This document shows positions 1-34,246 of a stretch of DNA of 34,246 nucleotides, piece by piece. The DNA comes from an uncultured Clostridia bacterium (GTDB lineage: Bacteria; Bacillota; Clostridia; TANB77; CAG-508), in assembly GCA_947626605.1 (NCBI GenBank), contig CANQSV010000016.1:1-34246 (forward strand), given 5' to 3'. The notes beneath the pieces are model-generated. The model made no database searches, was not told the origin of the DNA, and was given only the letters and a program-made list of their open reading frames with translations. Every line of letters starts with the position of its first letter. The stretch's first letter is position 1. The translations under genes and the position numbers were made by a program.

Positions 1-40
1 GTATTTTGTTACTCTGTGCAAAACTATAAGTTTTTTGACG

Positions 41-64
41 CCCCCAGCATAGCTGGGGGTTTTC
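41..64 (+). terminator. Intrinsic terminator of an upstream gene outside the window
   Basis: An 8-bp GC-rich stem (CCCCCAGC paired with GCTGGGGG, loop ATA) is followed by TTTTCTC on the plus strand. There is no matching T-run on the minus strand, so it ends a plus-strand transcript entering from the left edge. Confidence 0.8.
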
Positions 65-205
65 TCTAAAGTTAATATAAAAGAAATGTATCTTCAGATG
101 CATTTCTTTTTATAGTTTCTACGAAGTTGGGACGAGCGAGAAAAAAGCATAGAAAATTTATATATTATTAATAATTTATTAAATTTATATTAACATCTCT
201 ACCGT

Positions 206-247
206 TTTTTGTTGTTCGGGTCGTCGAGGACGCCGACCCCTACAAGA
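206..247. repeat. GC-rich REP-like palindromic element
   Basis: A short island of GC-rich sequence lies in an otherwise AT-rich intergenic stretch. GGGTCG at 218-223 pairs with CGACCC at 234-239. The minus-strand reading resembles the GTAGGGGTCGGCGTCC-type intergenic palindromes that I recall as dispersed in clostridial genomes. There is no T-run next to it, so a terminator role is unlikely. Only one copy is seen here. Confidence 0.4.
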
Positions 248-262
248 GAAAATTCCTACTAT

Positions 263-291
263 ATAAAAAAAGATACGATTTTTATCGTACC
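263..291 (-). terminator. Terminator of the sortase gene
   Basis: On the minus strand GGTACGAT and ATCGTATC form an 8-bp stem with an AAAA loop, followed by TCTTTTTTT. It starts about 12 nt after the sortase stop codon. Confidence 0.75.
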
Positions 292-302
292 TTTTATATT
301 TC

Positions 303-1046
303 TTATTTTTCTATTGCAACACATTTTGCTATAAATCTTGTTGCTCCACCATTTGCACATGTTATTAATGTTATTTCTGTTCTTCCATTTGTTAACTGTG
401 ATGTACAGCTTGTATCTTCTGGATCAATTATATCAGTTTCATATACTACATATGTTAATGTTCGTCCTGTTGTGTCTGTAATTTCAACCTCATCTCCAAT
501 TTTTATACCTGGAAGTTTTCCAAAATGTGTTTTGTTTAAATAATTGTGTCCTACTATACAGCAATTTCCTTCTTCATTTGGCTCAGGTCCCCAATATTTA
601 TTTAATGATACTTCCATTAGTTCATCTGTGTTTTTTGATAGTACTGGATATTTGATTCCTAAACATGGTATATTTAAAACTGCAGATATTGTATAAGTTT
701 CTCCTCCATTAGAAGTATATTCTTTTTTCTCTAACCCAATTAATTGCTTTGTAGATATGATTTCCGGAGTTTCAATACTCTCCGGTTTTACGCCTTTTTC
801 TTCTATATTTTCTTCCACAGCTGCTAATTGTTCTACATTTTCATCAGTTTTTAAAATAATCCCACATGCATATATACAATATGAAAAAACTAAGCATATA
901 CAACATATTATTAATATTGATACAAATGTTTTTAATTCCATTCTGCGTAAACTAATTTTCCATGTTGAACTATTATTTTTATTTAAGTTTTTATTTTTCT
1001 TTTGTTTTGTTTCTGTATGAATTTCTGTGCATAAAATTTGATTCAT
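303..1046 (-). CDS. Sortase (class D-like transpeptidase)
   Basis: A membrane-anchored cysteine transpeptidase that would attach sorting-signal proteins to the cell wall or to each other. The 247-aa protein has a basic cytoplasmic N-terminus, one TM helix at about residues 41-64, a linker, and a C-terminal sortase beta-barrel. The triad is visible: His167 in GHNYL, Cys230 in TLITC, and Arg237 in GGATRFIA. The signal-anchor topology and TLITC motif suit class D or E-like sortases of clostridia. The start is supported by a GGGGGAC ribosome site just upstream of the ATG. No LPXTG-type substrate is encoded in this window, so it is either a housekeeping enzyme or its substrates lie elsewhere. The N-terminal cytoplasmic tail, about 40 residues and Asn/Lys-rich, is longer than usual. 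Confidence 0.9.
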   Translation of the reverse strand: MNQILCTEIHTETKQKKNKNLNKNNSSTWKISLRRMELKTFVSILIICCICLVFSYCIYACGIILKTDENVEQLAAVEENIEEKGVKPESIETPEIISTKQLIGLEKKEYTSNGGETYTISAVLNIPCLGIKYPVLSKNTDELMEVSLNKYWGPEPNEEGNCCIVGHNYLNKTHFGKLPGIKIGDEVEITDTTGRTLTYVVYETDIIDPEDTSCTSQLTNGRTEITLITCANGGATRFIAKCVAIEK

Positions 1047-1081
1047 TATTGTCCCCCTATTAGCAAAAAATCACTAATATA

Positions 1082-1110
1082 ATTTTACCTTTTATTTAAG
1101 CTAAAGTCAA
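1082..1110 (-). promoter_or_regulatory. Sigma-A promoter of the sortase gene
   Basis: On the minus strand TTGACT (1105-1110) and TAAAAT (1082-1087) are separated by exactly 17 nt. Transcription would begin near 1075, leaving a leader of about 30 nt. Confidence 0.65.
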
Positions 1111-1141
1111 TGGATTAATATTACAAAATAAAATCTTTTTT

Positions 1142-1170
1142 TATACATTTTTAAAGTTTTGTGATATAAT
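1142..1170 (+). promoter_or_regulatory. Extended -10 promoter of deoD
   Basis: TGATATAAT at 1162-1170 is a perfect extended -10 box. The -35 is weak (TATACA at 1142-1147, 17-nt spacer). A GGAGGT ribosome site precedes the deoD ATG. The region is shared divergently with the sortase promoter. Confidence 0.65.
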
Positions 1171-1193
1171 AACTTCTGATAGGAGGTGGTTTT

Positions 1194-1907
1194 ATGACAC
1201 CACATATAAAAGCTCAAAAAGGTGAAATTGCAAAGACAGTTTTAATGCCTGGTGATCCTTTTAGAGCTAAAATGGTAGCAGAAAAATATTTAACAAAACC
1301 TAAACTTGTAAGTGATGTTAGAGGAATTCTAGCATATACTGGAAAATACAAAGATAAAGAAATAACTGTTATGGCTTCTGGTATGGGAATGCCAAGTATT
1401 GGAATTTATTCTTATGAATTGTATAAATTTTATGATGTTGAAAACATTATTAGAATTGGTACTGCTGGTGCATATACAGATAAATTAAGCTTACTAGATG
1501 TTGTCCTTGTTGATACTGCTTATTCGGAATCTAGTTTTGCTATAAATCAAAATGGATATTCAAAAGATACTATTAATTCGAGTGATGAATTGAATAAACT
1601 CATTTTAAATACTGCAGATTCCTTAGGAATTCCTGTAACACAAGGAACTATCCATAGCAGTGATGTATTTTATTCAGATGTTTGTGATTTTAATAAACTT
1701 AGAGAAGAGCATAATTGTTTAGGAGTTGAAATGGAATCATTTGCTCTATTCCATAATGCACAAGCCTTAGGAAAAAAAGCTAGTTGCTTACTTACTATTT
1801 CAGACTCATTTTTATTTAAAGAAAATCTTTCACCTGAAGAAAGACAAGAATCTCTTCATCAGATGATAACTTTAGCTTTAGAAAGTAGTTATAATATAAT
1901 GTTTTAA
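1194..1907 (+). CDS. deoD: Purine-nucleoside phosphorylase, DeoD type
   Basis: Cytoplasmic enzyme that splits purine (deoxy)nucleosides with phosphate to give the free base and (deoxy)ribose-1-phosphate in purine salvage. The protein is 237 aa, normal for the hexameric DeoD family. Recognisable family blocks are the N-terminal MPGDPFRAK phosphate-binding segment, GMGMPSIGIYSYEL, RIGTAGA, and the substrate-binding VEMESFALF near residue 178. Late in the protein ISDSF carries the Asp typical of the 6-aminopurine-accepting DeoD branch. The start is fixed by an AGGAGGT site 7 nt before the ATG. The gene appears monocistronic: a long hairpin and then a separate ppaC promoter follow. Confidence 0.95.
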   Translation: MTPHIKAQKGEIAKTVLMPGDPFRAKMVAEKYLTKPKLVSDVRGILAYTGKYKDKEITVMASGMGMPSIGIYSYELYKFYDVENIIRIGTAGAYTDKLSLLDVVLVDTAYSESSFAINQNGYSKDTINSSDELNKLILNTADSLGIPVTQGTIHSSDVFYSDVCDFNKLREEHNCLGVEMESFALFHNAQALGKKASCLLTISDSFLFKENLSPEERQESLHQMITLALESSYNIMF

Positions 1908-1928
1908 AAAAATTTTTACGGTAAACTA

Positions 1929-2004
1929 GCTCCACGTGGCATTTGCCTTTTTCAAAGCGTGCTTTAGTCGAGCGTGAAAAAGCCAAATGCCAGCAAGATG
2001 GAGC
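1929..2004. repeat. 76-nt imperfect inverted repeat between deoD and ppaC
   Basis: Two arms of about 26 and 30 nt pair in three blocks: GCTCCA with TGGAGC, TGGCATTTG with CAAATGCCA, and CTTTTTCA with TGAAAAAG. There is one internal mismatch and an asymmetric bulge. The roughly 20-nt loop contains GCTTTAGTCGAGC. No U-run follows, so it is not a standard terminator. Its shape fits a MITE- or REP-like element, or an mRNA 3' stabilising structure for deoD. Confidence 0.6.
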
Positions 2005-2062
2005 GGATTATTGTATAGGTATTATCCTGTAACAGAAAGTGCTATAAATATGTAAAATCAAC

Positions 2063-2091
2063 TTGTTTTTATGCACTTTATATTATATAAT
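2063..2091 (+). promoter_or_regulatory. Promoter of ppaC
   Basis: TTGTTT (2063-2068) and TATAAT (2086-2091) have a 17-nt spacer. They lie 40 nt upstream of the ppaC start and downstream of the hairpin at 1929-2004. Confidence 0.55.
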
Positions 2092-2131
2092 CTATTGGAT
2101 TTAATAAATATATTTTAAAAGGAGAATTTAT

Positions 2132-3055
2132 ATGAAAGAAACATTAATTTTTGGACACAAAAATCCAGATACAGATTCTATTTTATCTTCTATAGTTGTA
2201 GCAGATTTAGAAAAAAAGTTAAGCAATCCTAATGTGAAAGCTTGTAGCTTAGGAAACCCAAATAAAGAAACACAATACGCACTAAATTATTTTAATGTGC
2301 AAGCACCAGAAGTTATTTCTGATGTTTCAAGTGATGACACAGTTATTCTTGTTGATCACAACGATTTTAAGCAAAGTGCTGATAGCATAAAAGATGCTAA
2401 AATATATAAAGTAATAGATCATCATTGTATTTCTGGTTTTGATACAGCATATCCTTTAGATTTTACAGTAAAACCTTTTGGCTGTACAGCTACTATCCTT
2501 TATTCTTTATATAAAACTAATAATATAGAAGTCAATAAAACAGTTGCAGGTCTTATGCTAAGTGCAATTATATCTGATACTTTATTATTCAATTCACCAA
2601 CTTGTACTCCAGTAGATAAATCTACTGCTGAAGAACTTGCAAAAATTGCTGGTGTAGATATAAATACATATGGATTAGATATGCTTAAGGCTGGAACTGA
2701 CTTAAGCAGTTTCTCATCTGAGGAATTAATAAATTTAGATGCTAAACAAAGTGAAATCAATGGAAAAAAAGTAATTGTTGCTCAAGTAAATACTGTAGCA
2801 ATCGACGACGTTCTAAAAAATCAACAAGATATAGAATCTGAAATTACAAAAGTTATAGACAATAAAGGATTAGATTTATTCGTATTTGCAATTACAGATA
2901 TTATGGCTTGTAATTCAAAAGCTATAGTTCTTGGTAACTGTGCAGCTAGTGTAGAAAAAGCATACAATGTAAAACTTGAAAATAATGTAGCATTCTTAGA
3001 AGGTGTAGTTTCAAGAAAGAAACAAATAATTCCTGTATTAGGAGAAAATTTATAA
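2132..3055 (+). CDS. ppaC: Manganese-dependent inorganic pyrophosphatase (family II)
   Basis: Cytoplasmic hydrolase of pyrophosphate that pulls biosynthetic reactions forward. The 307-aa length matches the DHH-family soluble pyrophosphatases without CBS domains. Metal-binding motifs are visible: HKNPDTDS at residues 9-16 (His9, Asp13, Asp15), VDHND near 75, and the signature DHHC near 96-99. The C-terminal substrate-binding motif SRKKQ is present in the last 20 residues. The start is preceded by AAAAGGAG. It is a single gene, ended by the strong bidirectional hairpin at 3077-3099 that it shares with the converging hydrogenase operon. Confidence 0.95.
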   Translation: MKETLIFGHKNPDTDSILSSIVVADLEKKLSNPNVKACSLGNPNKETQYALNYFNVQAPEVISDVSSDDTVILVDHNDFKQSADSIKDAKIYKVIDHHCISGFDTAYPLDFTVKPFGCTATILYSLYKTNNIEVNKTVAGLMLSAIISDTLLFNSPTCTPVDKSTAEELAKIAGVDINTYGLDMLKAGTDLSSFSSEELINLDAKQSEINGKKVIVAQVNTVAIDDVLKNQQDIESEITKVIDNKGLDLFVFAITDIMACNSKAIVLGNCAASVEKAYNVKLENNVAFLEGVVSRKKQIIPVLGENL

Positions 3056-3071
3056 ATCTTAATAAGATGTT

Positions 3072-3105
3072 AAAAACACCAGATAATAATTATCTGGTGC
3101 TTTTT
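3072..3105. terminator. Bidirectional terminator between ppaC and hydA
   Basis: CACCAGATAA (3077-3086) and TTATCTGGTG form a perfect 10-bp stem with a TAA loop. TTTTT follows on the plus strand, and AAAAA precedes it, giving a U-run on the minus strand. It serves both converging transcripts. Confidence 0.9.
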
Positions 3106-3106
3106 A

Positions 3107-4861
3107 TTACATTTTATATTTTTCTCTTTCTACATAACTTGTATGAAGTAATTCGTGTGCCTTATGGCTTCCTGGTTTTTCTAAATACTCATCATATATT
3201 TTCTTTACAGCTGGATTTTCATGAGATTTTCTAAATTGACTCTTCTCATCTATACTATATAGACCTTCTGCTCTTTTCTTTCTTACATCTACTGTTGCTC
3301 TTATTTTTGAAGATTTAATTGGTTGTCCTCCCCCCATAACGCATCCGCCTGGGCATGCCATAATTTCAACAAATTGATAGTCTGCATTTCCGTTTTTTAT
3401 TTCTTCCATTATTTTCTTTGCATTTGCTAATCCAGATGCAACTGCTACCTTTATATCTTTTCCAGCAATTTGCAAATCAGCTTTTTTAATATCTTTTTCG
3501 CCTCTTACTTCTTTGAATTCTAGCTTATTTAATTCTTTTCCTTCTAATACTTCTGATACAGTTCTTAAAGCAGCTTCCATAACTCCACCTGTTGTTCCAA
3601 AAATTGCTCCAGCTCCTGTTGCTTCTCCCATAGGATCATCAAAACCTGAATCTTCTAGAGTTGTGAAATCTAAGTTTGCTTGTTTTATCATTCTAGCTAA
3701 TTCTCTTGTTGTTAGAACTGCATCAACATCTGGATATCCTGCTCCTGCCATATCATCTCTAGTTATCTCGAACTTTTTAGAAATACAAGGCATTACAGAC
3801 ACCATAAATATCTTTGCTGGATCTATGTTCATTTTTTCTGCATAATATGATTTGATTATTGCTCCAAACATTTGGTGTGGTGACTTACATGTTGACACAT
3901 GTGGCAATAAATCTGGATAATTCATTTCTATATATCTTACCCAACCTGGACTACAAGATGTAATCATTGGTAGAACTCCATTATTTTTTAGTCTCTCTAT
4001 GAATTCTGTTCCCTCTTCCATGATTGTAAAATCTGCACCTGTATTTGTGTCAAAAACTTTATCAAATCCTAATCTTTTTAAAGCTGTTACCATTTTTCCA
4101 GCAACATTAGTTCCTATTTCCATTCCAAACTCTTCTCCAAGAGCTACCCTAACTGCTGGTGCTGTTTGAACTACAACATATTCATCTTTATCTCTTAACT
4201 TTCTCCAAACTACTTGTGTACTATCTTTTTCTTTTAAAGCACCAACTGGGCACGCTTCTATACATTGACCACAGAAAGTACAGTTTACATCATTTAAGCT
4301 TGCATTAGAAGCTGTTGATACACATGATGCAAATCCTCTATTAGCTACACTAATTGCTCCTATTTCTTGAACTTTATTACATGTAGCAACACATCTTCTA
4401 CATAAAATACATTTATTCAAATCTTTTACAATTGCTGGTGACAACTCATCTATCTCATATTCGTTTCTTTCACCATCATATTCTATTTCTGTAACATTAT
4501 ATTTTTCTGCTAATGCTTGTAATTCACAATTACCATTTCTTGTACATGTTAAACATTTTCTATCATGGTTTGATAGTATTAAATCTAAAACTACTCTTCT
4601 TGCTTCTATAAGTGCTGGTGTATTTGTTTTTATATTCATTCCCTCTTCTACTTTTTGAATACATGAAGGTGTATATCCACGTCTTCCCTCTATCTCAACT
4701 ATACACATTCTACAATCTCCAACTTCATTTATATCTTTCAAGAAACAAAGTGTTGGTATTTCTATATTTGCTTGTCTTGCTGCTTCTAAAACTGTTTTTC
4801 CTTCTTCAACAGAAAGTTGTTTACCATCTATTGTTATATTTATCATTTTGTTCTCTGACAT
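3107..4861 (-). CDS. hydA: NAD-linked [FeFe] hydrogenase, catalytic subunit HydA
   Basis: Catalytic subunit of a trimeric, probably electron-bifurcating hydrogenase that makes or oxidises H2 using NADH and ferredoxin. The 584-aa protein has an N-terminal plant-type [2Fe-2S] domain (Cys39, 50, 53, 67), then a His/Cys3 [4Fe-4S] segment (His99, Cys103, Cys106, Cys112). A double [4Fe-4S] ferredoxin domain follows at about 150-205, then the H-cluster domain. H-cluster motifs are TSCSPGW (301-307), MPCISKKFE (357-365), and ACPGGCVMGGGQP (502-514). A small-subunit-like C-terminal tail follows. The first motif has Ser where monomeric clostridial enzymes such as CpI have a second Cys. It is the last gene of hydC-hydB-hydA, 51 nt after hydB. 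No HydEFG maturases lie in the window. Confidence 0.93.
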   Translation of the reverse strand: MSENKMINITIDGKQLSVEEGKTVLEAARQANIEIPTLCFLKDINEVGDCRMCIVEIEGRRGYTPSCIQKVEEGMNIKTNTPALIEARRVVLDLILSNHDRKCLTCTRNGNCELQALAEKYNVTEIEYDGERNEYEIDELSPAIVKDLNKCILCRRCVATCNKVQEIGAISVANRGFASCVSTASNASLNDVNCTFCGQCIEACPVGALKEKDSTQVVWRKLRDKDEYVVVQTAPAVRVALGEEFGMEIGTNVAGKMVTALKRLGFDKVFDTNTGADFTIMEEGTEFIERLKNNGVLPMITSCSPGWVRYIEMNYPDLLPHVSTCKSPHQMFGAIIKSYYAEKMNIDPAKIFMVSVMPCISKKFEITRDDMAGAGYPDVDAVLTTRELARMIKQANLDFTTLEDSGFDDPMGEATGAGAIFGTTGGVMEAALRTVSEVLEGKELNKLEFKEVRGEKDIKKADLQIAGKDIKVAVASGLANAKKIMEEIKNGNADYQFVEIMACPGGCVMGGGQPIKSSKIRATVDVRKKRAEGLYSIDEKSQFRKSHENPAVKKIYDEYLEKPGSHKAHELLHTSYVEREKYKM

Positions 4862-4912
4862 TATAAAGCCTCCTTTTAATTTATATTTCCCAATATTTCA
4901 ATGCAAATACAT

Positions 4913-6772
4913 TTATTTACTAATTGCTTTGAATGGACATTTTGATGCACAAGCACCACATTTTATGCAGATACTTGGATCTATTACATGTGCTGATTTT
5001 ACTTCACCAGAGATTGCACCAACTGGACATTGTTTTTTACAAATACCGCATCCTTTACATTTGTTTGGATCAATTGAATAACTTGCTAAAGCTTTACACT
5101 CACCTGCTGGACATTTTTTATCTTTTATGTGAGCTTCATATTCATCTCTAAAATATTTTATTGTACTTAATACTGGGTTTGGAGCTGTTTGTCCTAATCC
5201 ACATACAGAAGCTGCTTTTATATTGTTTGCTAGTTTTTCTAGTTTTTCTATATCGCCTTCTTCACCTTTTCCTTCTGTAATTCTTTCTAGTAATTCTAGC
5301 ATTCTCTTTGTTCCAATTCTACATGGTGTACATTTTCCGCATGATTCATCTACTGTAAATCCTAAATAGAATTTAGCTAAATTAACCATACATTTTGAAT
5401 CATCCATAACTATTAATCCACCAGATCCCATCATTGATCCAATCTTTCCTAATGATTCATAATCTATAGGTGTATCAAGATGTTCGGCTGGAATACATCC
5501 TCCTGACGGACCTCCTGTTTGTGCAGCTTTAAATTGTCTTCCGTTAGGAATTCCTCCACCAATATCAAAAACAATTTCTCTTAAAGTTGTTCCCATTGGG
5601 ACTTCAACTAAACCTATATTATTAACATTTCCTCCTAAAGCAAATACTTTTGTTCCTTTTGATGTTTCTGTTCCAATGCTTGAATACCATTCTGCACCAT
5701 TTAGAATTATCTTTGTTATATTTGCATATGTTTCTACGTTATTAATTAAAGTTGGTTCTTTCCATAAGCCTGAATTTGCTGGGAATGGTGGTTTTAATCT
5801 TGGTTGTCCACGTCTTCCTTCTATTGATTCTAATAGAGCTGTTTCTTCTCCACATACAAAAGCTCCTGCTCCTAATCTTATTTCCAAATCGAAATCAAAA
5901 CCTGTATTCCATATATTTTTTCCTAATATTCCATATTCTCTAGCTTGATCTATAGCCTTTTGAAATCTTTGTACAGCTATTGGATATTCAGCTCTTACAT
6001 ATATATATCCTTTGTTTGCTCCTATTGCATAACCTGCTATCATCATTGCTTCTACAACACAGTGTGGATCACCTTCTAATATACTTCTATCCATAAAAGC
6101 ACCTGGGTCTCCTTCATCTGCATTACATACAACATATTTTTGATCAGATTGTGCCATTTTAGTAAACATCCATTTTTTACCTGTTGGGAAACCTGCTCCA
6201 CCTCTACCTCTTAATCCAGAATTTGTAACAGTTTCTATAATTTCATCTGGAGTCATTTCCATCAAACATTTTTCTAATGCTTTATATCCATCAAAAGCTA
6301 TGTACTCGTCTATGTTTTCTGGATCAATCACACCACAATTTTTTAATGCAATTCTTTTTTGTTTTTTGTAGAAATTAAGTTCATCTAATCTTTTTACCTC
6401 TGTTCCATCTATATCTTTACAAAGTAGTCTTTCAACTAATTTTCCATCTACTAAATGTGTTTTTACTATTTCTGCACAATCTTCTGGTTTAACAACTGCA
6501 TAAAAAGTATCCTCTGGTCTAATTATAACAATTGGTCCTTTTGCGCAAAGTCCAAAACATCCTGTTTGTATTACTCTTACATTATTTAAATTATTTTCTT
6601 TTATTGCTTTATTTAATTCTTCTATTATTTTTGGTGATTTAGATGATGTACATCCAGTTCCTCTACACACTAATATATGTTTTTCTTGTGTATCTGCTTT
6701 TAAATTAACACGCAAATCTAATTCTTTACGTTTTTGTTCTCTGATTTCGTGTATCTCTTCTAACTTTTTCAT
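4913..6772 (-). CDS. hydB: NAD-linked [FeFe] hydrogenase, flavin subunit HydB (NuoF-like)
   Basis: The NADH- and FMN-binding subunit of the trimeric hydrogenase. The 619-aa protein has an N-terminal thioredoxin-fold [2Fe-2S] domain (Cys36, 41, 72, 76). A NuoF core follows with the Gly-rich nucleotide/FMN segment SGLRGRGGAGFPTGKKW and GADEGDPGAFMDRS-like residues. An SLBB segment and the NuoF [4Fe-4S] motif ESCGKCTPCRIG come next. The C-terminal extension (about 570-619) carries two classical [4Fe-4S] motifs, CKGCGICKKQCP and CIKCGACASKCP. This extension separates HydB from complex I NuoF and is typical of bifurcating HydABC. It sits between hydC and hydA in one operon. Confidence 0.93.
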   Translation of the reverse strand: MKKLEEIHEIREQKRKELDLRVNLKADTQEKHILVCRGTGCTSSKSPKIIEELNKAIKENNLNNVRVIQTGCFGLCAKGPIVIIRPEDTFYAVVKPEDCAEIVKTHLVDGKLVERLLCKDIDGTEVKRLDELNFYKKQKRIALKNCGVIDPENIDEYIAFDGYKALEKCLMEMTPDEIIETVTNSGLRGRGGAGFPTGKKWMFTKMAQSDQKYVVCNADEGDPGAFMDRSILEGDPHCVVEAMMIAGYAIGANKGYIYVRAEYPIAVQRFQKAIDQAREYGILGKNIWNTGFDFDLEIRLGAGAFVCGEETALLESIEGRRGQPRLKPPFPANSGLWKEPTLINNVETYANITKIILNGAEWYSSIGTETSKGTKVFALGGNVNNIGLVEVPMGTTLREIVFDIGGGIPNGRQFKAAQTGGPSGGCIPAEHLDTPIDYESLGKIGSMMGSGGLIVMDDSKCMVNLAKFYLGFTVDESCGKCTPCRIGTKRMLELLERITEGKGEEGDIEKLEKLANNIKAASVCGLGQTAPNPVLSTIKYFRDEYEAHIKDKKCPAGECKALASYSIDPNKCKGCGICKKQCPVGAISGEVKSAHVIDPSICIKCGACASKCPFKAISK

Positions 6773-6838
6773 TTTCTATGCCCCCTTTATATGGTTAACA
6801 TATTTTATCATTACAATTTGATATTTTATTTATATGTT

Positions 6839-7330
6839 CTATTTATTTTTATATTCTTCTAATACTTTTTCTATTAATTCTGGTGTAGCTTTACCATAAA
6901 CTTCATCATTTATAGTAAAAACTGGAGCTAATCCACAAGCACCTATACACCTTGTTGCTTCTATTGAAAACTTTCCATCCGCAGTTGTTTCTCCAACATC
7001 TATTCCTAAAATTTCTTTTGCTTTGTCTAATATTTTTTCTGAACCTTTAACAAAGCATGCTGTACCTAAACAAACAGCCACATTATATTTACCCTTTGGT
7101 TTTAAAGTAAATCTTGAATAAAAAGTAACTACTCCATAAACCTCTGACATTGGCATATCTAGATATTCAGATATTCCTAATTGAGCTGATTTTGGTACAT
7201 ATCCATAGTGTTCTTGAACCTCATTTAATATTTGTATTAAGTTGCTTTTATCTTTTTCATACTTTGAAAGTATCTTTTGTAAATCTTCATCTGCTTTTCC
7301 GCAATTACAATTACAGCATTTGTTTTCCAT
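6839..7330 (-). CDS. hydC: NAD-linked [FeFe] hydrogenase, HydC subunit (NuoE-like)
   Basis: Electron-transfer subunit carrying one [2Fe-2S] cluster in a thioredoxin-like fold. The 163-aa protein has the NuoE ligand pattern Cys87-x4-Cys92 (CLGTAC) and Cys128-x3-Cys132 (CIGAC), preceded by the usual N-terminal helical bundle. The extreme N-terminus has a cluster of four cysteines (CCNCNC) within the first ten residues. That is not part of the cluster-binding fold and could be a metal- or redox-reactive tail. It is the first gene of the operon, preceded by AGGAGG and by the structured leader at 7402-7446. Confidence 0.92.
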   Translation of the reverse strand: MENKCCNCNCGKADEDLQKILSKYEKDKSNLIQILNEVQEHYGYVPKSAQLGISEYLDMPMSEVYGVVTFYSRFTLKPKGKYNVAVCLGTACFVKGSEKILDKAKEILGIDVGETTADGKFSIEATRCIGACGLAPVFTINDEVYGKATPELIEKVLEEYKNK

Positions 7331-7401
7331 AAAAACCTCCTATAAATAATCGGATTATTAAATTCTATAAACATAGTTATTATGAATTTGTAAATTGGAT
7401 A

Positions 7402-7446
7402 TATCTTTATTCCGTAGGGAAAGCTCTTTATTAAAGAGCAAAGATA
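7402..7446 (-). other. Stem-loop at the 5' end of the hydCBA mRNA
   Basis: The outer arms TATCTTT (7402-7408) and AAAGATA (7440-7446) enclose a perfect inner stem, GCTCTTTA and TAAAGAGC (7423-7439). With transcription starting near 7452 this would be the first structure of the message. The ribosome site lies about 60 nt downstream. It could stabilise the 5' end or regulate, and I do not recognise it as a named riboswitch. It could also add to hslO termination. Confidence 0.45.
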
Positions 7447-7487
7447 AACCCAAGATTGATTATATCAGACTTGGGTTATATAAACAA
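7447..7487 (-). promoter_or_regulatory. hydCBA promoter with inverted repeat spanning the -10 box
   Basis: On the minus strand TGATATAAT (plus 7459-7467) is an extended -10, with a weak -35 TTGTTT (7482-7487) at 17 nt. The -10 lies inside a perfect 8-bp inverted repeat, AACCCAAG at 7447-7454 and CTTGGGTT at 7470-7477. The half-sites are about 23 nt apart centre to centre. This suits a dimeric repressor operator. It does not look like a Rex site. The same repeat could act as an hslO terminator, but no U-run follows it directly. Confidence 0.5.
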
Positions 7488-7594
7488 CATTTTTCTACAT
7501 TTTTTTAATAGTAATTTTTACTTACGCTTAATAAAGTTTCTACTTTATGAAATTATATGAATTTTTAATTCCAAATATAACTTGTATTTATACT

Positions 7595-8482
7595 TTATTC
7601 CAAAGATTCTAATATTTTTTTCAAATCTTCTTCACTAAAATTATATTTCTTATTACAGAATCTGCACTCAATTTCTGCTTTTTTATCATCTTCTAATATA
7701 CTAGCTAATTCCTTTTTCCCTAAAGATATTAAGCCTCTTTCCATCTTTTCCCTACTACAATCGCATTCATATGCTGGAATTATATTTTCTTCTATTACCT
7801 TTATATCCATATCCCCAGATACTTTTTTTGCAATATCATATAAAGATAATTTATCATCTAACATTTTACTTATAGGATCTGCTTGTTTAATCGCCTCTTC
7901 TATTTTTACTATTTCACTCTCTGTTGCATCTGGCATAAGAGTTACCACATAACCTCCAGCAGACACGACACCATCTTTATCTACCAAAACTCCTAATGCA
8001 ACTACAGTTGGTTTTTGTTCTGATGTTGCAAAATAATTTGTAAAATCTTCTGCTATCTCTCCTGACACAATTGGAACTGTTCCTATATAAGGATTCTTCA
8101 AACCTATATCTTTTATTATATTTAAATAGCCATTTTTTCCTACTGCACCAGATACATCAATTTTCCCATTTTCCTTCAAAGGGATTTCTACTCTAGGATT
8201 TTGAACACAAGCTTTTACTTTTGGAAACATATTAGTCACAGCAAGCATTGTTCCTATCGGACCATCTCCTTTTAATTGTACAGTTAAATTATCGCTCATA
8301 CTTTTCAACTCTGTACCCATAATAGCTGTAATAGTTAACAATCTACCAAGCGCTGCAGTTACTGTTGGACTCAAATCATGAGTTTTTCTCGCCTCTTCCA
8401 CCAAAAAAGTAGTATTAGCCACCACTACATTTACCTTTCCATCATGTGCTAAGAATTTAATTATTCTATCATTATTTTCCAT
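7595..8482 (-). CDS. hslO: Redox-regulated chaperone Hsp33
   Basis: Cytosolic holdase chaperone activated by oxidation. The 295-aa length is normal. The N-terminal domain has the family blocks RLLTITAIMGTELK and KGDGPIGTM. The C-terminal zinc redox switch is complete: CDC near residue 237 and CRFC near residue 271, the CxC...CxxC pattern in which disulfide formation releases zinc. It has its own promoter at 8516-8544. Its presence in an anaerobe suggests exposure to oxygen or disulfide stress. Confidence 0.95.
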   Translation of the reverse strand: MENNDRIIKFLAHDGKVNVVVANTTFLVEEARKTHDLSPTVTAALGRLLTITAIMGTELKSMSDNLTVQLKGDGPIGTMLAVTNMFPKVKACVQNPRVEIPLKENGKIDVSGAVGKNGYLNIIKDIGLKNPYIGTVPIVSGEIAEDFTNYFATSEQKPTVVALGVLVDKDGVVSAGGYVVTLMPDATESEIVKIEEAIKQADPISKMLDDKLSLYDIAKKVSGDMDIKVIEENIIPAYECDCSREKMERGLISLGKKELASILEDDKKAEIECRFCNKKYNFSEEDLKKILESLE

Positions 8483-8515
8483 TTATTTATCTCCTATTAT
8501 AAAAATATATTGCAT

Positions 8516-8544
8516 ATTATACTAAGATTTCTCGTTTTTTTCAA
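8516..8544 (-). promoter_or_regulatory. Promoter of hslO
   Basis: On the minus strand TTGAAA (8539-8544), a 17-nt spacer and TATAAT (8516-8521), about 35 nt before the start codon. A GGAG ribosome site follows. Confidence 0.65.
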
Positions 8545-8551
8545 GTATAAG

Positions 8552-8577
8552 AAAAAAGAGATTGTATAAACAATCCC
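8552..8577 (-). terminator. Terminator of rplU-rpmA
   Basis: On the minus strand GGGATTG and CAATCTC pair (one wobble) with a TTTATA loop, followed by TTTTTTC. It lies 36-61 nt after the rpmA stop codon. Confidence 0.75.
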
Positions 8578-8612
8578 TTAATTTTTATATTTATTTTATA
8601 CTTATTTGTAGT

Positions 8613-8873
8613 CTATTCTTCTACTGGATAAACACTAATTTGTTTCTTATCTTTACCTAGTCTTTCAAATTTAACTACACCATCTACTAATGCATATAGA
8701 GTATCATCACTACCTATACCAACATTAGTTCCTGGATGCATTTTTGTTCCTCTTTGTCTAAATAATATATTTCCAGCTAGAACGAATTGACCATCTGCTC
8801 TTTTCACACCAAGACGTTTAGACTCACTGTCTCTACCATTCTTAACGCTACCTTGACCTTTTTTATGAGCCAT
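8613..8873 (-). CDS. rpmA: 50S ribosomal protein L27
   Basis: Ribosomal large-subunit protein whose N-terminal tail reaches the peptidyl-transferase centre. The 86-aa sequence begins [16 protein letters not shown], the processed or proteobacterial-type start. It lacks the roughly nine-residue presequence (LKLDLQFFA-like) that most Firmicutes L27 proteins carry and that the protease Prp removes. No prp gene lies between rplU and rpmA, where Firmicutes usually have it. Only 45 nt with a GAAAGGAG site separate the two genes. Confidence 0.96.
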
Positions 8874-8918
8874 GATGTTTCACTCCTTTCGTTTCTTTTA
8901 TATCTATATCTCTTTAAA

Positions 8919-9272
8919 TTAAGCTTCTACTTTTTCTGCTTTAGCTTCTTTTTTAGCTGCTGCAACTTTAACTGCTGTTATTTCTACTTTTGTGTATGGT
9001 TGTCTATGTCCTTGTTTTCTTCTATAATTTTTCTTTGGCTTATATTTGAAAACAACGATTTTTTTACCTTTACCATGTGCAACTACTTTACCTTCTACTT
9101 TTGCACCTTTAACAAAAGGACTTCCTACTTCTATTTTTTCTCCATTAGCTACTAAAACAACGTTATCGAATGTAACTTTTTTACCTTCTTCAGCATCTAA
9201 TTTTTCGAAAAATACAACATCACCTTCTGCTACTTTGTATTGTCTTCCACAAGCTTCTATTATTGCGTACAT
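8919..9272 (-). CDS. rplU: 50S ribosomal protein L21
   Basis: Ribosomal large-subunit protein. The 117-aa sequence shows the L21 start ([14 protein letters not shown]) and the RNA-binding [21 protein letters not shown] block. It carries a C-terminal Ala/Lys/Glu-rich extension of about 14 residues beyond the usual 103-aa length. It is the first gene of rplU-rpmA, preceded by a GGGAGG site and a structured leader. Confidence 0.96.
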
Positions 9273-9303
9273 TTATGTACACCTCCCTTTTTCGTATACT
9301 CGC

Positions 9304-9366
9304 TAACCTTTAAACTTTAGGTAGATAGCCTATTCTATCGTTTATGTACCTTGAATTATGCGGTTA
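9304..9366 (-). ncRNA. L21-type autoregulatory leader of rplU
   Basis: Three nested stems fit in the 5' UTR on the minus strand: TAACC with GGTTA (9362-9366 and 9304-9308), AGGTA with TACCT (9347-9351 and 9319-9323), and GATAG with CTATC (9335-9339 and 9324-9328, loop AATAGG). The position directly upstream of rplU matches the ribosomal L21 leader known in Firmicutes, thought to bind L21 for feedback control. The assignment is by position and structure. I could not run the Rfam model. Confidence 0.6.
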
Positions 9367-9375
9367 CAGTTAAAT

Positions 9376-9404
9376 ATTTTAACATAAGTTTCCTTTATTG
9401 TCAA
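9376..9404 (-). promoter_or_regulatory. Strong promoter of rplU-rpmA
   Basis: A perfect -35 TTGACA (plus 9399-9404), a 17-nt spacer and TAAAAT (9376-9381) with an extended TG. It is the closest-to-consensus promoter in the window. It directly abuts the stop codon of the preceding minus-strand gene at 9405. Confidence 0.8.
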
Positions 9405-9833
9405 TCATTTGAATAGATTTTTAATTTTTTTAAAGATTTTTGTGTACCATTTCTCATTTTCAGCTACAATCATATCAGTAGGTGTATTTTTCTCTTCATC
9501 AATCTCCTCATTATTTTTGAATATAACACTAGAATCAAAATTATTTATTTTTTCTAATTCTAATTTTTGAGTATTTAATTTTAGAATTTCCTCTACTCTT
9601 TTTCTTTCTTCATCAGATGCTACATAATCTTTATATAAATTAATTATTATCGCATCTGTTTTACGCATAGTTTTAGGATTTTTTACATCATATGAATATT
9701 CGTAATCTTTATTTTTATTCATCTCATAAAAGAAAATTATTTGTTTTGGTATTTTCTCATATTCTTGCTTTGGTATGTATTTTAATATTTCTAGCACTTC
9801 TACATAACTGTTTTCATATGTATCTTCCATCAT
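9405..9833 (-). CDS. Uncharacterised 142-aa cytoplasmic protein
   Basis: No family recognised with certainty. The first 70 residues form a compact block with LEILKYIPKQEYEKIPKQII, then a predicted helical region rich in Lys/Glu (about 70-100) and an acidic linker. The C-terminus is a short amphipathic basic segment (WYTKIFKKIKNLFK) that could associate with membrane. There is no signal peptide. It is third in a row of three closely spaced minus-strand genes (41 nt after the transglutaminase-like gene), so it probably shares their function. It is the only gene checked in this window that ends in TGA. Confidence 0.6.
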   Translation of the reverse strand: MMEDTYENSYVEVLEILKYIPKQEYEKIPKQIIFFYEMNKNKDYEYSYDVKNPKTMRKTDAIIINLYKDYVASDEERKRVEEILKLNTQKLELEKINNFDSSVIFKNNEEIDEEKNTPTDMIVAENEKWYTKIFKKIKNLFK

Positions 9834-9874
9834 CGTTTTCCTCTCTTTACCTTAATTTATAATGATTAGTTTTC

Positions 9875-11956
9875 CTATTCGTCTCCTTGAGTTTGTGTAT
9901 TCGCAGCCATCTTTTGTTCTTCATATGATTTCACTTCATTGCAATCAATTTCTACAGTATTTCCAAGTCTTGATATTGCTTGACCAGCTAAACTTTTTAA
10001 ACTAACTTCTTCTTCAAAGATTTTCTCTAATTCAGAAATCCTTTGCTCATAATTCTCCCTTGTAATTTCTTCTTCTAGTTTTCTATCACCAATTTCTGTT
10101 ATTCTTCTCCCTTTTTGCATACTAAACATTTTTTCAGGAGTACAAAGTATCCATTGACTTGCTTGCCATTCTGGTATATTACCATATCCGTCCCTTATAA
10201 AAACTTCTCTAGTAACATCTATAAACCTAATTTCTCCATCTAACCTTACCATATTCCATGCATGTCCACACTCACTAATTCCACCGACAGTTTCATTTTC
10301 AATTTCTAATTCATCAAGTGCTTTTTTTATTTCTTCTGAATAATGTTTGCAAACTCCTTTTTTTATCAATCCGTTAGTCTCTTCCTTCGGATGTTTTTTA
10401 TCTAAGTCTCTCATATTGCTTACTAAATTCTGAATCATATCCTCAAAAACAAAACCATTTATTTCTCCTGCTTCATTTTGCAAAGTTACTGCTGTTTTTC
10501 CAATTTTATCTGCTACATTTTTTAGATATTCCTCAAAAAAATCTGCAATTATACTTTCGTTTTGAGTATGTTTTTCCAATTCTGGCAACATTATATCTTC
10601 CCAAATTTTGAAAGCATATTGTACTCTATCTTCATCGGTTTGCAAACTACTCTCACTATTTTCTTCATTATTTAATTTTACTATTTGAGATAGTATTGGA
10701 TTATCTCCTTCATATGATTTTGATTTTCTTAAATATACTTGTAAGTTTTGTTGATCTTGATATGTTTTTGCTACTAACTGTGATTGATAACTGTCTGATT
10801 TTAATGGAATATCCTCAAAAAACACTTTTTCAACTCCATATGTACAAACTGCATCAAATAGCGTTTTATAATCATATTCTGCATTCTGCTTAAAATAGCC
10901 ACAAACAAATCTTATTTGTTCCTCTTGACTTTGCATTTTCTTAGCCTTTTCTATAAACTCCTCGTATGTTTTAATTCCACTATAATCATAACTTACCAAT
11001 TTATTTATATCATCAGAATATTCTTCATAATTTTTCTTTTGTATTAACATTCTTTCTGAATTACCTATGTGATATATTTCTCTTTCTGGTTGCATTTCAA
11101 ACATTTTCTCTATGCTTGTTCCTAACCAATCTTCTGGGTGTCCTTCTCTTTGTGCACCATATCCATCACGTTCAAAAGCCATATTAGTAGGATCAAAATG
11201 AATTAGTTCATCGCCTAATCTTATTATAGCCCATGCATGGGCTACTGTCCCCTTTCCACTAACTTCTTCACATGGAATTTTAAAATAATCACAGTATTTT
11301 TTTATAAAAGGTGCATATTGCATACATACCGCATTTTTCAATAAGCCATTTTCCATTCTGATGTATGGTTCATATACCTGCATAGCTCCACACTCTGTGC
11401 TTGTACCTTCTTTAATCTCTTTATATGAACTCAAATTGAGATTTTCATATTCTTTTTCTCCATTTTGAGTTTCTAATAATATTCCCACTAAATCTGCTAT
11501 TCTACGTGGTTTTGCGGGATTATGTTTGTTATTAATTCTAATTATCGATTTTCTTTCTTCTGAATTTGATTCTTTAGCAAAAGTTTCTTCATTTGCCTCA
11601 AAAATTACTCCATATTGTTTTCTTATTGCCGCCATTCTTTTTCTTAATGTTTCTTCCAAAAGCTCTTGCTTGTGAAATCTAACCGCCATTGTCTTTCTTA
11701 GATAATTTTCTACCTCTTGTAAAGCACCCTCTCTTTGGCTTTCATCCCACACATTATATCTTGACTGTATATCCATAAAAACTTCTTGGTCATAATTTGC
11801 ACTTTGCCCAAGAATATCTACAATTTCATATGCATAAGTTACATTTTCCATAAAATATTTTCCTAATAATTCTAGTCTTTCTTCGTTTGAATTTAACTTT
11901 TCTGCAATTGAAATTAATTCATCATATGTTTTTATTTCTTTTGTATCTATATCCAT
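9875..11956 (-). CDS. Large protein with two transglutaminase-like (TGc) domains
   Basis: The 693-aa protein has no signal peptide or TM helix, so it is probably cytoplasmic. It looks internally duplicated. Each half begins with a similar helical module (IKTYDELISIAEKL near residue 8 and IKTYEEFIEKAKKM near 328) followed by a Cys-His-Asp core. In the first half the residues are Cys211 (NAVCMQY), His240 (AHAW) and Asp255 (HFDPT). In the second they are Cys536 (GVCKHYS), His565 (GHAW) and Asp580 (FIDVT). Both triads match the transglutaminase/cysteine-protease superfamily, so both could be active peptidases or amidases. After each Asp comes a similar RDGYG...W motif and an EKMF.MQ block. The C-terminal 60 residues are coiled-coil-like and Glu-rich. 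It lies between a YcxB-like membrane protein gene and a small unknown. The substrate is unknown. Confidence 0.75.
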   Translation of the reverse strand: MDIDTKEIKTYDELISIAEKLNSNEERLELLGKYFMENVTYAYEIVDILGQSANYDQEVFMDIQSRYNVWDESQREGALQEVENYLRKTMAVRFHKQELLEETLRKRMAAIRKQYGVIFEANEETFAKESNSEERKSIIRINNKHNPAKPRRIADLVGILLETQNGEKEYENLNLSSYKEIKEGTSTECGAMQVYEPYIRMENGLLKNAVCMQYAPFIKKYCDYFKIPCEEVSGKGTVAHAWAIIRLGDELIHFDPTNMAFERDGYGAQREGHPEDWLGTSIEKMFEMQPEREIYHIGNSERMLIQKKNYEEYSDDINKLVSYDYSGIKTYEEFIEKAKKMQSQEEQIRFVCGYFKQNAEYDYKTLFDAVCTYGVEKVFFEDIPLKSDSYQSQLVAKTYQDQQNLQVYLRKSKSYEGDNPILSQIVKLNNEENSESSLQTDEDRVQYAFKIWEDIMLPELEKHTQNESIIADFFEEYLKNVADKIGKTAVTLQNEAGEINGFVFEDMIQNLVSNMRDLDKKHPKEETNGLIKKGVCKHYSEEIKKALDELEIENETVGGISECGHAWNMVRLDGEIRFIDVTREVFIRDGYGNIPEWQASQWILCTPEKMFSMQKGRRITEIGDRKLEEEITRENYEQRISELEKIFEEEVSLKSLAGQAISRLGNTVEIDCNEVKSYEEQKMAANTQTQGDE

Positions 11957-11982
11957 ATTTTTCCCCTTTTGTTTTTTTATTA

Positions 11983-12531
11983 TTATTCTTCCTCTTTAAC
12001 TTGTTTTTCTTTTACTTGTTTCATTCTAAAGAAACCTTTGGTATCTAAAAATTTTCTAAAATCTTCTTCTGTTCCTTTTATAAATCCATCTTTCAATAAT
12101 ACACATGCATGATTTTTATCTAAATATAGATAATATCTATCTTTTAAAATAAATACTTTTTTTATTTCTACATAATATACTTTTCTGCTTTCTCCTTGAT
12201 ATGAACTTATAAAATATTGATCAAAAAAAGAATATTCTGCATAAGAATCTTTTTGCTTTTGATTTATCATTCCTTTGTATTGTTTTTTTGCTTTTACTCG
12301 TTCTCTTATAAATACATATATTATTGAGGCTAGTATTACTATAATTCCTATAAAAGCAAACTTCAATTTTTCAATATTTTGTATATCTATAATGATTAAT
12401 ATTAATGCAGATATTACTACTATTATAAATTCAATAATTTCTTTAACTCCATATTTTTTTGCATGAAACTCGATATACTTATCATATAGTTCTTTTGAAT
12501 ATTTTGTTTTATTTTCAAACAAGCTCTCCAT
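11983..12531 (-). CDS. YcxB-like two-TM membrane protein
   Basis: The N-terminal third has two TM helices in tandem (IIEFIIVVISALILIII and FAFIGIIVILASIIYVFI), and the rest is cytoplasmic. The C-terminal half has the pattern of the YcxB-like domain: YYVEIKKVFILKDRYYLYLDKN followed by DGFIKGTEEDFRKFL. YcxB-like proteins are small membrane proteins of unknown role. An ATG at 12570 also opens this frame but has no ribosome site. AAAGGA lies 12 nt before the ATG at 12531, which I take as the start. It is followed at 26 nt by the transglutaminase-like gene, probably in one operon. Confidence 0.6.
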   Translation of the reverse strand: MESLFENKTKYSKELYDKYIEFHAKKYGVKEIIEFIIVVISALILIIIDIQNIEKLKFAFIGIIVILASIIYVFIRERVKAKKQYKGMINQKQKDSYAEYSFFDQYFISSYQGESRKVYYVEIKKVFILKDRYYLYLDKNHACVLLKDGFIKGTEEDFRKFLDTKGFFRMKQVKEKQVKEEE

Positions 12532-12634
12532 TTTATATATCAATCCTTTCTGTCTATATAATAGATTCATATTTGCTATTTACAATAATTCATGATTGCT
12601 CTTTTTTCATAAATTATAACATTATTTATTTTTG

Positions 12635-12675
12635 TTTACAAATACTTTTATATATATTGTTATATTTTCCGGAAA
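12635..12675 (+). promoter_or_regulatory. Putative promoter and palindrome before the SOR-like gene
   Basis: TTTACA (12635-12640) and TGTTAT (12658-12663) have a 17-nt spacer. The perfect palindrome TTTCCGGAAA at 12666-12675 sits at the expected transcription start and could be an operator. Confidence 0.4.
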
Positions 12676-12713
12676 TTTTAGCATAATAATATTAATATTT
12701 ATTGGAGGTTTTT

Positions 12714-13145
12714 ATGTTTAGGACTCAAAAATTTTATATGTGTAAAGATTGTGGAAATATTATTGGTGTAATAAATAACACTGGAATTCCTATGTATTGT
12801 TGTAGACAAGAAATGGAAGAACTCACTCCTCAAATCATTAATTCTAAAAATTCAAATCAAAATGAAAAAAGTAATTCTCATCATTCTTTAAAAAATACCC
12901 ATGAAAGCGATATTTTCAAAGTTGGAAAAACTATTGATGGAAAATCCATTTCTGTAATTGTTGACAAATCATATTTAACACCAAACTCTATTTGTTGGGC
13001 TTATATAAATACCAAAAAAGGTGGTCAAAGAAAAAATATTTTAAAAGATGACTCTCCAGTTGTCAATTTTAAAATTGTAGATGATGAAGTTATTTCCGCA
13101 TATCTTTATTGTAGTGAACATGGCTTATTCAAATGGATTTTTTAA
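12714..13145 (+). CDS. Desulfoferrodoxin/superoxide-reductase-like protein with incomplete iron site
   Basis: The 143-aa protein has the two-domain layout of class I desulfoferrodoxin. The N-terminal desulforedoxin-type rubredoxin centre is intact: Cys10, Cys13, Cys29, Cys30, the same spacing as in Desulfovibrio. The C-terminal SOR domain keeps Cys133 and His136 (CSEHGLFKW). No His occurs between residues 64 and 135, where the family normally has two iron ligands in an HPM...EHYI-like segment, here KSYLTPNSICW. The His-rich linker (His56, His57, His63) could supply only the first ligand. It may be a redox sensor or electron carrier rather than an active superoxide reductase. The start at 12714 follows GGAGG; the frame is also open from a TTG at 12702 but that overlaps the ribosome site. 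Confidence 0.75.
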   Translation: MFRTQKFYMCKDCGNIIGVINNTGIPMYCCRQEMEELTPQIINSKNSNQNEKSNSHHSLKNTHESDIFKVGKTIDGKSISVIVDKSYLTPNSICWAYINTKKGGQRKNILKDDSPVVNFKIVDDEVISAYLYCSEHGLFKWIF

Positions 13146-13179
13146 AAACACTGGTAAGCATTTTTCTTACCAGTGTTTT
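13145..13179. terminator. Bidirectional terminator between the SOR-like and cyclophilin genes
   Basis: AAAACACTGGTAAG and CTTACCAGTGTTTT form a 14-bp stem with a 7-nt loop, A/T-flanked on both sides. It ends the converging transcripts. Confidence 0.85.
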
Positions 13180-13183
13180 CTTA

Positions 13184-14065
13184 TTATTTGTATTCTTTTA
13201 TTTCTATACTTTCTATTACAACATCCTCTAGTGGTTTATCATTTGAATCTGTTTTTGTACTTGCTATTTTATCTACAACATCCATTCCTTCTATTACTTG
13301 TCCAAATACTGTATACTGTTGATATAAACTCATATATCCACCATATTTTTTATACATATCAATTATTCCTTGTGGAAATTGATAATATTCTTTAAGAAGT
13401 TGAGCTGTTTCTTCATTATAATGTGCTTGAGTTATAAAAAATTGGCTTCCTAATGATGAAGTTCCTGTTCCAGAACTTGCCATACATAAACTTCCTCTAT
13501 ATGGTAATATTTCTTCTGATAACTCTTCTTCAAAGCCTTTACCCCAAATACTTTCTCCACCATATCCTGTACCTAATGGATCTCCACCTTGTATCATAAA
13601 TTCATTTATAACTCTGTGAAATATTAATCCATTATAGTATCCATCTTTAGCATGAGTTTTGAAATTCTCAACTGCTTTTGGTGCTACATCATCAAAAAAT
13701 TTAACAGTTATATCTCCATATTTTTTTACATGTATTACTGCAATTGATTCTCCCTTTTTAGGTTTTGCCATTTGCTTTTCTGCATATTTTTCATAATCTG
13801 ATTTTTCAGTTTTAGAAGAATCATCCGTAGTTGTATTGTTATTTGTAGTTTCATTTTTTACTGTATTATCTGTTGTATTATTATCTACAGTATTGTTATC
13901 TGTTGTTGTGAAAGTTGCTTCATTGCTATTATTAGCTTTAGTTTCATCCCTACTTATTCTTTTACTTTCTGTATCTTTTCCGTTATTCATTACTAACACG
14001 ACTATTCCTCCTGTAATTAAAACAACAATTATAATTGCCAAAATGATTTTAATATTATTTTTCAT
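13184..14065 (-). CDS. Membrane-anchored cyclophilin-type peptidyl-prolyl isomerase
   Basis: Catalyses proline cis-trans isomerisation, here probably outside the cell membrane to help exported proteins fold. The 293-aa protein has an uncleaved signal anchor (TM at about 6-26), then a low-complexity Thr/Asn/Asp linker (about 30-95), then a cyclophilin domain. Active-site blocks are FHRVINEFMIQGGDP, FEEE and GSQFFIT, with VFGQVIEGMDVVDKI near the end. An insertion of about 35 residues (around QLLKEYYQFPQGI) separates the FFIT and VFGQV strands, as in many clostridial cyclophilins. There is no lipobox Cys, so it is a transmembrane protein rather than a lipoprotein. It is a single gene with its own AGGAGG site. 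Confidence 0.92.
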   Translation of the reverse strand: MKNNIKIILAIIIVVLITGGIVVLVMNNGKDTESKRISRDETKANNSNEATFTTTDNNTVDNNTTDNTVKNETTNNNTTTDDSSKTEKSDYEKYAEKQMAKPKKGESIAVIHVKKYGDITVKFFDDVAPKAVENFKTHAKDGYYNGLIFHRVINEFMIQGGDPLGTGYGGESIWGKGFEEELSEEILPYRGSLCMASSGTGTSSLGSQFFITQAHYNEETAQLLKEYYQFPQGIIDMYKKYGGYMSLYQQYTVFGQVIEGMDVVDKIASTKTDSNDKPLEDVVIESIEIKEYK

Positions 14066-14162
14066 TTTTACCTCCTAACGATTTTTCTTTATAATATTAT
14101 CATTTAATATTTTTTTGTTCAATATTTTTTTATATTTTTGTATGTAATATTATGTAAATCTA

Positions 14163-14191
14163 TTGTATTTTTTCCATAAATATGCTATAAT
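14163..14191 (+). promoter_or_regulatory. Promoter of the orphan RNA
   Basis: TTGTAT (14163-14168), a 17-nt spacer and TATAAT (14186-14191) with an extended TGC. It points to the plus strand, where no ordinary gene follows. Confidence 0.7.
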
Positions 14192-14197
14192 AAAGTT

Positions 14198-14415
14198 AGG
14201 TCGGAACTGGTAAAGATGTTTACCCTCATGGCCAATACAAAAGCTCTTCAAACTAATTCTATTACACACATTGGATTTATATATCTGGGTTGATAAGAGA
14301 TCAACAAGGTTAGGTGTTTAAGTAATAGGGAAATAATTTTTAAAGGAGGATTTATGGAAGAGGTTATTTAGAAAGAACACGTCTTTGTTATGGTAAGATG
14401 TGTTCTTTCGTTTTA
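14198..14415 (+). ncRNA. Structured small RNA of about 215 nt, family not recognised
   Basis: A plus-strand transcript is bounded by a good promoter and an intrinsic terminator between two minus-strand genes. Visible helices: GGTAAA/TTTACC (14209-14224, loop GATG), a long-range stem CTATTAC/GTAATAG (14259-14265 with 14322-14328), and inside it GTTGAT/ATCAAC (14289-14305). These suggest a multi-branch fold. Near the 3' end AAAGGAGGA (14342-14350) precedes ATG GAA GAG GTT ATT TAG, a possible 5-codon peptide (14354-14371), and the terminator stem starts at the next base. It matches no riboswitch, 6S, SRP, tmRNA or RNase P motif that I know. The clostridial raiA motif should be tested first. Confidence 0.6.
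14372..14415 (+). terminator. Terminator of the orphan RNA
   Basis: AAAGAACACGTCTT pairs with AAGATGTGTTCTTT over 14 bp (one G-U), loop of 9 nt, followed by CGTTTTA. It begins at the base after the TAG of the 5-codon ORF. On the other strand it may help end the cadA transcript. Confidence 0.8.
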
Positions 14416-14450
14416 TGTATATCAAATTATTAAACAATCAACAAACAATA

Positions 14451-16433
14451 TTATTCTTTATAAATTCTAATAGCATTTAATATTGTTATTGTACTTACAC
14501 CAGTATCTGCTACTACTGCACTCCACATTGGCGCTATACCAAGAACTCCTAGTACTAATACTAAGAACTTTACGATTAGTGAAAATGCTATATTAAATTT
14601 TACAATTCTCATAGTCTTTTTTGCATCTTTTATACAATGAGGTATAATATCTATATTATTAGAGATTAGAATACTGTCTGATACATTATTTGCAATTTCT
14701 GTACCTTTTCCCATTGAAATTCCAAAATCAGAAGCAGCAATAACTGGTCCATCATTAATTCCATCTCCAACAAAAATAACTTTTTCGCTTTGTTTTAAAT
14801 CTTTTACGTTTTTCTGTTTATCAGCTGGCAATAGGTCTGCATATATTTCTTTTATATTTAACTCATTTCCGACTCTTTGTGCTTCTTTTAAATTATCTCC
14901 TGTCATCATAACAACTCTTTTTACGCCAACATTATTTAAATCTGTAACAATATTTTTATTACTACTCTCGATTTCATCTTTAAAACTTACATCAGCTACA
15001 ATACTCGTATCTACCACTAAATATATTGATCCTTCTTTTTCTGTAATATTATTACAATTAATTTTATAATCCTCTAAAAGTTTTTTATTTCCCAATATAA
15101 TTTGTTTGCCTTCTATTGTTCCGTATAAACCTTTTCCCGCTATCTCTTTATAATTTTCTACCTTTTGTTTAACTGCATCTTTCTTTAAATTTAAAATTGC
15201 ATAGCTAATTGGATGATTTGATAAACTTTCTAAACTAATCATATAGTTTATTGCTTTTTCTCTATCAAATTCTTCTATTACGTTTAATTTATCTACTTCT
15301 TTTTTACCTGTAGTTAGAGTGCCTGTTTTGTCAAAGCAAACAATTTTTATATTAGCTAAATCCTCTATATGTTTCGTTCCTTTTACTAAAAGTCCTCTTT
15401 TTGCCATAATTCCTACTCCCGCAAACATAGCCAAAGGAATTGATATTACTATACTACATGGGCATGATGCCACAAGAAAAATAAGACTTCTTTTTATCCA
15501 TATCTGATATGTAAGAAAACCTAAACTTGCAGGACCTATTGCTATTATTAATGCAATAATCATTACTATTGGAGTATAAATTTTAGAAAATTTGGTAATT
15601 ACATTTTCTGTTTTTCCTTTATTATTTACTGCTTCATTCACTAATTCAATTATTTGAGAAGCTGTTGAATTTTCTGCATCTTTTTCTACTTTGCACACTA
15701 TTGCACCTTCTGTATTTATACTTCCAGATAAGATTTCATCATTCATTTTTACTTTTCTCAATTTACTTTCGCCTGTTACTGCTGAAGTATCTAATTTTGA
15801 TTCACCAGATAAAATAGTACAATCCAAAGGAACTCTCTCACCAGGTTTTATTAATATTTTTGCTCCAACTTCTACTTCATCTGCATAAACTATTTTTGTT
15901 TCATTATCATTTATAAATAAATTTACATTCTCCTCTTTTATTTCAGAAATTTCTTGAATACTTTGTTGAGATTTTTCTAAAGTTTTTTCTTCTAGGAACT
16001 CTCCAAGCTTTGATAATAGGATTACAACTGCACTTTCCATATATTCTCCTAATACAAAAGCTGCTATAACTGCAATTGTCATCAAAGTAGTTTCTTCAAA
16101 GTTCAACTTAAATATATTTTTAATTCCTTCAAATATTATATCAATACCTGCCAATATAATAACAGCCCCAAAGCTAATAGCCTTTTGTTTTTCTGGTATT
16201 ATAAATATTGATGCAATAAATAAAATTATAGCTACAATGTATAATCCAATTTCTAATTTTGATATTTCTTCTTTTTCTTCATGATTACCATGGCAATGTT
16301 CACAACATCCATGACTATGTTCATGTTTGTGACTGTGCTCCTCATGCTCATGCTTGCAATCATGATGATTATGCTCTTGATTAATATTACATATACAATT
16401 ATATCTACCACACTTTTCACATTTTTGTCTCAT
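14451..16433 (-). CDS. cadA: Heavy-metal (Zn/Cd/Pb) exporting P1B-type ATPase
   Basis: Membrane pump exporting divalent soft metals with ATP. The 660-aa protein shows the ion-site motif CPC (324-326 in VASCPCSIVI), the phosphorylation site DKTGT (368-372), the HP motif (SNHP, 405-408), and GDGIND (556-561). The late TM segment ADTGVSTITILNAIRI keeps the Asp typical of Zn/Cd/Pb exporters. It has no ferredoxin-like HMA domain. Instead residues 1-50 are a Cys/His-rich tail (about 13 His and 8 Cys) that likely binds zinc or cadmium. The stop codon of the arsR gene is 1 nt before its ATG and its GGAGG lies inside arsR, so the two are translationally coupled. Confidence 0.93.
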   Translation of the reverse strand: MRQKCEKCGRYNCICNINQEHNHHDCKHEHEEHSHKHEHSHGCCEHCHGNHEEKEEISKLEIGLYIVAIILFIASIFIIPEKQKAISFGAVIILAGIDIIFEGIKNIFKLNFEETTLMTIAVIAAFVLGEYMESAVVILLSKLGEFLEEKTLEKSQQSIQEISEIKEENVNLFINDNETKIVYADEVEVGAKILIKPGERVPLDCTILSGESKLDTSAVTGESKLRKVKMNDEILSGSINTEGAIVCKVEKDAENSTASQIIELVNEAVNNKGKTENVITKFSKIYTPIVMIIALIIAIGPASLGFLTYQIWIKRSLIFLVASCPCSIVISIPLAMFAGVGIMAKRGLLVKGTKHIEDLANIKIVCFDKTGTLTTGKKEVDKLNVIEEFDREKAINYMISLESLSNHPISYAILNLKKDAVKQKVENYKEIAGKGLYGTIEGKQIILGNKKLLEDYKINCNNITEKEGSIYLVVDTSIVADVSFKDEIESSNKNIVTDLNNVGVKRVVMMTGDNLKEAQRVGNELNIKEIYADLLPADKQKNVKDLKQSEKVIFVGDGINDGPVIAASDFGISMGKGTEIANNVSDSILISNNIDIIPHCIKDAKKTMRIVKFNIAFSLIVKFLVLVLGVLGIAPMWSAVVADTGVSTITILNAIRIYKE

Positions 16434-16434
16434 A

Positions 16435-16803
16435 TTATCTGCCTCCTTCCTGAATGTGTTCTAATGCTTGAGATATTATTTGCTCTACATGCCCATCTTG
16501 CAAACTATAAAATACCTGTTTTCCTTCTTTTCTATATTTTACTAATTTTGATGTCCTAAGAATTTGTAATTGGTGTGATACTGTTGATTGATTTAACTTT
16601 AATAACTCACATAAGTCGCATACACACAATTCTGTATTTATAATTGCAAGTATTATTCTCAATCTTGTACTATCAGAAAATATTTTAAACATATCAGCTA
16701 AATCTATTATTTCTTCTTCATCTGGAGTTTTCATCTCTACATCTTTTATAACTTTATAATGTGGATATTTTTCTCCGCAAACAAAATCCTCCATTTTCAT
16801 CAT
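16435..16803 (-). CDS. ArsR/SmtB-family metal-sensing repressor of cadA
   Basis: Winged-helix dimeric repressor that leaves DNA on binding metal. The 122-aa protein has the HTH at about 55-90 (LCELLKLNQSTVSHQLQIL). Both classic metal sites are visible: an alpha3 site with ELCVCDLC (Cys60, 62, 65) and an alpha5 site with Asp103, His105, His116 and Glu119, the same spacing as the zinc site of SmtB. Having both resembles CadC/CmtR-type sensors that respond to Cd/Pb and Zn. GAGGAGAGG precedes two ATGs; the second (16800) has better spacing. It autoregulates with cadA through the operator at 16851-16872. Confidence 0.92.
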   Translation of the reverse strand: MMKMEDFVCGEKYPHYKVIKDVEMKTPDEEEIIDLADMFKIFSDSTRLRIILAIINTELCVCDLCELLKLNQSTVSHQLQILRTSKLVKYRKEGKQVFYSLQDGHVEQIISQALEHIQEGGR

Positions 16804-16850
16804 CCTCTCCTCACAAATTCTTTTCTATTTAATGTATAAATTATTTTCAA

Positions 16851-16904
16851 CATATGTTCATCTGTTCATATATTAATATTAACATTTTTTATTTTTCATG
16901 TCAA
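16851..16904 (-). promoter_or_regulatory. arsR-cadA promoter with operator at +1
   Basis: On the minus strand TTGACA (16899-16904), a 17-nt spacer and TAATAT (16876-16881) with an extended TG. Just downstream lie two TGAACA half-sites 8 nt apart (complements at 16855-16860 and 16863-16868), flanked by ATAT and CATATG. TGAACA half-sites are typical of ArsR/SmtB operators. The position blocks transcription start. Confidence 0.65.
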
Positions 16905-17059
16905 TACTATATATTATTGTATTTTCTACCATTGCAATCTCAAATATCTCTTATACTGGTTATCATGCAGCACATAGCTCATATATGAGTTCACAATCTT
17001 CTGGCAGTTATGGCGAAAGTGGAAGCATTGGTGGTAGTTCAGGTGGAGGCTTTAGATAA
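16898..17059 (+). CDS. Possible 53-aa small membrane ORF or gene remnant
   Basis: ATG at 16898 opens a frame of 53 codons. It has a hydrophobic start (SILYIIVFSTIAI) and then a Ser/Gly-rich tail ending GSIGGSSGGGFR. Ser/Gly tails of this kind end several surface or TPM-domain proteins, so this may be the 3' remnant of a lost gene. The ATG overlaps the -35 box of the divergent arsR promoter and has no ribosome site. A perfect terminator follows 17 nt after the stop, which supports a real transcript end. Coding status is uncertain. Confidence 0.3.
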   Translation: MSILYIIVFSTIAISNISYTGYHAAHSSYMSSQSSGSYGESGSIGGSSGGGFR

Positions 17060-17070
17060 ATTAATATTAC

Positions 17071-17104
17071 AAAAAACTCGCTATTAGATAGCGAGTTTTT
17101 TTAT
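17071..17104. terminator. Terminator between the 53-codon ORF and the M23 gene
   Basis: CTCGCTAT and ATAGCGAG pair perfectly (loop TAG), with AAAAAA before and TTTTTTT after. It is bidirectional. Confidence 0.9.
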
Positions 17105-17119
17105 AGTATTAAGTTTTTA

Positions 17120-18121
17120 TTAATATGCATAATTACGTGGGTTTTGTGCTACACCATTGACTCTTACTTCGAAGTGACAATGGTTTCCATATGAATCGCC
17201 TGTATTTCCTACTCTTGATACCACCTGTCCTTGAGATACCTTTTGTCCTGCTTTTACATTTACTGAACTACAGTGTGCATAATATGTTTCTACACCATTT
17301 CCATGAGAAATTATAACTAAATTTCCATATCCACCTGAATTCCATCCTGAAAATTTAACTGTTCCTGCTGCAGCTGCTTTTATTTTTGTTCCTGCAGGAG
17401 CTGCTATGTCTAAGCCTTTATGTATTGTTCCCCATCTTCCTCCAAATTCTGAACTTACTACTCCAGAAAGTGGATTTATAAGATTGATTCCTATATCAAC
17501 TTTTTTCTTTGTATTATTTGCACCTCTTGATACAGACATTGTTCCAGTTGCTTGATAATGTGTTGAAGCATATGTTACTGTTTGTTTTACTTCAGGTTTA
17601 ACATATAATTTACTTACAATTTTATCTGTTTCCGTAAATTTTGCAAGTTTTTTCTCGTATTTTTCGACAACTCTAATCTTATCTATGTTGTCACTTTTTT
17701 TGTCTTTTAATTTTTTTACTACATCTTCAGCTTTAGAAAAGCTTGGCACATAGTATTTTTCCTTGTCTTCGACTGTTATTGCATAATAATGATAATATTC
17801 TGTTCCTTTCTCTTTTACTTTTGCTAAAATCTCTTCATCATTAGTAACTATTCCTTTTTTTAACAAACATAGCTCATATTCTGGTAATTCGTCTATCTGA
17901 ACAAAAGCTACATTTTCTGATTCTCCATTTTCTATAAACTCATTTATCTTTTTTTGCATCTCCACCTTGTCTTCGCAATATCCAATGAGTTCTCCATTGA
18001 ATGTTACACTATATATTGGTTTATATGCAAAAGCGACTAAGCTTACAATCATTATAGCACTTAATACTATTAGGAACAAAAACTTTACAGACGTTCTCAA
18101 ATGTATTAAAATATTCCTCAT
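17120..18121 (-). CDS. Membrane-anchored M23 (LytM-type) peptidase
   Basis: Zinc endopeptidase of peptidoglycan cross-links, acting outside the membrane. The 333-aa protein has an N-terminal TM anchor (about 13-32), a stalk domain of about 150 residues with helix-rich Lys/Glu segments, and a C-terminal M23 domain (about 215-330). Zinc ligands are visible: His234 and Asp238 in HKGLDIAAP, and His316 in the HxH motif NHCHFEV, with His283 (YAHCS) also conserved. All catalytic residues are present, unlike SpoIIQ-type degenerate forms. Proximity to coat-protein genes hints at a sporulation or growth role, but a vegetative promoter precedes it. Confidence 0.9.
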   Translation of the reverse strand: MRNILIHLRTSVKFLFLIVLSAIMIVSLVAFAYKPIYSVTFNGELIGYCEDKVEMQKKINEFIENGESENVAFVQIDELPEYELCLLKKGIVTNDEEILAKVKEKGTEYYHYYAITVEDKEKYYVPSFSKAEDVVKKLKDKKSDNIDKIRVVEKYEKKLAKFTETDKIVSKLYVKPEVKQTVTYASTHYQATGTMSVSRGANNTKKKVDIGINLINPLSGVVSSEFGGRWGTIHKGLDIAAPAGTKIKAAAAGTVKFSGWNSGGYGNLVIISHGNGVETYYAHCSSVNVKAGQKVSQGQVVSRVGNTGDSYGNHCHFEVRVNGVAQNPRNYAY

Positions 18122-18187
18122 ATAACTTCCTTTCTGTTTCGTTTAAACTAATTTTATTATATGCTTAATTTAGCTTTAGACAGTATT

Positions 18188-18216
18188 ATTTTACCTTAAT
18201 TAGCTTTTTTTCTCAA
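18188..18216 (-). promoter_or_regulatory. Promoter of the M23 gene
   Basis: On the minus strand TTGAGA (18211-18216), a 17-nt spacer and TAAAAT (18188-18193). Phased A-tracts lie about 35-65 nt further upstream. Confidence 0.5.
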
Positions 18217-18250
18217 AGCGGATTTATCTTATTTATTTTGAATTATTCTA

Positions 18251-18280
18251 TGTTTTCTCGTTTTTTCTCATTTTTTCTCG
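18251..18280. repeat. Three tandem 10-bp A-tract units
   Basis: Plus strand reads three near-identical decamers (TGTTTTCTCG, TTTTTTCTCA, TTTTTTCTCG). On the minus strand these are A-tracts repeated every 10 bp, in phase with the helix, which predicts intrinsic bending upstream of the M23 promoter. Confidence 0.6.
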
Positions 18281-18357
18281 TTCTTCCTTTGCTATCCTCT
18301 ATAGTCTTAGGGGATTGCTGTAATTGGCTTGAAATATATAACTTCCTAATTTTCCTA

Positions 18358-18390
18358 CAAAAAAAAGGAAGTCATTAACCTCCTTTTTAT
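18358..18390 (-). terminator. Terminator of the coat protein genes
   Basis: On the minus strand AAAAAGGAGG and CTTCCTTTTT pair with one wobble, running into a T-run. It directly follows the stop codon at 18391. Confidence 0.75.
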
Positions 18391-18636
18391 CTACTGTTGT
18401 AATTCATTTTTTACATTGCTTATTTCCGTTGGTGTTGCTGGTGCAGCTGGTTTATAATAGCCTTTTACTTGTGCTATTTTAAAAATCTCATATTGTGAAT
18501 TTTCGCAATTATTTCTTATTTGTTGTATTGTTTGCCTTAGTTGCATATTCTCCGCTTCTGATATAACACCTTGATAAGTAGTTAAACTTGCTTTAATGTT
18601 ATCCAAGACATCATTTACCATTGTTTTCTCATCCAT
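18391..18636 (-). CDS. CotF-like spore coat protein
   Basis: The 81-aa protein resembles the coat F domain: acidic DEKTMVNDVLDNIKASLTTYQ, a central helix LRQTIQQIRNN, and the YEIFKIAQVKGYYKPAAPA segment typical of CotF C-termini. It is expected in the spore coat. Its length is about half of Bacillus CotF, and the gene just upstream encodes the other helical half, the usual clostridial arrangement. An AGGAGG site precedes the ATG, 10 nt after the stop of its partner. Confidence 0.75.
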   Translation of the reverse strand: MDEKTMVNDVLDNIKASLTTYQGVISEAENMQLRQTIQQIRNNCENSQYEIFKIAQVKGYYKPAAPATPTEISNVKNELQQ

Positions 18637-18646
18637 TTTGTACCTC

Positions 18647-18835
18647 CTAATTATTTAAAAAAGTCATTAATTTTTGTTTTGTATTTAGTGCATCCTGTGC
18701 TGATTTTGAAAAGAATTGCTTTATTTGAGGATCTACACATTGTGATGCATATGTGTTTAATTTTTCATATGATGTTTCGTGTGCACCTATCAGGTGTCTC
18801 AAATTTTGTAATTCAACTTGACTTAAATTTGCCAT
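18647..18835 (-). CDS. Small spore-coat-associated protein, partner of the CotF-like gene
   Basis: The 62-aa helical protein starts MANLSQVELQNLRHLIGAHE and contains YEKLNTYASQCVDPQIKQFF. This matches the ferritin-like N-terminal helices of coat F-type proteins. It is the first gene of a two-gene unit with 18391-18636, preceded by AAGGAGGG. Promoter boxes of the vegetative type are not obvious upstream, consistent with a sporulation sigma factor, though I could not assign one. Confidence 0.65.
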   Translation of the reverse strand: MANLSQVELQNLRHLIGAHETSYEKLNTYASQCVDPQIKQFFSKSAQDALNTKQKLMTFLNN

Positions 18836-18892
18836 ACGAATCCCTCCTTAAGTTTTATAATGTTATTATTTACGGTTTTAGGAAATTTATTC

Positions 18893-18926
18893 AAAAAAAA
18901 AAGATAGAAAGTTCCTAAAACCTTCT
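18893..18926 (-). terminator. Terminator overlapping the stop codon of the 124-aa membrane protein gene
   Basis: On the minus strand TAGAAGGTT and AACTTTCTA pair with one wobble, followed by TCTTTTTTTTTT. The 5' arm lies in the last codons, so the hairpin overlaps the TAG at 18915-18917. Confidence 0.7.
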
Positions 18927-19289
18927 ACCTCTGTTACAACTACACCCTATTGAACCATTACCATTTATTGCTCTATTTGCTCCTAGGCAATTACATACTG
19001 AACTATTATCACCATTACCGTTTTCATCATTGTCGTCATCATCATCGTTATTATTTCTTCTACATAAGCTTCGGATAATACACGTAATTAAAGCAACTAT
19101 ATATGCCAATATTGTATATACTATTGCAAAAATCAAATCAGATGCATCGAAAGCTATAAATACTATTACTATTGCAAATGCAAAAACAAACGCAGCCACT
19201 GTAATCGGACTATTCAGTAATCTTTCCATTATCACAGCTATTATTATTGTTGCCAATGGCAAAATAAAAAATATTAATAAAGTATCCAT
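18915..19289 (-). CDS. Small membrane protein with acidic and Cys-rich tail
   Basis: The 124-aa protein has three hydrophobic segments (about 3-22, 28-47, 52-75). A hydrophilic tail follows with an Asn/Asp run (NNNDDDDDNDE) and a Cys/Gly/Asn-rich end (VCNCLG and GCSCNRGRRF). The N-terminal part is reminiscent of short DUF2651-like membrane proteins, but I am not sure. The Cys-rich tail and the coat genes next door make a spore-envelope role possible. It has its own ribosome site (AAGGAG) and terminator. Confidence 0.55.
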   Translation of the reverse strand: MDTLLIFFILPLATIIIAVIMERLLNSPITVAAFVFAFAIVIVFIAFDASDLIFAIVYTILAYIVALITCIIRSLCRRNNNDDDDDNDENGNGDNSSVCNCLGANRAINGNGSIGCSCNRGRRF

Positions 19290-19415
19290 ATGTTATCTCC
19301 TTATTTTCCTAGATAATAATTGTATATCTCTCAAAATCCTAAATTATACTTTGCAAGTCTAATTTATTTTCTTGATATATCTTATGAATTCTTTATTAAT
19401 ATTGTGATTTTTCTT

Positions 19416-20126
19416 TTAATTATATTTTACTTCAACTAAATACAAGCCTTGTGGTGGCAATGTTTTTCCTGCTCTTTCTCTATTCTTTGATTCTATAATA
19501 CTTGGAATATCTTCAGGTTTTATTTTTCCGAGACCTACATCAACTAGTGTTCCTGATATTATTCTTACCATGTTATAAAGAAAGCCATTTCCCGTAAGTT
19601 CAATAATAATTCTTTCTCCTTCTTGTCTCACTTCTGCTTTATATATAGTTCGTACACTACTTTTGCTGCTAGTTCCACTTGCTTTGAAACCTTTAAAATC
19701 ATGTTCACCAATAAAATATTTTATTGCATTTTTCATGGCTTGTACATCCAATTTTTGAGATACTTGATATTCTAAACCTCTATAAATAGCTGTTCCTTGT
19801 TCTGAATTATTTATTATATATCTATATGTTTTTTCTTTACACTTATATCTGCTATGAAAGTCCGGATCAACTTCTTCTGCCTTTTTTATTCTAATAGATT
19901 TTTTTAATTTTGAATTGATTGCATATGCCATTTTCTCAATCTCTATTTTGGTATTTGTTTTGAAATTTGCAACTTGCCCTAGTGCATGAACTCCAGCATC
20001 GGTTCTTCCAGATGCATTAACTTCTACTTCTTCTCCTGTTATCTCAAAAATTGCTTTTTCTATTTCCCCTTGTATGTTTAATTTATTAGGCTGTTTTTGC
20101 CATCCGATTGAAATCTTTTCCATCAT
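19416..20126 (-). CDS. truA: tRNA pseudouridine(38-40) synthase TruA, missing its N-terminal codons by frameshift
   Basis: Converts uridines 38-40 of the tRNA anticodon arm to pseudouridine. The open frame shows the catalytic motif GRTDAGVHALGQV (active Asp), FHSRYKCKEKTYRY, the FKASG...VRTI block and the C-terminal GFLYNMVRIISGTLVDVG. The family N-terminus is absent from this frame: it starts at an ATG without a ribosome site, just before GWQKQPN. The missing residues (MRNIKLTIEYDGKDFN) are encoded just upstream in another frame. The two frames join perfectly if one base is removed at 20106. Either the gene is disrupted, or the assembly has a one-base error. Confidence 0.9.
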   Translation of the reverse strand: MMEKISIGWQKQPNKLNIQGEIEKAIFEITGEEVEVNASGRTDAGVHALGQVANFKTNTKIEIEKMAYAINSKLKKSIRIKKAEEVDPDFHSRYKCKEKTYRYIINNSEQGTAIYRGLEYQVSQKLDVQAMKNAIKYFIGEHDFKGFKASGTSSKSSVRTIYKAEVRQEGERIIIELTGNGFLYNMVRIISGTLVDVGLGKIKPEDIPSIIESKNRERAGKTLPPQGLYLVEVKYN

Positions 20127-20154
20127 ATTCTATTGTTAGTTTTATGTTTCTCAT
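20106..20154 (-). pseudogene. truA: Displaced N-terminal codons of truA
   Basis: From ATG at 20154, preceded by AAAAGGAAG, the frame reads MRNIKLTIEYDGKDFN, the conserved TruA start with its substrate-binding YDG. It then continues as RMAKTA and a stop at about 20087. Dropping one base (C on the minus strand, G at plus 20106) changes AAT-CGG-ATG to AAT-GGA-TGG and joins it to GWQKQPN of the main frame. This ribosome site is the genuine truA start. Confidence 0.85.
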
Positions 20155-20168
20155 TTTTCTTCCTTTTC

Positions 20169-20198
20169 AAAAAATCTGTTCATTAGAACAGATTTTTT
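20169..20198. terminator. Terminator between cdaA and truA
   Basis: AAAAAATCTGTTC and GAACAGATTTTTT form a 13-bp perfect stem with a 4-nt loop, U-run on both strands. It would end the cdaA message and makes truA depend on its own or read-through transcription. Confidence 0.85.
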
Positions 20199-20202
20199 AT
20201 GT

Positions 20203-21135
20203 TTATTTACTTCCTTCTTTTTTTCCAATTTTTATTTTTTTAAATTTATTTTTAAACTTTTTCAATCTATTTAGTCTGGCTTTTTTCACATCTACAAATC
20301 TATTTGTTACGACATTTTTTATTAAAAGTCTTCTTAATGAATCTTCTTTGAGATCTGCTATTAATGTTCCTTCTTTTGCTATTGAAATCTTACCTGTTTC
20401 TTCTGATACTACAATTGCTATAGCATCACATTCTTTTGATATACCAATTGCTGCCCTATGTCTTGTTCCAAGTTCTTTTGCAATATCTTGATCGTCTGCT
20501 AATGGTAACATACATGCTGCTGCTGCTATTTTATTATTACTTATAATAACAGCTCCATCATGAAGAGGTGTTTTAGGTGTGAATATATTAACTAATAGTT
20601 GTGGTGAAATATCCGCTTCCATTATAACACCAGTATTTATTATATCTTTTATTTGAATATCTTGTTCGATAACTATTAGAGCTCCAGTTTTTGAAGCTGC
20701 TAATTCAGATGTTGCAATTACTATTTTATATATATCTTCTTTTGTTTTAGCCATTAAACTTTTATCTATTCCAAAATATCTAGTTAATTTATTAGTTCCT
20801 AATTGTTCTAAGCCTCTTCGTAGTTCTGGCTGAAATATAACAATTAAGACCAAAGCTCCATATGTCATAATAGATGTTAGTAAGTAATTTAAGATTTTTA
20901 AGTTACATATAGAACTTATTGCTGTTACAATAACTAATAAAGCTATACCTTTTATCAGTTGCCATGCTCTTGTTCTTTGGGTTATTTTTATCAGTTTAAC
21001 TATTAAAAAAGTGACTATTACAATATCCAAAATTACTGTTACAAGTTTTAGTGGATGTTCCCATAAACCATGGAAATATGCTATAATATTTTCATCGTAA
21101 AATTGTTGAACTATTGATATTAATTCGCTTTTCAT
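20203..21135 (-). CDS. cdaA: Membrane diadenylate cyclase CdaA
   Basis: Makes c-di-AMP from two ATP, the messenger controlling potassium and turgor in Gram-positive bacteria. The 310-aa protein has three N-terminal TM helices (about 28-48, 60-77, 80-101), a short coiled linker, and a DAC domain. The DAC domain carries the essential DGA (193-195, TPLHDGAVI) and RHR (225-227, GTRHRAAIG) motifs. The C-terminus is a very basic tail (KKFKNKFKKIKIGKKEGSK), longer than in Bacillus CdaA. The usual downstream cdaR and glmM are absent: a terminator and truA follow. Upstream, 15 nt away, is a 40-aa membrane peptide gene, probably co-transcribed. Confidence 0.93.
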   Translation of the reverse strand: MKSELISIVQQFYDENIIAYFHGLWEHPLKLVTVILDIVIVTFLIVKLIKITQRTRAWQLIKGIALLVIVTAISSICNLKILNYLLTSIMTYGALVLIVIFQPELRRGLEQLGTNKLTRYFGIDKSLMAKTKEDIYKIVIATSELAASKTGALIVIEQDIQIKDIINTGVIMEADISPQLLVNIFTPKTPLHDGAVIISNNKIAAAACMLPLADDQDIAKELGTRHRAAIGISKECDAIAIVVSEETGKISIAKEGTLIADLKEDSLRRLLIKNVVTNRFVDVKKARLNRLKKFKNKFKKIKIGKKEGSK

Positions 21136-21150
21136 ATAACCTCTTCTTTC

Positions 21151-21273
21151 CTATCTTGATATTACCAAATAATATATAACTGTTCCAGCAAAAGATAATA
21201 CCATTAAGCCAGCTAAAGTAGCTGCTACAATTCTTACTGCTAATTTACTTTTATCAATTCCTTTTTTTGCCAT
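21151..21273 (-). CDS. 40-aa single-TM peptide upstream of cdaA
   Basis: The frame MAKKGIDKSKLAVR is followed by one TM helix (IVAATLAGLMVLSFAGTVIYYLV) and a short ISR end, after a strong GGAGG site 10 nt from the ATG. A basic cytoplasmic head and a single helix with small Ala/Gly residues suggest a membrane-inserted small protein. Being 15 nt before cdaA with no terminator between suggests joint expression and perhaps interaction with CdaA. Family unknown. Confidence 0.7.
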   Translation of the reverse strand: MAKKGIDKSKLAVRIVAATLAGLMVLSFAGTVIYYLVISR

Positions 21274-21504
21274 TTGTTGTATCCTCCTTTGAAAAAAATC
21301 TTTCATTTAAAATATTAACACAACAATATATTTTTTTCAATATAAATCAAATGTATTTTTTATGAATATTTAGGTTTTTTTGCATAATTTTCTATTTATT
21401 TGTTGTATTCTCCTCTTTTGTAACATATGTCCTTTTATGTCATATACTGTTAGTATAGGTATATTTTTGATATATCTTATGTTAAAATGAAAGGATTGAA
21501 ATAT

Positions 21505-21969
21505 ATGGAAATGGATACTCAAAAAGAAAAATGTCCTGAATTAGAAGTAGATGGATTAATAGCAGGTGGAAAACAATTTGATTTAGATATTACTCTTCCA
21601 GAAGATAATAGAGATGTTATATATGGTGTTATAAGAGATTGCTATAAAGATCCTGTAGAAGATGCTGTGGTAAAACTTGTAGAAATAGAATACGAACATG
21701 GAAAGAAAGTAAGAAAACCTGTTTCTCATACTTTTACTGATAAGCAAGGAGAATTTGTATTTGGTCCTCTATGTCCAAACAAAGCTTATGAAATAAATTT
21801 CTGGGCTGATAAGGTTAAACATGTGAAATTATGTGCTAAATGCACTCATGAAGGAAAATGCTTAAAAGGTGTTCACAAGAAATGTGATTGTTTTATAGAT
21901 GACAAAGACTGTAAAGGTGAACCAAATAAAAACGAAGATTGTTGCGGAAATAACAATCCAAAATATTAA
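21505..21969 (+). CDS. Cys-rich protein with a carboxypeptidase-regulatory/CnaB-like domain
   Basis: The 154-aa protein (no signal peptide) contains a beta-sandwich module: VIYGVIRDCYKDPVEDAVVKL, then SHTFTDKQGEFVFGPLCPNKAYEINFWA. This is the pattern of carboxypeptidase regulatory-like or CnaB domains. The last 50 residues are Cys-rich (CAKCTHEGKC, KKCDCFIDDKDC, DCCG) with paired Cys that could bind metal. Similar proteins in spore formers are often spore-surface components, which would fit the spore coat genes nearby, but this is inference. An ATG at 21487 opens the frame but the AAAGGA site fits the ATG at 21505. A strong terminator follows. Confidence 0.7.
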   Translation: MEMDTQKEKCPELEVDGLIAGGKQFDLDITLPEDNRDVIYGVIRDCYKDPVEDAVVKLVEIEYEHGKKVRKPVSHTFTDKQGEFVFGPLCPNKAYEINFWADKVKHVKLCAKCTHEGKCLKGVHKKCDCFIDDKDCKGEPNKNEDCCGNNNPKY

Positions 21970-21976
21970 TTAACAA

Positions 21977-22010
21977 AAAGAGGAATATAATTTATTTTAT
22001 ATTCCTCTTT
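21977..22010 (+). terminator. Terminator of the CnaB-like gene
   Basis: AAAGAGGAATATAA and TTATATTCCTCTTT pair over 14 bp with a TTTATT loop. T-rich sequence follows on the plus strand and an A-run precedes it, so it also serves the minus-strand gene ending at 22021. Confidence 0.85.
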
Positions 22011-22020
22011 ATTTATCTAA

Positions 22021-22161
22021 TTACATTATTCCCATTTTTTTTGCAAAGTTTTTACCCTTTTTCATCATTTTTCTTTTAGTACTTCCCATACCATCTGAAT
22101 ACATCATTGCAACTCCAGTTGTTATAATTCCCCCTATAATCATTCCTTTTATAAATTTCAT
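22021..22161 (-). CDS. 46-aa small membrane protein (YtxH-like)
   Basis: MKFIKGMIIGGIITTGVAMM forms one glycine-rich N-terminal TM helix, followed by a basic tail (TKRKMMKKGKNFAKKMGIM). The layout resembles short YtxH-like proteins. A GAGAGGA site lies before the ATG. It is encoded just after the two TauE-like genes on the same strand and may be co-transcribed. Confidence 0.65.
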   Translation of the reverse strand: MKFIKGMIIGGIITTGVAMMYSDGMGSTKRKMMKKGKNFAKKMGIM

Positions 22162-22193
22162 AATATATCCTCTCTTTCTTTTTATATTTTCTA

Positions 22194-22604
22194 TTAACTC
22201 TTATTAGTTTGTTTTTCTCTATTATTATTATCGTTTTTGTTTAAAAATATATATTTTTTTAAAAGAGAATATATTTCATTTCCTGCAATAATTAACAAAA
22301 ATACTCCAAAATATTTCCTAAGACTATGTGCGTTTATGTTTACAGATAATTTAGCACCTATTATTGCTCCAATTATTCCAAAAATTATTATAGGAGTACA
22401 TATTTTGAAATTAATCTTTTTTTTAACAATATTATATAATATTGCAACTATTGAAGTAGGTATAAAAAATACAAGGTTTGTCGCTTGTGCTATGTGTTGA
22501 TTCATATTCATAAAAATTCCTAAACATAAAATTAGTATTGTACCTCCACCCATTCCTGTTGCAGTAACAATACCAGATACAAATCCTATTATTATCTCTT
22601 TCAC
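22194..22604 (-). CDS. Half-size TauE/SafE-family permease (second of a pair)
   Basis: The 136-aa protein has about four TM helices and matches one repeat of the TauE/SafE (DUF81) fold: GFVSGIVTATGMGGGTILI, then QATNLVFFIPTSIVAIL and GIIGAIIGAKLS. Full TauE proteins are about 250 aa with two such repeats. Here only one is present, with a charged Asn/Lys tail. The start codon is GTG. The gene upstream encodes another half-size copy, 21 nt away, so the two probably assemble as a heterodimer. Substrates in the family are sulfite or sulfonate-type anions; the one here is unknown. Confidence 0.8.
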   Translation of the reverse strand: MKEIIIGFVSGIVTATGMGGGTILILCLGIFMNMNQHIAQATNLVFFIPTSIVAILYNIVKKKINFKICTPIIIFGIIGAIIGAKLSVNINAHSLRKYFGVFLLIIAGNEIYSLLKKYIFLNKNDNNNREKQTNKS

Positions 22605-22625
22605 TTAATATCTCACTTTCCAATT

Positions 22626-22970
22626 TTATATAATCATTCTAATTGCACTATAGATTAAAAAAAATAAAAAAAATAATTTTAAATATTTATCAGGAATTTT
22701 ATGCAATATTTTAGCTCCTATAAATCCGCCTACTACACCTCCTATAGCACAAAGCATTCCTACTTTCCAGTTTATATAATTATTCTTATAGAAAAAAAAT
22801 GCACTTGTAATTACCATTGGTAATATACAAAAAACTGAATTAACTCTTGCATCACTTTCATTTAATTTTAATATATATACAAAAGCTGGCACTAAAACCA
22901 TTCCTCCTCCTGAAGAAAATAGTCCACTTATAAAACCAGCTAATAAGCCTATTATTGTTTTTTTAATCAT
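22626..22970 (-). CDS. Half-size TauE/SafE-family permease (first of a pair)
   Basis: The 114-aa protein has about four TM helices: GLLAGFISGLFSSGGGMVLVPAF, then ARVNSVFCILPMVITSAFFF and GGVVGGFIGAKIL. The GxGGG-type motif marks a TauE/SafE repeat. It lacks the second repeat and pairs with the following gene. The two are paralogous, not a broken single gene: both contain the same N-terminal type of motif and both have their own starts and stops. Confidence 0.8.
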   Translation of the reverse strand: MIKKTIIGLLAGFISGLFSSGGGMVLVPAFVYILKLNESDARVNSVFCILPMVITSAFFFYKNNYINWKVGMLCAIGGVVGGFIGAKILHKIPDKYLKLFFLFFLIYSAIRMII

Positions 22971-23020
22971 ACATCATCACAATATTATTTTGTCTTTTTA
23001 TTATTTTTATATACATTTAC

Positions 23021-23251
23021 TTATTCACTTTTGCTTCTCATCATTTTTTCTAAAATATCAACTGCTATATTGCTAACAACATTTTCTATTCTGTGAACTT
23101 TTCCTATTATTTCCAATTTTAGATTCTCATCACTTACATTGTCGATTCTGTCCAAAAACTTTTCTAATTCTAATAAATATTCTTTGTTGTTGTATTTTTC
23201 ATGTTTAAAACAATCATCTAGTTCTTTTCTTCTATCTTCCTTTTGCTTCAT
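23021..23251 (-). CDS. Small helical protein of unknown function
   Basis: The 76-aa protein is predicted to be almost all helix, with heptad-like spacing (LELEKFLDRIDNVSDENLKLEIIGKVHRIENVVSNIAVDI split over two helices) and charged ends. There is no TM helix or known domain. The start at 23251 is set by GAGAGGAG; the frame is also open from a TTG at 23284. It is divergent from the HTH gene at 23415 and could be its partner or target. Confidence 0.55.
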   Translation of the reverse strand: MKQKEDRRKELDDCFKHEKYNNKEYLLELEKFLDRIDNVSDENLKLEIIGKVHRIENVVSNIAVDILEKMMRSKSE

Positions 23252-23414
23252 ATAATATCTCCTCTCTTTTTTACTGCTAGGCAACTTTTTATTACTTTAA
23301 ACGTTATATTTTGTGTATAATGTGTAATTTTACTACATATAATGATAAAATACAACAAATTATACTTATTTTATATTTAGTATAAAATACTTTATTCAAT
23401 AGGGATGATTATAT

Positions 23415-23636
23415 ATGATTAAGATAAAATTGTCTGATTTACTTGGCAAGCATAAAATGAGTCAGAAATCTCTAGCAGAAATTGCCAAAATAAGACCTGC
23501 TACAGTATCAAAAATGTATTATGAAGAAATTAAACGTATAGATGTTAAACACTTAAATAACATCTGTGCCGCTTTCAATTGTCAAATTTCAGACTTATTG
23601 GAATATATTCCAGACGAAAAGCCAAAATCAGAATAG
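23415..23636 (+). CDS. Cro/CI-type HTH regulator (YozG-like)
   Basis: The 73-aa protein is a single helix-turn-helix domain: LSDLLGKHKMSQKSLAEIAKIRPATVSKMYYE, ending with LNNICAAFNCQISDLLEYIPDE. This is the HTH_26/YozG pattern of small clostridial and Bacillus regulators. It has no other domain. It is transcribed away from 23021-23251, and the shared 160-nt gap probably holds its operator. A very long terminator follows. Confidence 0.88.
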   Translation: MIKIKLSDLLGKHKMSQKSLAEIAKIRPATVSKMYYEEIKRIDVKHLNNICAAFNCQISDLLEYIPDEKPKSE

Positions 23637-23639
23637 AAT

Positions 23640-23706
23640 AAAAAAGCGAACCCTAGATTTTCTTAGAATTTGCATTTGTTAGAAAATCTTGGGTTCGCTT
23701 TTTTTA
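23640..23706. terminator. Very long bidirectional terminator
   Basis: A stem of about 22 bp (AAAAAAGCGAACCC-AGATTTTC with its complement, one mismatch) has a loop of about 20 nt, with U-runs on both strands. It overlaps the stop codon of rarA at 23704-23706 and ends the HTH gene. Confidence 0.85.
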
Positions 23707-24945
23707 TTCTATATTCTCATCTTTTATATAATACTTAGTACCTAACATTTTATCTGGTAAATATTGTTGCTCGACTACATGATTTGGATAGTCATGAGGA
23801 TATTTATAACCTACACCATATCCTTGCTTTTCCATTCCACTGATTGGCGCATTTCTAATATGCATTGGTATTTCTCCTGTATCTTTTGTTTTAACATCTT
23901 CTAAAGCCCTATTTATTGCTAAATATGTTGCATTAGATTTTTTTGATGTTGCTACATATGTTGCAGCTTCTGATAATATTATTCTTGATTCTGGCATTCC
24001 TATCATAGTTACAGCCTGCATTGCAGAAGTTGCAACAACTAGAGCTTGCGGATTTGCCATTCCAACATCTTCTGAAGCTGCTATAACAATTCGTCTTGCC
24101 AAAAATACTGGATCTTCTCCTCCTTCTAAAGCTCTTGCAAGATAAAATATAGCTGCATCAGGGTCACTTCCCCTCATGGATTTTATAAATGCACTTATAT
24201 TATCGTAATGACTATCTCCATTTTTATCAAATATTGCTTTTCTACTTCTTATGCTATCTGCTGCAATTTCATTTGTTATTTCAACATATCCTTCACTATT
24301 TACAGGTGTTGTTAACACCGCTACTTCTAATCCATTTAGAGCTGTTCTTACATCTCCTCCACTTACTTGTGCAATCTTCATTAAAGTTTCATCTTCTATT
24401 TTTACATTATAGCTAGCTAAACCATCTTCTCTTGATAAAGATGATTTTAATATCGTAAAAATATCTTTATCTGTAAGAGGTTCTAATTTAAAGATCATTG
24501 ATCTAGAAATTAAAGCTTTATTAACTTCAAAATATGGGTTTTCCGTTGTAGCACCAATTAAAATTACAGTTCCATCTTCCACAAATGGTAGTAGAGCATC
24601 TTGTTGCAATTTATTGAATCTATGTATCTCATCTATAAACAATATACATTTTCCTGTTGGATTTAAGAATGGATTTTTAGCCTCTTCTATTGCTTTTTTT
24701 ATATCCGAAACACCCGATGTTACTGCATTTAATCTAGTAAATTTATATTTAGTTGTTTCACTAATAACTTTTGCTAAAGATGTTTTACCACATCCTGGAG
24801 GTCCCCATAATATTATGCTTGTAAGTCTATCGGCTTTTATAGTTCTATATAAAATTTTATCTTTTCCTACTATTTTTTCTTGACCCACAAACTCTTCCAA
24901 TGATTTTGGTCTCATTCTATATGCCAAAGGCTTTGATAAATCCAT
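23704..24945 (-). CDS. rarA: Replication-associated recombination protein RarA (MgsA)
   Basis: AAA+ clamp-loader-like ATPase acting at stalled or gapped replication forks. The 413-aa length is normal. Visible are Walker A GPPGCGKTS (48-56), Walker B ILFIDEIH (101-108), sensor 1 GATTENP, and arginine-finger region ISRSMIF. The MgsA C-terminal tetramerisation domain begins near 310, with HIRNAPISGMEKQGYG near the end. It lies 64 nt downstream of ruvA, so the two recombination genes are likely co-expressed. Confidence 0.95.
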   Translation of the reverse strand: MDLSKPLAYRMRPKSLEEFVGQEKIVGKDKILYRTIKADRLTSIILWGPPGCGKTSLAKVISETTKYKFTRLNAVTSGVSDIKKAIEEAKNPFLNPTGKCILFIDEIHRFNKLQQDALLPFVEDGTVILIGATTENPYFEVNKALISRSMIFKLEPLTDKDIFTILKSSLSREDGLASYNVKIEDETLMKIAQVSGGDVRTALNGLEVAVLTTPVNSEGYVEITNEIAADSIRSRKAIFDKNGDSHYDNISAFIKSMRGSDPDAAIFYLARALEGGEDPVFLARRIVIAASEDVGMANPQALVVATSAMQAVTMIGMPESRIILSEAATYVATSKKSNATYLAINRALEDVKTKDTGEIPMHIRNAPISGMEKQGYGVGYKYPHDYPNHVVEQQYLPDKMLGTKYYIKDENIE

Positions 24946-25009
24946 AAATTTCCACGTTCTTTCTAAAAGATTTAAATTATTGTTAATTAATACTGTTTTA
25001 TTATATTTT

Positions 25010-25603
25010 TTATCCAGCTAATAAAGAAAGCCCTTTTCTAATTATATCTTCTACTTCTAAATTATTTGTATCAATTTTATCTATTGCTTGTACTATTTCT
25101 TTTCTATTATATCCTAATACTTGTAAAGCTGAAATAGCTTCTGATATTTTTTCCTCATCAACTTTATTATTTTTTGTTTCTTCTATTTCTCCTCCGTTAT
25201 AGTCCTTTAGTTTATCTTTTAATTCTAAAATTATTCTTTCTGCTGTTTTTGCACCTACTCCTTTTACTTTTTTCATTTTTGCTACATCATTTGAAATTAT
25301 CGCTATTGCGAATTCTGATGGTGTTATGCATGAAAGTATTGTTATTGCTGACTTTGCACCCACACCGCTAACGGATAGTAATAGTTCAAACATTTTTAAT
25401 TCTTCGTTTGTTAAAAAACCATATAAACTGATATTATCTTCTCTTACATAATAATATGTATGTACTTTTACTATACTTCCTATATCTCCAATTTTATCTA
25501 TTGATGTATCTGTCATGAATATTTTATATCCTATTCCGCCTGTTTCTATTACCACATAATTATTAAGTTTCATTTCTAGTGAACCTTTTATATAAGCAAA
25601 CAT
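25010..25603 (-). CDS. ruvA: Holliday junction DNA-binding protein RuvA
   Basis: Forms the tetramer that holds Holliday junctions for the RuvB motor. The 197-aa protein has the N-terminal OB fold (MFAYIKGSLEMKLNNYVVIETGGIGYK), two helix-hairpin-helix motifs (LLSVSGVGAKSAITIL and MKKVKGVGAKTAERIILEL), an acidic linker, and a C-terminal UBA-like domain for RuvB. The ATG at 25603 follows GGGAGGAAGT; the TTG upstream is inside the ribosome site. ruvB, its usual neighbour, is not here; rarA takes its place. Confidence 0.95.
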   Translation of the reverse strand: MFAYIKGSLEMKLNNYVVIETGGIGYKIFMTDTSIDKIGDIGSIVKVHTYYYVREDNISLYGFLTNEELKMFELLLSVSGVGAKSAITILSCITPSEFAIAIISNDVAKMKKVKGVGAKTAERIILELKDKLKDYNGGEIEETKNNKVDEEKISEAISALQVLGYNRKEIVQAIDKIDTNNLEVEDIIRKGLSLLAG

Positions 25604-25732
25604 ACTTCCTCCCAATCAAACAAATTTTCTTGTTTTATTTTATCATATAATAATTTTTTTTCAAGTATTAATATGGATTTTTTTTTATTTATATGTTACA
25701 GTATATTTATATTAGTTTTAAGGATATAAGGT

Positions 25733-26368
25733 ATGGAAAAAAATTATTATGAATTATTAGAAGTAAGTCAAAATGCTTCTCCAGAAACAATTGAAAAAGT
25801 TTATAAAGTTTTAGCAAAAAAATATCATCCTGATTTGCAATCACCAGAAAAGAGAGCTGAATCAGCTGAAATCTTTAAGCAAATAACTATTGCATATGAA
25901 ACTCTTTCCGACCATAATCTTCGTGCAGAATACGATAAAAAATTGGAACAACAAAAAAGTTCTACTATATCTGTTGATGATTATCAAAAATTACAGCAAG
26001 AAAATGACTTCTTAAAGAACAAGCTTAATAATAATAATAATAGCTCAAATTCAAATCAGCAAACCAAACCTCAGCACAATTCTGCTTATGGTAGATTTTT
26101 GAACAATCTTAATCGCTCTCAGAATGATAAAAATGATGAACCTATTTTTATAATAAAAATACCACCACTAAAAAAATTATTAAAAATTTTAGCTGTAGTT
26201 TTTGCAGTTTTTCTTATTATTTTTGCTTTATCAAAAATACCTTTTGTTAAAAATTATTTTGATATTTTATGTAACAAATTTCCTTTTTTAAGAATATTAG
26301 TTACTGTAATTGTGAGTATTCTTCAGGGTATACTAGAATCATTAAAGATTATATTTCATATTAGTTAA
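25733..26368 (+). CDS. Membrane-anchored DnaJ-domain protein
   Basis: The 211-aa protein starts with a J domain (residues 3-69) with the HPD motif (KYHPDLQ) that stimulates DnaK. An Asn/Gln-rich low-complexity linker follows (about 95-125), then two hydrophobic segments (about 150-168 and 185-205) with a basic segment before them. It lacks the Gly/Phe and zinc-finger parts of true DnaJ, so it is a type III J protein that may recruit DnaK to the membrane. It is alone on the plus strand between ruvA and the MgtA-like gene. Function is unknown beyond that. Confidence 0.82.
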   Translation: MEKNYYELLEVSQNASPETIEKVYKVLAKKYHPDLQSPEKRAESAEIFKQITIAYETLSDHNLRAEYDKKLEQQKSSTISVDDYQKLQQENDFLKNKLNNNNNSSNSNQQTKPQHNSAYGRFLNNLNRSQNDKNDEPIFIIKIPPLKKLLKILAVVFAVFLIIFALSKIPFVKNYFDILCNKFPFLRILVTVIVSILQGILESLKIIFHIS

Positions 26369-26392
26369 TATTTCTTTTTATGCTCGTTTACG

Positions 26393-26434
26393 TCAAAAAA
26401 GGACTAGACAGATAAAACTGTCTGGCCCTTTTTC
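26393..26434. terminator. Bidirectional terminator between the DnaJ-like and MgtA-like genes
   Basis: AAAAAAGG-ctAGACAG pairs with CTGTCTgg-CCTTTTT with one mismatch and a wobble, loop ATAAAA. U-runs lie on both strands. Confidence 0.82.
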
Positions 26435-26446
26435 TATATAATTTTT

Positions 26447-29059
26447 TTATATCCATGTTCCATATTTTTTAATATAGATTCTCTTTGCAAATAATGCAAC
26501 TACACAATATAATCCTGTTACTCCAAGTATTACATTCAAATATTTTAATGTTACAGGAACAAGTCCTATTGCTTTTCCTAAAATTGTATATGGAACTAAA
26601 ATTCCTATAATACTTAATAAAATAGATGATGTGAAAACTATTCTACTTGCATGACTTTGTGTTATTGGATTTTTAGCTGTTCTAATAATATGCATTCCTA
26701 TAAGGTTTGAAACTATACTATAACTGAACCATACTGTTTGGAAAATAGCTGCTTCCCTAATTCCAAATATAAACCACAAAGAAGCAAATACTAACAAGTC
26801 AAAAATTGAACTTAATGGTCCCATAAATAACATGAAATGTTTTAAATCCATAATCTCTAATCTTTTTGGTTGCTGTAAGTATTCTTTATCAACATTATCA
26901 AATGGTAAAGTCATTTGTCCAAAATCATATAACAAACTTTCTGTTAACAATTGTATTGGTGTTTCTGGTAAAAATGGAAGCAATACACTTGCCATAATAA
27001 CAGACATAACCTCTCCAAAGTTAAAGCTAACGGCCATTTTTATATATTTCATAAGATTTCCAAAAGTACGTCTGCCCTCTGTTACACCATCTAATAAAAC
27101 ATTTAAATCTTTTTCCAAAAGTATAATATCTGCAGTTTCTTTCGCAATATCAACAGCAGTATCAACAGATACTCCAACATCAGAATTTGTAAGTGATGGA
27201 GCATCATTTATACCATCTCCCATGTAGCCTACAACATTTCCTGATTCCTTTAAAATTCTTACAATTCTTGCTTTTTGAATTGGAGATAATTTAACAAATA
27301 CATTTGATTTCTTTAATAAACGAACAACGCCATTATCTGCCAACTTGTCAATTTCATTTCCTGTAACAATTTTTTGTGTATTGATATTTACTTTCTTGCA
27401 TATACATTTTGTAACAGCTGCATTATCACCTGTTAAAACAATAACTCTTATTCCGGCATTATTTAATTTTTCTACTGCCAATTTAGCACTCTCTTTTGGT
27501 GGATCTAGAAAACCGACAAATCCAACTAAAGACATTTGAGTTTCATCTTGTACGCTAAACTCCTTATCCTCTTCTAATATTTTCTTGTGACATACTGCTA
27601 CTACTCTTAATCCATCTTCATTTAATTTACCTGCTATCTTTTTAATATTTTCTTTTATCTCTCTAGTTATTGGTTTTATTTCATGCTCATAATCAATATT
27701 AGTACATATATTTAAAATCTCTTCAACAGCACCTTTTGTAATTAAATACCTGTCACTTTCATTTTCAACTACAACAGATAATCTTCTTCTACTAAAATCA
27801 AATGGTATTTCATCAATCTTTTTGTATCTATCCAATAAACTACTTAAATTATTTTTTAAGGCTCTATTTATAACCGCTTCATCAATGCTTCCTTTTAAAC
27901 CTGTTTGAAAATATGAATTTAAGAAAGCATGTCTTAAAACTCTGATGTTTTCGTTTCCATAGACATCAAGATACTTTTCCAACACTATTTTATCTTCTGT
28001 AAGTGTTCCTGTTTTATCAGTACATAAAACATTCATAGCTCCAAAATTTTGAATTGAATCTAATTTCTTTACTATTGTCTTCTTCTTAGACATTCTCACT
28101 GCACCTTTTGATAAACAAGATGTTAAAATAACTGGTAAAAGCAAAGGTGTTATTGTTATAGCTATAGCAACTGCAAAAGTAAATGCTAATATATAATCAT
28201 GTTTCCATGCATTTAATAAGAAAATAATTGGTATTAAAACAAGCATAAATTTAATTAATAATCTACTTATACTTTCAATACCTTTTTGGAAATTTGTTTT
28301 AGGCTTTCCTTGAGTTAAAGTACGAGCAACCTTTCCGAAATATGTGTTATCTCCTGTTTTTATAACAACTGCTTTTGCACTACCACTAATAACATTTGTA
28401 CCCATGAAACATATATTATCTAAGTCTGTTATACTTTCTATTTCATCAATATTTACTAATTCAGTATTTACGTTTTTTCTTACAGCATCTGACTCTCCTG
28501 TAATAGAAGATTGTCCAACATATAAATCTTTAGCTTCTATAACACGTAAATCAGCTGGAATCATATCTCCTGCAGAAAGAATTACTGTATCACCAAAAGT
28601 TACTTCTTTTAATGGTATTTGAATTTTCTTTCCATCTCTAATAACCGCACTAGTTGTTTCAACCATTTCCTTCAATTTTTCAGCAGCATTATTTGATCGA
28701 AATACTTCAAAAAATTCTAGAAGAGTACTTACTAATACCAAAACTGCAATTACAATAATATTTGCTGGGCTAGGATTTTCTGGCAAAATAATATCTGTAT
28801 AAACCAAAATAAAACTAATTCCCAACAAAATGCTGTTAAATGGGCTAAGCAAACTAGATAAAAAATAATTGTACCATTTTTTTGGTTTTGCTTGCTTAAT
28901 TTGATTATACCCAAAATTTTTAATGTTCTCTTGTGCTTTTTGATTGGTAATTCCTGAATCTTTTACATTGTACTTTTTCTTAAAGTCTTCTGTACTAGAC
29001 ATACAATCTTGACCATATATCTTTTTCACATCGACTTCTTCTTTTCTTGTGTTTGCCAT
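26447..29059 (-). CDS. MgtA-like P-type ATPase with altered ion-site residues
   Basis: The 870-aa protein is closest to the P3B magnesium-importing ATPases in length and blocks. Visible are the N-terminal cation-ATPase segment, TGES (187-190), DKTGT (348-352), GYMGDGINDAPSL near 617, and the family hallmarks DSIQNFGAM and YDFGQMTLPFDNVD. The ten TM helices are in the usual places. The M4 motif is TPLLLP (304-309) where E. coli MgtA has TPEMLP, losing the acidic ion-site residue. M5 has NFGE where MgtA has NFGN, gaining an acidic one. The substrate may therefore not be Mg. It lies 82 nt downstream of maf, with a palindrome between. I withhold a gene symbol because of the site changes. Confidence 0.8.
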   Translation of the reverse strand: MANTRKEEVDVKKIYGQDCMSSTEDFKKKYNVKDSGITNQKAQENIKNFGYNQIKQAKPKKWYNYFLSSLLSPFNSILLGISFILVYTDIILPENPSPANIIVIAVLVLVSTLLEFFEVFRSNNAAEKLKEMVETTSAVIRDGKKIQIPLKEVTFGDTVILSAGDMIPADLRVIEAKDLYVGQSSITGESDAVRKNVNTELVNIDEIESITDLDNICFMGTNVISGSAKAVVIKTGDNTYFGKVARTLTQGKPKTNFQKGIESISRLLIKFMLVLIPIIFLLNAWKHDYILAFTFAVAIAITITPLLLPVILTSCLSKGAVRMSKKKTIVKKLDSIQNFGAMNVLCTDKTGTLTEDKIVLEKYLDVYGNENIRVLRHAFLNSYFQTGLKGSIDEAVINRALKNNLSSLLDRYKKIDEIPFDFSRRRLSVVVENESDRYLITKGAVEEILNICTNIDYEHEIKPITREIKENIKKIAGKLNEDGLRVVAVCHKKILEEDKEFSVQDETQMSLVGFVGFLDPPKESAKLAVEKLNNAGIRVIVLTGDNAAVTKCICKKVNINTQKIVTGNEIDKLADNGVVRLLKKSNVFVKLSPIQKARIVRILKESGNVVGYMGDGINDAPSLTNSDVGVSVDTAVDIAKETADIILLEKDLNVLLDGVTEGRRTFGNLMKYIKMAVSFNFGEVMSVIMASVLLPFLPETPIQLLTESLLYDFGQMTLPFDNVDKEYLQQPKRLEIMDLKHFMLFMGPLSSIFDLLVFASLWFIFGIREAAIFQTVWFSYSIVSNLIGMHIIRTAKNPITQSHASRIVFTSSILLSIIGILVPYTILGKAIGLVPVTLKYLNVILGVTGLYCVVALFAKRIYIKKYGTWI

Positions 29060-29081
29060 TTTTTCATACCTTCTTTCTCTA

Positions 29082-29100
29082 AATTAGTGTACCACTAATT
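29082..29100. promoter_or_regulatory. Perfect palindrome upstream of the MgtA-like gene
   Basis: AATTAGTG and CACTAATT flank a 3-nt centre. There is no U-run, so it is not a terminator. It lies 23 nt before the ATG, just downstream of a possible -10 (TATAGT on the minus strand), where an operator would sit. Confidence 0.5.
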
Positions 29101-29141
29101 GCAAAAAAGTACTATAATTTATGAAATTTTTTTATATTTAA

Positions 29142-29723
29142 TTAATTCAAATTATATTTTTTTATAATGTCATATAATTTATGAGTTGGAAGACCAACTA
29201 CAGAAGTATAATTTCCGTCTATCTTCTCTACAAAAACACAAAATTCGTTCTGAATTCCATATGCAGCAGCCTTATCCATAGCATGTCCAGTTGCTATCCA
29301 TTTATCAATTTCATCATCTGACATACTTTTCAAAAACACTTTAACTTCATCAAAAGTTTTATAAACTTCACGCTCTCCATTCTTTTCAACAATAACACAA
29401 AGACCTGTAATAACACCATGAGTTCTATCATCTGCAAGCAAAGCTTTAATCATCTGCTTTGCATTATCTTCATTTGCAGGCTTACCGAAAATCTTTCCAT
29501 TTTTAGCAACAATAGTATCAGAACCAATAACAATTCTATCTCCACTAGTTTTATCAAAAACATCTTTAGCCTTTGCATAAGCTAAATTTGTAACTTGCTC
29601 TTGTAAATTTTCGCCATCCTTTAAAAGCTCCTCAACTCCGCTAACTATAACATCAAACTCAGGAACGATTAAACTCAATAACTCTTTTCTTCTTGGCGAA
29701 GCAGATGCTAATATAACTTTCAT
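29142..29723 (-). CDS. maf: Maf-family nucleoside triphosphate pyrophosphatase
   Basis: Cytoplasmic hydrolase of non-canonical or modified nucleotides (dTTP/UTP-type in this branch). The 193-aa length is normal. Family motifs are ILASASPRRKELL at residues 4-16, the SDTIV catalytic segment (IGSDTIVAKNGKIFGKP) and the C-terminal VVGLPTHKLYDII. It is followed by the MgtA-like gene and preceded at 43 nt by the Spx/ArsC-like gene on the same strand. Confidence 0.93.
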   Translation of the reverse strand: MKVILASASPRRKELLSLIVPEFDVIVSGVEELLKDGENLQEQVTNLAYAKAKDVFDKTSGDRIVIGSDTIVAKNGKIFGKPANEDNAKQMIKALLADDRTHGVITGLCVIVEKNGEREVYKTFDEVKVFLKSMSDDEIDKWIATGHAMDKAAAYGIQNEFCVFVEKIDGNYTSVVGLPTHKLYDIIKKYNLN

Positions 29724-29766
29724 TTACGCACCAACTTTCATATTAATCTATTAATACTTCTTTATT

Positions 29767-30120
29767 TTATATCAAAGCTTTCCACTGTTCTTCCTTAAAA
29801 CCTACATAAACTTCTTTTCCTGATATTAGCAAAGGCCTTTTAATAAGCTTTCCATCACTTGCTAATAACTTAATCTTCTCTTCATCAGTCATACTTCCTA
29901 GTTTATCTTTTAAATTAAGTTCTTTATACTTCAAACCGCTTGTATTAAACCATTTCTTTAGATCTAGACCACTCTTCTCTATCCATTCAGTAAGCTCCTG
30001 TAAAGTTGGTGTATCTTCAACGATATTCCTATCTTCAAAATTTATATTTTTTTCTTCCAACCATGCTTTAGCTTTTTTACAAGTAGAACATTTTGGATAT
30101 TCTATAAAAATATTTTTCAT
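29767..30120 (-). CDS. ArsC/Spx/MgsR-family thioredoxin-fold protein
   Basis: The 117-aa protein begins MKNIFIEYPKCSTCKKAKAWL with the CxxC (CSTC) of the ArsC/Spx fold. Further blocks are the WIEKSGLDLKKWFNTSG pattern and the C-terminal IKRPLLISGKEVYVGF. A Cys pair suits Spx-type or YffB-like oxidoreductases. Arsenate reductase is less likely since no ars genes are near. The start at 30120 follows GGAGGG; the ATG at 30135 overlaps that site. Confidence 0.85.
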   Translation of the reverse strand: MKNIFIEYPKCSTCKKAKAWLEEKNINFEDRNIVEDTPTLQELTEWIEKSGLDLKKWFNTSGLKYKELNLKDKLGSMTDEEKIKLLASDGKLIKRPLLISGKEVYVGFKEEQWKALI

Positions 30121-30193
30121 TGTTTTTCCCTCCATTAATCAATAATTGAAATTTTTTTACAATTATAGCATCATCTATTTATAAATGCAATAA

Positions 30194-30217
30194 GGGGAGA
30201 CGCATACGCGTCTCCCC
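30194..30217. terminator. GC-rich hairpin after the 113-aa gene
   Basis: GGGGAGACGC and GCGTCTCCCC form a perfect 10-bp stem with a 4-nt loop. The T-run (CGTTTTT) is on the plus-strand side; on the minus strand TTATTG follows, a weak tail. It is 9 nt from the stop at 30226, so it probably still ends that gene. Confidence 0.6.
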
Positions 30218-30225
30218 CGTTTTTC

Positions 30226-30567
30226 TTAGCAGCCCATAAGATGTTCTGCTAAGTCTGTCCATCCTTCAATCTCTTCATCATCCATGTCATCGAACTCGTC
30301 AAAATTGTGTATGAGTCTGCCTCTATCTAGAACCTCATCTGCATCAAGCAGATTATCGGTATCAACCCAGATTTTGGCAGCTCCACCCATTCCTGACTGT
30401 TCTCTTGCATCATGAATTAATTCATTGATGGAATCCCATTCGAGTTCCCAACTGTCAATAACCTCGTTGTCCTCGATGAGAACCATGATTTTGTCAATAA
30501 TGACATACCCTTTTCTAGGGATATCATCAAGGTCGAGCTCTTCATACTTGTAAACATATTTTCCCAT
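30226..30567 (-). CDS. Acidic 113-aa protein, probably acquired by transfer
   Basis: No family recognised. The sequence is highly acidic, with patches DLDDIP, EVIDSWELEWDS, DTDNLLDADEVLD and FDEFDDMDDEEIEGW; four Trp and a C-terminal Cys stand out. There is no TM helix or signal peptide. The gene is visibly richer in G and C than its neighbours (roughly 40-45 percent by eye, against about 30). It uses codons such as GAC, GAG and CTG that the neighbours avoid. It has its own strong promoter, a leader hairpin (30612-30632), AAAGGAG, and a GC-rich terminator, so it looks like a self-contained cassette. Confidence 0.6.
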   Translation of the reverse strand: MGKYVYKYEELDLDDIPRKGYVIIDKIMVLIEDNEVIDSWELEWDSINELIHDAREQSGMGGAAKIWVDTDNLLDADEVLDRGRLIHNFDEFDDMDDEEIEGWTDLAEHLMGC

Positions 30568-30611
30568 AAAGCATATCTCCTTTCATGGGGTCAAAGGGTT
30601 TATATTCGTAC

Positions 30612-30632
30612 CTACTTTCCTTGGAAAAGTAG
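30612..30632 (-). other. Leader hairpin of the 113-aa gene
   Basis: CTACTTTTCC and GGAAAGTAG on the minus strand pair with one bulge and an AA loop. It sits shortly after the transcription start and about 40 nt before the ribosome site, as a 5' UTR stem. Confidence 0.5.
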
Positions 30633-30638
30633 AGTTTT

Positions 30639-30667
30639 ATTATATCATTATGTAAAGGGTTGGTCAA
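30639..30667 (-). promoter_or_regulatory. Promoter of the 113-aa gene
   Basis: On the minus strand TTGACC (30662-30667), exactly 17 nt and TATAAT (30639-30644) with an extended TG. It is near-consensus and so probably strongly active. Confidence 0.75.
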
Positions 30668-30682
30668 GTTGGGGGAGTGGAA

Positions 30683-30900
30683 ATGAATATGTATTTTGAT
30701 GAGATTTCTGAAAAATTTCAGAAAAATATTCCTAACCCCAATAAGAAATATGTAAAAAAACCAAAAAAAGCTTGATGAAAATTTCCTAGATTATCTTGGT
30801 TATTGAAATGAGAAGTATTATAGGAATGGGTTTGTGATGGTTCACAGATTGTTATGGGATACTTTGAAAAATAAACAAAAAATGCAATTGTATCTTTATT
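30683..30900 (+). pseudogene. Remnant of a small gene with frameshift and TGA
   Basis: From ATG 30683, preceded by GGGGGAG, 30 codons read MNMYFDEISEKFQKNIPNPNK and on to KKPKKA, then TGA at 30773. Shifting one base in the poly-A run (about 30763-30769) continues as KKLDENFLDYLGY, a TGA at 30804, then NEKYYRNGFVMVHRLLWDTLKNK. The residue content looks like protein rather than chance AT-rich sequence. I take it as a decayed gene of unknown family. A reverse-strand frame over the same bases has no ribosome site and looks like a shadow. Confidence 0.3.
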
Positions 30901-31750
30901 ACTCTTTATCATTTTTGTGATAATATGCAATATTAGCAACTTTATCATACATTGTAAAAAGATGATCCGTTATTTCATTAAAAATCAATGTTTTAGATTT
31001 ATCTACAATATCAACATCAACAGAATATGAAGATTTGATGCTTGATAAATTCTTATTCCAAACTTCTTCATTTTCTATTTTCCATTCTTGTTTTTCAATA
31101 TAAAATATTTCTTTTTGAAGTTCTTTTAATTTACGTGCATTAACATAATAGTTACCATTATTTGATTTTTTATATATTTTAAAGTGATATACCTCTTTAC
31201 GTATTTTATGTATTTTAATATTAACATAATTAAAAATTTCATTCCAAAATTCTTCCTTGTTTTTACTTTTATAATCAAAAATAAAATCTAGATTTCTATA
31301 TAAATCCCAAAAATCATTTAAATTTATCTCTGAAATATTTATATACTCGTCTATCGCTTTTTCTAAATTTTTTTTATTTTCAGTATCAACATATTGTTTT
31401 ATTTGTTCTTTTGCTTTTAGATTTATATCTATACCTTCTTCATCTTTTTTATTAATCTCTATCATTTTATCTACAATTTTTTCTTTGAAATATGTTAATT
31501 TATTAAATTCTACTGCCCAAAATTGACATTGCTTCATTATTGATTCCAAACATTCTCTTCTTTTTATAAAATAATCAAACAAAGATGTAAAAATTAAAAC
31601 TATAATACCTGCTAATATATTTAATAATATATTACCTATGTATTGAGCTATTTCATTATTTCTAAATCCAAATACTAATAAGGTCGCAGTCAATAATATA
31701 AATATGCTAGATATTGTACTAAAGTAGAACAGGCTCTTACTAAGTTTCAT
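30899..31750 (-). CDS. Two-TM protein with large cytoplasmic helical domain, function unknown
   Basis: The 283-aa protein starts with two TM helices (about 8-29 and 36-58) and a basic FIKRRECLE stop-transfer. A Lys/Glu-rich, mostly helical cytoplasmic domain follows. A Trp/Tyr-rich middle (NDFWDLYRNLDFIFDYK, EEFWNEIF) looks like a structured binding surface. No catalytic motif recognised. An upstream TTG at 31795 would overlap the preceding gene; the ATG at 31750 has AAGGAGG 13 nt before it, which is long. It follows the DUF6414-like gene by 37 nt, so the two are probably one unit. The anchor-plus-domain layout is common in membrane-acting effectors, but that role is inference. Confidence 0.55.
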   Translation of the reverse strand: MKLSKSLFYFSTISSIFILLTATLLVFGFRNNEIAQYIGNILLNILAGIIVLIFTSLFDYFIKRRECLESIMKQCQFWAVEFNKLTYFKEKIVDKMIEINKKDEEGIDINLKAKEQIKQYVDTENKKNLEKAIDEYINISEINLNDFWDLYRNLDFIFDYKSKNKEEFWNEIFNYVNIKIHKIRKEVYHFKIYKKSNNGNYYVNARKLKELQKEIFYIEKQEWKIENEEVWNKNLSSIKSSYSVDVDIVDKSKTLIFNEITDHLFTMYDKVANIAYYHKNDKE

Positions 31751-31787
31751 TTTGCTATTTTTTCCTCCTTGATACTTTTTTATTATT

Positions 31788-32621
31788 TTATCCAAAATAT
31801 AAAGCTATTGGTGTTACAATAAATGACTGTTTATATTTAGGCAAAAAAATCTTGTACATTGCATCTTTTACTTCTTGTATGGATTTTCCAAATTCTTTAT
31901 TATATAATCCAAAAAAGTTTTCATCTTTGCTACAATCCTTTGTTACTTTTCCAATTACTTTAATATTACCACCATATTTAAAATCTATCATATTGGGATT
32001 CTCTCTTAAACAAGTATCTTTAATAGGAATTATCAAATTATCAGTAATTATTAATTGTTTTGCAGGAAAACAGGATTCAAAAAATATAGTAAAATTTGAT
32101 ATTAATTCCATAGCACTTTTTGCCTGCTTTGTTGTATCATCATTACTATTAGATGTTATATTCATTATTTTTACAAAAGCATCCTTAAATTGCTTATTAC
32201 TTATTGAATTTAAATATTCGTGGTTTACAAAATTAAATGGCACTTCTAATGAAATATAACTTCCATATTCAATTTCACTACTATTTTGTATTATTTTTTC
32301 ATTATTCATTATGTATTCAATTAGATTATCTAACAAATTATCATGATATATCTTTTCAACTACTTCCTTAGATGTACTAGTTTCTATTATAGATTTAGTT
32401 TCTTTTTCTTTTATATCACATTCTGTTTCTATATCACTTGAAATTATTCCAGGTAGTCCTCCTTTAACAGTTGCTTTAATTTTTTCTTCAGGAGTATCTG
32501 ATTTGTATCCATTCTCTATTTGGTTCGAGTTTTCTGTTTGTCCTTTGTTTAGTATTCCTCCATATATTTGTGATATGTATGAATTTACAATTTCTTTATC
32601 TATATAAATATAATGTTTCAA
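31788..32621 (-). CDS. DUF6414-like protein
   Basis: The 277-aa protein begins with YIYIDKEIVNSYISQIYGG, the start typical of proteins annotated DUF6414 (hydrophobic-Y-hydrophobic-D, then NSYISQI). An N-terminal spacer (25-90) is Lys/Glu/Thr-rich, then a compact domain with EYGSYISLEVPFNFVNHEYL and a C-terminal strand-rich region (FKYGGNIKVIGKVTKD, YKQSFIVTPIALYF). The family is found scattered in accessory regions; its role is not known to me. The start is a TTG with AAAGGAG upstream. It lies downstream of the Panacea-type antitoxin gene, with a terminator between. Confidence 0.6.
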   Translation of the reverse strand: MKHYIYIDKEIVNSYISQIYGGILNKGQTENSNQIENGYKSDTPEEKIKATVKGGLPGIISSDIETECDIKEKETKSIIETSTSKEVVEKIYHDNLLDNLIEYIMNNEKIIQNSSEIEYGSYISLEVPFNFVNHEYLNSISNKQFKDAFVKIMNITSNSNDDTTKQAKSAMELISNFTIFFESCFPAKQLIITDNLIIPIKDTCLRENPNMIDFKYGGNIKVIGKVTKDCSKDENFFGLYNKEFGKSIQEVKDAMYKIFLPKYKQSFIVTPIALYFG

Positions 32622-32641
32622 TTTTATTTCTCCTTTCCAAA

Positions 32642-32690
32642 CAAAAAAGCAAAATATATAGTAAAAAACTAAAATACTTTGCTTTTGCCT
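32642..32690 (-). terminator. Hairpin between the antitoxin and DUF6414-like genes
   Basis: On the minus strand AAAAGCAAA and TTTGCTTTT pair, with a loop of about 25 nt holding a second AT-rich helix (TAGT with ACTA), followed by TTG. The T-run is short, so termination may be partial and let some transcript through. Confidence 0.45.
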
Positions 32691-32692
32691 AT

Positions 32693-33709
32693 TTATTTAA
32701 TTATATTTAAATTCATAGCATATTCAAAAGATATTATTTCAAGTCTTTTAGTTTTTTTCCATCCTTCCTCTCTATGTGACAATTCCGATATATCTGTCAC
32801 AGTTTTATTCTTTAGTGTTTTTATTATTGTATCAATTATTTCTTTTTCAGTATCACTTATTTTGTCTAATTTATAATTCCCCTTACTTATTATTTTCGTT
32901 GTATTACCATTTTCAGTTTCGATATCTTCTCTAATATATTTATCATCTAATAATGATATTTCATCATATTTCTTATCAATAATAGTAGGTCCAAATTTTT
33001 GATTTTGATATGTTAAACCAGTAATAGATACACTTCTTTGATTAAAAGATAACATATCTATAAACCATAAATATTTATTTAAACTTGTAATAGTTAAATT
33101 CTTTACTTTGCTAGCAACATAAGAAATTATATTTTCAACTTTTTCTATATCTAATGATTTATATCCATTATATATATCAGGCTTTCTGTTTAATGCATAT
33201 CTTAAATATCTTCTTATGTTTTCTTGAATTTGTTCTTTATCTATACTAATAATTAATTCTTCAGAAACTATTTTTTCATATGTTTTATCATTGATATTAC
33301 CATTTTTATATGCTTCTTTTACTTTTTCTATAAATTTACTATCATTATCAATTAATAATTTTATATAATCACTTTGAGATTTTGTTGGTATGCCACCTCT
33401 TTCATATCTATTGATAGTCATTTTACCAAATCCTAGGATGGCAGTTAATTCTCTTTGTGAAATATCATATTTTTCTCTTAAATTAACTATATCTCGTGGT
33501 TTTATAATGTTTGCTTTTTCTCTATATAGTTCATATATTCTTTCGTTGTTTTCCTCCTCAATTGTATTTACATATAAATCTTGATGGCATTCTTTGCAAA
33601 TTGCTACATTTTCATAGGTGTTTATTTCTATTCCTCTAAATTCTTTTACATCCCTTTTTTCTATTTTATACTCTACTTCTTTTTTACAATATGGACAATA
33701 TACTCTCAT
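32693..33709 (-). CDS. MqsA-like zinc-finger/HTH antitoxin with a Panacea/SocA-type domain
   Basis: The 338-aa protein has three parts. Residues 1-45 form a zinc ribbon with Cys5, Cys8 (CPYC), Cys38, Cys41 (CKEC), the MqsA/YgiT pattern. Residues 72-118 are an XRE-type HTH (LREKYDISQRELTAILGFGKMTINRYE), as in MqsA, which binds its own promoter. Residues about 185-300 contain LNKYLWFIDMLSF, ITGLTYQNQKFGPTI and an end with DISELSHREEGWK, the pattern of DUF4065/SocA (Panacea) antitoxin domains. The gene starts 1 nt after the stop of the MqsR-like frame, so they are translationally coupled. It therefore looks like the antitoxin of an MqsR system with an additional hyperpromiscuous antitoxin domain. 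Confidence 0.85.
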   Translation of the reverse strand: MRVYCPYCKKEVEYKIEKRDVKEFRGIEINTYENVAICKECHQDLYVNTIEEENNERIYELYREKANIIKPRDIVNLREKYDISQRELTAILGFGKMTINRYERGGIPTKSQSDYIKLLIDNDSKFIEKVKEAYKNGNINDKTYEKIVSEELIISIDKEQIQENIRRYLRYALNRKPDIYNGYKSLDIEKVENIISYVASKVKNLTITSLNKYLWFIDMLSFNQRSVSITGLTYQNQKFGPTIIDKKYDEISLLDDKYIREDIETENGNTTKIISKGNYKLDKISDTEKEIIDTIIKTLKNKTVTDISELSHREEGWKKTKRLEIISFEYAMNLNIIK

Positions 33710-33710
33710 T

Positions 33711-33947
33711 TTAATTCACCTCATCATATTTACCAAATTCATGTACAGACATACAAACTGACTTTTCTGTACTCTCGATTCTAATCTTAATATAAAGTTT
33801 AGTGTCCTCAAATAACGGATCAAATTTAAATATCCACCCTTTATATTGTGGATCTCTGTCTTCTTCTGGCCCTGCATAACAGTCATCTACTGAGAGTCCT
33901 CTTATAATGTTTTTTACATCCTCAGAGTTTAAATTATACTCTCTCAT
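33711..33947 (-). CDS. MqsR-family toxin, C-terminal open frame
   Basis: The intact 78-codon frame carries most of an MqsR-type mRNA interferase: VKNIIRGLSVDDCYAGPEEDRDP, then GWIFKF, and LYIKIRIES with SVCMSVHEF. The LS..D.Y.GP..DRDP and Y(I/L)K.......SFHE-like blocks are those of firmicute MqsR proteins (E. coli MqsR has LSESDFYKS and YLKITV...VSFKE). The ATG at 33947 has no ribosome site. Codons before it, back to an ATG with a proper AAGGAG at 34067, remain in frame apart from one TGA. So the natural protein would be 118 aa and the N-terminal helix is missing here. It overlaps in operon with the antitoxin gene. Confidence 0.75.
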   Translation of the reverse strand: MREYNLNSEDVKNIIRGLSVDDCYAGPEEDRDPQYKGWIFKFDPLFEDTKLYIKIRIESTEKSVCMSVHEFGKYDEVN

Positions 33948-33950
33948 AAA

Positions 33951-34067
33951 TTCTTTATTTTTTTCAGTTCTGATAATAACAAACTTATCTCAGCTATTAT
34001 CATCGTCTACAATTCTTTTAATTTTCAGTAAAATTTGACTTTTTATTTGATATCCTATTGTATTCAT
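33951..34067 (-). pseudogene. 5' part of the mqsR-like gene, with an in-frame TGA
   Basis: From ATG 34067 (AAGGAG 10 nt upstream) the frame reads MNTIGYQIKSQILLKIKRIV, DDDNS, then TGA at 33992-33990. It continues in the same frame as DKFVIIRTEKNKEF and joins the toxin frame at Met 33947. MqsR proteins have this N-terminal helix followed by an R.KN.EF segment, so the TGA is a nonsense codon inside the gene, possibly from TGG. Promoter, operator and ribosome site upstream look intact. Confidence 0.75.
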
Positions 34068-34071
34068 TATA

Positions 34072-34141
34072 TGCCATCTCCTTCTCAAGTGCCACTTTTT
34101 GATGGCATTTTCATTTTACCATAGTTACTATTATTAGTCAA
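34072..34141 (-). promoter_or_regulatory. Promoter and nested-palindrome operator of the mqsR/antitoxin unit
   Basis: On the minus strand TTGACT (34136-34141), exactly 17 nt and TAAAAT (34113-34118) with an extended TG. Downstream, from about +1, lies TGCCATC/GATGGCA (34072-34078 and 34101-34107) enclosing a perfect AAGTGCCACTT palindrome (34087-34097). This is where an autorepressing HTH antitoxin would bind. The ribosome site GAAGGAG lies between the palindromes. Confidence 0.7.
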
Positions 34142-34246
34142 TACACTTTCATGAATTTATTGGTAAATACTGTATAAGTGTCAATGATGTGAAACATAAA
34201 AAATAATTTAAATCATATTATTATGTTTTATCTTATATATCCAATC

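Follow-up and report, generated by a model that had tools for sequence, protein, structure and literature searches.

The window analyzed here, a stretch of 34,246 nucleotides from an uncultured Clostridia bacterium, contains a short intergenic region between a divergent upstream gene for a cyclophilin (13184-14065) and a convergent downstream gene for a P-type ATPase (14451-16433). A preliminary description of this region, made from the sequence alone, had proposed an orphan structured RNA with its own promoter, a ribosome site, a five-codon ORF and a terminator. This raises the questions whether such an RNA gene exists, whether it belongs to a known family and how an ORF that ends directly on a terminator might work within it.

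Parts of the RNA gene and its relatives

Promoter, Shine-Dalgarno (SD) sequence, five-codon ORF and hairpin were all found where the preliminary description had placed them, and judged from sequence and comparison, positions 14163-14417 of the forward strand represent a stand-alone RNA gene with predicted expression (Table 1). The transcript probably starts at about position 14198. The terminal stem comprises 15 bp including the G of the TAG stop codon and 14 bp if counted from 14372. The predicted fold of the RNA scored better than those of dinucleotide shuffles (z = -3.1; 1 of 200 shuffles was as good). In a simple consensus scan the promoter and the terminator of the RNA did not rise above chance, owing to a short U-tract and a weak -35 element. 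Since such scans do not single out these two elements, the case for an RNA gene rests on comparison.

Table 1. Features of the putative RNA gene in the window.
Feature	Position	Strand	Description	Basis
TTATGTAAA	14150-14158	+	upstream of the promoter	
Putative promoter	14163-14191	+	-35-like TTGTAT 14163-14168, 17 nt spacer, -10 TATAAT 14186-14191	read from sequence
P1 hairpin	14199-14233	+	GGTC...GGCC, inner stem GGTAAA-GATG-TTTACC	fold and covariation
CUCUUC lock strand	14244-14249	+	complementary to GAAGAG 14357-14362, directly after AUG	
P2 domain	14258-14329	+	closing stem TCTATTAC 14258-14265 / GTAATAGG 14322-14329	folds
P2 inner hairpin	14289-14305	+	GTTGAT-AAGAG-ATCAAC	folds
Shine-Dalgarno sequence	14342-14349	+	AAAGGAGG	sequence, conservation
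Mini-ORF	14354-14371	+	ATG GAA GAG GTT ATT TAG (MEEVI*)	sequence, conservation
Terminator-like hairpin	14371-14409	+	stem 14371-14385 / 14395-14409, then GTTTTATG, to 14417	

A BLAST search of 56 related genomes returned one locus with 97% identity (G001) and, in three further genomes (G005, G013, G007), short matches covering mini-ORF and terminator. When read, these loci show the order of parts seen in the window. A search pattern that permitted synonymous codons and other stop codons was run on 385 genomes of the order and retrieved 13 loci, all of which carry exactly ATGGAAGAGGTTANNTAG. With a stricter pattern 27 loci were obtained from a named genome collection; this pattern fixed the codons and is therefore silent on codon invariance. 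All 27 lie in metagenome-assembled genomes titled Clostridia, Clostridiales, Clostridium sp. or Eubacteriales, several of them from the gut of rabbit, goat, sheep or deer. Merging and reading of the pattern loci gave 28 loci including that of the window. The set was then extended with a covariance model of the 3' module (R1), which added two loci in genus g29 (L129, L130; ATG GAA GAG ATG ATT TAG) and four in f4, another family of this order (L085, L086, L112, L113). Thus, 34 members are available, 30 from the family of the window (f1) and four divergent ones from f4. Shared architecture and R1 scores speak for a homology of the f4 members with those of f1, short of proof. Weaker R1 matches in other families, of which the better-scoring ones were read, were judged to be ordinary terminators or gene starts. 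The recurrence of the same order of parts in 33 further loci is the decisive evidence for the proposed architecture.

The occurrence of the RNA is patchy: by reading of the loci, about 19 of the 385 genomes of the order carry it. Within genus g29, the same downstream gene is found without the RNA in at least ten relatives whose loci were read and in two more judged by the extent of the match; the RNA must therefore have been gained or lost there. No member was found among 36 genomes of family f5, in phage or plasmid records or, by a pattern scan of IMG/VR, in viral contigs.

The preliminary description had considered a known clostridial family, namely the raiA motif, and had recommended a check for 6S RNA. 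Gathering-threshold and permissive scans with Rfam 15 gave only chance matches at the RNA itself; in the neighboring DNA a T-box and a tRNA were recovered. The raiA model RF03072 gave no hit in the region, neither above threshold nor at E<=10, and none in the genome, where the controls were equally silent, so that the genome scan is weak evidence for absence. 6S RNA (RF00013) is encoded by a separate gene in 12 of 12 member genomes tested (in G000 at C2:7058-7247). That a known family in disguise or a chance pattern accounts for the locus is hardly credible in view of these results and of 34 conserved members, even if a stand-alone structured RNA in Clostridia does recall raiA/ModT. A description of the RNA was not found in the literature; an unnamed listing in supplementary tables of RNA screens is possible. 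The RNA is hence a candidate for a new family, not in Rfam 15, within a large group of uncultured gut Clostridia. As a side observation, a T-box leader (RF00230, 108 bits; L003 1040-1256, reverse strand) lies near the RNA in G005.

Covarying helices and a predicted lock on the start codon

Comparison of the members allowed an assessment of each helix. In P1, seven of nine pairs are changed on both sides (28 alignment cells versus 7.6 in shuffled alignments, 0/500), and the covariation score of 0.556 was never reached by shuffled alignments (0.277; 0/500). The terminal hairpin is paired in 95% of the cells, 57 of which are changed on both sides (18.7 shuffled; 0/500). Its basal G-C pair is invariant in 21/21 aligned sequences, and the basal G is the G of TAG, except where TAG is followed by an additional G, which then takes this place. 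In all members the stop codon abuts the terminal stem, forms its base or lies in the hairpin. Since the U-tracts are short in many members, termination is only predicted.

The long-range pair that the preliminary description had seen closing a branch corresponds to the P2 stem with its enclosed inner hairpin. P2 was judged sequence by sequence, as MAFFT gave no alignment of it across genera. The stem is present at the same place in all 17 long f1 members with differing sequences. It begins 2-8 nt after CUCUUC and, with few exceptions, stops about 12-15 nt short of GGAGG; the P2 span alone is not unusual when compared with shuffles. In the 13 short f1 members a short linker replaces P2, and CUCUUC lies 28-40 nt before the SD. 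The latter reads (A)AAGGAGG in nearly all f1 members, with a spacer of 4-6 nt to AUG.

In most f1 members the promoter is composed of TTGACA or TTTACA, TTATGTNAA and TATAAT, and its position relative to P1 is the same. The possibility that TTATGTNAA is a lineage-specific operator was rejected, as the element is common in promoters of the order with unrelated downstream genes. Across the 12 genomes of the order that were scanned, TTATGTNAA-N5-8-TATAAT occurs about 4-13 times per genome, which clearly exceeds the controls with reversed patterns; the combination represents either a lineage-typical promoter form or the site of a shared regulator. At six loci (L046, L053, L058, L061, L062, L070), moreover, the promoter directly upstream of the RNA is spanned by inverted repeats, for example TAGCATACTT...AAGTATGCTA, whose half-sites change jointly between species (CATAC/GTATG, CACAC/GTGTG, CACTTTG/CAAAGTG).

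The helices of the preliminary description are present; the most conserved internal pairing, that of CUCUUC with GAAGAG, had been overlooked. Each of the 30 f1 members has a single CUCUUC in its RNA part, followed by U in 26 of them, and no search pattern had required it. GAAGAG, which follows the AUG, is its exact complement. In the window this lock helix is predicted with a pairing probability of 0.94 in the full RNA and of 0.99 without the 3' hairpin. Partition-function folding of 29 of the 30 members from the inferred start gave values above 0.5 for 26/29 full RNAs and for 27/29 RNAs without the 3' hairpin; the lock is only weakly predicted in L034 and L057. When CUCUUC was scrambled, the predicted mean openness of AUGGAAGAG rose from 0.15 to 0.49. 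Folding of the alignment lengthens the lock to eight pairs (CUCUUCUA/UGGAAGAG), including the UG of AUG. According to these models the lock is predicted to hide the start codon while the SD remains largely open. Small RNAs usually block initiation by pairing in the first five codons (PMC7769764). Covariation cannot test the lock helix, since both strands are invariant. A CUCUUC lock was not recognized in the four f4 members, and the lock is therefore not universal even if f4 is homologous. Instead, a long-range stem seems to precede the SD directly in these members.

Translation, neighboring genes and mode of action

Is the mini-ORF conserved as a reading frame or as RNA? All 30 f1 members share ATG GAA GAG, followed by GTT (28 members) or ATG (two), a codon ANN and TAG (30/30). 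At the 13 loci found with the permissive pattern, codons 2-4 and the stop codon are without synonymous variation (only GAA GAG GTT ... TAG) while the sequences of P1, P2 and the hairpin vary, from which a constraint at the RNA level in f1 follows. The lock accounts for GAA GAG, not for GTT. One could thus imagine a riboregulator that is not translated, in which AAGGAGG-N4-6-AUGGAAGAGGUUA binds a protein, the 30S subunit or an antisense RNA and the frame is incidental; the invariance of AUGGAAGAGGUUA-NN-UAG, obtained in an unbiased search, goes beyond the needs of a peptide, and this region spans about one 30S footprint. We regard this as rather unlikely, because bases change in f4 and yet the length of the frame, Met-Glu-Glu/Asp and the stop codon at the hairpin are kept, and because the g29 members alter codon 4 with the frame intact.

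The f4 frames read MEESSM with TAG, MEESSM with TAA, MEDSSM and MEEILK with TAA. The changes among these four members comprise a synonymous one (TCT to TCA), a replacement of Glu by Asp and a swap of TAG and TAA at constant ORF length, and each member has an SD and a stop codon abutting or inside the hairpin. The ORF length is fixed at five codons in f1 and at six in f4, and the SD is suitably spaced from the start codon. As the bases differ in f4 while frame and stop are kept, the mini-ORF is probably read by ribosomes. This conservation of the frame is the best evidence that argues for translation, drawn from four sequences and presupposing the homology of f4. SD, start, short ORF and stop are conserved with frame-keeping changes, as would be expected of a translated minigene, in f4 and g29, where few sequences are informative.

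Such an RNA might be made solely to be translated. The strong SD, the ORF of five or six codons and the hairpin would then cause slow early elongation with drop-off of peptidyl-tRNA or sequestration of ribosomes, and tune the availability of ribosomes or of tRNA-Glu/Val. Short minigenes are known bacterial regulators (PMC8708949), the ORF invariably has five or six codons starting with Met-Glu-Glu/Asp, and the hairpin, which begins at the stop codon, would by general ribosome geometry come to lie directly in front of the entry channel when a ribosome initiates. This explanation is unlikely all the same: it leaves the invariant CUCUUC, the covarying P1 and the exact codon conservation unexplained, and the occurrence in only some genomes of the order suggests a dispensable RNA.

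Neighboring genes were compared with regard to a function in cis. No neighboring gene is common to different genera. The downstream gene is mostly convergent, and at a few loci it is co-directional or missing. Read from their protein sequences, the downstream genes in f1 are unrelated (asnS, valS, mnmA, greA, acyl-CoA synthetase, P-type ATPase). Because the neighbors differ between genera and are mostly convergent, the sequences exclude a role as cis leader for most members. A conserved co-directional gene downstream of the terminator, which marks a leader-peptide attenuator acting in cis, was not found, and the combination of promoter, 3' hairpin and covarying helices without a cis gene is, at the sequence level, that of a stand-alone structured small RNA. 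The four f4 members adjoin and converge with an apparent C-terminus of release factor 2 (prfB). In the window, the P-type ATPase gene lies directly downstream of a gene for an ArsR-family regulator (14451-16803, reverse strand), the two probably forming a metal-efflux pair, and two ORFs on the reverse strand (9875-11956, 693 aa; 9405-9833, 142 aa) gave no Pfam match at E<=0.001.

The preliminary description had also put forward a free-standing, attenuator-like RNA, which agrees with the lack of a conserved downstream gene and with a stop codon fused to the terminal hairpin. With the stop codon abutting or within the stem in all members, it is physically possible that the position of a ribosome decides on terminator formation. 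In one version, translation would block the terminator and read-through would produce an antisense RNA over the downstream gene, which ends just past the terminator and is usually convergent, with the apparent prfB end in f4 as an example. We consider this version quite improbable, as the f1 downstream genes are unrelated and not always convergent or present, and as a hairpin flanked by A and U tracts can simply be shared by two convergent genes.

Our best reading, held tentatively and at somewhat less than an even chance, is a stand-alone small RNA operated by ribosomes, in which translation of the mini-ORF would act as the trigger. At rest, (UG)GAAGAG would be paired with CUCUUC (often CUCUUCUA), which would cover the start codon and codons 2-3, and the SD, located in the junction that separates P2 from the lock, would remain largely open. 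A ribosome that loads and translates the five-codon frame would pull the lock apart and, since the stop codon belongs to the hairpin, also melt the base of the latter, so that CUCUUC would be freed and/or the 3' end disturbed. The invariance of CUCUUC suggests that it may have a partner in trans as well. What the sequences themselves show is the set of conserved parts, covariation in P1 and in the terminal hairpin, and the lack of a conserved cis gene; the lock helix is predicted, and translation, unlocking by ribosomes and a trans-acting output we infer. That the RNA is a free-standing riboregulator with the ribosome as its ligand, whose translation frees CUCUUC as a trans seed and opens the terminal hairpin, and which would report the capacity for translation initiation, appears doubtful. 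If ribosomes do operate the RNA, nature would here provide a clear example of a trans-acting RNA whose input is translation itself. With an invariant lock of 6 nt and a frame of five codons, the RNA lends itself to simple tests by point mutation.

Comparison with known systems

The RNA combines a leader-type mini-ORF with a stand-alone small RNA, which are normally found apart. The raiA motif or ModT is a stand-alone structured RNA of about 200 nt from Clostridia with a SigA-type promoter and a 3' hairpin (PMC11706538). The present RNA resembles it in being stand-alone and structured, in its promoter and 3' hairpin and in its clostridial origin; it differs by the lack of any match in sequence or structure and by carrying an SD and a five-codon ORF. 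In the leader-peptide attenuators of trp and his operons, a short ORF with an SD lies just before the terminator, and a ribosome at the stop codon prevents folding of the terminator. The same arrangement is seen here, and a stop-bound ribosome would have the same effect; in contrast, our RNA stands alone without a conserved downstream gene, shows invariance at the RNA level and has a predicted lock on the start codon.

Bacterial minigenes such as lambda bar have a strong ribosome site and a translated ORF that is very short. The same applies to the axe-txe minigene (PMC8708949). A strong ribosome site and a very short, probably translated ORF recur in our RNA; unlike in the minigenes, the ORF is here part of a conserved RNA structure, with helices that covary, a predicted lock, and a promoter and terminator of its own. 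SR1 and RNAIII are dual-function small regulatory RNAs that contain a translated ORF. The present RNA is likewise a small RNA containing an ORF; its frame, however, has only five to six codons and is fused to a lock and a terminator. As for the small RNAs that act within the five-codon window (PMC7769764), pairing to codons 1-3 should block binding of the 30S subunit; here, however, the blocking strand is provided in cis by the same RNA, and only the five-codon frame is blocked.
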